Shown: positions 1 through 64,000 of the stretch, piece by piece
How the letters are laid out: every line of letters starts with the position of its first letter
Numbering within the stretch: the stretch's first letter is position 1
DNA from: Campylobacteraceae bacterium
GTDB taxonomy: Bacteria; Campylobacterota; Campylobacteria; Campylobacterales; Campylobacteraceae
Direction of reading: 5' to 3'
Assembly: GCA_031263195.1 (NCBI GenBank)
Contig: JAISGD010000026.1
Coordinates: forward strand, 1 to 64,000
DNA length: 64,000 bases
Notes under the pieces: generated by a model
What the model saw: the letters and a program-made list of their open reading frames with translations, nothing else
Told to the model about the DNA's origin: nothing
The model's database searches: none
Translations under genes and position numbers: made by a program

Positions 1-294
1 TTTATAAAAGTAAAAAATTCTATAACTTTGGTACTTAATGTTAGGTAAAAAAGTGTTAATTTTTGTGAAAAAGTGAAAAGTAAGATATTTGTTGATGAAA
101 TTGAGGATTATTTTGGTTAATGTTCGCAATCTAAAAAAGCATATCGTAGCAATTTTTATACGTATAAATACTCAATATGACAGTAAATTTTTGAGCATAG
201 AGTTAAATATATCCATATTTTTGATTAAGAAATAATCATACTTTCTTCACTTCTTGAGTTACAATTACAGCTATATTTAAAAAAGGCGGATGAA

Positions 295-690
295 ATGATA
301 AGTTATTTTGCAAAAATTTTCAATCTGTATATTTGTCGCTATTGATGGCAAATGTGCTATTTGTGTCTCCGATTGTTGCCGATGGTGACTCAAAAGCATT
401 TCAACAGGAGGGTGAAATTCATAAGATACTGTCAAGACCGTCATATATTTAACGGTAAAGGAGACCATAGTACCAGTGTATATCCGGTGGCTTTGGCGAA
501 TAATATCAAGTTGTCGCCCGTTTCCGCTACATTGGATATTGCTAGGAACGGTTTGAACGAAATGCCCTCTTTCAGAAAGTATCTTACTGATACTGAAATA
601 TTGGAAGTGGTACATTATATTTGTATTGGTTTTGGAAACAATTTTAAAGATATCGCCTAAGCGACTACGACTGCCAATATACCTGAATAA
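295..690 (+). pseudogene. Decayed secreted c-type cytochrome gene
   Basis: A monohaem cytochrome c can be read only by changing frame. The frame from the ATG at 295 meets a stop at 343. A second frame, from about 320 to 430, gives a signal-peptide-like stretch (LLMANVLFVSPIVADGD, then FQQEGEIHK). The first frame resumes at about 430 with YCQDRH, where CxxCH would need Cys for Arg (CGT for TGT). It continues with NGKGD, a Met-ligand-like NEMPSF, and the typical C-terminal helix LTDTEILEVVHYI. Reading through the stop at 658 adds ATTTANIPE before a stop at 688. Two frame changes, a lost haem cysteine and a probable nonsense codon argue for a pseudogene rather than one sequencing error. The product would have been a small periplasmic electron carrier. 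I see nothing further to 949. Confidence 0.6.
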
Positions 691-949
691 ATAATTTATT
701 TTTGTGCAGCGCTGCCTGTTATCTGCCATAAAAAATCTTGCAGCATTTACGGTCAAGCTTTTGAGCATTGTTTGAAATCGCATTTACATTTTGCACAAAA
801 AGCGGTAAACTTATATCCAAAATTATCAAGCAAGGCAGAGACTCTTAACGTACGGGCTGTGTAAATGATACAATATAAAAAGAGCAGAATATCGCCTAAT
901 TGTTTAAAAAGCTTATAGAAAATACAATCATAAAAAGCAGGAGATTGCC

Positions 950-1645
950 ATGCAGGAGAAAAAAACCTTATTAAAGCATTTTGTTGAAAACATACTTCAA
1001 GGATTGTTTTGGTTGCTGCCTATAGCGGCGGTGATATTTATACTCTTGTGGGTCTATGGCAAAATGGACGCCATTACACTGAAAATTTTTGCGAGTTTGG
1101 GTTTTGATATAGATGGGCAAAGTTTTATCTGGATATTGCTGACGATAATTATTTTGGCGGTTACGCTTTATATTTTAGGTTTTATTATTAATACAAAATT
1201 GGCTTTTTTATTTGAGGCTTTATTTGTAAAAATACCATTTTATTCTACGATAAAAGATATCGTCAATATCTTCAACTCATCCAAAAAGGGAGAGACAAAA
1301 GTTTTGGTTGTAGCGATAAAAGGGTTTGGAAATATGGGCTATAATATAGGACTTATGTATTCGCAAAAAGAGAGTATTATAAAAGATCACTATACGGTTA
1401 CCCTCTCCCAATCTCCCATACCAAACGGCGGATTTATGTTTGAGATACATAAAAAAGATATACTTGTCATACAAAACGCTACCTTTGATAACAATCTGCA
1501 ATATCTCCTCTCGATGGGGGTTAAAAGCTTGGCGGAAATTTTAAAAGTTGAGCCGATAAATATAGATGAGTTTGTACCGCTTGAAGAGTGGTTTAGTACT
1601 AAAAAAACGGTCAAAAAGGAAAAAGATGTTAAAACGCAAAAATAG
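950..1645 (+). CDS. DUF502 family inner-membrane protein
   Basis: A 231-residue protein with two N-terminal membrane segments (about residues 15-36 and 58-82) followed by a soluble domain. Features typical of DUF502 are the [11 protein letters not shown] stretch after the second segment and the [12 protein letters not shown] stretch. The function of DUF502 is not established. The start is supported by AGGAG about 8 bases upstream of the ATG. Its 3' end overlaps the hemL start by 20 bases, so the two are probably co-transcribed and translationally coupled. The Lys-rich tail is cytoplasmic-like. Confidence 0.85.
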
Positions 1646-2915
1646 TATCAAAGCTTACGCTAAAGCAAAAGAATGTATTCCCGGGGGTGTGAACTCGCCT
1701 GTCAGAGCTTTTTTAAGCGTTGATCAAACGCCACCATTTATAGCTAAAGGTAAAGGTGCTTATATAACGGATATAGACGGCAATAAATATATTGATTTTG
1801 TTCAAAGCTGGGGGCCGCTTATATTTGGGCATGCTGATAAGGATATAGAAAAAGCGGTCGTAAAAGCTGTAAAAAACGGCTTAAGTTTCGGTGCGCCGAC
1901 AGAGGTAGAGACAAAACTCGCCAAAACTATATGTTCCATTTTCCCCTCAGTTCAAAAAATCCGCTTTGTAAGCAGTGGAACGGAAGCCGTTATGAGTGCC
2001 ATAAGACTTTCACGGGGTTATACAAAAAGAGATGATATTGTAAAATTTAAAGGTTGTTATCATGGACATAGCGACTCTTTGCTTGTGCAGGCGGGAAGCG
2101 GAGCTGCGACATTCGGAACCCCAAGCAGTCCCGGCGTGCCCGAAGAACTTGTAAAGCATACGCTTTTGGCTGATTATAACGATATAAAAAGCGTGGAAGA
2201 GTGTTTTAAAGCGTCTGACAATATCGCTTGCGTTTTGATAGAACCCATAGCGGGCAATATGGGTTTGGTACCTGCCGATATAGAGTTTTTGGAAGAACTC
2301 AGAGCGTTATGTGACAGACATGGTGCGATTTTGATTTTTGATGAAGTTATGAGCGGTTTCAGAGCTTCTTTAAAAGGTGCGCAGGGTTTTACCGAAGTTA
2401 CTCCCGATATCGTAACATTTGGTAAGGTTATAGGCGGAGGAATGCCTGTAGGTGCGTTTGGCGGCAAAAAGGAGATAATGTCCTGCCTGTCGCCTGAAGG
2501 AGATGTGTATCAAGCGGGCACTCTTAGCGGTAATCCTGTTGCGATGAGTGCTGGACTTGAAAGTATTGGCAAAATAGTCAAAAATAGAAAATTGTATAAT
2601 AAATTAAGCTCTCTTGCCAAAGCTCTTATGAGAGGATTTAAGAAGAGCGCAGTTAAAGAAGGTATACCTTTGCAAGTTTGTACAAGAGGCAGTATGTTTG
2701 GGTTTTTCTTTAACGAAAAAGAGATTAAAAATTTTGATGATGCGTTAAAGTCGGATACAAAACGTTTTGCAGCATTTCATAGAGGTATGTTGGAGCGGGG
2801 ATTTTATTTCGCTTGCTCACAATTTGAGACGGGTTTTGTGTGCGATGCCATGAATGAGAAAATGATACAAAAAACTATTGCTGCTGCAAATGAAGTGATG
2901 AAAGAGATAAAATGA
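1626..2915 (+). CDS. hemL: Glutamate-1-semialdehyde 2,1-aminomutase
   Basis: A PLP enzyme that converts glutamate-1-semialdehyde to 5-aminolevulinate in the C5 haem pathway in the cytoplasm. The 429 residues match the usual family length. The N-terminal [11 protein letters not shown] is diagnostic, FDEVMSGFR carries the PLP-binding Asp, and [13 protein letters not shown] contains the Schiff-base lysine, about K267. The reading frame is open further upstream, but the ATG at 1626, preceded by AAGGA, gives the standard N-terminus. It overlaps the DUF502 gene upstream. The next gene starts four bases before the hemL stop, so hemL heads a compact block with two small membrane proteins, as in Campylobacter. 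Confidence 0.96.
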
Positions 2916-3238
2916 GTAAAAAGGTAGAAAACTTAACCGAAGCACCGTCTTCTGAGAAAAAAAAGCCCAAATACGGTAAGATTATAGAGGGAGCGAGCGA
3001 GTTATCTCTTGGTATCTCAATAGTCGTAGCGATAGTTTTGGGTGTGGCGTTGGGGCTTTGGCTAAAGAGTTTGACTGGGTATACGTGGACGCTTTGGCTT
3101 GGCGTAATATTTGGTATCGGAGCGGCTGTAAAAAATGTACATATCGCGTATAAAAAACAGAAAAAAATATATGATGAATTAAAAAACGAGCCGCGCTATA
3201 AATATCAAGCCGATGAAGACGACGATGATAAATATTAA
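2912..3238 (+). CDS. AtpZ/AtpI-like small membrane protein
   Basis: A 108-residue protein with a charged N-terminus, two membrane segments (about residues 32-52 and 56-75), a short turn, and a basic then acidic C-terminus (DEDDDDKY). The pattern [11 protein letters not shown] before helix 1 and [11 protein letters not shown] in helix 2 resembles the AtpZ/AtpI family, which accompanies F0F1 ATP synthase and has been linked to Mg2+ transport and c-ring assembly. No ATP synthase genes are adjacent. ATGA overlap with hemL indicates translational coupling. The family call rests on pattern only. Confidence 0.7.
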
Positions 3239-3701
3239 ATTATGGATTAGTATATTTATCGCTATGGAGATAGTGCTGATAACATTTTGTCTATATTTTG
3301 GCGGAGTATGGTTTATAAATACGCAGACAGGTTTTTTGAGTTCGCTTTTAATTGTGATAGGCTCGTTCTTAGGATATAGAAAATTAATAAAAACAAAAGC
3401 CACTGAAGACTTCTCTTCGGATGAATTTATGGAGAAGATAGAAGATCCTTATGGCGTTTGGGATGATGATAAATCGTCCAAGATCTCTTCCGTAAAAATT
3501 GCCGCTAAAGATATTAAGGCAACTGCACACGGTTTTTTATCGTTGTATCGCGTTGCCTCATATATACTTTTTTGCATACTCTTTTTGATTCTTGTGAAAA
3601 GCGAGTTATTCTCATTTATCCCATTTATAGCAGGGGTAAGCTTTATACCTTTGGGGGTACTTATTTGCGGAGTATTTAGCGGAATAAATAGTCTTAGATA
3701 G
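3213..3701 (+). CDS. Hypothetical integral membrane protein
   Basis: I do not assign a function. The 162-residue protein has two hydrophobic segments near the N-terminus (about residues 10-30 and 38-55), a polar stretch of about 60 residues, and two more hydrophobic segments (about 112-130 and 134-155), with little outside the membrane. It overlaps the preceding AtpZ-like gene; the ATG at 3225 (MINIKLW) is an alternative start that shortens the overlap. The order hemL, small two-helix protein, four-helix protein recalls the hemL neighbourhood of Campylobacter, so it is probably a conserved lineage-specific membrane protein. Confidence 0.75.
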   Translation: MKTTMINIKLWISIFIAMEIVLITFCLYFGGVWFINTQTGFLSSLLIVIGSFLGYRKLIKTKATEDFSSDEFMEKIEDPYGVWDDDKSSKISSVKIAAKDIKATAHGFLSLYRVASYILFCILFLILVKSELFSFIPFIAGVSFIPLGVLICGVFSGINSLR

Positions 3702-3730
3702 TTGACGTGCATCTAAGCCCCAAGCTTATT

Positions 3731-3799
3731 ATGAATAAAATTATCGGAAGTATTTCGGATATACAAACGCTAAAAAATAACGCTAAATTCACGTCTTAA
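3731..3799 (+). pseudogene. Possible remnant of a TOBE/Mop-domain gene start
   Basis: A 22-codon frame begins MNKIIGSISDIQT, close to how short molybdate-binding (Mop/TOBE) proteins of Campylobacterota begin, then runs into an unrelated tail and a stop. No Shine-Dalgarno site is clear. It may be the 5' end of a deleted gene or chance. Confidence 0.25.
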
Positions 3800-3868
3800 T
3801 CTGAATTTTTATAAACTTATCGTAAAATCCGATTTTCGAAAGTAAAGTCACATAATTCAAGGATAGTT

Positions 3869-4144
3869 ATGATTCCTTTTACGGATGAAGAGTTGATACC
3901 TGTAGTATCTAAAATTTTAGATAAAGTAAGACCTATGCTTGTGCGAGACGGCGGCGATATGAAACTGCTTTCCATCAAAAACGGGCGCGTTTTTATACAA
4001 TTTCAAGGCGCTTGTAACGGTTGCGCGTCAAGCGATCAAACGTTGAAATTTGGCGTGGAAAGACGGCTTCGCATAGACATACATCCGGAAATGGAAGTGA
4101 TAAACATTCCTCTTGGAAGCGAATACGAGATAGAGAAGTACTAA
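3869..4144 (+). CDS. NifU C-terminal-like Fe-S scaffold protein
   Basis: A 91-residue NifU-like protein. It has the family core VRDGGDMKLLSI, then FQGACNGCASSD with the CxxC pair that binds a labile Fe-S cluster. It lacks the IscU-like and ferredoxin-like domains of full NifU, so it is a stand-alone Nfu-type carrier that probably delivers clusters to apo-enzymes. The stop is two bases before the murE start, and nifU sits near murE in Campylobacter too. The start follows AAGGATAGTT. Confidence 0.9.
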   Translation: MIPFTDEELIPVVSKILDKVRPMLVRDGGDMKLLSIKNGRVFIQFQGACNGCASSDQTLKFGVERRLRIDIHPEMEVINIPLGSEYEIEKY

Positions 4145-4146
4145 TT

Positions 4147-5448
4147 ATGAGACACGAAGTTAAAAATCAATACTTTAGTTATATAACCGACAATTCAAAC
4201 GAAGCGGATGAAAACGGGGCGTTTGTAAAAACAGTCCAAAATGCGATGTACGAAAAAGAGGCTGTAAAAAGAGGCTGTAAAACCATTTTAAACGTATCTG
4301 AATGTTTTAAAATTTTAGATATTGATCCTAATTTAAAAATTGTTGGCATAACCGGTACAAACGGTAAGACGACAACGGCTGCTGCTATATATTCAATGCT
4401 TTTGGATTTGGGCAAAAAAGCTGGCTTACAAGGTACGCGAGGTTGTTTCATAAACGACAAATGCGTAGAGAGCAAAAGTCTCACGACCCCGTCTATTTTA
4501 CATACGCTCATTAATATGCAAAAAGCTTCGCAAGAGAAGTGTTCATATTTTATAATGGAAGTAAGCTCTCACGCGATTGCCCAAAATCGCATAGAGGGTC
4601 TCAAGTTTGCCCTTAAAATTTTCACTAATATTTCGCAAGACCATTTGGATTTTCATAAAAATATGAGAGAATACATAAACACAAAAAGCGCATTTTTTGA
4701 TGATGATACGCTAAAACTTATCAATAAAGATGATGAAAATATAAGATATAATGTTAAAAATACACTTACTTACGGCATTGAAAAACCGTCAACCTACCAA
4801 ATCACAGCTTACGGATTAAGGGACGGGATAGAGATGGCGGTACAATACGCGGGCAAAACCTATCCGTTTTCAAGCGTGCTGCAAGGAAAGTTTAATCTGT
4901 ATAATCTTTTAGCCGCTATAGCAGCTGTTCATATTTTAGAAAAAACCTCTTTTGATAAGACAAATGAAGCGCTTGCGAATTTCGCGGGAGTTAGCGGACG
5001 AATGGAAATTGTTAATCTCAATCCTTTGGTAATTGTGGATTTTGCCCATACGCCCGATGGCATAGAAAAAGTCTTAGAAGCGATGAGAGAAAACGAACTT
5101 GTCGTGGTTTTCGGAGCAGGCGGCGATAGAGATAAACTTAAGCGTCCTATTATGGGAAAAATTGTAGAAAAATACGCGAAAAAAATTTACATCACAAGCG
5201 ATAATCCAAGAAGCGAAGAGGGCGAAGATATTATAGAAGATATAGCGCGTGGCATTGAAAAAAAAGAGAATGTTTATAAAATCGTCGATAGAAAAGAAGC
5301 TACCATAAGAGCGTTAAAGGATTTGGAAGAAAAAGAGGTTTTGATGATATTGGGAAAAGGCGATGAGACTTTTCAAGAGATAAAAGGCGTCAAATATCCA
5401 TATAACGACAAAGAGATTGTGCAAACATTTTTGAAAGCAAAAAATTGA
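4147..5448 (+). CDS. murE: UDP-MurNAc-tripeptide synthetase (MurE ligase)
   Basis: A Mur ligase that adds the third amino acid to the UDP-MurNAc-dipeptide of peptidoglycan precursors in the cytoplasm. The ATP loop GITGTNGKTTTAAA is present, followed by EVSSHAIAQNRI, FTNISQDHLDFH and VDFAHTPDGI. DNPRSEEGEDI contains the DNPR signature that selects meso-diaminopimelate, which fits the lysA gene elsewhere in the window. At 433 residues it is shorter at the N-terminus than the enterobacterial enzyme, as is normal for Campylobacterota. I chose the ATG at 4147, just after the nifU-like stop, over a longer upstream frame that overlaps that gene. Confidence 0.95.
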   Translation: MRHEVKNQYFSYITDNSNEADENGAFVKTVQNAMYEKEAVKRGCKTILNVSECFKILDIDPNLKIVGITGTNGKTTTAAAIYSMLLDLGKKAGLQGTRGCFINDKCVESKSLTTPSILHTLINMQKASQEKCSYFIMEVSSHAIAQNRIEGLKFALKIFTNISQDHLDFHKNMREYINTKSAFFDDDTLKLINKDDENIRYNVKNTLTYGIEKPSTYQITAYGLRDGIEMAVQYAGKTYPFSSVLQGKFNLYNLLAAIAAVHILEKTSFDKTNEALANFAGVSGRMEIVNLNPLVIVDFAHTPDGIEKVLEAMRENELVVVFGAGGDRDKLKRPIMGKIVEKYAKKIYITSDNPRSEEGEDIIEDIARGIEKKENVYKIVDRKEATIRALKDLEEKEVLMILGKGDETFQEIKGVKYPYNDKEIVQTFLKAKN

Positions 5449-5484
5449 TAAAATATCAATTTAAAAATAAAAAGGTCTTAAATA

Positions 5485-5850
5485 ATGATGTTTGAAATGC
5501 TTTATAGCAAAATTCATAGAGCCACTGTTACGGACGCGAATTTAAATTATACTGGTTCTATCACGATAGATAGAGATTTGATTGACGCGGCAAATTTAAA
5601 AATCGGGCAAAAAGTAGATATTGTAAATATTAATAACGGCGAACGAATAAGCACTTATGTTATAGAAGGAGCGCGCGGCAGCAATACTATTTGTTTAAAC
5701 GGCGCGGCTGCCAGAAAAGCGCAAATCGGAGATAAAATCATCATTATATCCTATGCTATGATAGATGAAAAAGAGTTGCGGGATTTTAAACCCGCCATTA
5801 TTTTAGTAGATGAAAAAAACAGTATCGTAAAAAAAGAAGAGAGTCTTTAA
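5485..5850 (+). CDS. panD: Aspartate 1-decarboxylase precursor
   Basis: Makes beta-alanine for pantothenate and CoA. The proenzyme self-cleaves at a Gly-Ser bond to form a pyruvoyl group; the site is visible in NYTGSITID (about residues 25-26). [16 protein letters not shown] matches the family N-terminus, and [20 protein letters not shown] gives the core. It has 121 residues, close to the usual 115-130. Its last base overlaps the ATG of ybaB (TAATG), so the two are coupled. Its place between murE and ybaB differs from Campylobacter jejuni, where as I recall panD lies with panBC. Confidence 0.96.
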
Positions 5851-6158
5851 TGTTAGATGGATTTGATTTTTCAAAAATGGGCGCAATGTTTGAAGAGGCT
5901 CAAAAAAAGGTGCAAGAACTTCAAGATGAAGCCAAAAATAAAACTTTCAGCGCAAAAAGCGGCGGCGGATTGGTAAGCGTGAGTATGAACGGCAGCGGAG
6001 AAGTGATAGATATCAGCATAGACGATTCTCTTTTGTCGGATAAAGACGCTATGCAAATTTTACTTATAAGCGCGGTGAATGACGTTTTGAAAATGGTTGA
6101 AGAGGATAGAAAACTGACAGCTTCAAAAATGTTGGGCGGTTTTGGCGGTTTGAGGTAA
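5850..6158 (+). CDS. YbaB/EbfC family nucleoid-associated protein
   Basis: A small 102-residue DNA-binding protein of the YbaB/EbfC family, which forms dimers with a tweezer shape. It has the Phe-Lys-Met-rich start, a long amphipathic helix (about residues 10-30), the VSVSMNGSGEVIDISIDDSLL strand region in part, and the C-terminal helix ending SKMLGGFGGL. In many bacteria ybaB follows dnaX and precedes recR; here, as in Campylobacter, it is near murE and ispA. It begins on the last base of panD. Confidence 0.92.
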   Translation: MLDGFDFSKMGAMFEEAQKKVQELQDEAKNKTFSAKSGGGLVSVSMNGSGEVIDISIDDSLLSDKDAMQILLISAVNDVLKMVEEDRKLTASKMLGGFGGLR

Positions 6159-6164
6159 AAGAAG

Positions 6165-6659
6165 TTGAAAACCAAAGCTTTTCTTGAAAATATAGAAGCT
6201 ATGGTTGAGAGAGCATTTGACACTCTTTGTGTGCATTGTCCTGATTTTGAACTTTATACTGTTTTAATTCATGTAGATTTTAAAACGCCCAAAGAAGCTA
6301 AAAGCAAGGCGGTATGTAGCATAGGCTTTGACGATTTGCAAAATTCGTTAAAACATACTAAAGTTTGGGCGGACTTTTTGCATCCAAAAGATGAAGCCAA
6401 CAAGAGCGAGACAAGGACTTACAACCCGCGAAATGTGCTATTAAGCGAAGTTGAAACTATTGAGTGTGACGATGTGAAGATAAAAGATGCGGTATTTGCA
6501 TTGAAAAAGCGTCCTTTGGCATTAGACATCGCCGTAAATGCAAGAGCGCAAGAGTTAAATATACATAAAAATGCAGAGTTTATCATTGAGTTTGAACAGT
6601 GGTATTTTGGTCGTTCCATGCTCGGTGTAATCAATCCGGCTAATGCGGGCAAAAAATAA
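6165..6659 (+). CDS. Hypothetical cytoplasmic protein
   Basis: I do not recognise a family. The 164-residue product has no signal peptide or membrane segment and looks like a mixed alpha/beta soluble protein with a C-terminal segment rich in aromatic residues (EFEQWYFGRSML). The likely start is TTG at 6165, preceded by TGAGGT. It follows ybaB after six bases and precedes ispA after a gap of about 80 bases, so it belongs to the murE-panD-ybaB transcription unit. Base composition resembles its neighbours. Confidence 0.7.
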   Translation: MKTKAFLENIEAMVERAFDTLCVHCPDFELYTVLIHVDFKTPKEAKSKAVCSIGFDDLQNSLKHTKVWADFLHPKDEANKSETRTYNPRNVLLSEVETIECDDVKIKDAVFALKKRPLALDIAVNARAQELNIHKNAEFIIEFEQWYFGRSMLGVINPANAGKK

Positions 6660-6742
6660 TTTTGATGCGTATAGGACCGTTTTTCTTGTTATGAATTTAG
6701 TTTTTTAGCGCATAAGCTTTTTTCTTAAAGGATTTTTTAAAA

Positions 6743-7585
6743 ATGTTGGAAGAGTTTGAAAATTTTTTACAAATACATCTTTTTAACGTGCAAAGTTTTC
6801 ATCCGCACTTTAATGAAGCATACAGACAAATGTTTGAAGTAGGCGGCAAAAGATTTCGCCCATTTTTGCTTTTAAGCGTTGTTGAAGCTTTAAATCCGCT
6901 TTTATTAAAAAACGCTATGTACGCGGCTCTCGCAGTTGAGATGATACATACTTATTCTCTTATTCACGACGATCTGCCGTCTATGGATAATGCGCCATTA
7001 CGCCGCGGAAGTCCTACTCTACATGTAAGTTATGACGAAGCGACTGCTATTTTAATAGCGGATGCGCTCAATACAGACGCTTTTAAAGTTCTCTCCATGA
7101 TGCCGATGGATGCCAAAACGCGTATAGAACTTTGCGGAATTTTGAGCTTTAATGCCGGAAGTTCCGGAATGGCTTTAGGACAAGCTATAGATTGTTATTT
7201 TGAAAAAAAACCTTTAAGTGAAGAACAGCTAGCATTTTTACATTTACATAAAACCGGAAGACTTATAGCGTGCGCTTTGCAAATGGGCGCGTTGATAGGC
7301 GGAGAGGATGAAAACACTCAAAAAGAGTTTTACGACTTTGGGCTTAAACTGGGACTCTTGTTTCAAATACACGACGATATCATTGACGCCACAAAAAGCT
7401 CAAACGAAGTTGGAAAGCCGACAAAACACGATACAAACAAAAACTCTTTTGTAAATCTTTTCGGACTTAGCGGCGCGATAAAAAAAAGGGATGAAAAGAT
7501 AGTTGAACTGAAAAAACTCTCAGCCTCTTTTGATGAAAAAATAGAGACATTTTTTTGCAAAATATTAAATAATAATTTTAAATAA
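6743..7585 (+). CDS. ispA: Polyprenyl synthetase (farnesyl diphosphate synthase type)
   Basis: Condenses isopentenyl diphosphate with allylic diphosphates to make C15-type prenyl diphosphates. Both aspartate-rich metal sites are visible: HDDLPSMD (first) and HDDIID (second), with GGKRFRPFLLL upstream. The two residues between the first Asp pair and the next Asp differ from strict DDxxD spacing because of the two-residue insert common to bacterial FPP synthases. Length is 280 residues, near the usual 290-300. It lies next to tkt as in Campylobacter, and dxs at 24.3 kb feeds the same pathway. Confidence 0.93.
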   Translation: MLEEFENFLQIHLFNVQSFHPHFNEAYRQMFEVGGKRFRPFLLLSVVEALNPLLLKNAMYAALAVEMIHTYSLIHDDLPSMDNAPLRRGSPTLHVSYDEATAILIADALNTDAFKVLSMMPMDAKTRIELCGILSFNAGSSGMALGQAIDCYFEKKPLSEEQLAFLHLHKTGRLIACALQMGALIGGEDENTQKEFYDFGLKLGLLFQIHDDIIDATKSSNEVGKPTKHDTNKNSFVNLFGLSGAIKKRDEKIVELKKLSASFDEKIETFFCKILNNNFK

Positions 7586-7595
7586 GGAATACGAT

Positions 7596-9551
7596 ATGAA
7601 CTCCAAAAAAATTTTAAAAAAGCAAGCCGATACGATTCGTTTTTTATCTGCTGATATGGTTCAAAAAGCAAATAGCGGACATCCGGGAGCTCCGATGGGA
7701 CTTGCCGATATCGTGACGGTTTTATCTTACCACTTGCGTCACAATCCGACAAATCCCAAATGGCTAAATCGCGATAGACTTGTTTTCAGCGGAGGTCACG
7801 CTTCTGCGCTCATATATTCGTTTTTGCATTTAAGCGGTTACGATATTGCCATAGAAGATTTGAAAAACTTTAGACAGCTTGGAAGCAAAACGCCAGGACA
7901 CCCGGAATACGGCGAAGTTGTTGGAGTGGAAGTGACGACAGGACCTTTAGGGCAGGGGGTCGCGAATGCCGTAGGATTCGCGACCGCCGCCAAATACGCT
8001 TCAAATATACTAAACACGGATAAAACTAAAGTTATTGACCATAAGGTTTATTGTTTGTGCGGCGATGGGGATTTGGAAGAAGGCATTAGTTACGAGGCTT
8101 GTTCATTTGCGGGACATTTGGGGCTCGACAATCTCGTTTTAATTTATGATTCTAACAATATAACCATAGAAGGCAGCGCGTCTTTGGCGTTCAGCGAAGA
8201 TATCAAAAACAGATTTGAGGCGCAAGGCTGGAAAGTTTCAAAGATAAACGGACACGATTTCGATGAGATTGAAGAGGTTTTAATGCATTCAAAAGAGCAG
8301 ACAAAACCATATCTTATTATAGCCGACACCGTTATTGCCAAAGGCGCATGTAAGCTTGAAGGAAGCCATGAAGCTCATGGCGCGCCGCTTGGAGTTGAAG
8401 AGTTAAAAAATGCCAAGATGAAGGCGGAATTTGATTGTGATAAATCCTTTTTTATACCTGACGATGTAAAAGATGAATTTTTCAAAGCAAAAACAGCGGG
8501 AGAGAAGGCGGAAAAAGAGTGGATAGAAAAGCTTGAGACAAGCCTCACGGCAGATCAAAAAGAGATATTAAATAAGCTTTTGAAACCCGATTTTAACTCT
8601 ATTAAATGGCCCAAGTTTGAACCTAAAAGTGAAATTGCAACAAGAGACAGTAATGGAAAAATTATCAACGAAATCGCAAAAGCGCTTATAGGATTTTTGG
8701 GCGGAAGTGCAGATCTCGCTCCGTCAAATAAAAGCGAGTTAAGCGGTATGGGAAGTTTTCCAACAGGACGCAATATCCATTTTGGCATAAGAGAACACGC
8801 TATGGCGGCTATTTGCAACGCTATCTCTTTGTACGGACTATTTTTACCTTACAGCGCGACATTTTTTATATTTAGCGATTACTTAAAGCCGTCCGCAAGA
8901 CTTGCTGCTTTGATGAGATTGAAAACATTTTTTATTTGGACACACGATAGCATAGGAGTAGGCGAAGACGGACCGACGCACCAACCCATAGAACAACTTA
9001 CGCAATTTCGCGCTATGCCAAATTTTTATGTATGGCATCCTGCTGATGCTAATGAAAATGTGGAAGCTTGGAAAAAAGCTCTAAACACGAATGCTCCGAG
9101 CGCGTTTGTGCTGTCAAGACAAAAACTTACCGTATTTGAGGATACCGGAGATTTTGGGGATGCAAGTTGCGGCGGATATCTCTTGAAAAAAACGCAAAAC
9201 GCAAAAATCACGTTTATCGCAAGCGGAAGTGAAGTCGCTCTTTGCTTGAAAGCAGCGCATAGGTTGAAAGACGATGGCATAGAAGCCAATATTGTGAGCG
9301 TGCCGTGTTTTGATTTATTTATCGAACAATCCAAAGAGTATATAGAAAAAGTGATAGACAAAAACACGAAAGTTTTAGCTGTGGAAGCGAGTTCAGGCGA
9401 TGTTTGGTGGAGATATGCGGATAATGTTGTGTGTATGAATAGTTTTGGCGCTAGCGCACCCAGCGAAAAGCTTTTTGAAAAATTTGGCTTTAGCGTAGAA
9501 AACGTGGTTAAAGAAGCGAAGGAGTTATTGGGGTGCGCATATGGAGTATAA
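7596..9551 (+). CDS. tkt: Transketolase
   Basis: Thiamine-diphosphate enzyme of the non-oxidative pentose phosphate pathway; it moves two-carbon units between sugar phosphates. The N-terminal AANSGHPGAPMG-like block (KANSGHPGAPMGLAD), the TPP motif CGDGDLEEG, and the C-terminal half with FGIREHAMAAI and HDSIGVGEDGPTHQP are all present. The 651 residues match the family. It starts 10 bases after ispA and overlaps the next small gene by 11 bases. Together with the transaldolase domain at 16 kb it supplies the pentose-phosphate carbon shuffle. Confidence 0.97.
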   Translation: MNSKKILKKQADTIRFLSADMVQKANSGHPGAPMGLADIVTVLSYHLRHNPTNPKWLNRDRLVFSGGHASALIYSFLHLSGYDIAIEDLKNFRQLGSKTPGHPEYGEVVGVEVTTGPLGQGVANAVGFATAAKYASNILNTDKTKVIDHKVYCLCGDGDLEEGISYEACSFAGHLGLDNLVLIYDSNNITIEGSASLAFSEDIKNRFEAQGWKVSKINGHDFDEIEEVLMHSKEQTKPYLIIADTVIAKGACKLEGSHEAHGAPLGVEELKNAKMKAEFDCDKSFFIPDDVKDEFFKAKTAGEKAEKEWIEKLETSLTADQKEILNKLLKPDFNSIKWPKFEPKSEIATRDSNGKIINEIAKALIGFLGGSADLAPSNKSELSGMGSFPTGRNIHFGIREHAMAAICNAISLYGLFLPYSATFFIFSDYLKPSARLAALMRLKTFFIWTHDSIGVGEDGPTHQPIEQLTQFRAMPNFYVWHPADANENVEAWKKALNTNAPSAFVLSRQKLTVFEDTGDFGDASCGGYLLKKTQNAKITFIASGSEVALCLKAAHRLKDDGIEANIVSVPCFDLFIEQSKEYIEKVIDKNTKVLAVEASSGDVWWRYADNVVCMNSFGASAPSEKLFEKFGFSVENVVKEAKELLGCAYGV

Positions 9552-9810
9552 ATTTTCAGGCGCTATTACGCCGGATAATCATATGCACCACAATGAGACA
9601 TTTTGTAAAAAATACAATATTTTTATATTGATACTGCTGGTTGTACATGCGTTTTTTTGTTTTTCCATAGGTAATAATTTTAAAGAGGCATATTTTATTT
9701 TACTATTTTCGGTATCGTTGGTGTTTATTATTTTTCAGATATTTTTTATGGTCAATTACAAAAAATCTTATAAGCCAATCCATTTCAAATTGCAAAAGAG
9801 AGAAGAATGA
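9541..9810 (+). CDS. Hypothetical two-helix membrane protein
   Basis: No recognised family. It has 89 residues with a His-rich N-terminus (NHMHHNETF), two hydrophobic segments (about residues 28-45 and 50-72), and a basic C-terminus. The ATG lies inside the tkt 3' end, with an 11-base overlap, and the stop overlaps the uppP start by four bases. That tight packing in a tkt-orf-uppP string supports a real gene. A small membrane protein next to uppP could act in the envelope, but nothing in the sequence shows it. Confidence 0.6.
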   Translation: MEYKFSGAITPDNHMHHNETFCKKYNIFILILLVVHAFFCFSIGNNFKEAYFILLFSVSLVFIIFQIFFMVNYKKSYKPIHFKLQKREE

Positions 9811-10607
9811 GTTGGATTGAAGTATTTGCGTTGTCTGTTGTTCAAGGAGTTACTGAGTTTTTGCCGATATCGAGTTCCGCGCATCTTGTTTTGGTTCCAC
9901 ATATTTTCGGCTGGCAGGATCAGGGGTTGGCATTTGATGTGGCTGTACATTTCGGAACACTTTTTGCTGTTGTTATTTATTTTAAAAGTGAGATTTTACT
10001 GCTTTTAAAAGACTGGTTTATCTCTTTAAAAATATGCAAAAATGTTGGTGAAAGTGCGCTTGCATGGGCGATTTTAGTAGCTACAATCCCGGCTTGTATA
10101 GCGGGACTTTTATTTAATGATGTGATTGAGATATATCTTCGTTCGCCTTTAGTTATAGCCTCGACAACTATAATCTTTGGTATCGTGCTGTTCGTAGCCG
10201 ATAGATTTGCAGGCAAAAAAGATGAAAAGAGTATAACATTATATATAGCTCTTTTGATAGGGTTGGCACAGATGTTGGCGTTGATTCCCGGGGTTTCCAG
10301 ATCCGGCATAACTTTGAGCGCTGCTTTAATGCTTGGATTTAACAGAGTAAGCGCTGCGAGATTTTCATTTTTGCTTTCAATCCCCATAATTTTACTTGCG
10401 AGCGGATATGAGGGTTTGAAATTGTCACAAAGCGCTTATGACATAGAATGGGATAAAATAACAGGAGCTGTTGTTATATCATTTTTAAGCGGATACGCAT
10501 GCATACATCTGTTTTTAAAAGCCGTTTCAAAATTCTCAATAACACCGTTTGTCCTTTACCGGCTCATACTTGGCGGCGTACTATTTTTTATATTTTGGAG
10601 TATATAG
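9807..10607 (+). CDS. uppP: Undecaprenyl-diphosphatase (UppP/BacA)
   Basis: Integral membrane phosphatase that recycles undecaprenyl diphosphate to the monophosphate lipid carrier used in peptidoglycan and O-antigen synthesis; its loss or excess affects bacitracin response. The two signature blocks are visible: QGVTEFLPISSSAHLVLV near the N-terminus and PGVSRSGITLSAALMLG around residues 155-172. It has about seven to eight hydrophobic segments and 266 residues, the normal length. Its start overlaps the upstream small membrane gene. Confidence 0.96.
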   Translation: MSWIEVFALSVVQGVTEFLPISSSAHLVLVPHIFGWQDQGLAFDVAVHFGTLFAVVIYFKSEILLLLKDWFISLKICKNVGESALAWAILVATIPACIAGLLFNDVIEIYLRSPLVIASTTIIFGIVLFVADRFAGKKDEKSITLYIALLIGLAQMLALIPGVSRSGITLSAALMLGFNRVSAARFSFLLSIPIILLASGYEGLKLSQSAYDIEWDKITGAVVISFLSGYACIHLFLKAVSKFSITPFVLYRLILGGVLFFIFWSI

Positions 10608-10763
10608 GGGCTATTGTAGTTTTTTGAGATTTTTTCTCTTCTGATTTTGGCCACATAATGGCTTGAGTGATAAATTCGTATACAGTTTGCAAATTCATAC
10701 TCTCATTTACCGCAAAGCTATTGTTAGATAAAATTAAAATCAATTTTTGAGATAAGAGCGATA

Positions 10764-11795
10764 ATGAAAAAACTGTTAGTAAGCGCGCTTGAACCTTCAG
10801 CGAACCTGCACTTAAAGCCTGTTTTGGAAGAGCTTGGAGAGTGTGAGCTTTTGGGTATATTTGATGAAGAATTCGGTACGCCGATTTTGGCATCAAGAGA
10901 GTTCTCGGTTATGGGCTTTTTGGACATTTTCTCGAAACTCAAAAAGGCAAAAAAGGCGATAGATAAGATGGCGCATCTGAGCCTCGAGGCTTCTCACGTA
11001 TTGCTTATAGATTCTCCGGCTTTTAATTTACCGCTTGCAAAGGCTATTAGACAGGTCAATAAAAATGTCCCAATTACTTGGTATATTTTGCCTAAGGTGT
11101 GGGCATGGAAAAAAAAGCGCGCGAAAAAGGTAGAGAAATATTGTACCAATTTAGCGTCTATATTCCCTTTTGAAGAGAAATTTTATACGCGTTCAATTTA
11201 TGCAGGCAATCCTCTTTTGGACGAAATAAAACAGACAAAAAAGAGCTTTGAAAACAGCGGTAAGGTAGTTTTTATGCCCGGTTCTCGCAAATCAGAGATA
11301 AAATCACTTATGCCTATTTTCAAAGAAGTCGCTGCAAACTTAAATAAAGAAAATATCATAGTAATCCCAAAACACTTTAACGAGCGTGAGATAGATATGC
11401 TTTACGGGGATCTGAGCGGCTTTATCATATCTAAAGACGCTCATCAGAGTTTATTGAACGCAGAGTTTGCTTTTGTTTGTTCGGGAACGGCTACGCTTGA
11501 GGCGGCTATCATCGGTACGCCTCTTGCGCTTTGCTATAGGGCTAAAGCGATTGATTATTTTATCGCGAAGAGATTTGTAAAGTTAAAATTTGTAGGTTTG
11601 GCAAATATCATATTTGATTTTTGTGCGCTTGAGCCATTGCATAAAGAGTTTTTGCAAGATGACGTAAATGTAAAAAATCTTTTAAACGAGTATGAAAATA
11701 TGGATAAAGAGAATTTTTTCATGCGTTCTTTGGAGTTAAAAGAGATACTGTCGCATGGCAGTTCAGAAGTTGTGGCTAAGATAATTGATGTATAA
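10764..11795 (+). CDS. lpxB: Lipid-A-disaccharide synthase
   Basis: GT19 enzyme that joins UDP-2,3-diacylglucosamine and lipid X to form the tetraacyl disaccharide of lipid A, at the inner face of the cytoplasmic membrane. The N-terminus SALEPSANLHLKP corresponds to the E. coli SAGEASGD region. YILPKVWAWKKKRAKK, FMPGSRKSEIK and CSGTATLEAAIIGTPL are diagnostic. Its 343 residues are shorter than the 382 of E. coli, typical of Campylobacterota. It is followed by greA, the same order as in Campylobacter jejuni. Confidence 0.95.
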   Translation: MKKLLVSALEPSANLHLKPVLEELGECELLGIFDEEFGTPILASREFSVMGFLDIFSKLKKAKKAIDKMAHLSLEASHVLLIDSPAFNLPLAKAIRQVNKNVPITWYILPKVWAWKKKRAKKVEKYCTNLASIFPFEEKFYTRSIYAGNPLLDEIKQTKKSFENSGKVVFMPGSRKSEIKSLMPIFKEVAANLNKENIIVIPKHFNEREIDMLYGDLSGFIISKDAHQSLLNAEFAFVCSGTATLEAAIIGTPLALCYRAKAIDYFIAKRFVKLKFVGLANIIFDFCALEPLHKEFLQDDVNVKNLLNEYENMDKENFFMRSLELKEILSHGSSEVVAKIIDV

Positions 11796-11831
11796 TAAAA
11801 GCTTAAATTTTAATGGTTTCGGAGTTGAAAA

Positions 11832-12317
11832 GTGAAGAAAGAACCTATGACGATTTACGGTTTTACAAAATTAAAAGATGAATTGCAAAATTTGACAAAA
11901 GTGCAACGTCCGCAAATTGTAATAGAGATAGATACGGCGCGAGGTCACGGCGATTTGAAAGAGAATGCCGAATACCATGCCGCTCGTGAAAAACAGAGAT
12001 TTATCGAAGCGAGGATAGCTGAGTTTTCAGACCTCTTATCAAGAGCACAGATAATAGATCCAAGCCTCTACGAGCACAATAAAGTACTTTTTGGCTCTAC
12101 TGTGGAGTTAGAAAATATTGACAGTTCACAGAGTGTTATTTATACAATAGTAGGTGCGTTTGAGAGTAATGTTGAAAAAGGACTTATCTCTATCTCCTCA
12201 CCGCTTGCCAAGCATTTAATCGGTAAAAAAAAGGGTGATGAGATTACGGTAAAGTTGCCCAAGGGCGAGAGTTCGTATGAGGTGATAGACGTCTATTTTA
12301 AACCTATAAAATTTTAG
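11832..12317 (+). CDS. greA: Transcription elongation factor GreA
   Basis: Binds the RNA polymerase secondary channel and stimulates cleavage of backtracked RNA. The N-terminal coiled coil (about residues 8-75) ends in the acidic tip ARGHGDLKENAEYHAA, with the catalytic acidic residues in GDLKENAEY. The FKBP-like C-terminal domain includes YTIVGAFES and SPLAKHLIGKKKGDEI. Length is 161 residues, as usual. The start is an ATG encoding MTIYGF internally, but the frame with GTG at 11832 and the preceding GGAGTTG site gives a normal length. Confidence 0.95.
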   Translation: MKKEPMTIYGFTKLKDELQNLTKVQRPQIVIEIDTARGHGDLKENAEYHAAREKQRFIEARIAEFSDLLSRAQIIDPSLYEHNKVLFGSTVELENIDSSQSVIYTIVGAFESNVEKGLISISSPLAKHLIGKKKGDEITVKLPKGESSYEVIDVYFKPIKF

Positions 12318-12325
12318 GAGAAAGT

Positions 12326-13336
12326 ATGAAAAAAGTTAATGTCGCTATTATTGGCGCGAGTGGTTATACAGGGCTTGAATTGATAAAACTTTTGATTAAC
12401 CATCCGAATTTTATATTAAATTATATAGGCACAAGTGAAGGCGGAGTAAAAGTAGGTGACTTGCATCCGAGTTTATTGGGTGTAGTTGATATTGACGTAA
12501 AAAAAAGTATCCCCAAAGAGATAGCTAAAAAATGTGAACTCGCCTTCTTGGCACTGCCTCACAAAACTGCTATGGAGTTTGCAAAAGAGCTTTTAGAGCT
12601 CGGTGTGAAAGTGGTTGATTTATCAGCTGATTATAGACTCTCTTTGGAAAGTTATGAGAGACATTATGGTGTACATTTGGATAAAGAGCACTTAAAAGAG
12701 GCTGTTTACGGATTACCCGAACTCAATCGCGAAAAAATCAAAAAAGCTTCTTTGATAGCAAATCCAGGTTGTTATCCCACCGCTTCTATTTTGGCGATAA
12801 CCCCATTCGCACCGTATATAAAGAAAAATACTCCTATTTTTATTGATGCTAAAAGCGGTGTATCCGGACGCGGCAAAAAAACAACCTACAGCGAGCATTT
12901 TGTAAATGTAAATGAGAATTTTTTAACTTACAATGCCTTAAAACATAGGCATGAACCTGAAATAGCAGAGATTTTAGCTTCGCAAAATATTACTAACGCC
13001 ATACATTTTGTACCGCATTTGTTGCCAATAACAAGAGGTATGTTAGTTAGTGCTTATATGCAAGTAAATGCTCAAATAGACGCCTTTAAGATACTAACAG
13101 ATTTTTATAAAAATGAACAGTTCGTTAGGGTAAGAGATGAAGCTGTTAGTCTAAAACTAACGGCAGGTACGAACTTTTGCGATCTCTTTACTGCGCAAAA
13201 GGATGATGTTGTGTTTGTTAGTTCAAGTATAGATAATCTTTTGCGCGGTGCGTCCGCTCAAGCGGTTGTAAACGCTAACTTGATGTTTGGCTTTGAGGAG
13301 AGTATGGGGATACCCAAGGTAGCTTATGTCCCTTGA
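12326..13336 (+). CDS. argC: N-acetyl-gamma-glutamyl-phosphate reductase
   Basis: NADPH-dependent third step of arginine biosynthesis. The Rossmann motif VAIIGASGYTGLELIKLL is at the N-terminus, the catalytic cysteine sits in NPGCYPTASIL (about residue 149), and DAKSGVSGRGKK and HRHEPEI follow. It has 336 residues. It starts eight bases after greA with an AGGAG site, and its end overlaps the LpxH-like gene by 11 bases. The greA-argC-lpxH arrangement suggests one transcription unit. Confidence 0.96.
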   Translation: MKKVNVAIIGASGYTGLELIKLLINHPNFILNYIGTSEGGVKVGDLHPSLLGVVDIDVKKSIPKEIAKKCELAFLALPHKTAMEFAKELLELGVKVVDLSADYRLSLESYERHYGVHLDKEHLKEAVYGLPELNREKIKKASLIANPGCYPTASILAITPFAPYIKKNTPIFIDAKSGVSGRGKKTTYSEHFVNVNENFLTYNALKHRHEPEIAEILASQNITNAIHFVPHLLPITRGMLVSAYMQVNAQIDAFKILTDFYKNEQFVRVRDEAVSLKLTAGTNFCDLFTAQKDDVVFVSSSIDNLLRGASAQAVVNANLMFGFEESMGIPKVAYVP

Positions 13337-14048
13337 GATAAAAGACGGAGCTTTATTTGTCGCTGATGCTCACGAAAACGGTGAAAACAGAATATTGTTT
13401 ACTAAACTTTTACATGGGATAAAATCCGGCGAAATAGCTGCGGCGCAACTTTTTTTGATGGGCGATATATTTGATTTGTTAGTTGGCGGCGCTAAAAAAA
13501 CACAATTTCTTTTTAAAGATGAGGTAGCGGTTCTCGATGAAATTGGGCAAAAAATAGATGTATTTTATTTTGAGGGTAATCACGATTTTAATCTTGGCAA
13601 ACTTTTCTCAAATGTGAAAATTATTCCTTTAAAAAAACAGCCGATGCTGTTTGAAAGCAAGTGTGGTTTGTTTCGGCTCGCTCACGGTGATTTAAATGGC
13701 GAATTTAAATATCAATTTTATACCTCATTGATAAGAAGCAAGTTTTTAATCGCTGTTTTAAATCTTTTTGATTGTTACGGTTTGATTTCACGTTCTATTT
13801 TAAAAAAACTTGGAAAAAAAGAGCTTTGTGTCAAGATAAAAGGTTTTGAAAATATCGCAGCAAAAAAGATATCGTTTTATGAAAAGTGTGATTTTATCGT
13901 AGAAGGACACTATCATCAAAATCAAAGCTTTAGATCTAAAAAATGCGTATATGTCAATCTTGGCGCATTCGCATGCGGTGGAATAGTCTACAGGTTTAAT
14001 TCCAAACTAAAGCCGCACTTTAAAAGTTTATTTTTTTCGCAATCGTAA
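13326..14048 (+). CDS. UDP-2,3-diacylglucosamine hydrolase-like phosphoesterase
   Basis: Calcineurin-like metallophosphoesterase with the full metal-binding series: VADAHEN (DxH), MGDIFD, EGNHDFN, LAHGD and VEGHYHQN. The order and size (240 residues), and the cluster with lpxB nearby, fit LpxH, which hydrolyses UDP-2,3-diacylglucosamine to lipid X, the co-substrate of LpxB. The sequence is diverged from enterobacterial LpxH, so a related phosphoesterase is possible. The start overlaps argC by 11 bases. Confidence 0.75.
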   Translation: MSLEIKDGALFVADAHENGENRILFTKLLHGIKSGEIAAAQLFLMGDIFDLLVGGAKKTQFLFKDEVAVLDEIGQKIDVFYFEGNHDFNLGKLFSNVKIIPLKKQPMLFESKCGLFRLAHGDLNGEFKYQFYTSLIRSKFLIAVLNLFDCYGLISRSILKKLGKKELCVKIKGFENIAAKKISFYEKCDFIVEGHYHQNQSFRSKKCVYVNLGAFACGGIVYRFNSKLKPHFKSLFFSQS

Positions 14049-14429
14049 AGAAGTTTTGTGAAAAAGAGTATTTTTAGCGGTATGATAAACCTGTGTGGCA
14101 AGATAAAATAAAACGCAAAACCGCGTCAAGAGTGCTTTCAGAAATGTACCTCGAATTTAGTGAAGTGAAATTTATATGAGTTTAGCTGCCAATCTTGTAA
14201 TAAATCAAAACCGCACCAATATAATCCAAGCTATTTGTGAGAGAACTGTAAAATGACATGTGGTGAGACAATATGTTTATTGGTTTAGTGTATATTTCTT
14301 CTGATGTATACTTTAAAAATAGTTCAAGCACACTTACAATTGTCAAAACTATTACGGTTAATAAATGAACCGATAGTTTTAATATGCATATCGATTAAAC
14401 TATGCCGCCAATAACGTTTACAATTTTGA
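14049..14429 (+). other. Gene-free spacer, probably decayed sequence
   Basis: No open frame with a credible start or known motif was found on either strand. Short open stretches, such as one of about 28 codons from 14093, have no recognisable product. The spacer separates the LpxH-like gene from a reductase facing it. In Campylobacter jejuni the chemotaxis genes cheV-cheA-cheW lie between greA and serB as I recall; this spacer and the reductase occupy that position here. Confidence 0.5.
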
Positions 14430-15335
14430 CTAGGCAGTTATCTCATCTAAAAGTTTGAAGTTATTTGCTCCCATCAAGTGGAGTTTAGGATGGAAATTTT
14501 TTAACTCTTTAAATATCTCTTTTGAGAGTATGGTGCCAACTCTAAGCTCTTCTTCTTCACTGATTTTTTTGGCACCGGAGAGCTGCTGCATTAGAAGCTG
14601 TGGTATATGAACACCGTTTACATGTGAAGTCAAAAATTGTGCTGTTTTCAATCTTGTTACAGGAAAAAATCCGAAAACTAATTCGGTATCCGCCTTAGTT
14701 TGCTCTTTTGCCTCATCAAAAAGAGCTTTTAGCACTTTTGCGTTTGAGAGTGTGTAAATAGGCTGCGTGATAAGTGCGGCAGGATTAAATCTAAGTTTTG
14801 TCATTATCTTTTTTTGCAGCGTTTTAGGGTTATTTGCGCGGGAGTTACAAACAGCAAGAGAGAGTATTGGTCTCAAAGGCGCGCCAAACTCTTTTCCTGC
14901 GTAATCGATACCGGCATTAAAACATTTGATGATTTCCAAAAGCAGCGTGGAGTTTGCTTCAAAAACACCTTTTACGTTTGGTTGATTGCTGCTTGTCGCA
15001 GGATCTCCCGTAAGAGCTAAAATAGCAGTTATATTCAATTCGTTAGCGCCCATAAGTACAGATTGGAGGGCGATTTTATTTTTGTCGCGCATTGTTATGG
15101 TGGCTATAGCCGGTTTTGAAAAGTACTCTTGCAACTTAAAAGCAGTAATTACAGAGTCTGATTTTAGCCTTGCTAAAGGATTATCGGTCACAACAAAAGC
15201 ATTTATTCTGTTTTTTAATTTTGTTGCGTCTAATTTTTCAAAGATAACTGCATTACCACTGCCATGCGGAGGGGTAATCTCCAAAGAGATGAACGACGTT
15301 TTACCCCGGATTTCATTTTTCAATTGTAAATACAT
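14430..15335 (-). CDS. Methylenetetrahydrofolate reductase family protein
   Basis: A TIM-barrel flavoprotein of the MetF family (301 residues), expected to reduce 5,10-methylene-THF to 5-methyl-THF for methionine synthesis. The N-terminus reads FISLEITPPHGS, not the FEFFPP of E. coli MetF. DNPLARLKSDS, TMRDKNKIALQS and ALTGDPA are like the reductase half of two-domain homocysteine methyltransferase/MTHFR proteins (YitJ type). There is no methyltransferase domain. It is divergent from serB, with about 70 bases between the starts. The exact subfamily is inferred from memory. Confidence 0.8.
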   Translation of the reverse strand: MYLQLKNEIRGKTSFISLEITPPHGSGNAVIFEKLDATKLKNRINAFVVTDNPLARLKSDSVITAFKLQEYFSKPAIATITMRDKNKIALQSVLMGANELNITAILALTGDPATSSNQPNVKGVFEANSTLLLEIIKCFNAGIDYAGKEFGAPLRPILSLAVCNSRANNPKTLQKKIMTKLRFNPAALITQPIYTLSNAKVLKALFDEAKEQTKADTELVFGFFPVTRLKTAQFLTSHVNGVHIPQLLMQQLSGAKKISEEEELRVGTILSKEIFKELKNFHPKLHLMGANNFKLLDEITA

Positions 15336-15407
15336 ATTTTTATCCGCTTTTTAATATAGATTTTAGTATTATATCAGAAAATTAAGATGAGAATTAGGAA
15401 ATATGGG

Positions 15408-16028
15408 ATGAAACTCGCGGCTTTTGATTTTGACTCTACGTTAATGGATGGAGAGACAATCAATTTTTTAGCGGATGCTTATGGGGTGGGCGATGAGGTA
15501 ACGAAGCTTACCGCTGAAGCGATGAGAGGTGAGATAGATTTTTTTGAGGCATTAAGAAAAAGAGTCGCTCTTTTGAAGGGTATGAGTGAGAAAAACGTTA
15601 TAAGCATATGTGAAGATTTGCCGTATATGAACGGAGCGAAAGAGTTAATCAAAGAGCTTCAAAAACGCGGTGTTACAGTTGTGGTGTTTAGTGGCGGGTT
15701 TAGATATGCTACGAATTTTGCAAAAAAAATTTTAGGATTTGACGCTGATTTTGCAAATGTTTTACATGTGAAAGACGGCATTCTTACAGGACTTGTCGGG
15801 GGTGATATGATGTTTGGTTTTTCTAAAGGCGATATGCTTTTGAGAATACAGGCTCTTTTGAAGGTTAGCAAAAGAGAAACTATATCGGTAGGTGACGGGG
15901 CGAATGATGCTTCAATGTTTGAGCTTTCTGCGGTGAAAGTCGCGTTTTGCGCTAAAGATATTTTAAAAAGCAAAGCGAACGTAATCATTGATGAGAAAGA
16001 TTTAACAAGAGTTTTAAACCATATTTAA
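15408..16028 (+). CDS. serB: Phosphoserine phosphatase
   Basis: HAD-superfamily enzyme for the last step of serine biosynthesis. It shows DFDSTLMDGET (motif I with the nucleophile Asp), VVVFSGGF (motif II Ser) and VGDGANDASM (motif III/IV). At 206 residues it lacks the N-terminal ACT-like extension of some homologues, usual in this group. The frame is open from an ATG at 15387; the ATG at 15408 has AGGAA upstream and begins directly at the conserved strand, so I prefer it. It ends ten bases before the transaldolase fusion gene. Confidence 0.92.
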   Translation: MKLAAFDFDSTLMDGETINFLADAYGVGDEVTKLTAEAMRGEIDFFEALRKRVALLKGMSEKNVISICEDLPYMNGAKELIKELQKRGVTVVVFSGGFRYATNFAKKILGFDADFANVLHVKDGILTGLVGGDMMFGFSKGDMLLRIQALLKVSKRETISVGDGANDASMFELSAVKVAFCAKDILKSKANVIIDEKDLTRVLNHI

Positions 16029-16038
16029 AGGATGTTAG

Positions 16039-18570
16039 ATGGCAATCGGTTCAAGCAATTTTTCCATTTGGTGTGATTTTATAGAGAGAGAATTTCTGTC
16101 AAGCGAGCTTCCGGCGCTTATTGATTCGGGTATAGTAAGCGGTGTCACGAGCAATCCGGTTATCTTTAAAAACGCTATTTTAAACTCTAAAGCATATGCG
16201 GAAGACAGAAAAAAGAGTATAGATATGCTGCCGCAGGAGAGATATGAATTTTTGGCTGTAGATGATATTAAAAATACTGCCAAACTTCTTTTGCCGACAT
16301 ATAAAGCGGATAATCAAGACGGGTTTGTAAGTATGGAAGTAAATCCGTTATTTTCCGCAAATACTGAAAAAATGGTAGAAGAGGCAAAGAGGATTTATAA
16401 AAAAGTGGGTATGCCTAATGTTATGATAAAGATTCCGGCGACAGAGGCAGGATATGAGACAATAAAAGAGTTGATTATAGAAGGTATAAATGTAAACGCT
16501 ACCCTTGTTTTTTCTCCACAGCAGGCAGGTAAATGTCTTCAAGCGATAGAGAACGGATTTTACATATTTCAGCGCAGAAATCCGAAAAAAGCATTTCCTC
16601 AAGTTGTTATCAGTGTTTTTGTAAGCCGTTTTGACAGGAAATTGGACGCAAGATTGGAGACGGTCGGATTTGAAAAAATGAAGTTTGGCATTATGAACGC
16701 TTCGTATATCTACCAACTTATCAGAGAACAGAAAATCTCTAATGTAAGGTGTCTTTTTGCGAGTACAGGCGTTGGAGATCCGTCTATTGATAAATACTAT
16801 TATATTACGAGTTTAATGTATAAAAATGCTGTTAACACTGCTCCTTTAGCCTCTATAGAGAGTTATATGGAAGTACTTGATACAGACGAGAGAGTCTGTC
16901 CGCCCAAAGAAAATATTCAAAAATATTTTGCGGATATAGAGTCAAGAGGTATTATATTAAAAGAAGTATATACTTCGCTTCTTGAAGAAGGATTGGAGCA
17001 ATTCAACAAAGCTTATAGAGAGATGCTGGAGAGTTTAAGAGTGACAAATCAGGAGATTGAAGAGTTAAAAGTGGCGGAAAGAGCCGAACAGGAGCGTATA
17101 GAGTTTGAAGCGAGGAGAAAAGAGGATGAGATGAAAAGAGCAGAAGAGGCTAAAAAAACTGCGCAAGAGGCTGCACAGAGAGCTGAGAAGGAGAGATTGG
17201 AGAAAGAGGCGCGCGAAAAAGCGCTTGAAGATTTAAAAAAACAGACGGCTGTTGCTCAAGCAAGTGAAGAAGTTAAAAGTAAAAAAGGTGCGGAAGTGAG
17301 CGTTGATGTTAAAATCAATAAAGCCTCAAGAGCCGAAGCAAGAAGAGCTGCCGCTCAGGAGCGCTACAAAAGTCCGGTTATGAGAGTGCTGGAAGGATAT
17401 CTGAAAGATCTCACTTCGTATAATGGAAGCGATTTGCATATAAAATCAGACGCTGCCGTTAAAGGACGTGTGAATGGAGAGATTGTAACTGTGAGTAATA
17501 CCATCTTCAAAAAAGAAGAGGTAGATATCTTAGCAAGAGAAATTTTGCAGGACAGATATGAAGAGTTTACAAAGAAAAAAAATATAGATTTTACTTACAA
17601 GCTTGATGAGGATTATCGGTTTCGTGTCAATATGTTTTATCAAACAGACGGTATTTCGCTGGTATTTCGTGTAATTCCGCTGAATATTCCCAGTGTTGAA
17701 GAGCTCGCTTTGCCACTTATCATAAAAGAGTTTGCAGCTAAAAGAAGAGGGCTTGTGTTGGTGACGGGACCTACCGGAAGCGGTAAAAGCACCACTTTAG
17801 CGGCTATTATAAGCCTCATAAATCAGATAAGCCAAAAGCATATTATTACTATCGAAGACCCTATAGAGTTTATCTACAAAGATGAGCAGAGTATCATCAA
17901 TCAGCGCGCTATAGGACAGGATGCGGTTAGCTTTTCGGATGCTCTTATAGCATCTTTAAGAGAAGATCCGGATGTGATTATGGTGGGTGAAATGAGAGAC
18001 GTAGAGACAATCAGAACGGCGATTCGCGCGGCGGAAACGGGACATCTTGTGCTTTCTACATTGCATACGCTTGATGCTAAAGAGACGGTAGGGCGCATTA
18101 TCAGCATGTTTGACGGTAACGAGCAAGTTCAGATTCGCCACTCGTTGGCTTCTGTGCTTCAAGCAGTTATTTCGCAAAGGCTTGTAAGGCGTAAGGATGA
18201 CAAAGGAAGGATTGCGGCTATTGAAATTTTGATTAAAAACGAACGTATAGAAGCGATGATAAAAGAAGGCAGAGAGGATGAGATAAAAGACTCTATCGAA
18301 GACGATAGTGATGTTTACGGTTCGCAGAGTTTTAATCAATCGCTGCTCGATCTTTACATTAATGATTTTGTTAGTTACAATGAAGCGCTTTATGCGGCTA
18401 CATCGCCTACTGATTTGAAAATTCTGCTTGACAATTACGATATAGAAAGACATACGGGTATTAAGCGAGGCGGCACGAGAAGGCGTATCGATTTTGATGA
18501 TGACGATGAGATAAGCGAGAATGTAACGGTTGATTTGGACGACGACGACATTTTATCATTGAAGCGGTAA
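16039..18570 (+). CDS. Transaldolase-coiled coil-PilT/PilU ATPase fusion
   Basis: One uninterrupted 843-residue frame. Residues 1 to about 333 are a complete transaldolase, with GVTSNPVIF, the Schiff-base lysine in NVMIKIPAT (K131), VNATLVFSP and a C-terminal LLEEGLEQF. Residues about 335-440 are a Lys/Glu/Ala-rich coiled coil. Residues about 445-800 are a retraction-type pilus ATPase: SDLHIKSDAAVKGRVNGEI, Walker A GPTGSGKST (577-585), VIMVGEMRD (646-654) and a His box ending LSTLHT. The C-terminal part (EGREDEIKDSIEDDSDVYGSQSFN in part, then ISYNEAL-like and DLKILLDN) is more like PilU than PilT. An acidic tail (DFDDDDE, DLDDDD) ends the protein. Transaldolase is normally a separate soluble enzyme of about 325 residues. 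AAAGGA lies before the ATG. No stop or frameshift separates the halves. Confidence 0.93.
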   Translation: MAIGSSNFSIWCDFIEREFLSSELPALIDSGIVSGVTSNPVIFKNAILNSKAYAEDRKKSIDMLPQERYEFLAVDDIKNTAKLLLPTYKADNQDGFVSMEVNPLFSANTEKMVEEAKRIYKKVGMPNVMIKIPATEAGYETIKELIIEGINVNATLVFSPQQAGKCLQAIENGFYIFQRRNPKKAFPQVVISVFVSRFDRKLDARLETVGFEKMKFGIMNASYIYQLIREQKISNVRCLFASTGVGDPSIDKYYYITSLMYKNAVNTAPLASIESYMEVLDTDERVCPPKENIQKYFADIESRGIILKEVYTSLLEEGLEQFNKAYREMLESLRVTNQEIEELKVAERAEQERIEFEARRKEDEMKRAEEAKKTAQEAAQRAEKERLEKEAREKALEDLKKQTAVAQASEEVKSKKGAEVSVDVKINKASRAEARRAAAQERYKSPVMRVLEGYLKDLTSYNGSDLHIKSDAAVKGRVNGEIVTVSNTIFKKEEVDILAREILQDRYEEFTKKKNIDFTYKLDEDYRFRVNMFYQTDGISLVFRVIPLNIPSVEELALPLIIKEFAAKRRGLVLVTGPTGSGKSTTLAAIISLINQISQKHIITIEDPIEFIYKDEQSIINQRAIGQDAVSFSDALIASLREDPDVIMVGEMRDVETIRTAIRAAETGHLVLSTLHTLDAKETVGRIISMFDGNEQVQIRHSLASVLQAVISQRLVRRKDDKGRIAAIEILIKNERIEAMIKEGREDEIKDSIEDDSDVYGSQSFNQSLLDLYINDFVSYNEALYAATSPTDLKILLDNYDIERHTGIKRGGTRRRIDFDDDDEISENVTVDLDDDDILSLKR

Positions 18571-18597
18571 CTTAGCTATTTTTTATATAAAATTGGC

Positions 18598-18603
18598 TAC
18601 AAT
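18598..18603 (+). promoter_or_regulatory. Probable -10 element upstream of rplY
   Basis: TACAAT preceded by G and C (GCTACAAT) and by an AT-rich stretch, 32 bases upstream of the rplY ATG. Campylobacterota sigma-70 promoters rely on the -10 with an AT-rich upstream region, so no -35 is required. Confidence 0.45.
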
Positions 18604-18634
18604 CAGCCTCTTAATTTTTTAAAAGGACAATTTT

Positions 18635-19171
18635 ATGTTAGAGGGCATACTAAGAGAGAGTATCGATAGAAAGGCGTTAAAAACGCTTAGACGAGATGGT
18701 TATCTGATTGCCAATATTTACGCAAAAGGCTTTGAGAATATCCACGCAGCATTTAAAGAGAATGAGTTTATAAAAGTTGTGCGCAAAAAAGACGGGCTTG
18801 TTTTTCCTGTGAAAATCGGCGAGAATGTTTATAGTGTGGTTATACAAGAGTATCAAAGAGAGCCTGTTAGCAATAAATTTTTGCATGTTGATTTGAAAGT
18901 AGCGCTTCCCGGCGTTGTTACAAAATATATGGTGCCTGTAGTTATAAATGGTACGGCAAAAGGTATCAAAGACAAAGGTGTTTTAGTGATATCAAAACGA
19001 AGACTTGGCGTAAAATGTACTGTTGAAAATCTTCCAAACGCTTTTGAACTTGATGTAAGCGACCTTGGAGTGGGAGATTCGCTGCTTGTAAGAGATATTA
19101 GAGTAAGTGCGGATGTAAAAATAGTAGAGGCGGATAGAGTTGCCGTTGTAGGCGTTATCAAAGCGCAATAG
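18635..19171 (+). CDS. rplY: 50S ribosomal protein L25/general stress protein Ctc
   Basis: Binds 5S rRNA in the large ribosomal subunit. The 178-residue length places it in the longer Ctc form with a C-terminal TL5-like domain. The start [31 protein letters not shown] corresponds in layout to the L25 N-terminal domain; [10 protein letters not shown] and the [20 protein letters not shown] region mark the second domain. It follows a probable promoter and begins the rplY-pth-permease series, a conserved order in Campylobacter. Confidence 0.93.
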
Positions 19172-19179
19172 TAAAACAT

Positions 19180-19749
19180 ATGTTTTTGTTTGTGGGTCTT
19201 GGAAATCCTGCCGAGAATTACGCAAACACACGACATAACATAGGCTTTAAAGTGATAGAGTCATTAAGCGTTCACTTTAAAGCTTCTTGCATTTTAAAAC
19301 CCCAATTTTTCGGCGATTTGTATAAAATTCAAAATACTCTTTTTTTAAAACCAATGACATATATGAATAATTCCGGTAAAAGTGTTGGCGCTGTTGCTAA
19401 TTTTTATAAGCCGCGAGAGATAGTTGTCATACACGATGATATAGCCATACCTTTTGGTAGTGTGCGTATAAAACGCGGCGGTTCGGACGGGGGACATAAC
19501 GGGTTAAAGTCTATTGATGCATACATAGGGGCGGATTATATAAGGGTGCGTTTAGGTGTTGGTGCGCTGAAAGCAGAGCAGGATGCCGCCGGTTTTGTAT
19601 TGTCAAACTTTTCCAAAGAGGAGAGCAGCTGCGTTTTGAAGCTTATAGATTACGCTGCAATTATCTGTGAAGAATTGCTTGTAAAAAGCCTTGATGAGGT
19701 CAACAGGCAATATACCAGCAAAAAAGGGATTTGTGCAGGCAATGGTTAA
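19180..19749 (+). CDS. pth: Peptidyl-tRNA hydrolase
   Basis: Releases tRNA from peptidyl-tRNAs that drop off ribosomes. Signature blocks are FVGLGNPAENYANTRHNIGF (catalytic His in RHNIGF, Asn in GNP), KPMTYMNNSG, VIHDDIAIPFG (Asp) and KRGGSDGGHNGLKSI. Length is 189 residues. The start is eight bases after rplY; the 3' end overlaps the permease start by eight bases. Confidence 0.96.
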   Translation: MFLFVGLGNPAENYANTRHNIGFKVIESLSVHFKASCILKPQFFGDLYKIQNTLFLKPMTYMNNSGKSVGAVANFYKPREIVVIHDDIAIPFGSVRIKRGGSDGGHNGLKSIDAYIGADYIRVRLGVGALKAEQDAAGFVLSNFSKEESSCVLKLIDYAAIICEELLVKSLDEVNRQYTSKKGICAGNG

Positions 19750-20806
19750 AATATATCAGCGCTATATTGTATTGTTATATCTAAAGAATTTTTTTATTAT
19801 ATTTTGTTCATTGGAATTTTTTTACGCAGGCGTTGATTTTATCACTAATATCAGTAAACTTCCGGATTCTGCCAATCTGCAGTTTTTATATTTGCTGTTC
19901 AACTTAATGAGCGCGGTTAATTACACACTGCCGCTGTCCATCATTTTTGCGATGATAGTGTCTAAATTTTCTATGATTCGTTCCAATGAGTTAATTAGTA
20001 TGTATGCCGTAGGTATCACGAAAAACGCGCTTATTTTGCCTATATTTTGCACCGCGTTGTTTTTGACATTCGGGTATATCGCGCTTAATTTCACATCGTT
20101 TTCATATGCGTATGAATACAAAAGCAATCTGCTGAAATACAATCAAATTCTCTCTACATCATCTGATTTATTTTTAAAATACGAAGGCAAATATATCTAT
20201 TTTGGGGAGTTAAATCTCTTGAGGCAAGAGGTCACGGATGTAAAAATTTTTGATATTAAAGATAATGAATTGCAAGAAATTATAAGTGCGCAAAAAGGTG
20301 TTTTTGTTGATAATGCATGGATTTTGGAAAATGTTGAGATAACAAAAAAACCTGAAATAGCTGAAAATTTGAGCGTTAAATCGGAAATTATAAAATTACC
20401 TTATACGACGGTTTTGGAAAAATTCCGCCCCAAAATCATTGAAAATGCCTATTTGGGTCAGTCCTCGCTTTCCATTCCGGACGCTATTGATGCGATAATA
20501 TTTTTTGGCGCACAAGGCGTTAATATAGATTCCGTAAAAACGAACCTATATCTGATGATATTTTTTCCATTTTTCGCACCGTTTATCGTTGTAATTTTTT
20601 ACTATTACCTGCCTTTATCGGGGAGATTTTTCAACCTCGCACTGATGAATTTTGTCTTTGTTTTTACCGCACTTGCCGGTTGGGGAGTGCTTTTTGTATT
20701 GGGTAAATTCGCTTCAAACGGTGTTATAGCTGCAGAGATTTCCATATTGATGCCGATAGTTATTTTAAAAATTACCTCGTTGATTTTATATCGTAAAAAC
20801 CGCTAA
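19742..20806 (+). CDS. LptF/LptG family LPS export permease
   Basis: A YjgP/YjgQ family protein of 354 residues, expected to form part of the inner-membrane LptBFG transporter that pulls LPS out of the membrane. There are three hydrophobic helices in the N-terminal third (about residues 15-35, 55-80 and 97-118), a periplasmic jellyroll-like domain (about 125-260), and three helices at the C-terminus. I chose the ATG at 19742, which overlaps the pth stop, over a longer frame inside pth. In Campylobacter the same gene sits between pth and lysA. Which of LptF or LptG it is cannot be decided here. Confidence 0.85.
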   Translation: MVKIYQRYIVLLYLKNFFIIFCSLEFFYAGVDFITNISKLPDSANLQFLYLLFNLMSAVNYTLPLSIIFAMIVSKFSMIRSNELISMYAVGITKNALILPIFCTALFLTFGYIALNFTSFSYAYEYKSNLLKYNQILSTSSDLFLKYEGKYIYFGELNLLRQEVTDVKIFDIKDNELQEIISAQKGVFVDNAWILENVEITKKPEIAENLSVKSEIIKLPYTTVLEKFRPKIIENAYLGQSSLSIPDAIDAIIFFGAQGVNIDSVKTNLYLMIFFPFFAPFIVVIFYYYLPLSGRFFNLALMNFVFVFTALAGWGVLFVLGKFASNGVIAAEISILMPIVILKITSLILYRKNR

Positions 20807-20902
20807 ATAAATATTGGATTACGAAGCTTTATTCTATAAAAATTAAATTGAGAATGCAAAACTAACTTGATTAGCTTTAACAAGCTTTATGCAGCTTTTT
20901 GG

Positions 20903-20908
20903 TAAAAT
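20903..20908 (+). promoter_or_regulatory. Possible -10 element upstream of lysA
   Basis: TAAAAT, 29 bases before the lysA ATG, in an AT-rich gap of about 130 bases after the permease gene. It resembles a Campylobacterota -10 box but is one of several AT-rich matches in the gap. Confidence 0.3.
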
Positions 20909-20936
20909 ATCCTCTATTTTTTGACCAAGGTGCATT

Positions 20937-22160
20937 ATGGATTTTAAAAAATTGGCGCAAAAATATCAAACGCCGTTATACATATATGATTTTGATTGCA
21001 TTAGCGAGCGATTTAACTCTGTGAAAGAGGCTTTTCGCGCACGCAAATCACTCATCTGCTATGCCGTCAAAGCGAACTCAAACTTGAGCGTTTTAAAACA
21101 TTTAATCTCGCTTGGAGCAGGATGCGACTGTGTGTCTGCCGAAGAAATTAAAAAGGCATTATTGGCCGGCGCTGCAAAATATAAAATTATCTTCAGCGGT
21201 GTAGGTAAAAATGACAGTGAGATAGAATTTGCGCTGAAAGAGAATATTTTAATGCTCAATGTCGAGAGCGAGGCAGAATTAAAAAGAGTTGAAAAAATAG
21301 CTGAAAATTTGAAAATAACCGCAAGGATAAGTATACGTGTAAATCCTGATGTGGATGCTAAGACGCATCCTTATATCTCCACGGGACTTAAAAAAAATAA
21401 ATTTGGCGTAGATGTAGATACGGCAAAAAAACTCTATATTTATTGCAAAAGTTCACCGTTTTTAGAGCCTGTAGGCATACACTGTCATATAGGAAGTCAG
21501 ATACTTGATATAGCGCCGTACCGTGATGCGACCATGGTAACAGCCGACCTTTTGAGAAACTTAAGAGCGCTTGAGATAGATATCAAATTCTTTGATGTAG
21601 GCGGTGGGCTTGGTATTCGCTATAAAGATGAAGTTACGATTGAGTCTTACGATTTTGCGCAAGCCGTATTGGCAAATTTATCGGGAACAGATGTAACGAT
21701 AGCATGTGAGCTTGGGCGGTTTTTAGTCGGAAACAGCGGATATTTGCTTACAAAAGTTTTATATGAAAAGTACAATGGCGCAAAACGATTTGTTATTGTA
21801 GATGCAGCTATGAATGATTTAATCAGACCAAGCCTGTATAACGCTTACCACGAGATAGAGGCGGTAGATAAAAATAGAGACGGCGATTTGGCCGACGTTG
21901 TTGGACCTATTTGCGAAAGTGGTGATTTTTTAGCCAAAGAGGTGGTATTGCCGCCTCTTGAAAACGGTGATTTATTAGTAGTGAAAAGCACGGGAGCTTA
22001 CGGTTTTAGTATGAGCAGTAATTATAACTCCCGTCTGCGTGCCGCTGAAGTGGCGATAGAAAACGGTAAAGAACGTTTAATAAGAAGACGGGAAGAGTTT
22101 GAGGATTTAGTAAGGCTGGAAAGAGAGTATTTGGAGGGAGCGAATGAAGAGAATCGGTGA
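20937..22160 (+). CDS. lysA: Diaminopimelate decarboxylase
   Basis: PLP enzyme of fold type III that converts meso-diaminopimelate to lysine. The PLP lysine is in CYAVKANSNLSVL (about K41), with GIHCHIGSQI, VGGGLGIRY, and the C-terminal GPICESGDFLA holding the catalytic Cys. TGAYGFSMSSNYNSR completes the signature. It has 407 residues. It overlaps pheA by 17 bases. The use of meso-diaminopimelate matches the DNPR specificity motif in MurE. Confidence 0.97.
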   Translation: MDFKKLAQKYQTPLYIYDFDCISERFNSVKEAFRARKSLICYAVKANSNLSVLKHLISLGAGCDCVSAEEIKKALLAGAAKYKIIFSGVGKNDSEIEFALKENILMLNVESEAELKRVEKIAENLKITARISIRVNPDVDAKTHPYISTGLKKNKFGVDVDTAKKLYIYCKSSPFLEPVGIHCHIGSQILDIAPYRDATMVTADLLRNLRALEIDIKFFDVGGGLGIRYKDEVTIESYDFAQAVLANLSGTDVTIACELGRFLVGNSGYLLTKVLYEKYNGAKRFVIVDAAMNDLIRPSLYNAYHEIEAVDKNRDGDLADVVGPICESGDFLAKEVVLPPLENGDLLVVKSTGAYGFSMSSNYNSRLRAAEVAIENGKERLIRRREEFEDLVRLEREYLEGANEENR

Positions 22161-23214
22161 ATATAGACGCGAGATAGATAAGATAGACGATAAGATTTTA
22201 GAGCTTTTAAATGAGCGCATGAGTTTTGTCAAAGAGATAGGAGCGCTTAAACATTCTGAAAAGCAGCCCATCTATCGTCCTGAGCGTGAAAAAGAGATAC
22301 TTGATCGCTTGAAACACCAAAGCAAAGGCTCTGTAAAAGGGGGAGCGATAGAAGCTATATATTCGGAAATATTTGCCGTAAGTCGAAATATAGAATTTCC
22401 TGAAAAAATAGCTTTTTTGGGTCCCGAGGGTACGTATTCGCACCAGGCTGCTCAACGCAGATTCGGTGCGCAAGGTACATATTTGGCGTTAAACTCTATT
22501 GAGGCTGTATTTGAAGTGCTTTGCAACAAAGAGGCTAAATATGGCGTTGTACCGATAGAGAATAACACCGAAGGGGCGGTCGGTATCACGCTTGATTGTT
22601 TGGGTAAATATCAAGATATTAAAATAGTGGCCGAATTGTATATGGATATTCACCACTCTTTCGCGACATTTGCCGAAGATGTCAAAGACATAAAACGTAT
22701 CTATTCGCATCCGCAAGGATATAATCAATGCAGACAGTTTTTGGAAACGCATATGTTGAGCGGCGCCGAGTTTGTACCTGCCAAATCAACCGCTCAAGCG
22801 GCTGGTATGGCAAGTATAGAAGAGGGTGCAGCTGCTATCTGCTCACATATAGCGGCAAAACTTTATAATGTTCCGATACTCTTTGAAAAGATAGAGGATA
22901 ACTTGGCAAATAGAACACGTTTTATTATTTTAAGCGATTTTAAAAATGTTAAGGGCGTAAAAAATAAAACCTCCATTCTGGCCAAAACACAAGATAAGCC
23001 TGGCGGGCTTTTGTCTTTGTTGGAGGTATTTAGGAATGCGAATATAAATCTCACAAAGTTAGAGTCGCGGCCGATTAAAGGAAGAGATTTTAAAAGGGTA
23101 TTTTATCTTGATTTTGAAGGGCATATTGACGATGAAAATATACAAAATATGCTTAACGGTAACGGCAAGATATATGATATTATATGGCTTGGAAGCTACA
23201 TTTTTGAAGGATAA
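22144..23214 (+). CDS. pheA: Bifunctional chorismate mutase/prephenate dehydratase
   Basis: Two steps of phenylalanine synthesis in one protein of 356 residues. An AroQ-type chorismate mutase helix bundle lies at residues 1 to about 85 (RREIDKIDDKILELLNERM). Prephenate dehydratase follows from about 90 to 265 (FLGPEGTYSHQAA, PIENNTEGAVG, NRTRFIIL with the conserved TRF). A C-terminal ACT domain from about 275 (SILAKTQDKPGGLLSLLEVF, LESRPIKG) would give feedback control by phenylalanine. It overlaps lysA and ends three bases before hisC. Confidence 0.96.
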   Translation: MKRIGEYRREIDKIDDKILELLNERMSFVKEIGALKHSEKQPIYRPEREKEILDRLKHQSKGSVKGGAIEAIYSEIFAVSRNIEFPEKIAFLGPEGTYSHQAAQRRFGAQGTYLALNSIEAVFEVLCNKEAKYGVVPIENNTEGAVGITLDCLGKYQDIKIVAELYMDIHHSFATFAEDVKDIKRIYSHPQGYNQCRQFLETHMLSGAEFVPAKSTAQAAGMASIEEGAAAICSHIAAKLYNVPILFEKIEDNLANRTRFIILSDFKNVKGVKNKTSILAKTQDKPGGLLSLLEVFRNANINLTKLESRPIKGRDFKRVFYLDFEGHIDDENIQNMLNGNGKIYDIIWLGSYIFEG

Positions 23215-23217
23215 AAG

Positions 23218-24321
23218 ATGGTGTTTAACAAAACTCTGGATAATTTAAATAACTACGAAGCCGGCAAACCGATAGAACTTGTAGTGCGTGAATACGGCGT
23301 AAATGCAAGCGATGTAATCAAAGTAGCCAGCAATGAAAATCCATATGGATGCAGTAAAAGAGCAGTCGAAGCGGTGCGCGCGGAAACTTTAAAAATGAAT
23401 CTCTATCCGGATGACAGTATGTATGAATTAAAAGAGGCGTTGGCTCAAAAATATGGCGTTAAAAGTCACAATATTATTATCGGCTCGGGAAGTGACCAAA
23501 TTATAGAGTTTTCGCTATTTGCCAAAGCCAATCCGTCCAATAAAATCTTGATGGCGAAAACGACATTCGCCATGTATGAAATATATGGCAAAAGGACCGG
23601 CACAAACATTCTCAAAACAACTTCGGAAGGACATGATTTACAAGAATTTATTGATATCTATAAAGCGAATGAGAATGTAGCCGTAGTGTTTTTATGTCTG
23701 CCGAATAACCCGCTTGGTGAATGTCTTGGTAAACAGGAAGTGTTTGAGTTTTTAGAGCAGATTTCACCAGATACGCTTGCCGTGATAGACGGCGCTTATC
23801 AAGAGTTCGCGGCATATAAGGACGAGGATAAAAAGATTGACCCTAAAGAGCTTATAGAGACTTTCCCTAATACCATATATTTGGGCACATTTTCCAAGGC
23901 ATACGGACTTGGCGGTATGCGTACGGGATATGGTGTGGGTGATGTTAAAGTTATAAGCGCGCTTTCTAAACTGCGTTCGCCGTTTAATATCACGACTTTG
24001 AGTTTGAAAGCGGCGATAGAGGCTTTAAAAGATGAAGAGTTTATAAAAATGACCGTTTCTAAAAATTTTGAACAGATGCGCCGTTACGAAGAGTTCGCAT
24101 ATGAGCTTGATTTGGAATTTATTCAAAGTTATACAAATTTTATAACTTACAAGTTTGGCGCGGCTAAAAACTCCTCCGATATTTGTGAGAAGTTGATGAG
24201 GCAAGGCATTATTATAAGGGATTTGAAAAGTTACGGCATGAATGCTGCGCGTATTACGATAGGTACCAAAGAACAGAACGATAAGATATTGCGGCATTTA
24301 AAAGCCGTATATCAAGGGTAA
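23218..24321 (+). CDS. hisC: Histidinol-phosphate aminotransferase
   Basis: Class II PLP aminotransferase of histidine synthesis, which in this group may also transaminate aromatic keto acids after PheA. It shows [48 protein letters not shown] and [15 protein letters not shown], the last containing the PLP lysine. It has 367 residues. Only seven bases separate its stop from dxs; in Campylobacter jejuni fliF, fliG and fliH lie between these two genes as I recall. Confidence 0.95.
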
Positions 24322-24328
24322 CGTAAGA

Positions 24329-26149
24329 GTGGATATAAAAAAACTTGGGTTTGAGGAGCTGGAAAATCTTTGCGGCAAGATACGTACAAAAATTGTTGAA
24401 GTAGTCAGTCATAACGGAGGACATCTCAGCTCAAATATGGGTGCGGTGGAACTGATAGTAGCAATGCATTATGTGTTTGATGTTAAAAATGACCCTTTTA
24501 TATTTGACGTCAGTCATCAATCTTATGCGCATAAACTCTTAACCGACAGGTGGGAAAACTTTGATACGCTACGTCAAAAAGACGGCATAAGCGGCTATAC
24601 AAAACCTTCGGAATCCCCGTATGATTATTTTATAGCTGGACATAGTTCCACATCTTTATCTTTGGCTCTTGGTGCGGCTAAAGCTATCCGTTTAAAAGGA
24701 GAAGAGGGCAGACGCATACCGGTAGCGTTGATAGGCGATGGAGCTATGAGTGCAGGAATAGCATATGAGGCTTTAAATGAGTTGGGCGATAGAAAGTATC
24801 CGGTTGTCATTATACTAAACGATAATGAGATGAGTATTTCAAAACCTATAGGCGCTATCAGTAAATACCTTTCGCAAATGATGGCGGGACGGTTTTATCA
24901 AAAATTTAAACGCAAAGTTGAGCAGATTCTTGATTATCTGCCAGAATCCGCCACATATATGGCGAAAAGATTTGAGGATGGTTTTAAGCTTATAACTCCA
25001 GGTATGCTTTTTGAGGAGCTTGGTTTGGAATATATAGGTCCTGTGGATGGACATGATTTACGTGCGCTTTCTCACACATTTCTAACAGCCAAAAAACTTG
25101 CCAAACCTGTTATTGTACATGCACAGACTATCAAAGGCAAAGGATATATAAAAGCTGAAGGTCAGTTTGAAAAGTGGCATGGGGTGTCGCCGTTTAATAT
25201 TGAAAGCGGTGAACCTGTAAATAGTGAAAAAGATAAAAAAAGTGCTACTACGCTTTTTAGCGATGCGCTTTTGGAGTTGGCCAGAGAACATAAAAATGTT
25301 GTCGGTGTTACAGCGGCTATGCCGAGCGGTACGGGTTTAAACAGGCTTATATCTGAATTTCCCGAGCGTTTTTGGGATGTGGCGATTGCCGAGCAGCATG
25401 CCGTAACGTCTATGTGCGCGATGGCAAAAGAGGGGTTTAAGCCGTTTGTGACAATATACTCCACATTTTTGCAGCGCGCTTATGATCAGATTATTCACGA
25501 TGCGGCGATAATGAATCTTAGCGTAGTTTTTGCGATAGATAGGGCAGGTATTGTTGGTGAAGACGGCGAAACACATCAAGGCGCTTTCGATATATCATAT
25601 TTGAATGTTATACCGAATATGACTATTTTTGCGCCGCGTGATGAAATCGGAATGAAACATGCGGTAGAGTTTGGCTACAACTATAGTGGTGTTTGCGCAT
25701 TTAGGTATCCGAGAAACAGCTTTTTGCCCTGTAATGGTTTCGAGTCGTCCTCTTTTAAATACGGAACGGGTGAAATCCTTAAAAAGGGAGAATCCGAAAA
25801 ACTCTTTATAGGTTTTGGCAACGGTGTTGGACGTGCGCTTTTATGTGCAAAACTCATAAATGAAGATATAAGCGTAGTTGATTTGAGATTTGTTAAACCT
25901 TTTGATAAGGAGCTTTTAAGAAAATTGGTAAAAAAGTATAAAAAGTGGTATATTTTCAGTGACAGCGCTAAACGCGGCGGAGTCGGTGAAATACTATCCG
26001 GATTTTTGGCCGGGGAGGGGATAAAAGACGTAACAATTACGAGTTTTGAGTATCCGGATGCGTTTATACAACATGGTAATACTGTGGATATTGAAGAGAC
26101 GCTTGGACTCCTTCCGTACCAATTAGCTGAAAGAATTATAAAAAAGTGA
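24329..26149 (+). CDS. dxs: 1-deoxy-D-xylulose-5-phosphate synthase
   Basis: Thiamine-diphosphate enzyme that begins the MEP isoprenoid pathway from pyruvate and glyceraldehyde 3-phosphate. It shows HNGGHLSSNMGAVEL, FDVSHQSYAHKLLT, GDGAMSAGIAYEALN (TPP site), KGKGY, EQHAVTSMCAMAKEG and DRAGIVGEDGETHQGAFD. It has 606 residues. The start is GTG at 24329, right after hisC. It provides precursors for IspA and for the undecaprenyl carrier recycled by UppP. Confidence 0.97.
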   Translation: MDIKKLGFEELENLCGKIRTKIVEVVSHNGGHLSSNMGAVELIVAMHYVFDVKNDPFIFDVSHQSYAHKLLTDRWENFDTLRQKDGISGYTKPSESPYDYFIAGHSSTSLSLALGAAKAIRLKGEEGRRIPVALIGDGAMSAGIAYEALNELGDRKYPVVIILNDNEMSISKPIGAISKYLSQMMAGRFYQKFKRKVEQILDYLPESATYMAKRFEDGFKLITPGMLFEELGLEYIGPVDGHDLRALSHTFLTAKKLAKPVIVHAQTIKGKGYIKAEGQFEKWHGVSPFNIESGEPVNSEKDKKSATTLFSDALLELAREHKNVVGVTAAMPSGTGLNRLISEFPERFWDVAIAEQHAVTSMCAMAKEGFKPFVTIYSTFLQRAYDQIIHDAAIMNLSVVFAIDRAGIVGEDGETHQGAFDISYLNVIPNMTIFAPRDEIGMKHAVEFGYNYSGVCAFRYPRNSFLPCNGFESSSFKYGTGEILKKGESEKLFIGFGNGVGRALLCAKLINEDISVVDLRFVKPFDKELLRKLVKKYKKWYIFSDSAKRGGVGEILSGFLAGEGIKDVTITSFEYPDAFIQHGNTVDIEETLGLLPYQLAERIIKK

Positions 26150-26199
26150 ATTATAAAAAATATTAGTTAAAAAAAATATTCGTATGTAAGATTTTTTGA

Positions 26200-26205
26200 T
26201 ATAAT
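26200..26205 (+). promoter_or_regulatory. Probable -10 element upstream of perR
   Basis: A perfect TATAAT lies 35 bases before the perR ATG within a very AT-rich leader (AGATTTTTTGATATAATG). The AT-rich stretch just upstream could also hold an operator for autoregulation, but no clear inverted repeat was confirmed. Confidence 0.55.
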
Positions 26206-26239
26206 GTAATGAAAAATTTTATTTAAAGGAAAATTATCC

Positions 26240-26653
26240 ATGGATTTGATTCCTCATTTGAGAGAAAGACGTCTTAAAGTGACACCGCAAAGGATGTCAA
26301 TACTTAAGATTTTAAATCGCCATATACATCCAAGCGTAGATGAATTATATGAAGAGATTAGAAAGGATTTTCCCTCTATATCGCTCGCAACAGTATACAA
26401 AAACTTGAATATCCTAAAAGATACCGGTATGGTTTTTGAGATAAATACGCACACTAATAAATCAAAACTTGATATATATATGCACCCTCATGCGCATATA
26501 GTATGCAAAAAATGCGGTGCGCTTTTTGATATGGATTTTACGGATAGTGTATATGCGTATAAAAAAGAGCTTGAAAAAAAGATTGCTGGAAAGATAACTA
26601 AATTTGATGTTACCGCTACTGTAGACTCTTGTGAAAATTGTAAAATAGTTTAG
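26240..26653 (+). CDS. perR: Fur-family peroxide-responsive regulator PerR
   Basis: Metal-binding repressor of the Fur superfamily, 137 residues. The winged helix covers about residues 1-85 (LKVTPQRMSILKIL, SISLATVYKNLNIL). Zn site Cys pairs are CKKC (about 93-96) and CENC near the C-terminus, and HPHAHIVC gives regulatory-metal His residues. The position directly after dxs matches perR in Campylobacter, which supports PerR over Fur. It is expected to control oxidative-stress genes such as the rubrerythrin at 52.9 kb, although no operator was demonstrated here. Confidence 0.85.
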   Translation: MDLIPHLRERRLKVTPQRMSILKILNRHIHPSVDELYEEIRKDFPSISLATVYKNLNILKDTGMVFEINTHTNKSKLDIYMHPHAHIVCKKCGALFDMDFTDSVYAYKKELEKKIAGKITKFDVTATVDSCENCKIV

Positions 26654-26737
26654 ATATTTTATCATAAACTTTAAGATTTTCTAAATCAAAACGCCTTTTC
26701 ATATATATTTAAAATAGTTTATGCAATAATATTGCAC

Positions 26738-26743
26738 TATAAT
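26738..26743 (+). promoter_or_regulatory. Probable -10 element of the VWA-phosphatase-kinase operon
   Basis: TATAAT, 14 bases upstream of the ATG at 26758, follows an AT-rich region (GCAATAATATTGCAC). The short distance would make a leader of only a few bases. The RBS-like AAGGG lies just before the start. Confidence 0.5.
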
Positions 26744-26757
26744 TATAAGGGTTAATT

Positions 26758-27603
26758 ATGAAAGAGCAGGCGCAGATTAATAGAAAAAACCCAACAGCGT
26801 TTCTGTTTGTTGTAGACCAATCGCTTTCTATGGGATATATAATGCCCGCGGTTAATAAACCGAAAGCTAAACATGTGTCCGATGTTATCAATAGAACCAT
26901 CCTCAATCTAATAGACCTTTGCAATAAAGCCGATGGCGTAAGGGACTATTTTTATGTAGGTATTATCGGATATAACGGCAGAGGTGTAAAAAATGCGCTT
27001 TTTGATGAACAGGATAAGGATATATTAAATTCCATATCGCAAGTTGCCGATAATGTAAAAAAGATAGAACACATAGTCGAAAAAGTTGACAACGGTCTTG
27101 GCGAAATAGTGGAAAAACATATAGAGTTTCCGGTATGGATGGAACCTGATGCAGATGGCGAAACACCTATGTGCGAAGCTTTTGAATTAGCCAAGAATAC
27201 GCTTGATGAGTGGTGTAAAAACAACCCTAACTCTTATCCGCCGACACTTATACATATTACAGACGGCGATTCCACAGACGGTAATCCGGAAGAGATAGCC
27301 GAAGATATTAAAAAACTTTGCACGCTTTACGGCAATGCGCTTATATTTAATTTGCACGTAAGTTCGTTTGACGCCAATACTATAGAGTATCCTTTCAGCG
27401 ATAATAATATTACCGACGAGTATGCGAAAATGCTCTTTAAAATGTCAAGCGTATTTCCTGAAAATTTGATAGGTAAAGCTAATGACAGAGGATATAGAGT
27501 CGTCAATAATTCAAGAGGTTTTATATTTAACGCAGATGCTGTCGATGTCGTAAATTTTCTCGAGATAGGTACGCTGCCGACAAATCCATTTAAAAGACGA
27601 TAG
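26758..27603 (+). CDS. von Willebrand factor A protein, TerY/YegL-like
   Basis: A 281-residue VWA protein. The metal-ion adhesion site is complete: DQSLS (D20, S22, S24), a Thr in DGETPMCEAF, and the Asp in HITDGDSTDG. There is no signal peptide or membrane segment, so it should be cytoplasmic. It is the first gene of a three-gene operon with a PP2C-like phosphatase and a kinase-like protein. That trio resembles the TerY-phosphatase-kinase triads described around tellurite-resistance-type systems and E. coli yegL-yegK-yegI. The role of the VWA protein there is thought to be scaffold or sensor. The client is unknown. Confidence 0.85.
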   Translation: MKEQAQINRKNPTAFLFVVDQSLSMGYIMPAVNKPKAKHVSDVINRTILNLIDLCNKADGVRDYFYVGIIGYNGRGVKNALFDEQDKDILNSISQVADNVKKIEHIVEKVDNGLGEIVEKHIEFPVWMEPDADGETPMCEAFELAKNTLDEWCKNNPNSYPPTLIHITDGDSTDGNPEEIAEDIKKLCTLYGNALIFNLHVSSFDANTIEYPFSDNNITDEYAKMLFKMSSVFPENLIGKANDRGYRVVNNSRGFIFNADAVDVVNFLEIGTLPTNPFKRR

Positions 27604-27614
27604 GATATGGGTAA

Positions 27615-28355
27615 ATGGAGCTACTATTTTGCGGCTCAATACCTAAAAATGATTGTAAGCCATGTGAAAATGAGGACTATTATAATATAGGTGCATCTGG
27701 GCAGAATGTGCGTATAGCTGTCAGCGATGGCGCTACTATTTCATATGACTCAAAAAATTGGGCAAAAAGTCTGGCTGACTATTTTGTGCAAAAGGGCGCT
27801 ATCTCAAACAAAAATATGAACAGGCTCATCAAATCCTATTACTCCGGCTACTCAAATCGATTTGATTTTAAAAATTTAACACTTTTTCAGCGGCGTGGAC
27901 TTAGATTTGGCAGTTATGCGACCATACTTGGTGTAGAGTATAATTTTAACTCAAATCTAATGCAACTTGTCGGTGTTGGGGATAGCGTCGCTATTTTATT
28001 GGATAATTATACATTTGTGGACTCTTTTCCTTACTCTTTCGCAAAGGATTTTAGAAAAAATCCGAAACTTTTGAGTGCCAAAAAAAAGCACAATTACTTC
28101 TTTTCACACTCGAAAGAGTATGGCAAGTTTTATAAACTATGGGAACTTTCATCTATTTGTCAGCCTGTACTGCTTTGTATGACGGATGCGCTTGGAGAGT
28201 GGGCGTTCAAAAGTTATGAAAGCGGTAATGCAAATGTATGGAAGGAGCTTGCAGGTATAGCCGGTGTGAGAGATTTTAAGAGATTTGTTGATAAAAAGCG
28301 AGCCGATGGGATTATGAAGATAGATGATACTACGCTTATTTGCATGAAGTTCTAA
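27615..28355 (+). CDS. PP2C-like serine/threonine phosphatase
   Basis: A 246-residue protein of the PP2C superfamily in a divergent form. Metal-site motifs are NEDYY near residue 21, IAVSDGATIS (D38, G39), VGVGDSVAILL, CMTDALGEW and IDDTTLICM, in the expected order. It lies 11 bases after the VWA gene and nine before the kinase. An overlapping ATG at 27607 is in another frame and runs to an early stop; the frame at 27615 carries the motifs. It probably reverses phosphorylation by the downstream kinase. Closest in layout, as far as I know, are the YegK-type phosphatases. Confidence 0.8.
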   Translation: MELLFCGSIPKNDCKPCENEDYYNIGASGQNVRIAVSDGATISYDSKNWAKSLADYFVQKGAISNKNMNRLIKSYYSGYSNRFDFKNLTLFQRRGLRFGSYATILGVEYNFNSNLMQLVGVGDSVAILLDNYTFVDSFPYSFAKDFRKNPKLLSAKKKHNYFFSHSKEYGKFYKLWELSSICQPVLLCMTDALGEWAFKSYESGNANVWKELAGIAGVRDFKRFVDKKRADGIMKIDDTTLICMKF

Positions 28356-28364
28356 AGGATAAAT

Positions 28365-30419
28365 ATGTCGTCAAGTTACCCAAATTCAAATGAATACAGA
28401 GCAGCTTTTCAGTATGTGAAAGAGAGTTTGACAGATCCTGTTTTGAAAGAGGGCATTGTTAAAACAAATTCGCTGGGACCGCAAGTATTCAGCGGTAATT
28501 TTGCTTATGCATATGAGATTACTTCTCAATACAGGATAAAATATGCCGTGCGTTGTTTTCGTTACCCTTCGAGAGACCGTGAAGAGCGTTATGTTGCCAT
28601 ATCAAAATTTTTGAAACATTTGAAATCCTACTATTTTGTCGACTTTGAGTATCAATCTGACGGTATTACTGTCAGTGGCATAAAATATCCTATTGTAAAA
28701 ATGGCATGGATAGACGGCGTTTTGTTGGGACAGTTTATATCGGAAAATTACTCTAATAGGCGCAGGCTTAAAAATCTCATAACATCTCTTATCGCACTTG
28801 CGAGATTTATCGAACATAGTGGGTTAGCGCATGGTGATATACAAACAGGTAATATCATCGTAAATAATGACGGCAGGGATTTAAAGCTTATAGATTATGA
28901 CGGCATGTATGTAAGAGATATTAAAGAGTTGGGCAATTGCGAATGCGGCACACCGAATTTTCAACATCCGCAAAGAGGTAACGCTTGGAATGCAAAGTTG
29001 GACAGATTCTCGTTTATCTGCTTGTATGTCGCTCTTAATGCGCTTATAGAGCAGTACTCTTTATGGGAAGAGTTATCGTGCGACGAGGAGTCTATACTAT
29101 TTGTTACTTCGGATTATGAAGATACAAAAAATTCAAAAGCTTTTCATAAATTAATGCAGATTGAAAATATGAAAGAGGATGCACAAAAGTTTAAAAGAAT
29201 CTGTGAAGCTCCTTTTGACAAAATCCCCTCGCTTGATGATTTTATTGCCGGCGATAATATACCCAATTACTATCATACAAGTAAATTTGTATATTTTGCG
29301 AGCGCTATTATATTACTTGTTGCAGGTGTGGTCTATTTGCTGGAAAATGGTTACACGATTGATACTATATATCAAAAAACAGGCGCAAAAGAGCAAAACA
29401 TGAAAACGGTTAATGAGTTGCAAAAGGAAGCGGCGATAAATATATACAGCGTGCGAGATTATACCGATACGATTAGACAGCTTGATGATTTGCATATGCA
29501 GTTGCCAAACGATAATGATATACGGCTGTTATCTGCCATGACATATGCCGTAAGCGGTTATGACGATGCCAAACTCTCGGCACTTATTACGCCGCTGGAA
29601 GCGAAAAAAATGGAGGATTCAAGACTCTATTTTGTTTTGGCAGTTCTTTATTGGCGTAAAAATGATATGCAAAATGCGAAGTATTATGTAGATTTGACAA
29701 AAAATGACATGCATATGGACAGTAAGTTAAAAAGGCTCTCAATTTCATTTGCCGATATTATCGATATACAGCTAAACGCCTACAATCGTCATAAAGATGC
29801 TTTTAATGGTAAAGACAACGATATATTTGCTGAAGCGATGGTTTTATGGGAAAATAATTATGCACTGAAAGAGTATTTTGAAGAGATATTTTTGGACGGA
29901 TTTATCGGCTTTTCCAACGAATATGAATTTAATATTGAGCATCAATCATTTGCGGAGTGGTTTGATGCTTATGCAAGTTATAATATGGGTAAAGGATTGA
30001 AATCGCTCATAAAATTATATGATCGACACCCTAAAAACGCACAGCTTTTATATTTGATAACGACTAATATTGCTAATCTTTATATCGAAAACAGTGAAGG
30101 TAAATGCTATTTTCGCCGCGATAAGTATTTAAAAGTTGCCAAAGAATTCGGTGAAGAGTTGGCAGTAATCAACGCTAAAAGAGCTATAGATTTTGCTAAA
30201 GAGTTAGCTGAATTGCCTTTTTCGCAAACTCAAAGTTACTATGCTCTTGCCCTTGCGTATTATGCGAACGGCGAGCTTGATATTGCCGCCGGTATCGCAA
30301 ATATCGCTAAAACAAAATTAACAAATGAGGATTCAAACGAAATACGAGAAAAGATTGCAGCGCTTCTTATCCATATAAATGACAGTATTGCATGCAGGTC
30401 TAATAGTAAAACGCAATGA
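28365..30419 (+). CDS. Membrane-anchored kinase-like protein with helical-repeat tail
   Basis: A 684-residue protein. Residues about 35-290 form an Hanks-type kinase fold: HGDIQTGN (catalytic D158, N163) and DYDG in place of DFG (177-180), then CGTPNFQHP as the activation segment. The glycine loop is weak (SGNFAYAY), and the usual VAIK lysine aligns with Arg in YAVRCF (R63), so activity is uncertain. One membrane helix spans about 308-326. The remaining 350 residues are alpha-helical with TPR/Sel1-like pairs (YFVLAVLYWRKNDMQNAKYY, SYYALALAYYANGELDIAAG) and should lie outside the cytoplasm. E. coli YegI-type kinases instead carry other C-terminal domains. It ends the trio; leuA converges downstream. 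Confidence 0.8.
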   Translation: MSSSYPNSNEYRAAFQYVKESLTDPVLKEGIVKTNSLGPQVFSGNFAYAYEITSQYRIKYAVRCFRYPSRDREERYVAISKFLKHLKSYYFVDFEYQSDGITVSGIKYPIVKMAWIDGVLLGQFISENYSNRRRLKNLITSLIALARFIEHSGLAHGDIQTGNIIVNNDGRDLKLIDYDGMYVRDIKELGNCECGTPNFQHPQRGNAWNAKLDRFSFICLYVALNALIEQYSLWEELSCDEESILFVTSDYEDTKNSKAFHKLMQIENMKEDAQKFKRICEAPFDKIPSLDDFIAGDNIPNYYHTSKFVYFASAIILLVAGVVYLLENGYTIDTIYQKTGAKEQNMKTVNELQKEAAINIYSVRDYTDTIRQLDDLHMQLPNDNDIRLLSAMTYAVSGYDDAKLSALITPLEAKKMEDSRLYFVLAVLYWRKNDMQNAKYYVDLTKNDMHMDSKLKRLSISFADIIDIQLNAYNRHKDAFNGKDNDIFAEAMVLWENNYALKEYFEEIFLDGFIGFSNEYEFNIEHQSFAEWFDAYASYNMGKGLKSLIKLYDRHPKNAQLLYLITTNIANLYIENSEGKCYFRRDKYLKVAKEFGEELAVINAKRAIDFAKELAELPFSQTQSYYALALAYYANGELDIAAGIANIAKTKLTNEDSNEIREKIAALLIHINDSIACRSNSKTQ

Positions 30420-30592
30420 TAGGAGTTCATATTTCACATATGCATGCCATAAAGCGTTAAAAAAGTGCAAAAATTTTCTGCTGTCATGTCTAAAACTATA
30501 AAAGTGTTTAAGTTATAATAAATGCAAAATACAAATCCTCTGCCTTCGGGACAAAAGTAAAACTGTCGATAAATGGCGTGCAAAACCGCCCA

Positions 30593-32107
30593 TTATTTCA
30601 TAGACATGTAGCTATTAAGCGCGCCTATGTAAGCTTGAGCCGTAGCGTACATAGTGTCTACATTTAACCCGTGTCCGATAATCGGTTTATTGTTATCAAA
30701 AGCTACTTTTACTATTACTTTAGCAAGCGCGTCTTTTCCTTGGCTAACGGCATCTACTTTATAGTCTTTTAACTCTCCGTTTGCGCCGCAAACTCTGTCT
30801 ATGACTTTAAACACGGCGTCCATAGTGCCGTTACCGATAGCGGCGTCTGTGATGAGCTTATCTTTGTGTTTTATGGTAATCGCCGCGTTTGGCACGCCTC
30901 CTGGATTACAATCGCTTAATTGCAATGTGACAAGTTCAAACACTTGAGGTATTTTTGTAATCTCTTCGGCGACCAAAGCTCTTATATCATCGTCGAAGAT
31001 CTCTTTTTTTTGGTCGGCTAAAATTTTAAATTTTTCAAACGCTTCGTTTATCTCTTCGTCTTTTAGCGTATATCCCAACGTTTGCAACCTGTCTTTAAAC
31101 GCGTGTCGTCCGGAGTGTTTACCAAGCACTAAATTGTTTTTATCAAGCCCTATGTCGCTTGGTTTTATGATCTCATAAGTCTCTTTATTTTTCAAAACAC
31201 CGTCTTGATGTATGCCGCTTTCGTGCGCGAACGCGTTTTTGCCTACTAACGCTTTATTTGGCTGAGGTTCAATACCGGTGATTAACGATACGAGTTTGCT
31301 TGTAGGATAAATCTCTTTGGTGTTGATATTTGTATAAAGCGGAGAGAATACGTCCTGTCTTGTTTTTATAGCCATAACTATCTCTTCCAACGCCGCGTTT
31401 CCAGCGCGCTCGCCAAGACCGTTTATGGTGCATTCCACTTGTCTGGCTCCATTTTCAATAGCCGCTAAAGAGTTCGCGACCGCTAAACCTAAATCATTAT
31501 GGTTATGTACCGAAATTATGGCTCTATTGCTTACAAAATCGCTAAGTTCTTTTATGCGCGCGCCTATCTCATTTGGAAGGCAGTATCCTACGGTATCGGG
31601 GATATTCAAAGTAAGCGCCCCGACTTTTATCACAGCGTCCAACACCTCTTTTAAAAAACTAATATCGCTTCTTCCCGCGTCTTCACAACTAAATTCTACG
31701 TCGTCGGTAAAAGTTTTAGCGTATTGCACCGCTTGCACCGCTTTTTTTATCACTTCATCAGGCGTCATTTTTAATTTGTATTCCATATGAATGGGACTTG
31801 TAGCCAAGAATACATGTATCCTTCTATACTTTGCCAAAGCGATTGAATCCGCCGCCGCTTTTATATCTTTCTCAACGCATCTTGCGAGCGAACATACCGT
31901 ACTTTTATCCATCTGTTCGCTTATTCTTTTTATAGCGTCGAAATCTCCGGGGCTTGCCGCGGCAAATCCAGCTTCTATTATGTCGACGCCTAGTTTTTGC
32001 AACTGCAAGGCTATTTGTATCTTCTCTTCCGTGTTCATAGAAGCGCCCGGGCTTTGCTCGCCGTCTCTTAAAGTCGTATCAAAAATTTTAATTATGTTGT
32101 TACTCAT
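30593..32107 (-). CDS. leuA: 2-isopropylmalate synthase
   Basis: First committed step of leucine synthesis, condensing acetyl-CoA with 2-oxoisovalerate. It shows [16 protein letters not shown], the metal-binding HNHNDLGLA and the GLGERAGNA block, and [11 protein letters not shown]-terminal allosteric domain (about residues 385-504; [13 protein letters not shown]) should bind leucine for feedback inhibition. It has 504 residues. A candidate leader peptide with a hairpin precedes it. Downstream is the convergent kinase gene. Confidence 0.96.
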
Positions 32108-32136
32108 TATTTATATCCTTAAATTTATTAATAAAA

Positions 32137-32153
32137 GATGTTTAAAAAACATC
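32137..32153 (-). terminator. Hairpin before leuA, candidate attenuator
   Basis: Perfect 7-base inverted repeat (GATGTTT, three-base loop, AAACATC), followed on the minus strand by TTTTATT, between the candidate leader peptide and leuA. It is AT-rich and weak. It could act as a leader-controlled terminator; no alternative antiterminator pairing was established. Confidence 0.35.
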
Positions 32154-32179
32154 ACAAAAAGCTTAAAACTAAAACAAAA

Positions 32180-32284
32180 TTACAGGGGAAAAGATATAGA
32201 TAAATGAAGCAGGAGCGCGTTTTTAATCTCAATTTTAGGTAAGATTTTGATGTATTTGGCAATGCCGGTACTTACACCGTTCAT
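32180..32284 (-). CDS. leuL: Candidate leucine leader peptide upstream of leuA
   Basis: A 34-codon frame with an excellent Shine-Dalgarno site (AAAGGAG, six to seven bases before the ATG) lies between pssA and leuA in the same direction. It encodes six Leu and six Ile; near its end is NALLLHLSISFPL with Leu codons CTC, CTG, CTT, TTA and CTG. Leu-rich peptides before leuA act as ribosome-stalling sensors in attenuation in many bacteria. The stop is about 70 bases before leuA, and a hairpin follows. The enrichment is moderate, so an ordinary small protein is possible. Confidence 0.45.
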   Translation of the reverse strand: MNGVSTGIAKYIKILPKIEIKNALLLHLSISFPL

Positions 32285-32313
32285 ACGAAACTCCTTTGTT
32301 TAAAAATTTAGAA

Positions 32314-33060
32314 TTAACCATTATACTTATTTTTTTTGATTTTTGCAACAATGTAATTATATATGACTCTTGTAATGCCATATAAAGTATAAATGCTAGC
32401 CAGGATAGTAACGGCAATTATTGTGTACATGTAGATAATTGAAAAAATAACTACTAAAACCGTTAAAATTTTAATTGTTTGGGATTTTTTCAAGTCTATT
32501 TTTTTGAAGCTAGGATATCTTATATTGCTTACCATCAAAAATGACGCGAGAGCTTGCAATATAAAAAGCGTATATTCAAAACCTTCGAATATATCGTAAT
32601 GTTGAAACATAAGCCCCCACATTACAACCAAAACGGCAGCTGTGGGTATAGGTAAACCTATAAAAACGGACGGTTCGTTTGAAGGACTCATAACGTTAAA
32701 TCTGGCGAGCCTTATAGCGCCGAAAACTACGTAAATAGAGGCGAATAATACGCCGATTCTTCCGTAATTATATCCTACGCTAAAATAAAAAAACATAGCC
32801 GGAGCGGCGCCAAACGCTATCACATCTGCAAGAGAGTCAAATTCTACTCCGAACTTGCTTGTAGTCTTGGTAAACCTTGCTACTTTGCCGTCAAGCCCGT
32901 CAAGAATAAGAGATAATATGATATAAATAGCGGCTTTATCAAAAAGCCCTTGAGATGCCGCTATTATGGAAGCGATTCCTAAAAATGCGCTTGCAGCCGT
33001 AAAAAGATTTGGCAGCATATAGTTAAAATAAAGCTTTCCGTTTTTTATTTCATTATCCAT
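32314..33060 (-). CDS. pssA: CDP-diacylglycerol-serine O-phosphatidyltransferase
   Basis: Integral membrane enzyme that makes phosphatidylserine, precursor of phosphatidylethanolamine. The CDP-alcohol phosphatidyltransferase signature is read as DGLDGKVARFTKTTSKFGVE with DSLADVIAFG (pattern DGxxARx8Gx3Dx3D). MLPNLFTAASAFLG is the typical start. It has about seven hydrophobic segments. The frame is open further upstream, but the ATG at 33060 gives MDNEIKNGKLYFNYMLPN and lies two bases after the PSD-related gene. Length 248 residues. Confidence 0.93.
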   Translation of the reverse strand: MDNEIKNGKLYFNYMLPNLFTAASAFLGIASIIAASQGLFDKAAIYIILSLILDGLDGKVARFTKTTSKFGVEFDSLADVIAFGAAPAMFFYFSVGYNYGRIGVLFASIYVVFGAIRLARFNVMSPSNEPSVFIGLPIPTAAVLVVMWGLMFQHYDIFEGFEYTLFILQALASFLMVSNIRYPSFKKIDLKKSQTIKILTVLVVIFSIIYMYTIIAVTILASIYTLYGITRVIYNYIVAKIKKNKYNG

Positions 33061-33061
33061 T

Positions 33062-33712
33062 TTAATCCTTATAAGCAAAGTATCCCATGATGCTCTCACC
33101 ACCCTTGACATAATCGCCTATAGAGAGTTTTATCCTTGTTTCAAGCGGTAAAAAAAGCTCTACCGTACCGTCTACCATAAAAGCTATTCTTGTACCTGCC
33201 CTGATATTACCTCTCTCTTTTGAGAGATATAGTTTGCGGCTAAATATGCCAGCGCGAAGCCTCATGGCAAAATTATCATCGCCTTTTATGCATTTTATAT
33301 TAACGCGTTCATTCAAAGTAAGAGCCTCTTTTGTATATGGCGGCAAAAAAAGCCCATAAATGGTTTTTGCACTTGACAATACGGCTGCTGTTGGGGAGCG
33401 CACCATGCTAACATTAAGCGGTAGAGAGCGAATTTTTATATATAAACTTTTTTTGCCGTCCATTAACTCATCTGCACATCTGTTTATAGCTGTAATTTTA
33501 CCGTCAATGGGCGCTATCACTGCCAAAGGATCATCTTCGACAGCTATTCTTTCAGGGTTTCTATAGATAAACAGTAAAAAAAGCAAAACCATAAGCATGA
33601 AAAACGCCGCGAAATGTGTCCATACGGCGAGCAAAAACAACGCAAAAGCTATACCGCATACTCTCCACCCTTCTTTAGCGATAATTTGCGTTGTCGTAAA
33701 TGAGCTGTTCAT
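33062..33712 (-). CDS. Phosphatidylserine decarboxylase-related membrane protein
   Basis: A 216-residue protein with two N-terminal helices (about residues 18-47) and a domain related to short phosphatidylserine decarboxylases: VIAPIDGKITAI, LPLNVSMVRSP and a C-terminal GTRIAFMVDGTVELFLP. In active enzymes the second block reads like NVHxxR and the self-cleavage site is Gly-Ser. Here the His position is Ser and the site reads GGT-ACG, Gly-Thr. It sits between ftsH and pssA, as does the PSD-related gene in Campylobacter. It may have lost decarboxylase activity or use different chemistry, so I give no gene symbol. Confidence 0.8.
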   Translation of the reverse strand: MNSSFTTTQIIAKEGWRVCGIAFALFLLAVWTHFAAFFMLMVLLFLLFIYRNPERIAVEDDPLAVIAPIDGKITAINRCADELMDGKKSLYIKIRSLPLNVSMVRSPTAAVLSSAKTIYGLFLPPYTKEALTLNERVNIKCIKGDDNFAMRLRAGIFSRKLYLSKERGNIRAGTRIAFMVDGTVELFLPLETRIKLSIGDYVKGGESIMGYFAYKD

Positions 33713-33717
33713 AAATT

Positions 33718-35676
33718 TTATTGACTCTCTATTGCGTTGCTATCACTGCTTTTGTTAGTCTCTATATCGACTCGAATACGTGTAGTGATACCGTTTTCTT
33801 TCTCAAAATCCCTAATAATTTGTCTGAACTCTTCACCATCCAGCGTCTCTTTATCATATAATGCCTTGACAGTATTTTCTATTGCACCTCTATACTCTTC
33901 AAGCATTTTTACAACGATGCTAAAGCGCTCGTCAAGTTTCTCTTTTACATATTTATCTATCGCTTCGGCAGTCTTTTCACTGTAGTCTTTAATGGTTTGT
34001 CCTCCGTTTAAAAAGAGGTTTGTCTGTCTTTCCAATACCATAAGTCCTGTTATTTCACTCATGCCATACATACTGACCATCGTTTTAATGATGCCTGTGG
34101 CTCTCTCAAGGTCGTTTGATGCGCCGCTTGAAACTTCGCCCAAGAAAACTTTTTCAGCTGCGCGTCCTGCAAGCAATACATCAACTTTGGCTATCAGTTC
34201 GTATTGTTGATATAAATAGCGATTCTCTTCGGGCGTATTCATGGAGTACCCAAGTGCACCTATACCGCGCGGTACAATAGTGACTTTTGTCGTTTTTGTA
34301 GAACCTTCGGTTATTTCTCCTATAAGCGCATGTCCGCTTTCATGATAAGCTACTATCTTTTTCTCTTTCGGATTTATCGCTCTGCCTTTTTTCTTCAAGC
34401 CGATAGCCGCTCTCTCAAAGGCTTCCAAGAAATCTTTTTGTTCTACATACTCTTTTGATTCACGTCCTGCTAAAAGAGCCGCCTCGTTGATGATATTTGC
34501 CAAATCCGCTCCGGCAAAACCGACTGTAAGTCTTCCTATTTCTTCCAAGTCTACATCTTTGGCTATTTTCAAATCTTTTATATGCACTTTTAAAATAGCT
34601 ACTCTGCCTTGAAAATCGGGTCTATCCACAACAACCTGCCTGTCAAAACGTCCAGGTCTTAAAAGCGCGGCGTCTAAGACTTCGGGTCTATTTGTAGCTG
34701 CCAAAACGATAACTGGAGAAGAATCCGAAGAGAAACCGTCCATTTCAGCTAAGAGTTGATTTAAGGTTTGCTCTCTTTCGTCATTGCCGCCAAGCTGTCC
34801 GCCTGCAGCACGACTTTTACCTATCGCGTCTATTTCGTCTATAAAGACAATAGCCGGAGCTTCTTTTTTGGCGTTGTTAAATAACTCTCTTACTCTGCTA
34901 GCCCCTACGCCTACAAACATCTCTATGAAACTTGAACCGGAAACCGAAAAGAATGGAACGTCTGCTTCTCCTGCGACCGCTTTCGCGAGCAGTGTTTTAC
35001 CTGTGCCTGGAGGTCCTACAAGTAATACTCCTTTTGGAATTTTTGCTCCAAGTCTTATATATCTATCTGGATGGCGCAAAAAGTCCACTATCTCCACAAC
35101 TTCCTCTTTTGCTTCTTCGACTCCGGCCACATCGGAAAATTTGACTTTTGGTTTTTCCGAATTGACAAGTTTTTTGCTGTTACCCATACCTAAAATACCA
35201 CTGCCCATATTTTTTTGCATACGATTAACGATAAACATCCAAAGTGCGAAAAATATAAACAGGTACAACATCCACGAGAGTGCGTTAGCAAACCATTTTG
35301 ACTCTTTATGTCCACCGTAAGCTATATGTTTCTCTTCCAAAAGCGACAAAAGCGATGCGTCTTCGCCTACTCTTTGGGCTATATATTTTATTCTTGGGGT
35401 GTCTTTTGAGATAGCTATTACAGTCTCATCACTGACGCTGACACTTTCTATTTTATCATTTTTGATAAGCTCTTTTATCTCATAATAAGCGACATTTTTA
35501 GTTTGTGCGTTGACATTGGCGACTTCAGCTATATTATCCGAAGACGGAGTAACAAAAGTCTTAAAAATGAATATTACCGCTATGGAAAACAGCGCGAATA
35601 CAAGCAACGGGTTTTTATTGAAAAAATTGTTGTTATCGTTTTGTGGCTGACGGTTGTTGTTATCGTTTTGTCCCAT
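33718..35676 (-). CDS. ftsH: ATP-dependent zinc metalloprotease FtsH
   Basis: Membrane-anchored AAA+ protease that degrades misfolded membrane proteins and regulates LPS synthesis enzymes in other bacteria. The N-terminus is Asn/Gln-rich with a first helix (about residues 27-43), a periplasmic part, and a second helix (about 133-150). It has Walker A GPPGTGKT, Walker [11 protein letters not shown], an SRH region [19 protein letters not shown] and the zinc site [10 protein letters not shown]. It has 652 residues. It sits four bases after prmA and five before the PSD-related gene, as in Campylobacter and Helicobacter. Confidence 0.97.
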
Positions 35677-35679
35677 TTT

Positions 35680-36483
35680 TTACCTTTTATAAACTAATGT
35701 ATGCCACTCGTTTTCTCTAAACTCATCTATCAAGAGGAGTGTGGCGTATTGTTCTTTAATCTGTTTGACATATTTGTCCAAAATACCCGATAATATTAAA
35801 ATACCATCCCCGCTTAAAGCGTTTACAAGATCGTTTTTTATTGCTAAAAGCACATCAGCAATGATATTGGCAGCTATTACGCTGTATTTGACAGGAGCGG
35901 TGCCGACTGAACCGACCCAACTATTTTTATATTTTACACTATTTTCCGCAAAATTTTTATGTGCAACTTCTAACGCTTCGGTATCGGTATCGCATATATC
36001 GGCAATAGCTCCAAGTTTACTTGCCGCTATAGAAAGTATACCGCTTCCGGTACCAACGTCTAAAAAGCGGCTTCCAATACTGATGTAGCGCTGCAGCATC
36101 AGTAAGCAGCCGTATGTGCTCTCATGATGTCCGGAGCCAAATGCCAAGGCAGGATTAATGATGATATCTATAAAACCGTCTTTTGGTTTTTCCCAGTCAG
36201 GACGGATATAAAGATTGCCGGCTATTACGGGCTGTACGCTCTCTTGATATTTTTTTACCCAATCTTCATTGGGCTTTTGGCTAATAACTGTTTGAATCTC
36301 TATGTCAAGCTTTTTGGCATACTCCTTGACGCCGAATTCTGTAACGTCCAATGGTTCGCAACTTCGTACTATAAGCCATTCGTTATTCTCTTCTACAGCA
36401 TCTGTAAATTCCAATAAAAAATCGCTAAAAAGTGCAAGTTTTCTAGCTGGATGAACACAAAGTTCAAAATATTTTTCACACAT
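35680..36483 (-). CDS. prmA: Ribosomal protein L11 methyltransferase
   Basis: SAM-dependent enzyme that trimethylates ribosomal protein L11. It shows NPALAFGSGHHESTYGCL (the family's AFGTGxHxTT block with small changes), FLDVGTGSGILSIAASKLG (SAM motif I) and VIAANIIADVL (NPPY-like region). The 267 residues include the N-terminal L11-recognition part. It is directly followed by ftsH. In Helicobacter and Campylobacter cheY precedes prmA; here hisA is the next gene upstream on this strand, with about 65 bases between. Confidence 0.93.
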   Translation of the reverse strand: MCEKYFELCVHPARKLALFSDFLLEFTDAVEENNEWLIVRSCEPLDVTEFGVKEYAKKLDIEIQTVISQKPNEDWVKKYQESVQPVIAGNLYIRPDWEKPKDGFIDIIINPALAFGSGHHESTYGCLLMLQRYISIGSRFLDVGTGSGILSIAASKLGAIADICDTDTEALEVAHKNFAENSVKYKNSWVGSVGTAPVKYSVIAANIIADVLLAIKNDLVNALSGDGILILSGILDKYVKQIKEQYATLLLIDEFRENEWHTLVYKR

Positions 36484-36548
36484 CTGTTTTTAAAAACCTC
36501 TTTTTATTTAAAGGGCCTTATTTTAACCAAAAATACCTTGAATACTCT

Positions 36549-37259
36549 TTACAGCAAGCGTTTGAAAGCTTCTTTTAAATTTATCGTACCTTCGTAGTAC
36601 GCTTTTCCTACGATAACGCCGTCTATTTTTTCGGTTTTTAAAAGCGCTGTTACATCGTTCATATCTTTTACGCCGCCGCTTGCTATCACGGGAAGATTTG
36701 AAGCGTTTGCAATTTCAAGCGTAAATTCAACATTTACCCCCGATAGCATTCCGTCCCTGCCCACATCTGTGCAAATGATAGCACTAACTCCCGCATTTGC
36801 GAATTTTTGCGCTAAAACCGACGCTTTAATGTTTGAAGTTTGCGCCCATCCCTCTACCGCCACAAAACCATCAATCGCGTCAATACCAACGACAATAGGA
36901 TATTTTTTGCTCATATTTTCCACAAATTTGGGATTTTTCAGAGCAATTGAGCCTAAAATCACTCTATCAATTCCCAAATCAATGTATTTTTTTATCGTCT
37001 CCTCGTCTCTTATGCCGCCGCCAAGCTCTATTTTCAGATCGGTTTTATTTCTGATTTTTTTTATTGTTTCCAAATTTTTAGGCTCTCCGGCAAACGCTCC
37101 GTTCAAATCCACAAGATGAAGCCACTTAGCCCCAGCGATTTCAAACTCCGCGGCTAATTCCCAAGGAGTATTTGAATAGATTTTGGCGCTTTGCATTAAA
37201 CCTTTGCTAAGCCTTACGGCTAATCCGTCTTTTAAATCAATAGCAGGCAGTATATCCAT
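36549..37259 (-). CDS. hisA: ProFAR isomerase
   Basis: TIM-barrel enzyme of histidine synthesis (phosphoribosylformimino-AICAR-P isomerase). It starts [15 protein letters not shown] and shows [41 protein letters not shown] and ASGGVKDM. It has 236 residues. It starts one base after hisH ends, so the two form an operon; HisH works with HisF, which is not in the window. Confidence 0.96.
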
Positions 37260-37260
37260 A

Positions 37261-37872
37261 TTAAATTTCCATAAAATTTTTCAATATTTTCAATCCGTTT
37301 TCGTGCGACTTTTCTGGGTGCGGCTGAAAACCGTAAATAGAACCTTTTTGAACAATACTGGGGAAGTCATATCCGTAATTTGTGGATGCGACTATATATT
37401 TTTTGTCACATGCAACATGGTAGCTATGTACAAAATATAGATAAGTTTCATCCTGTAAATCTTTTAAAAGTGAACTGTTTTGCTTGATTTTGAAAGAGTT
37501 CCAACCCATATGGGGTACTTTTAGAGGCGTTTTAAATTTTTTCTTATCAAATGCCGTTACAACGCCCTCTATTAATCCAAGCCCATTATTTGAGCCAAAT
37601 TCACTGCTTTTGTCAAACAACAGCTGCATTCCAAGGCATATACCAAGCAGTGGTTTACCGTTAGCTGCAAACTCTATAATGGCTTTATCCATACCGCTTT
37701 CGCGTAAAAATCGCATTCCATCACCAAATGCACCGACGCCAGGTAAAATAGCTCTGTCATAATTTTCAAGCTTTTTGGGTTCTTTAACCAAAACGGCTTT
37801 TTGTCCTATTTTTTCAATAGCATTTATGACGCTTTGAAGATTTCCTATTCTGTAATCAATCAGAGCAATCAT
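37261..37872 (-). CDS. hisH: Imidazole glycerol phosphate synthase glutaminase subunit
   Basis: Class I glutamine amidotransferase that supplies ammonia to His[12 protein letters not shown] is the start; the nucleophile Cys is in [11 protein letters not shown] (about residue 80), with the oxyanion region [10 protein letters not shown] and the catalytic His-x-Glu in FQPHPEKSH. It has 203 residues. It overlaps the upstream membrane protein gene by 17 bases. Confidence 0.96.
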
Positions 37873-38779
37873 TTTTTACACCTTTTTTATTTACAAAGCG
37901 AAGATAGATAGATAGCCCTATGAGTAAAAATGTCACGCCGCCAAGTAGATAAACGGCGTAAACGATGTTGGCGGTTTCGCCTTGAGCGGCAAATTTGAAC
38001 ACAAGCATTAGAGACTCTATGGCTAAAGCGATAACGATAGAACCCAAAAATCGTACCATAGTTTTATGTATACTGCCATTTTCAGGTTTTTTGCTGTGTC
38101 CCAAAACTTCCTCTTCAAAAATGGTTTTCACAAGATCAAATATCGCTAAAGCAAGTGTCAAAAGTATAGTCGCTTTAAACATCTCTTCCATATTTATCGC
38201 CACGAGATTAAAGCCGTTGAGCGAAAACATCTCTATACCGTGAAAAAAGACTACCGCCGATACAAGCAGTAACGCGATGGCGAAAAATGTATAGATAATT
38301 TTGGAAAATATACCAAAAACTCCATCCAATCGATTTATTTTGATGATTTTTAAAATATCTTCAAGCGATATATCTATGCAGATAACATAACATAGTCTTT
38401 TTTTGTCGTCATACAGCGGAAAGCCTGCCGTTACACAAAGGTCATTTGTAAGTACGGATGGATACGGGTCTGTCAAGACACAGCGCTTCTCTTTTACAGC
38501 ACGGTAAAAGTAAGATTTGGAACTTCTGCTAGCTCCTTTGCCAATAGCAAATTGCGGTTCAGGAGAGATATTGTCTGTTATTTGCTCACCTTTTGGGTCA
38601 AGTATGTATAGAGCTTGAAAACTCTCTACCTCATGAGCGATTTTGTTGAGCTGTAAAAGAATGTGCTCTAATTCCGGTTTTGGCATACCATTTTTGATAT
38701 TCCGCGTAAAAAGATAACAAAGATAAGCGCGCGCCTGATAACGTATATCGGAAAATCTTTGAATATCTCTTATAGTCAT
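37856..38779 (-). CDS. Cache (PDC)-sensor-like membrane protein
   Basis: A 307-residue protein. Residues about 30-140 look like a single PAS-like Cache/PDC sensor fold, with ALYILDPKGEQITDNI, SYFYRAVKEKRCVLTDPYPS and VTAGFPLYDDKKRLCYVICIDI. Four hydrophobic segments follow (about 163-183, 200-222, 235-258 and 270-292). There is no HAMP, kinase, GGDEF or methyl-accepting domain, so the output is unknown. It precedes hisH with a 17-base overlap. It may sense a small molecule in the periplasm and be a remnant or lineage-specific receptor. Confidence 0.7.
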   Translation of the reverse strand: MTIRDIQRFSDIRYQARAYLCYLFTRNIKNGMPKPELEHILLQLNKIAHEVESFQALYILDPKGEQITDNISPEPQFAIGKGASRSSKSYFYRAVKEKRCVLTDPYPSVLTNDLCVTAGFPLYDDKKRLCYVICIDISLEDILKIIKINRLDGVFGIFSKIIYTFFAIALLLVSAVVFFHGIEMFSLNGFNLVAINMEEMFKATILLTLALAIFDLVKTIFEEEVLGHSKKPENGSIHKTMVRFLGSIVIALAIESLMLVFKFAAQGETANIVYAVYLLGGVTFLLIGLSIYLRFVNKKGVKNDCSD

Positions 38780-38853
38780 TTTAAGCCTTTTATAAAAAAA
38801 TATAGTATTTTAGCAGTAAATCGTAACATGATGCAAGATTGTCCGATGATTTT

Positions 38854-39675
38854 TTAAGCTTGCAGCTTGCCATGCATATAGTTTGTCGCTTTTACAAAAC
38901 CTTCTATACTGCCGCAGTCAAACCTTATGCCGTCAAATTTATATCCCAGAACTTTACCGTCTTTCGCTTGCATTTTCAAAGCGTCCGTTATTTGAAGTTC
39001 GCCGTTAACACCAGCTTTTATAGAGCGTAAAATATCAAATATATCAGGCGTCAAGATATATCGTCCTATAATCGCCAAATTTGAAGGCGCTTCTTTATTT
39101 GAGGGTTTTTCAACCATATCGGATATTTTTATGATACTGCCGTTTTGCTCTATCGGCTTGACGATACCGTATTTATGTATTTCGGCTTGAGGCACTTCCA
39201 TAACGGCTACAATGGAACATTGATATTTATTGTAAACTTTTGACATCTGTTTTATCACGCCCTCATTATCATTGACACACAAATCGTCGGCAAGTATTAC
39301 CGCAAATGGCTCTTTACCTATCAACGGTTCGCCTTTCAATATTGCGTCCCCAAGTCCTCTCATCTCTTTTTGCCTGATATATGTAAAAACACATGAGTTT
39401 TGAATATGCCTGATCTCTTTTAAAAGAGGCTCTTTGGACGAGCCTTGTATTTGATGTTCAAGTTCATAGCTTATATCAAAATAATCTTCAAGAGCTCTTT
39501 TACCCCGACCTGTTACTATGGCCATATTGCGTATATCCGCTTCCATAGCTTCCTCTACGCCGTAATGTATAAGCGGTTTTGTAATTATTGGCAACATCTC
39601 TTTGGGTAAAGATTTAGTAGCCGGTAAAAATCTTGTTCCGTATCCGGCTGCAGGGAAGAGACATTTTTTAATCAT
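38854..39675 (-). CDS. galU: UTP-glucose-1-phosphate uridylyltransferase
   Basis: Makes UDP-glucose for LPS and other glycans. It shows LFPAAGYGTRFLPATKSLPKE at the N-terminus, VTGRGKRALEDYFD, ILADDLCVN, VEKPSNKEAPSNLAIIGRYI and GYKFDGIRFDCGS. It has 273 residues. It follows rfbB with no spacing and ends the rfbACDB-galU unit. The sugar it provides fits the GT2 (WaaE-like) and GT8 enzymes on the opposite strand. Confidence 0.95.
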   Translation of the reverse strand: MIKKCLFPAAGYGTRFLPATKSLPKEMLPIITKPLIHYGVEEAMEADIRNMAIVTGRGKRALEDYFDISYELEHQIQGSSKEPLLKEIRHIQNSCVFTYIRQKEMRGLGDAILKGEPLIGKEPFAVILADDLCVNDNEGVIKQMSKVYNKYQCSIVAVMEVPQAEIHKYGIVKPIEQNGSIIKISDMVEKPSNKEAPSNLAIIGRYILTPDIFDILRSIKAGVNGELQITDALKMQAKDGKVLGYKFDGIRFDCGSIEGFVKATNYMHGKLQA

Positions 39676-40692
39676 TTATTGTCCTTGATAGTTTTTTAAA
39701 TACCATTTTACTGTTTTTTCCATACCGCTTTCAAAGTCTTCAACAGCTCTCCAGTCAAGTTCAGTTTCAATTTTGGAAGCGTCTATCGCATACCGTCTAT
39801 CATGTCCGGCTCTGTCTTCAGTAAAGACTATCTGTTCTTTATAACTTCCTTTGGCTTTGGGATGCTCGCGATCTAATATTTCACAGATTTTATTGACGAT
39901 ATAGTTATTGTCGAGTTCATTTCGTCCGCCTATATTGTAAGTTTGTCCGCTTTTGCCTTTATGAAAAGCGATATCGATTCCAGTGCAGTGGTCTTCAACA
40001 TAAAGCCAATCGCGGATATTTTTACCATCTCCGTAAATACTTATATCTTTGCCCTCAAGAGCGCATTTGATGGAATTTGGTATGAGTTTTTCATTATGCT
40101 GTTTAGGACCATAGTTGTTAGAACAATTTGTGATAATTGTATTTAATCCATAAGTATGATGATAGCTTCTGACTAAAAAATCGCTTGCAGCTTTGCTTGC
40201 CGCATATGGAGAGTTTGGTGCGTAAGGCGTACTCTCGCTAAAAAGCCCGTTTTCTCCTAAAGTGCCGTAAACTTCATCTGTTGAAATGTGATGAAATCTG
40301 TACTCTTCATACCCTTTTTTATAGATAAACGGTTTTTCCATCCACGCTTTATACGCGGCGTCCAATAATGTAAAAGTTCCTACGACATTTGTTTGGATGA
40401 AAATTTCAGGATTTTTTATAGAGTTGTCAACATGGCTTTCTGCCGCTAAATGTATTACCCCTGCTATATTGTATGCTGTAAAAAGTTTATCTATCAACTT
40501 TCTATCCTCTATGCGCCCTTTTACAAATATATGTCTTTTGCTGTTTTTTATCTCTTCAAGATTTTGCAAACTGCCCGCGTACGTAAGAGCGTCTAAATTG
40601 ATAACACGATACTCTTTGTGTCTATTTAAAAAGTAGGGCACAAAATTTGAACCGATAAAACCTGCACACCCCGTGACTAAAATAGTTTTCAA
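39676..40692 (-). CDS. rfbB: dTDP-glucose 4,6-dehydratase
   Basis: Second step of dTDP-L-rhamnose synthesis; an NAD-dependent short-chain dehydrogenase. It shows LVTGCAGFIGSNFV, HLAAESHVDNS, HISTDEVYG (Thr-Asp-Glu), and the Tyr-x3-Lys in YAASKAASD. It is followed by YGPKQHNEKLIPN and DWLYVEDHC. The frame is open from an ATG at 40719, but TTG at 40692 overlaps the rfbD stop (TTGA), has GGGAGTG upstream, and gives the standard N-terminus. Length is 338 residues. Confidence 0.94.
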   Translation of the reverse strand: MKTILVTGCAGFIGSNFVPYFLNRHKEYRVINLDALTYAGSLQNLEEIKNSKRHIFVKGRIEDRKLIDKLFTAYNIAGVIHLAAESHVDNSIKNPEIFIQTNVVGTFTLLDAAYKAWMEKPFIYKKGYEEYRFHHISTDEVYGTLGENGLFSESTPYAPNSPYAASKAASDFLVRSYHHTYGLNTIITNCSNNYGPKQHNEKLIPNSIKCALEGKDISIYGDGKNIRDWLYVEDHCTGIDIAFHKGKSGQTYNIGGRNELDNNYIVNKICEILDREHPKAKGSYKEQIVFTEDRAGHDRRYAIDASKIETELDWRAVEDFESGMEKTVKWYLKNYQGQ

Positions 40693-41552
40693 ATTTTCAC
40701 TCCCATTTTTCTCAAACATTTATCGAGGCTCTCTCTCCAGTGAGGGATGTTTATACCGTACTCGCTCTTAATCTTTCTCTTATCGAGCAGGCTGAAAAAC
40801 GGTCTTTGCACTGCTGTTTGATATTCGATTGAGTTTACAGGTTCTATTTTGCACGGTAAATTTGCCTCTTTCATTATCGTCCAAGCGAAGTCATACCAGC
40901 TGGCCGCTCCCTCATTTGAGTAGTGATAAATCTGTGTTTTGTCGTTTTGTATAAGCGGTAAAATCTCCAGAATAGTATGCGCCAAATCTGATGCGTAAGT
41001 AGGCGTTCCTGTCTGGTCGCTTACGACTTTGAGATTTTTTTTTGTTTCGGCTAAATTAAGCATGGTTTTCAAAAAATTTTTGCCAAATTCCGAATATAAC
41101 CATGCTGTGCGAATAATAATAGAGTTTTTAAGGGTACAGTTTATTAGAGCATTTTCTCCCGCTAATTTTGTTTTTCCATAAATAGATAAAGGACTTACTC
41201 TGTCCGTTTCGGTATACGGTTTGTAATGTTTACCGTCAAATACATAATCTGTTGAAATATGCACAAATTTTGCCCCCGCTTCTTTTGCGGCGAGCGCGAG
41301 ATTTAAAACGCCTGTATGATTTACCAGATCAGCCTTTATTTGATTGTTTTCAGCTGCATCTACCGCTGTATAAGCGGCGCAATTTATAACGGTATTTATA
41401 CTATTTTGTTTTAGAAAACAGTTATCAACGCGAGTTATATCAAAAACATTTTGGCTCGCAAATATAAAATTGTAGTTAGGATATACGTTTTTATACTCTT
41501 TGATAGAGCTGCCAAGCTGTCCGTCGGAACCGGTAACTAAAATATTAAGCAT
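40689..41552 (-). CDS. rfbD: dTDP-4-dehydrorhamnose reductase
   Basis: Last step of dTDP-L-rhamnose synthesis. It shows ILVTGSDGQLGSSI, NCAAYTAVDAAE, HISTDYVFDG, and the Tyr-x3-Lys in SIYGKTKLAGE. I chose the ATG at 41552, eight bases into the rfbC 3' end, which gives MLNILVTG; the frame is open seven codons further. Length is 287 residues. It overlaps rfbB at the other end. Confidence 0.94.
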   Translation of the reverse strand: MLNILVTGSDGQLGSSIKEYKNVYPNYNFIFASQNVFDITRVDNCFLKQNSINTVINCAAYTAVDAAENNQIKADLVNHTGVLNLALAAKEAGAKFVHISTDYVFDGKHYKPYTETDRVSPLSIYGKTKLAGENALINCTLKNSIIIRTAWLYSEFGKNFLKTMLNLAETKKNLKVVSDQTGTPTYASDLAHTILEILPLIQNDKTQIYHYSNEGAASWYDFAWTIMKEANLPCKIEPVNSIEYQTAVQRPFFSLLDKRKIKSEYGINIPHWRESLDKCLRKMGVKI

Positions 41553-42126
41553 AGTAGTTGATTTCAAATTCAAATAACTCTTTCGCTTGCGAAAAGTTTG
41601 GCCAATTTAAATCTTTGGATGATAAAATGCGTTTTGCTTTGTCCAATCCCCAATTTATACCGAAATCATCGTAAAATAGACCTCTATCGCACTCTTTTGA
41701 GTAGTAATTATCTACTTTATACGCAAAAACAGCGGTTTTGCTCAATACGGCAAAACCGTGCGCAAAACCTCTGGGGATAAAGAGTTGATGTTTATTTTCG
41801 GAATTTAACATTACGCCTGTAAAAGAGCCGAATGTCGGAGAATTTTTTCTTATATCTACAGCTATGTCCAGTACTTCTCCCTCAATAACACGCACCAATT
41901 TGCTCTGAGCGAACGGCGGAAGCTGATAGTGTAAGCCTCGTAAGACGCCAAAAGAGGAGAGGCTTTCATTATCTTGCACAAAATTTATCTTAAATCCCAA
42001 AAAGTTATCCAGTAAATCTTGTCTGAATGTTTCGACAAAATAGCCCCTCTCATCTTTGTGAACGGTAGGTTTGCATAAAATTACATCTTTTATAGCTAAT
42101 CTCTCAAATTCCATTTCAGTTCTCAT
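41545..42126 (-). CDS. rfbC: dTDP-4-dehydrorhamnose 3,5-epimerase
   Basis: Cupin-fold epimerase of dTDP-rhamnose synthesis. It shows [34 protein letters not shown] (in part), [32 protein letters not shown], and the Tyr in [11 protein letters not shown]. Length is 193 residues from 42126; an internal ATG at 42114 gives a more standard N-terminus and is equally possible. It overlaps rfbA upstream and rfbD downstream. Confidence 0.93.
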
Positions 42127-42994
42127 TTGCGATAGACATTAGATATGTGCCGTATTGATTTTTCAAAAATGTGTGTGCTAATTTTATGAGTTGCTCTTTA
42201 TCTATAAAACCCATTTTATAAGCTATTTCTTCAATACACGCAACTTTCAATCCCTGACGCTGCTCAATCGTATATATAAAATGTGACGCTTGCAAAAGGC
42301 TTTCGTGTGTACCGGTATCAAGCCACGCATATCCTCTGCCCATAAGTTTGACATTTAAGAGATTTTGGTGCAAATATATCTTGTTGACATCAGTTATTTC
42401 AAGCTCTTTTCGTGCGCTTGGGGTTATGTTTTTGGATATATTTACAACGCTGTTCGGATAAAAATATAGCCCTGAAACAGCATAAGAACTTTTTGGCTTT
42501 TTTGGCTTTTCTTCTATGCTTATTACCTCATTTTTTTCATTAAATTCGACAACGCCGTATCGTTCGGGGTCATTTACATAATAACCGAATATAGTAGCCT
42601 TTTTGTCTTGGTGTAAAGAGTTTACGGCTTCATTAAGTAAATCCGTGAAAGCATGCCCGAAAAAGAGGTTATCACCCAAAATAAGACAAACGTCATCATC
42701 GCCGATAAACTCTTCACCTAAAATAAAAGCTTCGGCTATTCCGTTAGGGCTTGGCTGAATTTTATACTCAAATCTCATGCCAAGTTCAATACCGTCTTTT
42801 AAAAGTTTTTGATAAAGCTGTAGATTTTCAGGGTCGGATATAATCAAAATCTCACGTATTCCCGCCAACATAAGTACGGATAGCGGATAATATATCATAG
42901 GCTTATCATATATGGGGATTAACTGCTTACTGATACCTTTTGTGATAGGGTATAGTCTTGTCCCGTTTCCGCCCGCTAATATAATACCTTTCAT
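42116..42994 (-). CDS. rfbA: Glucose-1-phosphate thymidylyltransferase
   Basis: First step of dTDP-L-rhamnose synthesis, making dTDP-glucose. It shows [65 protein letters not shown] and [16 protein letters not shown] longer open frame exists upstream, but the ATG at 42994 with AGGAG gives the standard 292-residue protein. It is the first gene of the minus-strand rfbACDB-galU unit, divergent from waaC. Confidence 0.96.
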
Positions 42995-43115
42995 AAAGCT
43001 CCTAAATCGTGCTGTTATTTTATTTCTGTTATTGTATAAGAAAATTATCGTCTTAGCAAGCTTTTTTAAGAAGTTTTTGTTAAAATTTGATAATTTAAAC
43101 AGGCGTACGAAATAT
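42995..43115. promoter_or_regulatory. Divergent promoter region between rfbA and waaC
   Basis: This 121-base gap lies between two divergent starts and is AT-rich, so promoters for both the rhamnose/galU unit and the LPS core unit should lie here. No single -10 is clear enough to assign. The rfbA Shine-Dalgarno site is at its left end. Confidence 0.5.
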
Positions 43116-44153
43116 ATGGAATATAAAAATATCTTAATTATCAAAATGAGCTCTTTGGGCGATATTTTGCACACTTTGCCTTTTGCCGCCGCGCTTCGTT
43201 CCCGTTTTAAAGAGGCTAAAATCACATGGCTTGTTCACCCTCAATTTTCAGACTTTTTGCCGCAAAAACCTATAATTGACGAAGTGATATGTTTTGATAA
43301 AGAGGGATTTAAAAAGCTTTCTTTATTGAACAAAATCAAATATTTTTTTAGTATGCGCAAAATGCTTCACTCTAAAAAATTTGATCTTGTTATTGATATG
43401 CAAGGTCTTTTTAAAAGCGCGGTTTTAGCGGCGATAAGCGGCTGTAAAACGCGTATAGGGTATTGCGAGATGAGGGAGTTTAGCGGATTTATCAGTAAGG
43501 CTATATGCGGCGAAAACAAAAATGCTCATGTGATAGAGCGCTATCTTGATGTGGCAAGGTTTTTAGGAGCGAAAGTTGATAAAATTGAGTTTCCGATGCC
43601 AAATTTGGACGAAGCTTTTGAAAGTGCGCAAAAAAAGTTAGGTAAAATAGAAAAAAAATATATAATCATAGCGCCGGCGGCGCGTTGGAAAACAAAAGAG
43701 TGGCTTACTGAGTACTTTGCGAAACTTTGCGATATGCTAATTAAAGACGGCTTACATGTAGTATTGGTAGGCGCCAAAAGCGATAAGCAAAAAAGTCTGG
43801 ATATAATAAACTTAATAACTGAAAATGTAAAAAATATCATAGATTTGACAGGTAAAACGACTTTGAGTGAGCTTGCCGCGCTTATTAAAAACTGCGCTTT
43901 TTTTATAAGCGCGGACACAGGACCTTTGCATTTTGCCGCAGCTTTTAAAAAGCCGCTCATAGCCATGTACGGACCAACGCTTTCAAATCGTACCGGACCT
44001 TACGCAAATGAGAAAGCAAGCGTAATTGTAACGCCTTCATCGTGCGCGGGCTGTCTTAAAAAAAAGTGTTCGAATTGGCATTGCATGAGAGAGATTACCC
44101 CCGAAGTTGTGTATGAGATATTTAAAGAAAAAATCGGACAAATTAATGATTGA
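43116..44153 (+). CDS. waaC: Lipopolysaccharide heptosyltransferase I
   Basis: GT9 enzyme that adds the first L,D-heptose to Kdo of lipid A-core at the inner membrane. It shows [46 protein letters not shown] and [14 protein letters not shown] with YGPT. A C-terminal Cys-rich [17 protein letters not shown] is common in this group. I chose the ATG at 43116 over a longer frame inside the divergent region and rfbA. Length is 345 residues. The stop overlaps the next GT9 gene by eight bases. Confidence 0.93.
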
Positions 44154-45180
44154 GCTTGATAATAAAAAAATTTTAGTAACGTTTTTGATGCATCTTGGCG
44201 ACTTGATATTGGTAACGCCCTTTATCCACGCTCTAAGAAAAGCCGCTCCAAATGCTTATATAGCTATGCTTGTGGACGATAAATTAAAAGATGTGGTTAT
44301 GTTTAATCCTAGTCTTAATCAAGTGATAACTATAGATAAAAAAGGAGATGATAATACTATCCTGGCTCTTATAAAATGCGCGAAAGATTTGAGTTCTCAA
44401 AATTTTGATATGATTATAAATTTACATCCGAACGAGAGATGTTCTTTTATTTGCGCTTTTACGAAAACAACTTTTAGAACGGGGACATCGCATACTATTT
44501 TTAGATGGCGATGGGATAAATATATAAAGCTAAATAGATCTTTACATGCAGCCGACATGTACCTAAATGTGTTAAAAGAGCTTGGGGTTAAAAGTACCGA
44601 TAATAATGGACTTGAGATTTTTCCATCAAACGCTTATTTTAAAGAAGCGGATGATTTTTGGCGTTTAAACGATGTAAAATACGACGATAAACTTGTAGGA
44701 TTTAATATAGGCAGCGCCGTTGTAACAAAGCGTTGGGCGAGCGAGCGATTTGCTAAAGTCGCCGATATATTAGCCGCAGACGGATATAAAATAGTATTTT
44801 TTGGCGGAACTATGGATATTGATATGGTAAGTGAAGCTGTAAATTATATGCGTACTCGCGCCATAATAGCGACCGGAAGTTTCAGCATAGGAGCGTTAGC
44901 CGCGGCAATGAGGCGATGTTCGCTCATTATAACAAACGACAGCGGACCTATGCATGTGGCTATTAGCCAAAAGGTGCCCATTGTTGCTCTGTACGGACCT
45001 TCAAATCCCAAGCTTTACGGACCCTTTACAAAAAACGCTATTATCGTGAAAGCCGACCCTGCGTGTGTTGGTTGTGAAAAAGGTATGAGGCATACATGTA
45101 ACGATTTGCAATGTATGAAAAGACTTACGGTAGAACAGGTAATAAACGCTTGCGAAAAAATGCTTGGAAGGATATTTTGA
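44146..45180 (+). CDS. Glycosyltransferase family 9, heptosyltransferase-like
   Basis: A second GT9 protein of 344 residues: ILVTFLMHLGDLILVTPFIHA, FDMIINLHPNERCSFI, GFNIGSAVVTKRW, and TNDSGPMHVAISQKVPIVAL with YGPSN. The C-terminal ADPACVGCEKGMRHTCN matches WaaF/WaaQ-like family members. It probably adds a second or side-chain heptose to the LPS core, but WaaF versus WaaQ cannot be decided. The ATG at 44146 overlaps waaC, and its stop shares one base with the next start. Confidence 0.85.
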   Translation: MIELDNKKILVTFLMHLGDLILVTPFIHALRKAAPNAYIAMLVDDKLKDVVMFNPSLNQVITIDKKGDDNTILALIKCAKDLSSQNFDMIINLHPNERCSFICAFTKTTFRTGTSHTIFRWRWDKYIKLNRSLHAADMYLNVLKELGVKSTDNNGLEIFPSNAYFKEADDFWRLNDVKYDDKLVGFNIGSAVVTKRWASERFAKVADILAADGYKIVFFGGTMDIDMVSEAVNYMRTRAIIATGSFSIGALAAAMRRCSLIITNDSGPMHVAISQKVPIVALYGPSNPKLYGPFTKNAIIVKADPACVGCEKGMRHTCNDLQCMKRLTVEQVINACEKMLGRIF

Positions 45181-46133
45181 TGAGTATGCCTCTTATATCG
45201 GTTATCGTGCCTGTATATAACGTAGAACAGTATTTGAAAAAGTGTTTGAATTCTATCACAAATCAAACATATAAAAATTTGGAAATTATTTTAGTAGATG
45301 ATGGTTCGCCTGATAATTGCGGAAAAATTTGCGATGAATATGCCGCGAAAGATAAAAGAGTAAGAGTCATACATAAAAATAACGGCGGTTTGAGCGATGC
45401 CAGAAATGCCGGACTTGACATAGCAAGCGGAGAGTATATAGCTTTTGTGGACTCGGACGATTATATAGATTTACAAGCTTACGAAGAATTAATCGATATA
45501 GCATTAAAAGAAGAATCCGATATCGTAATCAGCAGTTTTTATTATGTCAAAAAGAGTGGTATTTTTTTATATGAAAAGAGTTTGAAAGGACTAAATAAAG
45601 AAGAGATTTTATATCAATTTTTGAGCGATAACTATCACAGTTCGGTATGTAATAAATTTTTTAAAGCAGAGTTGTTTGAAAAATTGCGGTTTACGCATAT
45701 AAGATTTGAAGATTTGTTTATAATGCCGTCTTTGATATTGGCGGCTCAGAAAATATCTTTTACTTCAAAGGCATATTATTACTATCTTCATACAAACGAA
45801 ACTTCATTGACATCGTCAAAAGATGCGCGAAATAAATACGGACTGTTTATGGCTTGGGCAGAACACGAGCGTTTAGGGCAATTGCATTGTCATAAAGTTT
45901 GTACGTTAAGCGAATATAGAGCGGTAAGAAGCGCTATCGGAGCGTTAGTTATCAATGTAGTACATTTAAATTTGACACAAAAAGAGATAGATAATTGCAA
46001 AGAGTATTTACAGCAAAAACACAATGCAAAAGTAGGCATGAAATATCGTTTTTTACGGTGGGCGATCGAATACTGCCATTATATTTGCAAATTGTATTGC
46101 AGTTTAACTGTACAACAAAGGGGTAAACAATGA
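45180..46133 (+). CDS. Glycosyltransferase family 2
   Basis: A GT-A fold enzyme of 317 residues: ISVIVPVYNVEQYLKKCLNS, IILVDDGSPDNCGKIC, NNGGLSDARNAGL, and the metal-binding DSDD in AFVDSDDYIDL. The C-terminal part (about 200-317) is less conserved, with YYYLHTNETSLTSS. Donor and acceptor are unknown. It begins on the last base of the GT9 stop (TGATG), and its end overlaps the next GT2 gene by four bases. Confidence 0.88.
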   Translation: MSMPLISVIVPVYNVEQYLKKCLNSITNQTYKNLEIILVDDGSPDNCGKICDEYAAKDKRVRVIHKNNGGLSDARNAGLDIASGEYIAFVDSDDYIDLQAYEELIDIALKEESDIVISSFYYVKKSGIFLYEKSLKGLNKEEILYQFLSDNYHSSVCNKFFKAELFEKLRFTHIRFEDLFIMPSLILAAQKISFTSKAYYYYLHTNETSLTSSKDARNKYGLFMAWAEHERLGQLHCHKVCTLSEYRAVRSAIGALVINVVHLNLTQKEIDNCKEYLQQKHNAKVGMKYRFLRWAIEYCHYICKLYCSLTVQQRGKQ

Positions 46134-46888
46134 CAAATGTTTCCGTATTGATTTTGGCAAAAAATGAAGAGCATAATATAACTGATTGTATCAAAAGCTG
46201 TGACTTTGCTGATGAGATAGTGGTTATTGATGATTTCAGTTTGGATAAAACTGCCCAAATATCACGGGATTTGGGAGCTAAAGTTGTACAGCATGCGATG
46301 AACGGTGATTGGGGTGCTCAGCAAAATTTTGCATTGGAGCAAGCTAAGTATGAATGGATACTGTTTCTTGACGCGGATGAGAGGATCACCAAAGAGTTAG
46401 CCTCTGAAATAGATCTTATGGTAACAAAAGGCGAAAAGAATGCATACTTAGTTCAAAGAAGAAACAGATTTCACTTCAACAAAGTCTCACATGGCGTATT
46501 GCGTCCTGATTTTGTGTGTCGCCTTATGCCAAAAGACGGTGTGCGCGTAGAAGGCTTTGTTCATCCTGCCATTATCACGCCCTATCCGAATAGAAAGATG
46601 AAGAATTTTATGCTTCATTACACTTATGACAATTGGCATCAGTATTTCAATAAAATGAACAATTACTCTACGCTGGCGGCGCAAAAATACATAGCGCAAA
46701 ACAAAAAATGCTATTTTTTTAGAGATGTTATTTTAAGACCGCTTTGGGCGTTTATAAAAGTTTATTTTTTACAGCGCGGATTTTTAGACGGCAAAATGGG
46801 TTGGATATTGTCGGTAAGTCATTACTCTTATACAATGAATAAATATGTAAAACTATATTATTTGTATAAATCAAACGGAAAGCTTTAG
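46130..46888 (+). CDS. Glycosyltransferase family 2, WaaE-like
   Basis: A 252-residue single-domain GT2: VSVLILAKNEEHNITDCI, DEIVVIDDFSLDKTAQIS, DWGAQQNFALEQA, and FLDADERIT as the DxD region. This pattern and size fit the WaaE/KdtX group, which adds beta-1,4-glucose to the first core heptose in several Gram-negatives. GalU at 38.9 kb makes UDP-glucose, the donor expected. Substrate is inferred only from family and context. Confidence 0.85.
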   Translation: MTNVSVLILAKNEEHNITDCIKSCDFADEIVVIDDFSLDKTAQISRDLGAKVVQHAMNGDWGAQQNFALEQAKYEWILFLDADERITKELASEIDLMVTKGEKNAYLVQRRNRFHFNKVSHGVLRPDFVCRLMPKDGVRVEGFVHPAIITPYPNRKMKNFMLHYTYDNWHQYFNKMNNYSTLAAQKYIAQNKKCYFFRDVILRPLWAFIKVYFLQRGFLDGKMGWILSVSHYSYTMNKYVKLYYLYKSNGKL

Positions 46889-46896
46889 GAGTTTTT

Positions 46897-46956
46897 ATGA
46901 AAATAGCAATTTTAGAAAATATTATAATGCTTTATGAGGAGAGATATAAATGTTAA
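46897..46956 (+). CDS. 19-codon upstream frame before the pyruvyl transferase
   Basis: AGGAG, then ATG and 19 codons (MKIAILENIIMLYEERYKC), whose stop overlaps the next ATG by seven bases. The first residues look like the start of a GT4-type glycosyltransferase. It may be a translated leader that couples translation, or the fossil 5' end of a deleted gene. Confidence 0.3.
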   Translation: MKIAILENIIMLYEERYKC

Positions 46957-48008
46957 AGCAATATGCAAGAATGTTTCATCAGTATAAATATACCATGCAA
47001 GATCATCCCGACTCTCCCATGTGGTCTCGAGAAGGTAATATCGGAGATCCGGTACAAAGTTTGGCGGTAGAAAATATTTATACTAAAATGGGAATATGTG
47101 AAAACCGCGATCTTTTGCTTGTAAACAGAGATGATATGAGTATGTATTCCGGTCCTGCGTGCTATTTGGTTATGCAGTCTTGGTTTGGTCATTATGCAGA
47201 TACTTTTCCTCTGCCATGGAGCGATAAAATTGCCCCTGTCTTTATAGGATTTCACTTAAATACGGTAAACGATACGCGTGAAAAATTTGTGGCGGAAAAA
47301 ATTCACCTCAAAATGAAGCCTTTTGAGCCTATAGGATGTCGCGATAGAAACACTATGAGATTTTTGCAAGCACTTGGGTTGAAAGCTTATTTTTCCGGAT
47401 GCATGACATTAACCTTTGATACTCGTATAAATACTCCTAAAAATGGTAAAATTTTTGTTGTTGATTTAGCAAAAAAAGCTATGAAAAGATTGCCGCAAAA
47501 GATAAAAGATACAGCTGATATGAGTATAACGCATCTTTACTATTGGGATCACTATCCGGTAAGTTGGGAAGGGGCTTTAGAGCTTGAACAGGAGGCGCGT
47601 AAAATTTTGAATAGATATCGCGATGAAGCCAGCCTTGTTATCACATCAAGACTTCATGTCGCGATGCCGTGCGTAGCTTTTGGAATCCCTGTCATATTTA
47701 TTCATGGGAATAACAATGATGAAAGGTTTGACGTACTGCACGGAATTTTACCCATATATCATCCAAGAGATATGGTGTGGCTTGATTGGAATCCTAAAGC
47801 GGTAAATATAGATAAACTTAAAAATGCCATTATAAAAAATGCGATAGACAGAATACTGCAAAACCAGGATATGAGTTCGATAAAAGAGTTGGAGCAAATA
47901 ACTGATGAGTTGGAAAGAAGATCAAAAAAGACTATTATAGATAAAATCACGATTCTATATAAACGTATTATAAAAAGATTGGTAAATATTTTGTTAAAGA
48001 ATAGATGA
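46950..48008 (+). CDS. Polysaccharide pyruvyl transferase family protein
   Basis: A 352-residue member of the polysaccharide pyruvyl transferase family, which typically adds ketal pyruvate to glycan sugars from PEP. Visible family elements are NIGDPVQSLAVENI at the N-terminus, IGCRDRNTMRFLQALGLKAYF with FSGCMTLTF, and SLVITSRLHVAMPCVAFGIPVIFI with the Arg-Leu-His. No membrane segment. It should decorate the LPS or another surface glycan. Several family members transfer other groups, so the exact reaction is uncertain. Confidence 0.8.
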   Translation: MLKQYARMFHQYKYTMQDHPDSPMWSREGNIGDPVQSLAVENIYTKMGICENRDLLLVNRDDMSMYSGPACYLVMQSWFGHYADTFPLPWSDKIAPVFIGFHLNTVNDTREKFVAEKIHLKMKPFEPIGCRDRNTMRFLQALGLKAYFSGCMTLTFDTRINTPKNGKIFVVDLAKKAMKRLPQKIKDTADMSITHLYYWDHYPVSWEGALELEQEARKILNRYRDEASLVITSRLHVAMPCVAFGIPVIFIHGNNNDERFDVLHGILPIYHPRDMVWLDWNPKAVNIDKLKNAIIKNAIDRILQNQDMSSIKELEQITDELERRSKKTIIDKITILYKRIIKRLVNILLKNR

Positions 48009-48051
48009 AATAATACTATAATATAATCTTCAGATCATTAAAAGGGCAAAA

Positions 48052-49983
48052 ATGCCAATTGCTTCTGTCTCTCCCATTGAAGTATGTTTTACAATTAACG
48101 ATCAATATGTTAAACATGTAGTGACAACTATCTACTCCATATTGCATTCAAATCAAAAAAATGTTTTTCGTTTTTATATCGTATGTAACGACTTGTCTCG
48201 AGACAGTCGTTCGTCATTTTCACATCTTTCATTTCGTTTTAAAAATCGCTGTTTTTTCGAATACTGTATTGTCGACTCATCGCTGTTTTCGGATGTAAAA
48301 TTGACTATCGATTATATTTCGATTCAGACATATTATCGCTTTGTGCTTGCCGATCTTTTTCCTAAATCGGATAGAGTATTGTATCTTGATGCGGATATTT
48401 TAGTGCAAGGCGATTTATCTGAACTTTGGAAGACTAAACTTGAAGACAGTTATGCTGCCGGCGTTGCCGATATGTATATTGATTTGATTGATTATAAAAA
48501 AGAGATTGGTTTTGATAAAAATGATCTTTATGTCAATGCAGGAGTTATACTTTTCAATTTGGCTGCCATTAGGCAAGACAATATGCAAAAAAAGCTTTTA
48601 TCAGCAACAAAAGAGTTATCCCAAAAGGTCAAGTTTCAAGATCAAGATATCATAAATATCGTATTTAAAAATAGAATAAAAGCTATTCCGGACAAGTTTA
48701 ATTTCGCGGCAGATAATATGTCAAGATATCCGGAACAAATAGATTCGGCTGTTATTCTTCACTATAACGGCAGCAGAAAACCTTGGCATAAAAAGAAAAA
48801 TCGTCCCGGATATAGTCAATATTACAAGATAGATAAGTTAGCGCATGAAAAAATTCGCGTGGCTTTATTAATAGACGAGTTTTTTGGCGGAGCAGATACA
48901 GCTTTTGGAGAATACGGTTTTTTAGCGCGCAGGTATATAACAAAATATATTCCTTGCGCCGATATTGAGATAGACGTGCTTCTTGGAAAAAGTAAAAGGC
49001 ACTTTTTTGCTCAGAAATTTTCAGTTGACGGCACAGCTTTATATCGTTTACCAAGACGTATAGTTGCCGCAAAAAATTGGATAAAACGTAAAAATTACGA
49101 CATATATCTTAGTATAGAACTTACTAAAGATCATGTTTTAAGGTGTGAGAGCAATCCAAACAAAAAACTTATTTTATGGATACAAGATCCGCGACCAAAA
49201 TATGAGTGGGATGAGATTAATACGGTGAAGTTTTTGCCTGAAATTTGTTATTACAATCAACGAGTTTATGATTCGGTGCATGAGTGGCAAAGACAAGGGC
49301 ACGTACATTTTATATCCCAAGCTTATTATTTAAATCCTAAAGCTCGCGATTTATACAGGCTGCCTTTTGATACAACAATAAGATATTTACCAAACCCCAT
49401 AGAGATAGACAGCTCTTTTGATGTTGAAACCTATCCTAAAAAAAATAATATTATTTTTCTGGGCAGAATTGAGTCTGTAAAAAGAGGATGGTTATTTTGT
49501 GAAATAGCAAAGAAAATGCCACAGTATAATTTTTACATGATCGGTCAAACTTTTATGCAAAAAGATAAAAATTTTGCTATTATCAATGAATATAAAGATA
49601 TTCCAAATCTATATTTTACTGGACATTTGGGCGGTGAGGAAAAAATCAAACATTTGAAAAATGCAAAGGTTTTGATTAATACGTCAATACACGAAGGTTT
49701 GCCTATATCTTTTTTGGAAGCTTTATCTTACGGTACACTAATTGTAAGTAATCGCAATCCTGAAAATTTAACCGAAAAGTTTGGAGTGTGGGTTGGAGAT
49801 GTTTTGGGCGATGGATTTGATAAAGTTGATTTATATATAAAAGGCATAAAAAAATTAATGGATGACGATAAAAAGAGAATTGAGTTAGCAAAAGAGGCGA
49901 TTGATTATATAAAAAATGTGCACAATATTCCAAGATTTATTAATGATTTGCGAAATGTAATTTTTGAAGAGATACATAAGTAA
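48052..49983 (+). CDS. Bifunctional GT8-GT4 glycosyltransferase
   Basis: A 643-residue protein with two catalytic domains. Residues 1 to about 265 are GT8 (LgtC/WaaJ-like): IEVCFTINDQYVKHVVTTI, VLYLDADILVQGDLSELW with DxD, YVNAGVILFNL, and HYNGSRKPWH. Residues about 275-640 are GT4-like (GT-B fold): VALLIDEFFGGADTAFG, IIFLGRIESVKRGW, NTSIHEGLPISFLEALSYG with the acidic E-x7-E type pattern. Two separate enzymes normally do these jobs. Donors for GT8 are usually UDP-glucose or UDP-galactose. It is the last gene of the plus-strand cluster. Confidence 0.85.
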   Translation: MPIASVSPIEVCFTINDQYVKHVVTTIYSILHSNQKNVFRFYIVCNDLSRDSRSSFSHLSFRFKNRCFFEYCIVDSSLFSDVKLTIDYISIQTYYRFVLADLFPKSDRVLYLDADILVQGDLSELWKTKLEDSYAAGVADMYIDLIDYKKEIGFDKNDLYVNAGVILFNLAAIRQDNMQKKLLSATKELSQKVKFQDQDIINIVFKNRIKAIPDKFNFAADNMSRYPEQIDSAVILHYNGSRKPWHKKKNRPGYSQYYKIDKLAHEKIRVALLIDEFFGGADTAFGEYGFLARRYITKYIPCADIEIDVLLGKSKRHFFAQKFSVDGTALYRLPRRIVAAKNWIKRKNYDIYLSIELTKDHVLRCESNPNKKLILWIQDPRPKYEWDEINTVKFLPEICYYNQRVYDSVHEWQRQGHVHFISQAYYLNPKARDLYRLPFDTTIRYLPNPIEIDSSFDVETYPKKNNIIFLGRIESVKRGWLFCEIAKKMPQYNFYMIGQTFMQKDKNFAIINEYKDIPNLYFTGHLGGEEKIKHLKNAKVLINTSIHEGLPISFLEALSYGTLIVSNRNPENLTEKFGVWVGDVLGDGFDKVDLYIKGIKKLMDDDKKRIELAKEAIDYIKNVHNIPRFINDLRNVIFEEIHK

Positions 49984-50200
49984 AAATATGGCTCATTTTC
50001 GGTAAATGTTTTCAGGTTATACTCATGGACAACAAATACCGCGTAAAAGACTGAAGAGTATATTGAACGTTGCTGCGAGAAATGTGATAGAGGGTGCGTA
50101 AAATTTCTCAAATGTGAATTTATACCGTTCAATTTACCGTTTGCCGTTATATATTCGGACTTAAAATCGTTGAAAAATACTGCCTTTGCAACGTCTTTCA

Positions 50201-50881
50201 CTATTCACTGATATTTCTCGTTTTTCCTATGTTCAAAAATTCTTTGTTTTTGATATATTGTACAGCTTCAAGAGTATCTTTTAAGACGATATTTGTGTAT
50301 TGTGCCAAATCCTTTTCTTTGCCGTATCCGCACAATACGCCTGCACACTCTATGTCTGCTGCTTTACCGGCACCCATATCCAAAATTGTATCGCCTATCA
50401 TCCAAGCATTTCGCTTATCCGCATCCATAGTCCTCAAAGCTTTCAAAATAGGTTCGGGATGCGGTTTAGTATGAGTTGTGTCTTCTCTGCCAATGACAAC
50501 TTCAAATTGTCTCAATATACCAAAGTATTCCAATATCTTTTTAGTGTAAAGCGATGTTTTTGTTGTAACGATGCCAAGACGCGCGAATCCATATGCCTCT
50601 CTGACTGCCTCTTTTGCTCCGCTGATAAGCTTTGTCTTTCTTTTGGCTATTATACGGTAATGCGCTTTATAAGCATTTATAAAATCGTCCGTATTCTCCT
50701 TTTTAATGCCAAGCTTGACAAATATCTCATCAAGTGGATAACCGATAAGCGGCAAAACTTTTGAGACATCCCCGATATCTTTGCCAAGAGATCTAAAAGC
50801 TGTCTCAAAACTCTCTGTAATCGCTTCTGTGGAATCTATAATTGTCCCGTCCATATCGAATAACAGTACTAACTTTTTCAT
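50201..50881 (-). CDS. HAD-family phosphatase, phosphoglycolate phosphatase-like
   Basis: A 226-residue HAD hydrolase: FDMDGTIIDSTEAITESF (motif I with the nucleophile Asp), VTTKTSLYTKKIL (motif II Thr), KPHPEPILKAL (motif III Lys) and WMIGDTILDMGAGKAA (motif IV). The cap domain is helical, as in Gph/PGP. It is likely to dephosphorylate 2-phosphoglycolate or a similar small metabolite. It converges with the glycosyltransferase cluster and is divergent from the porin. Confidence 0.85.
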   Translation of the reverse strand: MKKLVLLFDMDGTIIDSTEAITESFETAFRSLGKDIGDVSKVLPLIGYPLDEIFVKLGIKKENTDDFINAYKAHYRIIAKRKTKLISGAKEAVREAYGFARLGIVTTKTSLYTKKILEYFGILRQFEVVIGREDTTHTKPHPEPILKALRTMDADKRNAWMIGDTILDMGAGKAADIECAGVLCGYGKEKDLAQYTNIVLKDTLEAVQYIKNKEFLNIGKTRNISE

Positions 50882-51016
50882 TTAACAATAGTATCTAATT
50901 TTAGCTTTTGATTACAGCAGGGTAGTTTTACTTTTTTCTAAATTTACCGCCCATTTACCGTTTAACCTTATACTGCTTTTTGACTTTTTATTTAGCTCCT
51001 TTTGCGGAAAAACAGA

Positions 51017-51059
51017 AGAGACGCGGTATTTAATTATAAGATTTTATTTACGCGTCTCT
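51017..51059. repeat. 9-base inverted repeat upstream of the porin
   Basis: AGAGACGCG and CGCGTCTCT flank a 25-base AT-rich loop, the only GC-rich island in this region. It lies about 150 bases upstream of the porin ATG. It could be an operator, a small-RNA stem, or the terminator of a short transcript. Confidence 0.5.
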
Positions 51060-51168
51060 TTCTCGATTTCCTGCTTAAATACTTTAATGTAAAGTATATC
51101 TATCTTTTAGATATTCTTTTATTGTCAAATCAATATCTCTTCGTTATATTTTTGTAACCATAACCGGA

Positions 51169-51174
51169 TATAAT
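51169..51174 (+). promoter_or_regulatory. Probable -10 element of the porin gene
   Basis: TATAAT, 34 bases upstream of the ATG, preceded by T-rich sequence (TTATATTTTTGTAACC) as in Campylobacterota promoters. A strong Shine-Dalgarno site (AAAGGGAG) precedes the start. Confidence 0.6.
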
Positions 51175-51207
51175 TCCATATTTCAAAATACCAAAAGGGA
51201 GAAAAAT

Positions 51208-52398
51208 ATGAAGTTAAAAAGTTTAAGTTTAGCCGCTATATTGGCGGTAGGTGCGCTTGGCGCTTTAAGTGCTGCGCCTCTTGAGGAAGCCATAAAAGGC
51301 GTTGATGTCAGCGGTTCTGTTAGATATAGGGCATATGTTCAGTCAGACTTTAACTCCACTGTTTCAAGCGGTAACAAAGGCAAAGACGCTCACCGTTTTT
51401 CAGGTCATTTGCAGTTGATCGCGCCCATAACGGACAGTTTGAAGTTCGGTACATCTCTTGTAACGGATGTCTGGAATGACGCCGGAAGTAGAGCGAGTGT
51501 GCCTGCCGGCGATACGGGAGACAACTCTTTTACATTTGATAAATACTTCTTTCAATACGGCGAGGGTGGTTTGACTCTCAAAGCCGGTAAGATCGAGATA
51601 CCTACTCCTTGGACACAAGCGGCAGCTATTTCAGGTTCAAGAGGTAACGGTGCTTTAGCTCTATATAATGTAAACTCAGATTGGACAATAGCGGGTGCTG
51701 CGTATCTGCAGACAAATGCTTTAAATGGCTATGCTACTCCAGGGTTAAGCAATCTTGACAGCTACCATAATTTGTACGCTTTGGCGGCTATAGGCAAAGC
51801 CGGACCTGTTGGTTTGCAATTTTGGGCGGCAAATTATGAACATATAGCCGACGCAGCGCTTTTCGGTGAAGCGAAGTTTGCTGTAAGCGGCTTTAACGCT
51901 AAAGGTCAAGTAAGTTATGTTAAGCTTGCAGATGAGGCAGCAGGTGTAGGCGGAGCTACAGATGACGCCGGTGTATTCTATGGTATTGAAGGCGGATATA
52001 AAAACCAACAACTTGCTGTAACAGCAGGCTATACGGCAAGCGATAAAGATCAGGGTATTTACACACTTGATGCTGATGCTGACGGTATTATCAAATTTGG
52101 TAAACAACTATACTATAGAACTACCAATGTCAGAGATGTCGGTACGGTATTTGTAAAGGGCGGCGCAACTGTTGATAAATTCGGCTTTGAGCTTGGCTAC
52201 GGCATAGCTGATGTTGGCAGCAGAGATCAAGATTATAGCGAAGCTTATGGTACTGTTACATATAAATACGCTAAAAATTTTGGTCTTGAGTTGTACTACT
52301 CTCACTTGGATCTTGACAATGATACAAGACCAAATAAATTGGGTACACAAGAAAAAACCAACGATGAGGTTCGTTTTCAAGCCCAATATAACTTCTAA
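51208..52398 (+). CDS. Major outer membrane porin, Campylobacter MOMP-like
   Basis: A 396-residue outer-membrane beta-barrel protein. The signal peptide is MKLKSLSLAAILAVGALGAL with cleavage near SAA-APLEE. The mature protein starts with VDVSGSVRYRAYVQSDF and consists of alternating strands with aromatic girdles; it ends in FQAQYNF, a terminal Phe typical of porins. EEAIKGVDVSGSVRYR resembles the mature start of Campylobacter MOMP-family proteins. Likely a general diffusion porin. A strong terminator follows, so it is transcribed alone. Confidence 0.88.
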   Translation: MKLKSLSLAAILAVGALGALSAAPLEEAIKGVDVSGSVRYRAYVQSDFNSTVSSGNKGKDAHRFSGHLQLIAPITDSLKFGTSLVTDVWNDAGSRASVPAGDTGDNSFTFDKYFFQYGEGGLTLKAGKIEIPTPWTQAAAISGSRGNGALALYNVNSDWTIAGAAYLQTNALNGYATPGLSNLDSYHNLYALAAIGKAGPVGLQFWAANYEHIADAALFGEAKFAVSGFNAKGQVSYVKLADEAAGVGGATDDAGVFYGIEGGYKNQQLAVTAGYTASDKDQGIYTLDADADGIIKFGKQLYYRTTNVRDVGTVFVKGGATVDKFGFELGYGIADVGSRDQDYSEAYGTVTYKYAKNFGLELYYSHLDLDNDTRPNKLGTQEKTNDEVRFQAQYNF

Positions 52399-52403
52399 TA
52401 TCT

Positions 52404-52442
52404 AAAATCACTCCTGCGGAATCTCTCTGCAGGAGTGATTTT
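52404..52442 (+). terminator. Rho-independent terminator after the porin
   Basis: A perfect 14-base stem (AAAATCACTCCTGC and GCAGGAGTGATTTT) with an 11-base loop begins five bases after the porin stop. The 3' arm ends in TTTT. Confidence 0.9.
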
Positions 52443-52795
52443 GAAATCTTTCACTCTAACTGCAAAAATAAATGTCATATCTTCTAAGTAATAAATTTTA
52501 TCCGATAATTTTGTCATTCTTAAAAATGCAACGGCGAAACAACCCAAAAAGACATCATAAATAGATGATAGTTATACATTGATAAAATTATTTAATATGT
52601 ATTCGATCATATTGACTTTGACGATGAGTAATGAATAGCAGGCATATTTCATTTTATTATTAAAAAATTGAAAAATTGAAACGAGATATACTTTTATCCA
52701 TGCCAAATTGATACAAAGGTGGTGGTGAGGGATTGTTACGAATAGGACGACAAGACTATACCAATACAACGATTTATTCGGCAGTACAAAAAAGC
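52443..52795. other. Gene-free region between porin and rubrerythrin
   Basis: No convincing gene was found on either strand. A minus-strand open stretch of 65 codons (52572-52769) is hydrophobic and lacks a Shine-Dalgarno site; it is more likely AT-rich chance sequence or relic DNA. The two flanking genes converge and each has its own terminator. Confidence 0.5.
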
Positions 52796-52817
52796 GGTTG
52801 GTCTTGCAAGACCAACC
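52796..52817 (-). terminator. Rho-independent terminator after rubrerythrin
   Basis: A perfect palindrome (GGTTGGTCT, four-base loop TGCA, AGACCAACC), followed on the minus strand by GCTTTTTT. It lies 33 bases after the rubrerythrin stop. Confidence 0.9.
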
Positions 52818-52849
52818 TTGAACTAAAAGGTTAAACTGTAGAAAACCGT

Positions 52850-53497
52850 TTAGCCTAAAAATTCGCGCTTAAAGTACTCTTTTGGGACACCGCAAAGAGG
52901 ACAGATACCTGGAGCTTTTTTGCCTTTATGAACATGTCCGCATACTTCACAGACCCAGGATTCCTCTTCCTCATCCTCAAAAAAGCCATTTTTTTCGAGT
53001 TTTTCTTTTTGACTGAGATACTCTCTCTCGTGCTCAATTTCAACTTTGGCGATCGCTCTAAATAGCCTGGCAAGCGCACTATAACCTTCTTCTTTGGCTA
53101 TTGCTTCAAATTCGGGATACATTATAGAATGTTCATATCTCTCACCTTCTGCGCCATAAATCAAATTTTTAGCTGTAGTGTCAAGCTCAAAACCGTGAAT
53201 TAATTTGTTATACTCTTTATATTCCGCTCTTGCATGCCACATTTCATTGAGTGCAGCTTCTCTAAAGTGTGCTGCTATTTGATGCAAGCCCTCTTTTTGT
53301 GCGACTTCAGCGAATAAATCATATTTGTTTCGCGCCATTGACTCACCGGCGAATGCCTTCATGAGATTGACTGCAGTTAAATTTGTAGTGATACACTCCA
53401 TATCTTGACCACAGCAATTAAGCGTTCCGCCTCCTACATTTTGAATCTCTACCTCATTGCCGCAAACGTTACAGCGGTATGTTTCATATTTTTTCAT
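52850..53497 (-). CDS. rrc: Desulforubrerythrin (three-domain rubrerythrin)
   Basis: A non-haem iron peroxidase for H2O2 detoxification in microaerobes. Residues 1-36 are desulforedoxin-like (Cys9-x2-Cys12 and the adjacent Cys28-Cys29). Residues about 40-165 form the four-helix di-iron domain (FAGESMARNKYDLFA, LNEMWHARAEYKEY, KVEIEHEREYL with Glu and His ligands). Residues about 180-215 are a rubredoxin with CEVCGHVH and CPLCG. The 215-residue, three-metal-site layout is that of Campylobacter jejuni Rrc. PerR at 26.2 kb is a plausible regulator. It has its own terminator. Confidence 0.94.
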   Translation of the reverse strand: MKKYETYRCNVCGNEVEIQNVGGGTLNCCGQDMECITTNLTAVNLMKAFAGESMARNKYDLFAEVAQKEGLHQIAAHFREAALNEMWHARAEYKEYNKLIHGFELDTTAKNLIYGAEGERYEHSIMYPEFEAIAKEEGYSALARLFRAIAKVEIEHEREYLSQKEKLEKNGFFEDEEEESWVCEVCGHVHKGKKAPGICPLCGVPKEYFKREFLG

Positions 53498-53539
53498 ACT
53501 ATCTCCTTATAATGGATAATTATTATTACATAATTATCT

Positions 53540-54265
53540 TTATTTTTTAATTAAAACAGTAAAAAAATAATGCGTTAAATATATAGCAAAAAATAACTGT
53601 AAAAATAGTCCTACTAGCGGTATCAAAGCCAAAAGATAGAATATAAAACAGATAAATATAAGCTTTGGTCTGATACGCTCTAAAAGTTTTTTAATATCCT
53701 GTTTGGTGACAATATTTGAAGCTACATCAAAAACTAAAAGTTTATAAAAAAGATAAAAAAGTACTGCGCTGAAAGCGAAAGTATTTATAACCGGTATAAG
53801 CATTAGCGGTACGATTAAAAGCAGTAAAAGCAAAAATTTTAATATTATAGATAGCGTGATGACGAAAGTTTTTGGCGTGCTAACAGGATGCAATTCATAT
53901 TGACTGTAGTATTTTTTATGGAGTGTTTTAACTACAATCGGCGTTAAAAACCCAAGTGTAAGCACACCAATGATAACACTAAATGTTAAGACTAAAGAAA
54001 TGCCTAAAAAATATATCAAAACGGTTAAAATATAATGTGTGATGGTAAAACTTAATATCTTTGCCAAAATAGGAAAATTCGCTTCGAGTCCTGTCACATC
54101 GTCTATAGTCATTGTTTTTAAGATATTTAAAACTTCGTTAGCGCCTAAAAGCATAAGGCAAAACAGTATAATAAGAGCGATAAAAAGAGGAGCAAAAGAG
54201 AGTGTCAAAAATTTTTTGGAAAAAAAATCTTTGACACTTTGTGAAAAAATCTCTACATAATTCAT
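53540..54265 (-). CDS. EI24/CysZ-like membrane protein
   Basis: A 241-residue protein with six or so hydrophobic segments and the N-terminal amphipathic start (FSQSVKDFFSKKFLTLSFAPL) common to the EI24/CysZ family. CysZ proteins are sulfate permeases, but the Campylobacterota EI24-domain proteins have no assigned substrate. It overlaps dut by four bases and is co-transcribed with it. Confidence 0.75.
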   Translation of the reverse strand: MNYVEIFSQSVKDFFSKKFLTLSFAPLFIALIILFCLMLLGANEVLNILKTMTIDDVTGLEANFPILAKILSFTITHYILTVLIYFLGISLVLTFSVIIGVLTLGFLTPIVVKTLHKKYYSQYELHPVSTPKTFVITLSIILKFLLLLLLIVPLMLIPVINTFAFSAVLFYLFYKLLVFDVASNIVTKQDIKKLLERIRPKLIFICFIFYLLALIPLVGLFLQLFFAIYLTHYFFTVLIKK

Positions 54266-54960
54266 ATCGCTTTTTTATAAACCTCTTCAAGTTTTTGATA
54301 TATCTCGTCTATATCCTGCAAGCCGCTTTTAAGTATTTCAAGCATGACAGTGTTGTCCTCTTTGCCGTTCCATATCTTTTTGTAAGAACCATCCTTATAG
54401 CCATTATTTTGACGGAAGTGGTTGAGAACATTTTTAGCTATATAGTACTGATATAACAAAGAGAGGTTAATACCGCATTTAAGAGATAGAGTAAAATACT
54501 CCACGAGCATTGGATCAAATTTTGTGTAACCTTTAGCGGTTGCTTTATGAATGATAACTTCGGTATCGTTTATAATCTCGAACGAATTCGCCGCTTTTAT
54601 ATTAAAAGGGTCAGAGCAAAACTCTTTAAAACCTTGCGCATTTTCTATATTCGCGACTATTGTGTCTATATCGCCCAAATTATCGTGTTTATAATGCTCT
54701 AAAATAAGACTCATTATAAAGTGCCATATATCGACTATTTCTACGCGGACATTTTCCCAGTCTATTGGTTTTTTCAAATCTTTCCAATGTTTCCATTGAA
54801 AACTATCCACAAGTTCTGCGCACTCCATATATATGCATCTGCGCCAATTTATAATATTGTTTGTTTTTGTATATCCATTTTCCCAGCCCTTGCCATTTGT
54901 TGCATCATTTAAAGAGCGCTGAAGTTTGAACATTGCTTCAAGTTTTTCTCTATTTGTCAT
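54262..54960 (-). CDS. dut: Dimeric dUTP diphosphatase
   Basis: All-alpha, Mg2+-dependent dUTPase of the type found in Campylobacter, unrelated to trimeric Dut. It shows the helix motif ECAELVDSFQWKHWK and EIVDIWHFIMSLIL, which together give the E-x2-E/D acidic residues for metal binding, and further down QNNGYKDGSYKKIWNGKEDN. It has 232 residues. It prevents uracil entering DNA by hydrolysing dUTP to dUMP. It lies next to dnaX on the same strand. Confidence 0.9.
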   Translation of the reverse strand: MTNREKLEAMFKLQRSLNDATNGKGWENGYTKTNNIINWRRCIYMECAELVDSFQWKHWKDLKKPIDWENVRVEIVDIWHFIMSLILEHYKHDNLGDIDTIVANIENAQGFKEFCSDPFNIKAANSFEIINDTEVIIHKATAKGYTKFDPMLVEYFTLSLKCGINLSLLYQYYIAKNVLNHFRQNNGYKDGSYKKIWNGKEDNTVMLEILKSGLQDIDEIYQKLEEVYKKAI

Positions 54961-55018
54961 ATTTTTCCCTTCTTCAGATTAGCTCAAAATTATATCAATT
55001 TTTTGTAACATGATAAAA

Positions 55019-56572
55019 TTATTGCTCCTGTTTGTCGCTAAAGTATTCAAATGCAGTTTTTACAAAAGGGTGTTCCAACAGTTGTTGTTTCTCTTGCGCG
55101 TACTCGTCTTTAGCTTGCATCTGTTTAGCTATTTCGGCTTTTCTTTGTGCCTCTTTAGCCTCTTCTTCAATTCTCTCTTGCTCTTCTTTGGTTTTGCCTA
55201 TATGATTTACGACAAGTTCTGTGTTTGTGCCGAAAATATCCCAAGTGAACTGCTTTATGATGGAATATCCCGCTCTTATAATCTTTCTATCGCCGTTCAT
55301 CGCATGCGAGTTAAGGTAAAGCTTACTCTCTTTGAATGCTACAAATTCAATATTTTTCTCGAAACATTCGCCAAGTTCTATATTTCTATCCGTGAGTTTG
55401 GTGACAAGATGTTGAAACTTATCCGCCTCTTTATTGCTTTTCATAAGATTTTGGGTGGTATTTTGCAGCAAAGTCACGGCAGGTTCTTTATTTAATGGTG
55501 TGAATTCCATCTTTTCATTCTCAATGGAGGCTATCAAATCGTCTATTTTATCAATATTTAAAACTTCCATCATTTTAAAAAATACAAGCGCCAGCACGAA
55601 ACCATTTTCAGGATTTAGATACAAGAGGCTTTTAGCCTCACTCAAGACCCTAAAAAACCACTCGCATCGACGTGTCGTGAATTTTGAGTCATCCTGATTG
55701 AAATATCTGTCTTTCAGGTAAGATATCATTTCGTCTATAACGACGCCGCATTCGTAATGATTAAGCTCTTTTATAAATTCAAGAGCTTTTTTTCTGTCAC
55801 CATCCATGATGCATTTGAATATCTCTTTTAATTTTTCAGGATCAAGCAGTCCCAGCATTAAGGCTACAGATGAGGGAGTTAAATCGCTTTTTGAGAAGAT
55901 AATGGCTTGGTCAAGCAGTGTCAAAGTATCTCGCAGCGAGCCGTTGCCAGCACGCGCTATAATCTCCAAAGCGTCTTTGTCATACTTTATCCCTTCAAGA
56001 TTTAGAATGTGTTCCAAATGCTTTACGGTATCTTCTCGTGAAATCTGCTTAAAACGAAAATGCTGCGTACGCGAAAGTATCGTAGCTGGAAGTTTCATAG
56101 GGTCTGTCGTAGCAAGGATAAATTTTATATACTCCGGCGGTTCTTCAAGCGTTTTTAACAATGCGTTAAAAGCTTCACGTGTAAGCATATGAACTTCGTC
56201 GATTATAAATACTTTAAATCTTGCGGTTGTCGGTTTATATCTGGTTTTTTCTATCAACTCTCTTATGTCATCGATTTTACGCGAGCTTGCAGCGTCCATC
56301 TCTATGATATCTATATGCCTGTTTTCATTTGCCATGATACAGTTCGGACATATTTCACATGGATTTTTTGTAGGTCCGTTATCGCATACCAAAGCTTTAG
56401 CGAATATTCTTGCCGTTGATGTTTTACCGCTTCCTCTAAGTCCGGAAAATAGATAAGCGTGAGAAAGTCTATTTTGCGAAAGTGCCGATGAAAGTGTCGT
56501 TACAATTGCGTCTTGTCCTATCAATTTGTCAAAATTTGAGGGTCTATATTTTAAAGCTAAAACTTGCGACAC
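55019..56572 (-). CDS. dnaX: DNA polymerase III subunit gamma/tau
   Basis: Clamp-loader ATPase. It shows ALKYRPSNFDKLIGQDAIV, AYLFSGLRGSGKTSTARIFA (Walker A), a zinc module with CEICPNC, FIIDEVHMLTREAFNALLKTLEEPP (Walker B) and ILSRTQHFRFK (sensor 1/SRC-like). Domain III and a Glu/Lys-rich coiled region near the C-terminus follow. The 517 residues are shorter than E. coli tau, and no programmed frameshift site was sought in detail. No ybaB-recR follows, unlike many bacteria. Confidence 0.95.
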   Translation of the reverse strand: MSQVLALKYRPSNFDKLIGQDAIVTTLSSALSQNRLSHAYLFSGLRGSGKTSTARIFAKALVCDNGPTKNPCEICPNCIMANENRHIDIIEMDAASSRKIDDIRELIEKTRYKPTTARFKVFIIDEVHMLTREAFNALLKTLEEPPEYIKFILATTDPMKLPATILSRTQHFRFKQISREDTVKHLEHILNLEGIKYDKDALEIIARAGNGSLRDTLTLLDQAIIFSKSDLTPSSVALMLGLLDPEKLKEIFKCIMDGDRKKALEFIKELNHYECGVVIDEMISYLKDRYFNQDDSKFTTRRCEWFFRVLSEAKSLLYLNPENGFVLALVFFKMMEVLNIDKIDDLIASIENEKMEFTPLNKEPAVTLLQNTTQNLMKSNKEADKFQHLVTKLTDRNIELGECFEKNIEFVAFKESKLYLNSHAMNGDRKIIRAGYSIIKQFTWDIFGTNTELVVNHIGKTKEEQERIEEEAKEAQRKAEIAKQMQAKDEYAQEKQQLLEHPFVKTAFEYFSDKQEQ

Positions 56573-56646
56573 AAAAAACTCCTGCTTATGAATAAAGAAA
56601 AATTTTACTACTTATTTGATTAAAAAAAAGAATGGTTCGTACAGGA

Positions 56647-56830
56647 CTAATTTTTAAGCCATAAATCAGCTGTGGATTTGAGCGTTTTTACGTTATCGGA
56701 AGCTAAAAGTTTCAGTGATGTTTTATTTTTACTTCGGCTGATACGGTATTTTAGTCCTAAATACTCTACTATAGCGTCGCCGGAATGGATTAAAACATTT
56801 TTTGGGAAGTAATTTTTCAGCAATAGATAC
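56647..56830 (-). pseudogene. Remnant of a second glutamate racemase gene (3' end)
   Basis: On the minus strand about 58 codons read YFPKNVLIHSGDAIVEYLG, then KNKTSLKLLASDN and STADLWLKN before TAG at 56647. The intact murI at 59824 ends with YFPNSVLVHSGDAIVEYLR and TTTLKLLASDN with TAKTWL. About 31 of 54 aligned residues match by eye. The rest of murI is absent upstream of about 56830. It is a diverged paralogue fragment, not a recent duplication, and is probably non-functional. Confidence 0.75.
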
Positions 56831-56898
56831 GAAAGAAATATTAGAACTTATGCGCAGCTTCGAAAAGACAAATATTCACAAAATGATAGAGGCAAAAA

Positions 56899-57110
56899 AT
56901 GGAAATAAACAAACAATATTCATGACTTGAAAAATTGTATTTAACAGTAGACGATATAACATTTCTCTTTAATTTTAGCGCAACGGCATGGCGCAATATG
57001 GTCAATGAGAGTAAAGCCCCTTTGCCTGTAATTATCGATACGTTGTTTGGAAAAAAGAAGATATAATAGAGTTTAATAAAAAGTGGGAGGCTGGCGAGGT
57101 TGATTTTTGA
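56899..57110 (+). pseudogene. Broken AlpA/HTH_17-like small regulator
   Basis: ATG with GAGG upstream starts MEINKQYS, followed by a stop (TGA at 56923), then LEKLYLTVDDITFLFNFSAT and AWRNMVNESKAPLPVIIDT. After a frame change at about 57040 it reads WKKEDIIEFNKKWEAGEVDF and stops at 57108. The combined layout, a helix-turn-helix of the form 'sequence-DDI-LF-S-TAWR' ending W-K-x-EDI-EF, is that of AlpA/excisionase-type regulators of prophages and integrative elements. One nonsense codon and one frameshift suggest a dead remnant. Confidence 0.5.
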
Positions 57111-57274
57111 CGGTAAAAACCTACTACAACTTTCTACAAAATCCCTAAAATACGTCCTAATTCACTCCAGTTTAAATCCTATTTCGGCAACCAAAAATCA
57201 AATCTTCATATAAATTTATATAAAATTGCTAAAAAACAGTATAATATTTCTAAATTTCGCATAAAGGAGTGTTT

Positions 57275-58129
57275 ATGAAAAGAGTTTTTTTGCTTTTAAT
57301 CGCATGTTGTTTTGCATATGCGCAAATCGGTGATAACGTAAAATCATACAAACTTGGCGAAGCAGAATTTATCGCTCTAAAAGATAAAGATACAAATATG
57401 GGAAAATCTATATTATTGGAACCTGACGCAAAAATCGTAAAAGACGTTATGCCCGACAACCAAAATCCTTCATCTATAAACGCTTTTATCTTGAAAACTA
57501 AGAATAAAGTCATACTGATAGACACAGGTCTTGGAAGCAACGGAGAGTTACTGCAAAATTTAAAAAGTGCGAATACTAAACCGGAAAATATAGATATTGT
57601 GTTACTTACGCATATGCACGGGGATCATATAGGAGGATTGGTAGGTTCTAAAAATGAAAAGATATTTTCAAAAGCCATAGTTTACGCAGCGGATAAAGAG
57701 TTAGAATATTGGCTAAGCGACCTTCCTGCTAATAAAGCGAATAGCGATTTGGCAAAGACCGCAAAAAACGTTTATGGAGATAATTTTAAAACTTTTGTAT
57801 GGAATGATAATATAACCCCAGAGATAAAGGCTTTGGAAGCAGCAGGTCATACGCCCGGACACACAGCGTTTGAGATAACGTCAAAAAATGAGAAGATACT
57901 TGTGATAGGCGATCTGATACACAGCCTAAAAGTTCAGACGGCAGATCCTAATATGTCGGTTGCTTTTGACATTGATCCAAAACAAGCCGCCGATACAAGA
58001 ATTAAAATCTTTAACCAAGCAGCCAAAGAAAATACAAAAATAGCAGGTATGCATTTACCATTTTCCGGCGTAGGGTATATGTCAAAAGATGCAAACGGTT
58101 CGTATAAATTTACAGCAAGCGATAAGTAA
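57275..58129 (+). CDS. Secreted metallo-beta-lactamase-fold hydrolase
   Basis: A 284-residue protein with an N-terminal signal peptide (MKRVFLLLIACCFAYA). The zinc-binding THMHGDHIGG is at about residues 112-121; further metal ligands are in EAAGHTPGHTAFE and VIGDLIHSL, and the last His in AGMHLPFSG. It belongs to the broad lactonase/hydrolase group of the superfamily and should act in the periplasm. The substrate is unknown. I chose the ATG at 57275, with AAGGAG upstream, over a GTG two codons earlier. Confidence 0.88.
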   Translation: MKRVFLLLIACCFAYAQIGDNVKSYKLGEAEFIALKDKDTNMGKSILLEPDAKIVKDVMPDNQNPSSINAFILKTKNKVILIDTGLGSNGELLQNLKSANTKPENIDIVLLTHMHGDHIGGLVGSKNEKIFSKAIVYAADKELEYWLSDLPANKANSDLAKTAKNVYGDNFKTFVWNDNITPEIKALEAAGHTPGHTAFEITSKNEKILVIGDLIHSLKVQTADPNMSVAFDIDPKQAADTRIKIFNQAAKENTKIAGMHLPFSGVGYMSKDANGSYKFTASDK

Positions 58130-58140
58130 GTATTTTAAGT

Positions 58141-58173
58141 TTTTACCAAAGAGTTTTAAACTCTTTGGTAAAA
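58141..58173. terminator. Bidirectional terminator between convergent genes
   Basis: A 33-base perfect inverted repeat (16-base arms TTTTACCAAAGAGTTT and its complement, one central T) sits 11 bases after the hydrolase stop and seven bases before the transporter stop. A-rich and T-rich ends on both sides fit termination in both directions. Confidence 0.9.
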
Positions 58174-58179
58174 TTAAAT

Positions 58180-59634
58180 TTAAAAAATCCAATCATAAGC
58201 GAAATTCATAATCCAAGGCACTCCCACAAGCAAATATACAAGTATATAAAATATACCGAAAATGCAGCCAAGTCGCCAAAAATCAGCTGTTTTTATATAT
58301 CCGCTAGCAAACCAAATAGGACTGTGCCCGGTGCCGTATGGAGTTAAAACACCCATAAGACCCATAGGAAGTATCATCAGTAAAGTAGCGAGCGATACGT
58401 CAACTCCGGGAATTGATGAAGCCATTACGATAAATACGCCCAAAAGCGCTGTTACATGTGCGGTTCCGGAAGCAAAGAAGTAATGAATAAAATAGAAAAT
58501 CAACACAAGTCCTATCATCGCGCCAATAGGTGAAAAATCCGCGAGATATCCGCCTGTGATTGTCATAACCCAATCCAAAAATCCAACATTTTTAAGGCCC
58601 CCTGCCATAGTTACAAGCGTGCCGAACCACACCAAAACGTTCCAAGCGGGTTTATTGCCTAAAAAATCATTCCAAGATATTATCTTGCACGCTATCATCG
58701 CTATGATTACCATTATAGCCGTAGTTGTCGGGTTTACGCCGAAATATCCGCTTCCTATCCATAAAATCAATGCACAAATCGATATGAATACCATACATAT
58801 CTCTTTTAAAGATATTTTGCCAAGCTTCTCAGCCTCTTCCGCCGCCCATTTTACCACGTGCGCTGAACCTTTGATTTCGGGCGGATATATAAAATAAGCT
58901 AAAAGCGGGGTCGCTATAAAAAGTATAATACTAACGGGTAAAAAAGCTACCAGCCATCCGCTCCAATCCACTACCGATACGCCAGATTTGCCCGCGACTT
59001 CCAACGCCAACGAATTTGGCGCTTGTCCGGTTAAAAAGATTGAGCTTGATACGCATGTAGCCGCTAAAGCGCACCACGCAAGATAAGATCCTATTTTTTT
59101 CGAATCTTTTTCGGGATAACTTTCGAACATCGGCGGAATTGACATAATAATAGGATAAAGCGTTCCGCCGCTTCTTGCCGCGTTGCTTGGAATGAATGGC
59201 GCCAATATGCCGTCCGTTATGGATATGGCGTACCCAAGACCAAGCGTTGATTTGCCAAGTTTCTTGACCAAATTAAGAGCTATGCGTTTGCCAAGACCTG
59301 AATTTTGATATCCTATGCCTATCATAAAGGCAGCGAAAATCAACCAAACCGTAGCGTTGTCAAAGCCCGTTAATGCCCAATTTATAGCCGTAGAAGCGCT
59401 AACGCTATTCTCGCCAGAACCAACCGGTCCTACTTTGAAAAGCACAGCCAGCGTAACGCCTATAAGACCTATTAAAGCGGCAGGTATCGGCTCTACAATC
59501 AAACCGACAATAACTCCTATAAAAATGCTAAAATAGATCCAAGTATTTAAACTAACACCTTCAGGCGTTGGAATTAAAAAAACTATAATTCCAAATACAA
59601 GCGGTATCAAAAGCTTAATGGATTTGTTCATCAT
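58180..59634 (-). CDS. DASS-family anion (dicarboxylate/sulfate) transporter
   Basis: A 484-residue polytopic membrane protein with about 11 to 12 hydrophobic segments. It shows the divalent anion:Na+ symporter family features: SNAARSGGTLYPI with the SNT-like first motif, FLTGQAPNSLALEVA as the second, and TALLGVFIVMASSIPG and GTGHSPIWFASGYI near the C-terminus. It is likely to import a C4-dicarboxylate or related anion; CitT-type exchangers are equally possible. It ends at a bidirectional terminator. Confidence 0.88.
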   Translation of the reverse strand: MMNKSIKLLIPLVFGIIVFLIPTPEGVSLNTWIYFSIFIGVIVGLIVEPIPAALIGLIGVTLAVLFKVGPVGSGENSVSASTAINWALTGFDNATVWLIFAAFMIGIGYQNSGLGKRIALNLVKKLGKSTLGLGYAISITDGILAPFIPSNAARSGGTLYPIIMSIPPMFESYPEKDSKKIGSYLAWCALAATCVSSSIFLTGQAPNSLALEVAGKSGVSVVDWSGWLVAFLPVSIILFIATPLLAYFIYPPEIKGSAHVVKWAAEEAEKLGKISLKEICMVFISICALILWIGSGYFGVNPTTTAIMVIIAMIACKIISWNDFLGNKPAWNVLVWFGTLVTMAGGLKNVGFLDWVMTITGGYLADFSPIGAMIGLVLIFYFIHYFFASGTAHVTALLGVFIVMASSIPGVDVSLATLLMILPMGLMGVLTPYGTGHSPIWFASGYIKTADFWRLGCIFGIFYILVYLLVGVPWIMNFAYDWIF

Positions 59635-59823
59635 CTTCCTTTAAATGAAATTTTTTGACTAAAACTATAACAAAAAAATCTATAAAAATCTTTATACTAT
59701 TTTAAATAATTTATTGAATTTATTTTTTAATTAAAAAGCAGAAACTTTTGTGTAATAAGAATATTTTGGTTTAAGAAAACTTTCTAAAACTATCAGCTAG
59801 CAAGCAAAAATCAGCACAAATTT

Positions 59824-60573
59824 TTATATCAATCCGCATAGCCAAGTTTTCGCGGTTTTTTTAACTCTCTCCAAATTATCCGAGGCGAGTAATTTTAACG
59901 TTGTAGTATCAGCATTTGAACGCAAACGGCGTTTTGTCCGCAAATATTCGACTATGGCATCGCCCGAATGCACAAGAACACTGTTTGGAAAATACTCTCC
60001 AATGGCTTTGGCGATAAGCGGAAAATGTGTGCAACCCAATATTATAGCGTCGGGATTTTGTTTAATATCTTTGAAATAATACTTAACCGCGCTTTTTAAT
60101 ACGTCTCCTTCAAAAAGTCCCTCTTCAACAATAGGCACAAACAGCGAAGGAGCTAAAGAGATAATATTTTCATACCCTTTTTGCGATAAAAGTTTTTGAT
60201 ACTGTCCGCTTGCTATTGTGGCTTTGGTTCCTAAAATGAGAATGGAAGAGTTTTTGTCATTCAAAGCGTTTACGGTCGCCAAAACACCCGGTTCTATCAC
60301 GCCGAACACATCAAAAGACGCGTTTTTACGAAGCTCTTCAAGGGCATATGCGCTTACAGTGTTGCATGCCACTATCAACATATCTATATCAAAACTTTTT
60401 AAAAAATCAAGCGCTTCAAGAGAATATTTTATAATTGTTTTTGAATCTTTTGTGCCGTAAGGAACACGCGCCGTGTCGCCAAAATATATTATCTCGTCAA
60501 ATAGTCTATGTTCAATCAAGCTTTTTGTGACGGTAAGTCCGCCTACGCCGCTGTCATATACGCCGACTCTCAC
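59824..60573 (-). CDS. murI: Glutamate racemase
   Basis: Makes D-glutamate for peptidoglycan. It shows VGVYDSGVGGLTV (first catalytic region), FGDTARVPYGTKD, VACNTVSAYAL with catalytic Cys (about residue 70), and ILGCTHFPLIA with the second Cys (about 179). It has 249 residues. The start is GTG at 60573 (an ATG two bases earlier is out of frame). Its Shine-Dalgarno AAAGG is inside the 3' arm of the hairpin described at 60577. A diverged 3' paralogue fragment lies at 56.7 kb. Confidence 0.95.
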   Translation of the reverse strand: MRVGVYDSGVGGLTVTKSLIEHRLFDEIIYFGDTARVPYGTKDSKTIIKYSLEALDFLKSFDIDMLIVACNTVSAYALEELRKNASFDVFGVIEPGVLATVNALNDKNSSILILGTKATIASGQYQKLLSQKGYENIISLAPSLFVPIVEEGLFEGDVLKSAVKYYFKDIKQNPDAIILGCTHFPLIAKAIGEYFPNSVLVHSGDAIVEYLRTKRRLRSNADTTTLKLLASDNLERVKKTAKTWLCGLI

Positions 60574-60576
60574 ATA

Positions 60577-60600
60577 AAAACCTTTACATGTAAAGGTTTT
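60577..60600 (-). terminator. Palindrome between rho and murI covering the murI RBS
   Basis: A 24-base perfect palindrome (AAAACCTTTACA and TGTAAAGGTTTT) lies four bases upstream of the murI GTG. Read on the minus strand it is followed by TTATGTG. It can serve as a terminator of rho, or as a structure that hides the AAAGG ribosome site of murI. Both readings rest on sequence only. Confidence 0.6.
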
Positions 60601-60657
60601 GAGAGGTTACAAAACTTATCAAAATAACTTGTATTTAAGTTCGGCAATTTTTTCATA

Positions 60658-61998
60658 TCAAGCTTCGTTCATTATAGCCAAAAGCTCTTCATTGTTTTTT
60701 GTTTTAAGCATTTTAGAATATAAAAATTTCAAAGCTTCTATATCTTCCATTTGGCTTATAGCGCCTCGTATAGCCCAAACTTTTTGCAATACGTCGGCAT
60801 TTACCAAAAGTTCCTCTTTTCTTGTGCCTGATTTTATAATGTTTATAGCAGGATATATTCTTCTATCGGAGATATTTCTATCAAGCACTATCTCGCTGTT
60901 GCCGGTACCTTTGAACTCTTCAAAAATAACTTCGTCCATACGACTTCCGGTATCAATCAAAGCGGTCGCTATAATAGTAAGACTTCCGCCGTTTTCTATA
61001 TTTCTCGCCGCGCCGAAAAATCTTTTGGGTTTATGCAAAGCATTCGCGTCCACGCCGCCGCTTAACACTTTTCCGCTTGAAGGAGTTACAGTATTATACG
61101 CGCGTGCTAAACGTGTAATGGAATCTAACAAGATAATCACATCTTTTCCCATCTCAACGCTTCGCTTCGCTTTTTCAATAACAAGTTCGGCTACGCGCAC
61201 GTGATTTGACGCGGGCAGATCAAAAGTGGAGCTAAAAACCTCTCCTTTTACACTGCGCTGCATGTCGGTAACCTCTTCAGGTCTTTCGTCTACCAAAAGC
61301 ACGATAAGTTCGGATTCGGGATGATTTTGAGCGATGCCGTGTGCTAGTTCTTTCATAAGTTCCGTCTTACCGCTTCTAGGAGGCGCTACGATAAGCCCTC
61401 TTTGCCCTTTGCCGATAGGTGTGAATAGATCAAGCACTCGACCTGTTAATTTTATAGAGTTATATTCGAGTTTTATTTTCTGCGTCGGAAAAAGCGGCGT
61501 TAAGTTATCAAAAAGAGGACGACTTTTTGAATCTTGCATAGGAAGATAGTTGATAGCCTCGATCTTTAAAAGCGCGTAATATCTCTCTTGATCTTTTGGA
61601 GGACGCACTTGTCCGGTTACTATATCTCCCGTTCTTAAAGCGAACTTTCTAATCTGCGTACTGCTCACATAAGCGTCGTTCGCGCTGTCCGTTAAATTGG
61701 AATCAGTCGCTCTTAAAAAACCGTAACCTTCGTTTGAAATCTCTAAAATGCCTGTTAAAAGGATAAATCCGCCTTTGCTCGTTTGCGATTTTAATATCTC
61801 AAACATTAAGTCTTGGCGTTTTAATTCGCTCGGATTTTCTACCTCTATGCTCAAAGCTATATCAAGCAATTTATTCAAAGGCAAAACCCTCAAATCTTCT
61901 ATTTTATAACCGTCTACAGGTACGTGTGTACGGGTTTTGCCGTTGGAATATCTCGATTCTTTAACGGGGTTTTGCTGTGTCGGTAGATTTTCGTCCAT
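60658..61998 (-). CDS. rho: Transcription termination factor Rho
   Basis: Hexameric RNA helicase that ends Rho-dependent transcripts. It has an N-terminal Rho-N domain, a cold-shock-like RNA-binding domain ([19 protein letters not shown], with [15 protein letters not shown]), Walker A in [17 protein letters not shown], Walker B with [19 protein letters not shown], and the Q/R loops [11 protein letters not shown] and [20 protein letters not shown]. It has 446 residues. It precedes murI on the same strand with about 85 bases between. Confidence 0.97.
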
Positions 61999-62114
61999 AA
62001 ATCCTCTTTAGTGAAATATATTTAATGAGGGTCTGCCATAAGGCAAACATTAAAATTGTGAAGCTAAACAAATCAAAGGTACAATTTTATACTAATTTTT
62101 GCTTGATTGTCAAG

Positions 62115-62510
62115 TTATGCAGCGAAATTTATATAAAAAATTACCGCATAAAAAAGCGTAACAGCTGCTTTTAAGGGAAAGTTCAGAGGTATATCGCGTT
62201 CCAACATTTGCGCAAATATCCCAAGCGGCTCAGCTTTTGCGATTTTGTCAAGCAGTATAAGTTTTAAAATAATATCAGAAGCTTTAAGGATGATCAATAA
62301 CATGATTAAAAATGAGAAATTGTTAAAGTATATCGCCGCAAAAATAGCTGCGTAAAATGATGGGTGCATACATAAAAAATACACAATCCCACGCTCATAA
62401 AGCCGTGACAAATTTAGTATGTATGAGCTTACCGTCTCACCTTTTTGTACATAAAAAAGTTCAAATAATTCGCAACTGATATATATGATAAAAATCACTT
62501 GAAAAGTCAT
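62115..62510 (-). CDS. Hypothetical integral membrane protein
   Basis: No recognised family. A 131-residue protein with three to four hydrophobic segments (about residues 3-20, 48-66, 68-86 and 112-130) joined by short loops, one with LLDKIAKAEPLGIFAQ. The start at 62510 has weak upstream signals. It lies on the rho strand but about 115 bases upstream of rho's ATG. Open-frame length and hydrophobic pattern suggest a real gene, but confidence is moderate. Confidence 0.5.
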   Translation of the reverse strand: MTFQVIFIIYISCELFELFYVQKGETVSSYILNLSRLYERGIVYFLCMHPSFYAAIFAAIYFNNFSFLIMLLIILKASDIILKLILLDKIAKAEPLGIFAQMLERDIPLNFPLKAAVTLFYAVIFYINFAA

Positions 62511-62682
62511 AAATACATGATAACAACTGAGAGCTTAAAACAAGTAATATTTTAATAGTTTTAATAATTCATACGCTATAATCCAAATTTGAAAATGCAA
62601 GAAATATATTTGCAGATTAATAAAATTGCAAACGGTTTTATATTACAAAAATATTTGTATCAATTGCAAAAAAGAAGCCGGT

Positions 62683-63333
62683 ATGGAAAAATTAAAACCA
62701 AATGACCAAATGGCCAAAAATGCGATTATATTTATTTGGATCGTTTTAATATTGGAAGTTGTAAGTTTTATCTCAAGCTATTTACAATATGATTTACTCC
62801 AAACAGTGGCGAATGGAGGATATATTTCTCCTGAAGCGGCTGACGCTAATGATAACAGAGAACAAACAATTTACGTTATTTATTTAATCGCTTTTATAAT
62901 TTCTGCAATAACTTTTATTGTATGGTTTAGAAGAGCATATTATAATTTGCATCAAAAAGTAGATTCACTGCTTTATTCGGAAGGTTGGGCAGCAGGTAGT
63001 TGGTTTATTCCGATTATTAATTTATATAGACCGTATAAGATAATGAAAGAGTTATATGTTAAAACAAAAGAGTTGCTTGAAAAAAGAGGTTTTTTAGCAC
63101 AAGTAAATTACACAACAAGCTATGTGGGCTGGTGGTGGTCGATTTGGATAATCAAAGGATTTATTTCAAATTTTATGTATAGATACTCTTTGAAAGCTGA
63201 CACCGTTAATGAATATATCGCTCTGACGGTTGCGGGAATGATTTTTAGCATTTTAAATATATTGTGTGCGCTGATTACAGTTAAAATTATTAAAGATTAC
63301 TCCAAAGTAGAATCTCTATTAAAAGAAGTATAA
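62683..63333 (+). CDS. DUF4328-like membrane protein
   Basis: A 216-residue polytopic protein with about five hydrophobic segments and the DUF4328-type core VWFRRAYYNLH, SEGWAAGSWFIPIINLYRPYKIMKEL and WWWSIWIIKGFISNF. The frame extends upstream to a TTG at 62626 and would add NICINCKKEAG, half of a zinc-ribbon-like CxxC; the family often has such a module at its N-terminus. I chose the internal ATG at 62683, though the longer form cannot be excluded. Function is unknown. Confidence 0.7.
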   Translation: MEKLKPNDQMAKNAIIFIWIVLILEVVSFISSYLQYDLLQTVANGGYISPEAADANDNREQTIYVIYLIAFIISAITFIVWFRRAYYNLHQKVDSLLYSEGWAAGSWFIPIINLYRPYKIMKELYVKTKELLEKRGFLAQVNYTTSYVGWWWSIWIIKGFISNFMYRYSLKADTVNEYIALTVAGMIFSILNILCALITVKIIKDYSKVESLLKEV

Positions 63334-63346
63334 GGAAGTTTATCAC

Positions 63347-63442
63347 TTGAATACATTTGTAAAGTATTATTGTACGCAAACTAACAATTTTGGAGTTATA
63401 AAATTTAATGAAAATGATATTTGTATGATGAAAGTTAAATAA
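63347..63442 (+). CDS. Candidate 31-residue peptide before the P-type ATPase
   Basis: TTG start with AAGGAAG nine bases upstream opens a 31-codon frame (ending FNENDICMMKVK) whose stop overlaps the ATPase ATG as TAATG. Such coupling suggests translation. It has two Cys residues. It resembles no known family to me and could be chance. Confidence 0.35.
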   Translation: MNTFVKYYCTQTNNFGVIKFNENDICMMKVK

Positions 63443-64000
63443 TGAAAACAAGATGCGACCACTGCGGACTTGAATATGATGAAAAGATTTTGATAAAAGA
63501 TGAGATGCTTTCTCCTTCCAAAAGTTTTTGTTGCAAAGGGTGTCAGGGCGTATATCACCTTTTAAAAAACGAGGGTTTAGATGGTTTTTACGATAAACGT
63601 GGCAAAGGCGTGCTTGAGCCGCCGAAAAGCGCGCTTGACGATGCTAAAAAATTTGATCTTGACGGGTTTAGAGAGAAATATATCAGAGAAAAAGACGGAT
63701 TTTGCGAAGTTTCTCTTATTATTTCAGGTATTCATTGCGCGGCTTGCGTATGGCTGAATGAAAAAATTTTATATAAATTGGACGGCGTTATAGAGGCGCA
63801 TATATCACAAGCTAACAATAAAGCCAAAATCGTTTGGGATCCGGAGATTGTCCCGCTGTCAGCTATTATAGAGGCAATAAGAAGTATTGGCTATAACGCT
63901 TATCCGTATGACTCGAGACTGCAAGAGGCACATGCAAATGCAGCCAGACGCGAATATTACGCACGGCTCGCTTTTGGTATATTTGCCGTTATGAATATAA
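63442..64000 (+). CDS. Heavy-metal P-type ATPase, CcoI-like, truncated by window end
   Basis: Only the N-terminal 186 codons are visible. Residues 1-45 hold a Cys-rich module (CDHCGLEYD, FCCKGCQGVYHLL) found at the start of CcoI/FixI-type and related copper ATPases. Next is a heavy-metal-associated domain, about residues 85-155, with GIHCAACVWL (CxxC) and SIGYNAYPYD. The first membrane helix begins at about 175 (ARLAFGIFAVMNI). It is probably a copper-exporting ATPase for cytochrome cbb3 oxidase assembly, but the catalytic DKTGT region lies outside the window. Confidence 0.88.
   Translation, partial: MKTRCDHCGLEYDEKILIKDEMLSPSKSFCCKGCQGVYHLLKNEGLDGFYDKRGKGVLEPPKSALDDAKKFDLDGFREKYIREKDGFCEVSLIISGIHCAACVWLNEKILYKLDGVIEAHISQANNKAKIVWDPEIVPLSAIIEAIRSIGYNAYPYDSRLQEAHANAARREYYARLAFGIFAVMNI

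Follow-up and report, generated by a model that had tools for sequence, protein, structure and literature searches.

Results

Fused gene and its neighbours

The window analysed here is a stretch of 64,000 nucleotides from a Campylobacteraceae bacterium. On its forward strand a fused tal-pilT2 gene was located at 16039..18570, coding for a protein of 843 aa. Reading of the open frame yielded 843 codons without a stop between the ATG, with AAAGGA just before it, and the terminal stop codon, in agreement with the single frame of this length described in a first-pass annotation. The upstream neighbour is the gene of a SerB-like phosphatase (15387..16028, forward strand), whose stop is separated from the fused gene by 10 nt. 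On the downstream side the same strand carries the genes for a 178-aa protein, ribosomal protein L25 (rplY/Ctc; 18635..19171), and for a peptidyl-tRNA hydrolase (pth; 19180..19749). All three neighbours were assigned by eye. In G023, the genome of a second genus with the fusion, a SerB-like gene is likewise found upstream, and rplY and pth follow downstream in the same order.

The window protein was modelled by AlphaFold2 with a 68-row alignment of this protein and proteins of related loci. Two confident domains were predicted, with pLDDT mostly above 90. The pTM of the model was 0.52, thus the relative placement of the two halves is not fixed in it.

Two further observations were made in the window. 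At 26758-30419 three consecutive genes encode a von Willebrand A-like protein, a PP2C-type phosphatase-like protein and a kinase-like protein whose C-terminal part is long. Pfam matches in this triad were under the cut-off; the phosphatase-like protein had no Pfam match and its resemblance was seen by eye. The triad resembles TerY-type vWA/phosphatase/kinase triads. At 48052-49983 a 643-aa protein is encoded that consists of a family 8 glycosyltransferase (residues 11-248) and a group 1 glycosyltransferase (residues 456-616).

Transaldolase half

Residues 9-332 (16063..17034, forward strand) form the transaldolase domain according to Pfam, NCBIfam and the predicted fold. Pfam TAL_FSA matched residues 10-332 with 239.5 bits (cut-off 27). 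With the NCBIfam transaldolase model NF003026 389.8 bits were obtained against a cut-off of 344, covering model positions 3-323 of 323. The Schiff-base lysine K131 (16429-16431, forward strand) was identified by alignment; together with D13, N39, E100, N153, T155, S192 and R197 it was invariant in nine diverse transaldolases, the window protein included. The roles of these active-site residues are assigned as in the transaldolases of E. coli and N. gonorrhoeae. A complete transaldolase with K131, as first read from the DNA, was thus recovered by both models above their cut-offs.

No other transaldolase was found in the window genome, which lends indirect support to an active transaldolase half. 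A transketolase-like gene was read by eye at 7596-9551, Rpe and RpiB are present in the genome, and for glucose-6-phosphate dehydrogenase no match was detected there. This gene content (Rpe and RpiB present, glucose-6-phosphate dehydrogenase not found) points to the non-oxidative pentose phosphate pathway as the likely context of the transaldolase half.

ATPase half and pilus machinery

The PilT/PilU-family retraction-type ATPase domain comprises residues 446-806 (17374..18456, forward strand), as indicated by NCBIfam, motifs and the predicted fold. Pfam T2SSE matched residues 443-725 with 180.3 bits (cut-off 24.9). TIGR01420 (PilT/PilU) gave 418.3 bits against a cut-off of 319.1 over model positions 2-342 of 343, and the family match spans residues 443-791. 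Walker A (residues 577-585; 17767-17793), Asp box (602-611; 17842-17871), Walker B (643-654; 17965-18000) and His box (667-677; 18037-18069), all on the forward strand and recognized by motif, are conserved in 14 fusions, with Walker A as GPTG[SC]GKST. Hence, the early description of a complete retraction-type ATPase with Walker A, Walker B and His box holds. The same applies to the claim that neither half has lost catalytic residues, as active-site residues and ATPase motifs are intact.

The C-terminal AIRNLIRE motif of PilT is absent from the fused ATPase; in the alignment NERIEAMIKEGRE (18238-18276, forward strand) stands in its place. AIRNLIRE was described for PilT and is absent from PilU, which functions only together with PilT (PMC6762196). 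A stand-alone PilT (PilT1) of the window genome (L142:2394-3470) carries PAIANLIRE and reached 357-366 bits with PilT of Geobacter, Aquifex and Pseudomonas. Like PilU, the fused ATPase is therefore a PilT paralogue that lacks AIRNLIRE and co-occurs with a stand-alone PilT. The whole domain gave 254-298 bits with full-length PilT structures and 238 bits with P. aeruginosa PilU. For the C-terminal part alone the scores were 61 with Thermus PilT, 53 with the PilT/PilU-family chain 10my, 48 with P. aeruginosa PilU and 27 with P. aeruginosa PilT. The former label "PilU-like" fits regarding the missing AIRNLIRE, but the closeness is loose and the best solved match is PilT2 of Thermus. On these grounds we label the fused half a putative PilT2/PilU-type accessory retraction ATPase and second PilT-family paralogue.

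The window genome contains a pilus-type cluster (L143:262-6497) with a secretin, an AAA ATPase, a PilB-type ATPase and a PilC/GspF-type protein, a separate type II secretion-like cluster (L153:3883-14206) and, at L154:2271-3387, pilin-like genes that adjoin a primosomal helicase-like gene. Thus, a machine exists on which the fused ATPase could act. An orphan ATPase in a pilus-less cell was considered and rejected, since pilins, PilC/GspF, PilB-type ATPases and secretins are present.

Linker and C-terminal tail

The halves are joined by a variable charged linker, residues 335-443 (17041..17367, forward strand), delimited by sequence and model. AlphaFold2 predicted a continuous helix for residues 337-402 (17047-17244, forward strand), whose length would be ~10 nm at 1.5 A per residue, and disorder for residues 403-427 between this helix and the ATPase domain. 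Across the fusions the linker length ranges from about 45 to 136 residues, and the sequence aligns poorly between subclades. A charged coiled coil of about 100 residues had been proposed here, of which the charge was found and the coiled coil was not: in all 14 linkers the count of hydrophobic residues at heptad positions a and d was never above shuffles (p 0.11-0.99). With hydrophobic residues lacking a heptad preference throughout, a coiled-coil linker was rejected. Opposite charges in i/i+4 spacing exceeded shuffles (p <= 0.003) in all nine linkers of the main subclade, including that of the window protein. This excess was absent from the linkers of G004, G009, G012, G013 and G023, though these are charged. 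By charge pattern, and for the window protein also by its predicted helix, the linker of the main subclade is of the single alpha-helix type and not a coiled coil.

The continuous frame might nevertheless give rise to two proteins, either through proteolysis or because translation also starts inside the linker, and the fusion would then be mostly formal. Internal ATGs with Shine-Dalgarno matches of 3-6 bases occur in most members, e.g. an ATG 14 codons before GSDLHIK. However, no candidate start with a good Shine-Dalgarno match is shared in position by all members, and the purine-rich Glu/Lys codons yield such matches by chance. We regard a mostly formal fusion as very improbable and prefer a two-enzyme protein. 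Some separate PilT2 may also be made, as the linker holds starts with weak Shine-Dalgarno sequences and such linkers may be protease-prone.

The protein ends in a disordered acidic tail (18457..18567, forward strand; sequence and AlphaFold2). The acidic tail was already noticed at first reading; it is predicted to be disordered from residue about 810, with a final short helix at 836-842. Its end is the conserved peptide DDILSLKR (18544-18567, forward strand), recognized by sequence comparison. Across Campylobacterales, PilT2 proteins, fused or separate (tails of L017-L141 included), mostly possess a disordered, often acidic tail with an end peptide such as DDILSLKR, DIFALK or DVFAFK. The pattern hydrophobic-hydrophobic-x-hydrophobic-Lys was present in 70 of 91 PilT2 tails versus 0.8 expected from shuffles, a contrast that is optimistic because the pattern was written after inspection of the tails. 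The stand-alone PilT1 of the window genome ends differently. The peptide looks like a possible docking motif for a partner. To our knowledge, it has no previous description.

Distribution of the fusion

Genome search and reading of the DNA revealed the stop-free fusion, with a size of about 790-870 aa, in all 12 assessable congeners (G001-G010, G012, G013); in the congener G011 the contig ends within the locus, and this genome was left out of the set. A fusion of 770 aa, likewise without stop, was found in the second genus, which is represented by one genome (G023) of 66% completeness; several other genomes are also incomplete. The same domain order, for which a search in relatives had been suggested, thus occurs in 12 congeners and in G023. 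Two metagenome-assembled genomes (MAGs) titled Campylobacteraceae bacterium, JAIRKW010000097.1 (Cc175_bin2) and JAITNC010000162.1 (Po218_bin111), contain the same fusion. The bin codes Cc175 and Po218 resemble those used in gut surveys of termites and Cryptocercus, and we presume hosts of this kind. A gut survey of the termite/Cryptocercus kind is described in PMC9137090; the prefix JAIRKW was not found in its main text.

In a survey of the family (153 genomes, transaldolase in 152) no extended tal frame (> about 380 codons) was detected beyond the window genus and G023 among the matches listed. The same was true, apart from the window, for the matches listed from 160 genomes drawn evenly across the order, and no extended frame occurred in 78 further loci from named records. 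In general, roughly 275 other Campylobacterales genomes were surveyed and no extended transaldolase frame was seen among the matches listed. Open-frame values of 700-750 pointed to additional fusions in G022, G055, G042 and others. These candidates were rejected, as each one examined has a tal stop; the values mislead because this measure reads through stops.

The genomes are draft assemblies and several are MAGs, hence a missed stop or a frameshift was considered, for which no positive support was found. In contrast, 14 separately assembled genomes carry the stop-free fusion and coding-type selection extends into the linker. With this agreement an assembly or sequencing artefact was rejected; its probability is negligible. 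The first-pass annotation had named two observations that would speak against the fusion, a stop in an independent assembly and separate genes in all near relatives. Both were looked for, and neither was encountered.

Separate tal-pilT2 pairs and trees of the halves

Among the loci examined, 76 carry adjacent but separate tal and pilT2 genes, 14 carry fusions and 28, contig ends included, show no pilT2 beside tal. The tal-pilT2 neighbourhood is old and retained across many families. Both genes are in the same frame in 26 of the 76 separate pairs, and the tal stop mostly lies 0-12 nt before the pilT2 start. At locus L017, of the same family, the stretch between tal and pilT2 reads ...TAA GGAGACACT ATG. 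Separate transaldolases end near residue 334, where the fused domain also ends. Given this end and the close spacing of the in-frame pairs, one stop-codon substitution suffices for a fusion. A selected read-through of adjacent genes had been put forward from the sequence; the origin from adjacent genes agrees with the in-frame pairs and is plausible.

No pilT2 was present within about 4 kb downstream of tal on the same strand at L105, L076, L083, L099, L081 and L101, whose records are titled C. jejuni, H. pylori, Helicobacter, Malaciobacter and Arcobacter. Gene order at these loci suggests that pilT2 was repeatedly lost or moved elsewhere, with tal remaining in place.

Mapping of the fusion on a tree, as had been advised, was done with quick, midpoint-rooted trees of each half. 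The fusions group in a single clade, with an SH-aLRT of 99 in the tal tree and 100 in the pil tree, which fits one fusion event. The placement of G023 within this clade, on a long branch, differs between the two trees.

For the transaldolase and the ATPase halves dN/dS was about 0.03-0.08 where dS was not saturated, and clearly higher for the linker; these are crude NG86 estimates with dS often near saturation. Both domains are, judged by these values, under strong purifying selection. A decayed half was rejected, as motifs are intact and dN/dS is low.

Discussion

The window gene probably encodes a genuine two-enzyme protein that would have arisen by a single stop-loss fusion of an old operon pair and whose halves would work largely independently. 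The ancestral state would be the old, tightly packed tal-pilT2 pair. Loss of the tal stop codon would have been a single event in an ancestor shared by two uncultured Campylobacteraceae genera. By this loss the short intergenic stretch, together with the PilT2 N-terminus, would have turned into the beginning of the linker, which was presumably lengthened later by charged low-complexity sequence. As the genomic context explains the fusion, no metabolic link to pili is needed for its origin.

Regarding function, the transaldolase half would run the non-oxidative pentose phosphate pathway, as expected from its family. From its family membership the PilT2 half would form a hexamer and serve in retraction as an accessory ATPase next to the stand-alone PilT1, in the manner of PilU or PilT2. 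With a hexameric PilT2 half, each ATPase ring would carry six transaldolases, attached by tethers that are flexible or a single helix, and both activities would proceed largely independently. A fixed inter-domain contact is unlikely because length and sequence of the linker change between subclades. Most likely, the halves act independently on the tether.

A selected functional coupling of the halves was also considered. The tether could place the transaldolase at the pilus base, or binding of sugar phosphate could alter PilT2 activity, and the pilus motor would sense or be fed by pentose phosphate metabolism. The old tal-pilT2 neighbourhood, kept in many families, is consistent with coupling, but the order of rplY and pth is likewise kept; adjacency alone thus need not mean function. 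The fusion was kept throughout the diversification of the genus without a reversal seen, and both domains are still constrained. However, fused genes are locked together anyway, because the fused transaldolase is the only one. The linker stayed charged while its length changed, yet its variation between subclades (about 45-136 residues, and in sequence) argues against a fixed geometry, and with a pTM of 0.52 the domain placement is not fixed in the model. No result directly favoured the tie of pilus function to sugar-phosphate state that the first-pass annotation had offered as one possibility. In total, we consider selected coupling unlikely. It is similarly doubtful that a retraction ring with six active transaldolases couples pentose phosphate metabolism physically, perhaps allosterically, to retraction, with the order-wide tal-pilT2 neighbourhood as its older, looser form. 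The order-wide pair poses the question of a functional link or operon inertia.

The preferred stop-loss origin offers a clean natural case of bacterial gene fusion on one branch, with the unfused arrangement kept in relatives and the fusion fixed through the diversification of a genus. If the fusion is made whole, each PilT2 subunit can bear a passenger at its N-terminus, a point of use for ideas on the seating of retraction rings on the pilus machine. The domain architecture, an enzyme of central metabolism joined to a type IV pilus motor, is new to us and was not found in the searchable literature. The initial statement that no described protein joins the two agrees with our literature search, in which, with subscription journals thinly covered, no paper on a transaldolase-pilus fusion was found.

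Comparison with known systems

The transaldolase half shares its fold with the N. gonorrhoeae enzyme 3CLM (TM-score 0.84 on target, Foldseek). It belongs to the NF003026/PRK03903 type, which it matches over the full length and above the curated cut-off with the catalytic residues kept. Unlike transaldolases of the 3CLM type, it makes up the N-terminal half of a protein of 843 aa. At the position of Cys38 in the gonococcal transaldolase, a residue that takes part in a redox switch, the window protein has Ser. The bifunctional transaldolase/phosphoglucose isomerase (NF007080) also combines two enzymes in one larger protein, with a transaldolase in the N-terminal half. The partner there is another enzyme of sugar-phosphate metabolism, whereas that of the window protein is a pilus motor, and the window protein scored 231.7 with this model, far under the cut-off of 712.

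Single alpha-helix linkers are exemplified in PMC12203971. The window linker is likewise rich in Glu/Lys/Arg/Ala, with an excess of opposite charges at i/i+4 and a continuous predicted helix. This pattern is confined to the main subclade; linkers of the other subclade and of G023 are charged without it.

For the ATPase half the best solved match by sequence and fold was PilT2 of Thermus thermophilus (5FL3), with 46% identity and a TM-score of 0.91 on target (Foldseek). Both proteins are without a clear AIRNLIRE and keep an [ST]F[ND]Q..L element, but Thermus PilT2 stands alone, without a transaldolase. PilU of P. aeruginosa (9N32) is, like the fused ATPase, a retraction-type paralogue without AIRNLIRE beside a canonical PilT, and the C-terminal domains are similar. 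Overall, the fused ATPase is no nearer to PilU than to PilT (238 versus 254-298 bits).

Follow-up and report, generated by a model that had tools for sequence, protein, structure and literature searches.

Three adjacent genes on the forward strand of the window, i.e., of the whole 64,000-nucleotide stretch of a Campylobacteraceae contig that was analysed, encode a TerY-P phosphorylation triad in the broad sense, since PADLOC models match all three proteins. Such a trio is already known as a kind; new are the sensor swap in its kinase, a TPR-like ectodomain restricted to one genus, and a fixed genomic locus. On balance, we lean towards reading it as a membrane-anchored TerY-P variant that works as a transmembrane Ser/Thr phosphorylation switch sensing the periplasm.

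The first gene (26758-27603) codes for a TerY-like VWA protein of 281 amino acids (full-length PADLOC TerY match, E 6.3e-105), the second (27615-28355) for a PP2C-like Ser/Thr phosphatase of 246 amino acids (full-length PADLOC PP2C match, E 2.3e-64), and the third (28365-30419) for a TerY-P kinase of 684 amino acids, in which PADLOC STK_OB covers residues 4-308 only (E 1.4e-112). Gaps of 11 and 9 nucleotides separate the three open reading frames, which lie exactly where a first-pass annotation, made from the sequence alone, had put a VWA, a PP2C and a kinase gene. General resources are less informative, as Pfam yields sub-threshold matches for the VWA protein and the kinase and none for the phosphatase, NCBIfam gives the kinase weak kinase-like matches only, and single-sequence searches of the PDB with the VWA and PP2C proteins find no relatives. 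Across many phyla, genes for PP2C and TerY precede the kinase gene in most related loci, and the distances between TerY, PP2C and kinase sequences correlate (r 0.95-0.99). The window proteins keep an intact MIDAS, an intact PP2C metal site and the kinase motifs HGD, N and DYDG. The MIDAS of the VWA protein (D20-S22-S24-T136-D169), correctly described as intact from the outset, is invariant in 72-73 relatives, and so are the metal-binding aspartates of the phosphatase (D21, D38, D191, and D237/D238) in 76-77 relatives.

The kinase consists of a kinase domain (residues 1-300), a transmembrane helix (residues 308-326) and a TPR-like ectodomain (residues ~330-684), a layout derived from PADLOC, hydropathy, AF2 and fold searches. 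The helix (29286-29342, forward strand; hydropathy 2.5 over 19 residues) is the single hydrophobic segment of its kind, as had been proposed, and hydropathy places a counterpart at the corresponding position in all members of the genus. About 355 residues follow it. The ectodomain (29352-30416, forward strand) is predicted by AF2, from 11 orthologues, to be entirely helical (mean pLDDT 82.9, pTM 0.78), and its best matches in Foldseek and VIA-align are TPR arrays, e.g., 119 residues at 2.7 A, with Z values of a size that is not very specific among helical repeats. Pfam TPR_14 is matched by 10 of the 11 orthologous ectodomains (best E 6.9e-6); the window protein's own TPR matches fall below the Pfam cut-offs, its repeats being degenerate. 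In the PDB, a profile of the ectodomain picks out designed TPR proteins for the most part. Signals from sequence and from fold therefore both identify a TPR repeat domain, and the roughly 350 residues of TPR-like helices that the first-pass annotation had described, and to which it had tied its proposal, are borne out by structure prediction. Its wider claim of a VWA-PP2C-kinase signalling operon with a membrane kinase is right as well. In an AF2 model of the full kinase from a 12-sequence alignment, the kinase half is poor and too weak for geometry.

It is at the kinase tail that the trio departs from its relatives. The STK_OB match stops at residue 308, kinase residues 4-308 aligning with model positions 2-308, and the OB profile, which finds 26 other kinase tails, misses that of the window kinase; the OB fold at the kinase C-terminus that marks the OB-fold TerY-P defence subtype is thus absent. 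Among 70 members from outside the genus, in which transmembrane segments were called by hydropathy only, 26 carry an OB tail, 31 an internal transmembrane segment followed by 100 residues or more, and 9 a terminal one; a WD40 tail occurs at locus L065 and TPR tails at L034 and L060. In the kinase-domain tree, in which a deeper node has a support of 0.98 and the inner nodes are weak, the genus clade falls within a group made up mainly of OB-fold kinases. Because of this nesting, the OB tail was probably lost in the genus kinase and replaced by a transmembrane helix and TPR-like domain. The ectodomain profile has no match outside the genus in 397 Campylobacterota genomes, nor does it match the tails of other TerY-P kinases. 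The initial view that this architecture had no known example thus holds for the tail itself, found only in this genus, but not for its general design, since a transmembrane segment followed by a large domain is common in the family and a transmembrane segment combined with TPRs occurs separately at L034, in a MAG labelled Chloroherpeton thalassium. That triad resembles the genus trio, but its transmembrane segment is much further from the kinase (380), its TPR region is short, if clear, no homology between its tail and the ectodomain of the genus is detectable (HMM 0.6 bits), and its grouping with the genus clade has a support of only 0.11. Even within the genus the TPR-like ectodomain is dispensable, as one kinase (L028 1899-2984, from G009:C56; 60% TerY identity) ends about 40 residues after the transmembrane helix and has no such domain. 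TerY-P kinases thus swap one sensor tail for another (OB, zinc ribbon, tail anchor, transmembrane segment with other domains, TPR, WD40), while the core of TerY, PP2C and kinase stays constant. One congener, G005, possesses a second, OB-fold TerY-P triad (L035/L018, G005:C192), which has a C-terminal tail anchor and adjoins truA; with an OB and a TM-TPR version in one genome, it offers a natural pair for comparing the role of the sensor tail.

Upstream, the trio is flanked by hisC, dxs and a gene for a Fur/PerR-family regulator, and downstream by a convergent leuA, which confirms the placement between perR and leuA given by the first-pass annotation, with the reservation that the matches of the regulator to PerR models are below their cut-offs. 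The closest named records are Campylobacteraceae MAGs. TerY is encoded in 12 of the 14 genomes of the genus, and in the 10 further species for which flanking sequence exists the trio follows dxs-perR, preceded by hisC wherever the contig reaches that far. Downstream neighbours vary: the window has leuA, as do two relatives, and other genes take its place elsewhere. At the syntenic site of G013, a CAP-domain gene and then ahpC come after dxs-perR without the trio, while its relative G004 has the order perR, EptA-like gene, trio, ahpC; the trio is thus dispensable in the genus, one congener lacking it at this site. G008 lacks the trio as well, but also a good dxs match, so that the contig may be missing. 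In three other genera of the family, dxs-perR occurs without the trio. TerY is rare across the wider order, being found in 2 of 398 sampled genomes, its own included; the weak matches that the kinase gives in the order's other families (E ~1e-4) were put aside as the usual remote similarity among kinases. TerY, PP2C and the kinase domain have omega values of 0.02-0.10, much as dxs and hisC do, and the ectodomain, wherever dS can be measured, has values of 0.12-0.17; all are rough because several dS values are saturated. The trio is vertically maintained under strong purifying selection. Synteny in 10 congeners rules out a recent horizontal insertion in the window, and the earlier picture of an accessory module in core DNA does not fit a set that keeps one position genus-wide with one demonstrable site lacking it. 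An origin as phage or plasmid cargo was also rejected, there being no match in phage records and only distant ones in two cyanobacterial plasmids. At least one version of TerY-P is thus a vertically kept trait of a genus and not a mobile cassette. The EptA-like gene of G004, by eye coding for a phosphoethanolamine transferase of 532 amino acids (L124:11789-13387, minus strand), is situated between perR and TerY, reads in the direction of the trio and is absent from the window.

Several known systems share the combination of a kinase with a PP2C phosphatase. Closest is the OB-fold TerY-P system (PADLOC PDLC02222/3/4), which has an identical set and order of genes and strong homology in all three proteins, whereas the window kinase replaces the OB tail by a transmembrane helix and TPR-like domain and its genes occupy a fixed housekeeping locus. 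Alongside CoCoNuT systems there are TerY-P modules whose kinase bears a zinc ribbon (PMC11090510), and a TerY-P island has been described in H. pylori (PMC4978471). These have the TerY-PP2C-STK triad in common with the window and occur in Campylobacterota too; unlike the CoCoNuT type, the window kinase has no CxxC in its tail, hence no zinc ribbon, and its neighbours are housekeeping genes instead of CnuH/CnuE, McrBC-like or helicase genes. The first-pass annotation had likened the trio to Ter-linked triads and to E. coli yegLKI. The name TerY-P had been missed, and the comparison with yegLKI holds for a distant analogue only. E. coli yegL-pphC-yegI encodes a VWA protein, a PP2C and a membrane Ser/Thr kinase as well, but the similarity to the window proteins is weak, none of YegL, PphC and YegI matches a TerY-P model, and YegI possesses two adjacent hydrophobic segments and a tail of its own, features that the window kinase lacks. 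In threonine phosphorylation of T6SS (PpkA/PppA/Fha), a membrane kinase with an extracytoplasmic domain also works with a PP2C. Neither an FHA protein nor the sheath protein TssB/VipA was found in the genome, and FHA-based and T6SS readings were discarded for this reason. A Ter (tellurium/TerD) system was discarded likewise: the absence of TerB, TerC and TerD genes nearby had been seen correctly, and no TerD-family protein is present anywhere in the 99.7% complete assembly, control genomes being positive in the same search.

How might such a triad work? The kinase domain, from its use of ATP, should face the cytoplasm, and one helix would cross the inner membrane. The TPR-like domain would then reside in the periplasm, probably disulfide-bonded, and bind an envelope protein or peptide, and such binding, or its loss, would change kinase activity. 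PP2C would reverse the phosphorylation, while TerY, judging from its domains and the TerY-P family models, may employ its metal site as an adaptor between kinase, phosphatase and substrate. An envelope or stress response is more likely as output than phage defence of the mobile type.

This mechanism presupposes that the kinase is active. The first-pass annotation had observed, accurately, that Arg replaces the lysine of VAIK and DYDG replaces DFG, and had suggested a pseudokinase or altered ATP binding. If it were a pseudokinase, Arg63 and DYDG would abolish catalysis, and the protein would be left as a scaffold that holds PP2C and TerY at the membrane. Atypical as these motifs are, the pseudokinase reading is without support because both are norms of the family: the VAIK position is occupied by Arg in 47 and by Lys in 10 of 57 TerY-P kinases, and D158 of the HxD motif, N163 and D177-Y178-D179-G180 are invariant in all 57. 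A PP2C partner in the operon argues against it, too, as does E. coli YegI, which was published under a title by which it lacks conserved motifs. In PMC13232886, YegI is reported to be a membrane-bound Ser/Thr kinase that undergoes autophosphorylation and from which PphC removes the phosphate, a precedent for the proposed switch. A pseudokinase is thus highly improbable, and we dropped it. The mechanism also presupposes that the C-terminus lies outside. Were the hydrophobic segment a membrane-associated or re-entrant helix, the helical domain would be cytoplasmic and might offer cytosolic partners a TPR docking platform, as in the cytosolic kinase PknG or in YegI. The positive-inside rule is indecisive, since the window kinase has one lysine or arginine before the helix and three after it and some other members have four before and two after; moreover, YegI and several more distant relatives possess two neighbouring hydrophobic segments. 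Only one such segment exists in the window kinase, however, and a periplasmic ectodomain with a putative disulfide is favoured because cysteines 581 and 677 are invariant in 11 of 11 orthologues, even though identity in the ectodomain falls to 31%. No cysteines beyond this pair occur in the ectodomains of 10 of the 11, and the genome encodes DsbB. We consider a cytoplasmic C-terminus rather unlikely.

With a transmembrane switch as the preferred reading, the nature of the output has to be weighed. The first-pass annotation had named homologues with the same trio and a known function as grounds against its proposal, and an anti-phage role is reported for the OB-fold version: activity against T7-like phages is described in a commentary (PMC7699616) that discusses Gao et al. 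2020, and in PMC11090510. An anti-phage system of this type, in which the ectodomain of the membrane kinase senses phage adsorption or the entry of DNA and the phosphorylation switch sets off dormancy or cell death, is possible, if unlikely. The kinases of the genus branch within the OB clade, matches of DRT2, HmaA, DrmD/DrmA or BREX type occur within three ORFs of related triads, and an OB-type TerY-P kinase of 548 amino acids with a hydrophobic C-terminal end is encoded on a putative viral contig (L137, IMGVR_UViG_3300043568_003080, 102-1748), near genes resembling phage structural genes. But the window kinase lacks the OB tail, its gene neighbours are housekeeping genes, 50,697 phage records contain no match, and a vertically kept locus with housekeeping-like omega is unlike typical mobile defence. 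Also unlikely is the idea that one genus domesticated what had been an immunity module of TerY-P type, its OB sensor of nucleic-acid type being swapped for a transmembrane helix and periplasmic TPR receptor; if so, an intracellular phage-response kinase would have become an envelope sensor kept in the regulation of the genus.

Upstream of the trio, a promoter block (26699-26731, forward strand) is near-invariant in an alignment of eight congeners and contains an extended -10 element, TATGnAATAAT, at 26720-26730. The TATAAT at 26738, which the first-pass annotation had taken for the operon's own promoter, was rejected since it is not conserved in these eight congeners. Overlapping the block, and just downstream of the Fur/PerR-family gene, a perfect 7-1-7 palindrome, TGCAATAATATTGCA, is located at 26722-26736; it was discarded as a Fur-type box, its right half not being conserved in more distant congeners. 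Elsewhere in the window, an ORF of 843 amino acids (16039-18570, forward strand) seems by eye to join a transaldolase-like N-terminus to a PilT/PilB-type ATPase through a coiled-coil linker. The single open frame recurs across the genus, with about 802-906 amino acids on intact contigs, and seems to be fused in G023 too, whereas in many other families the two parts give separate matches.
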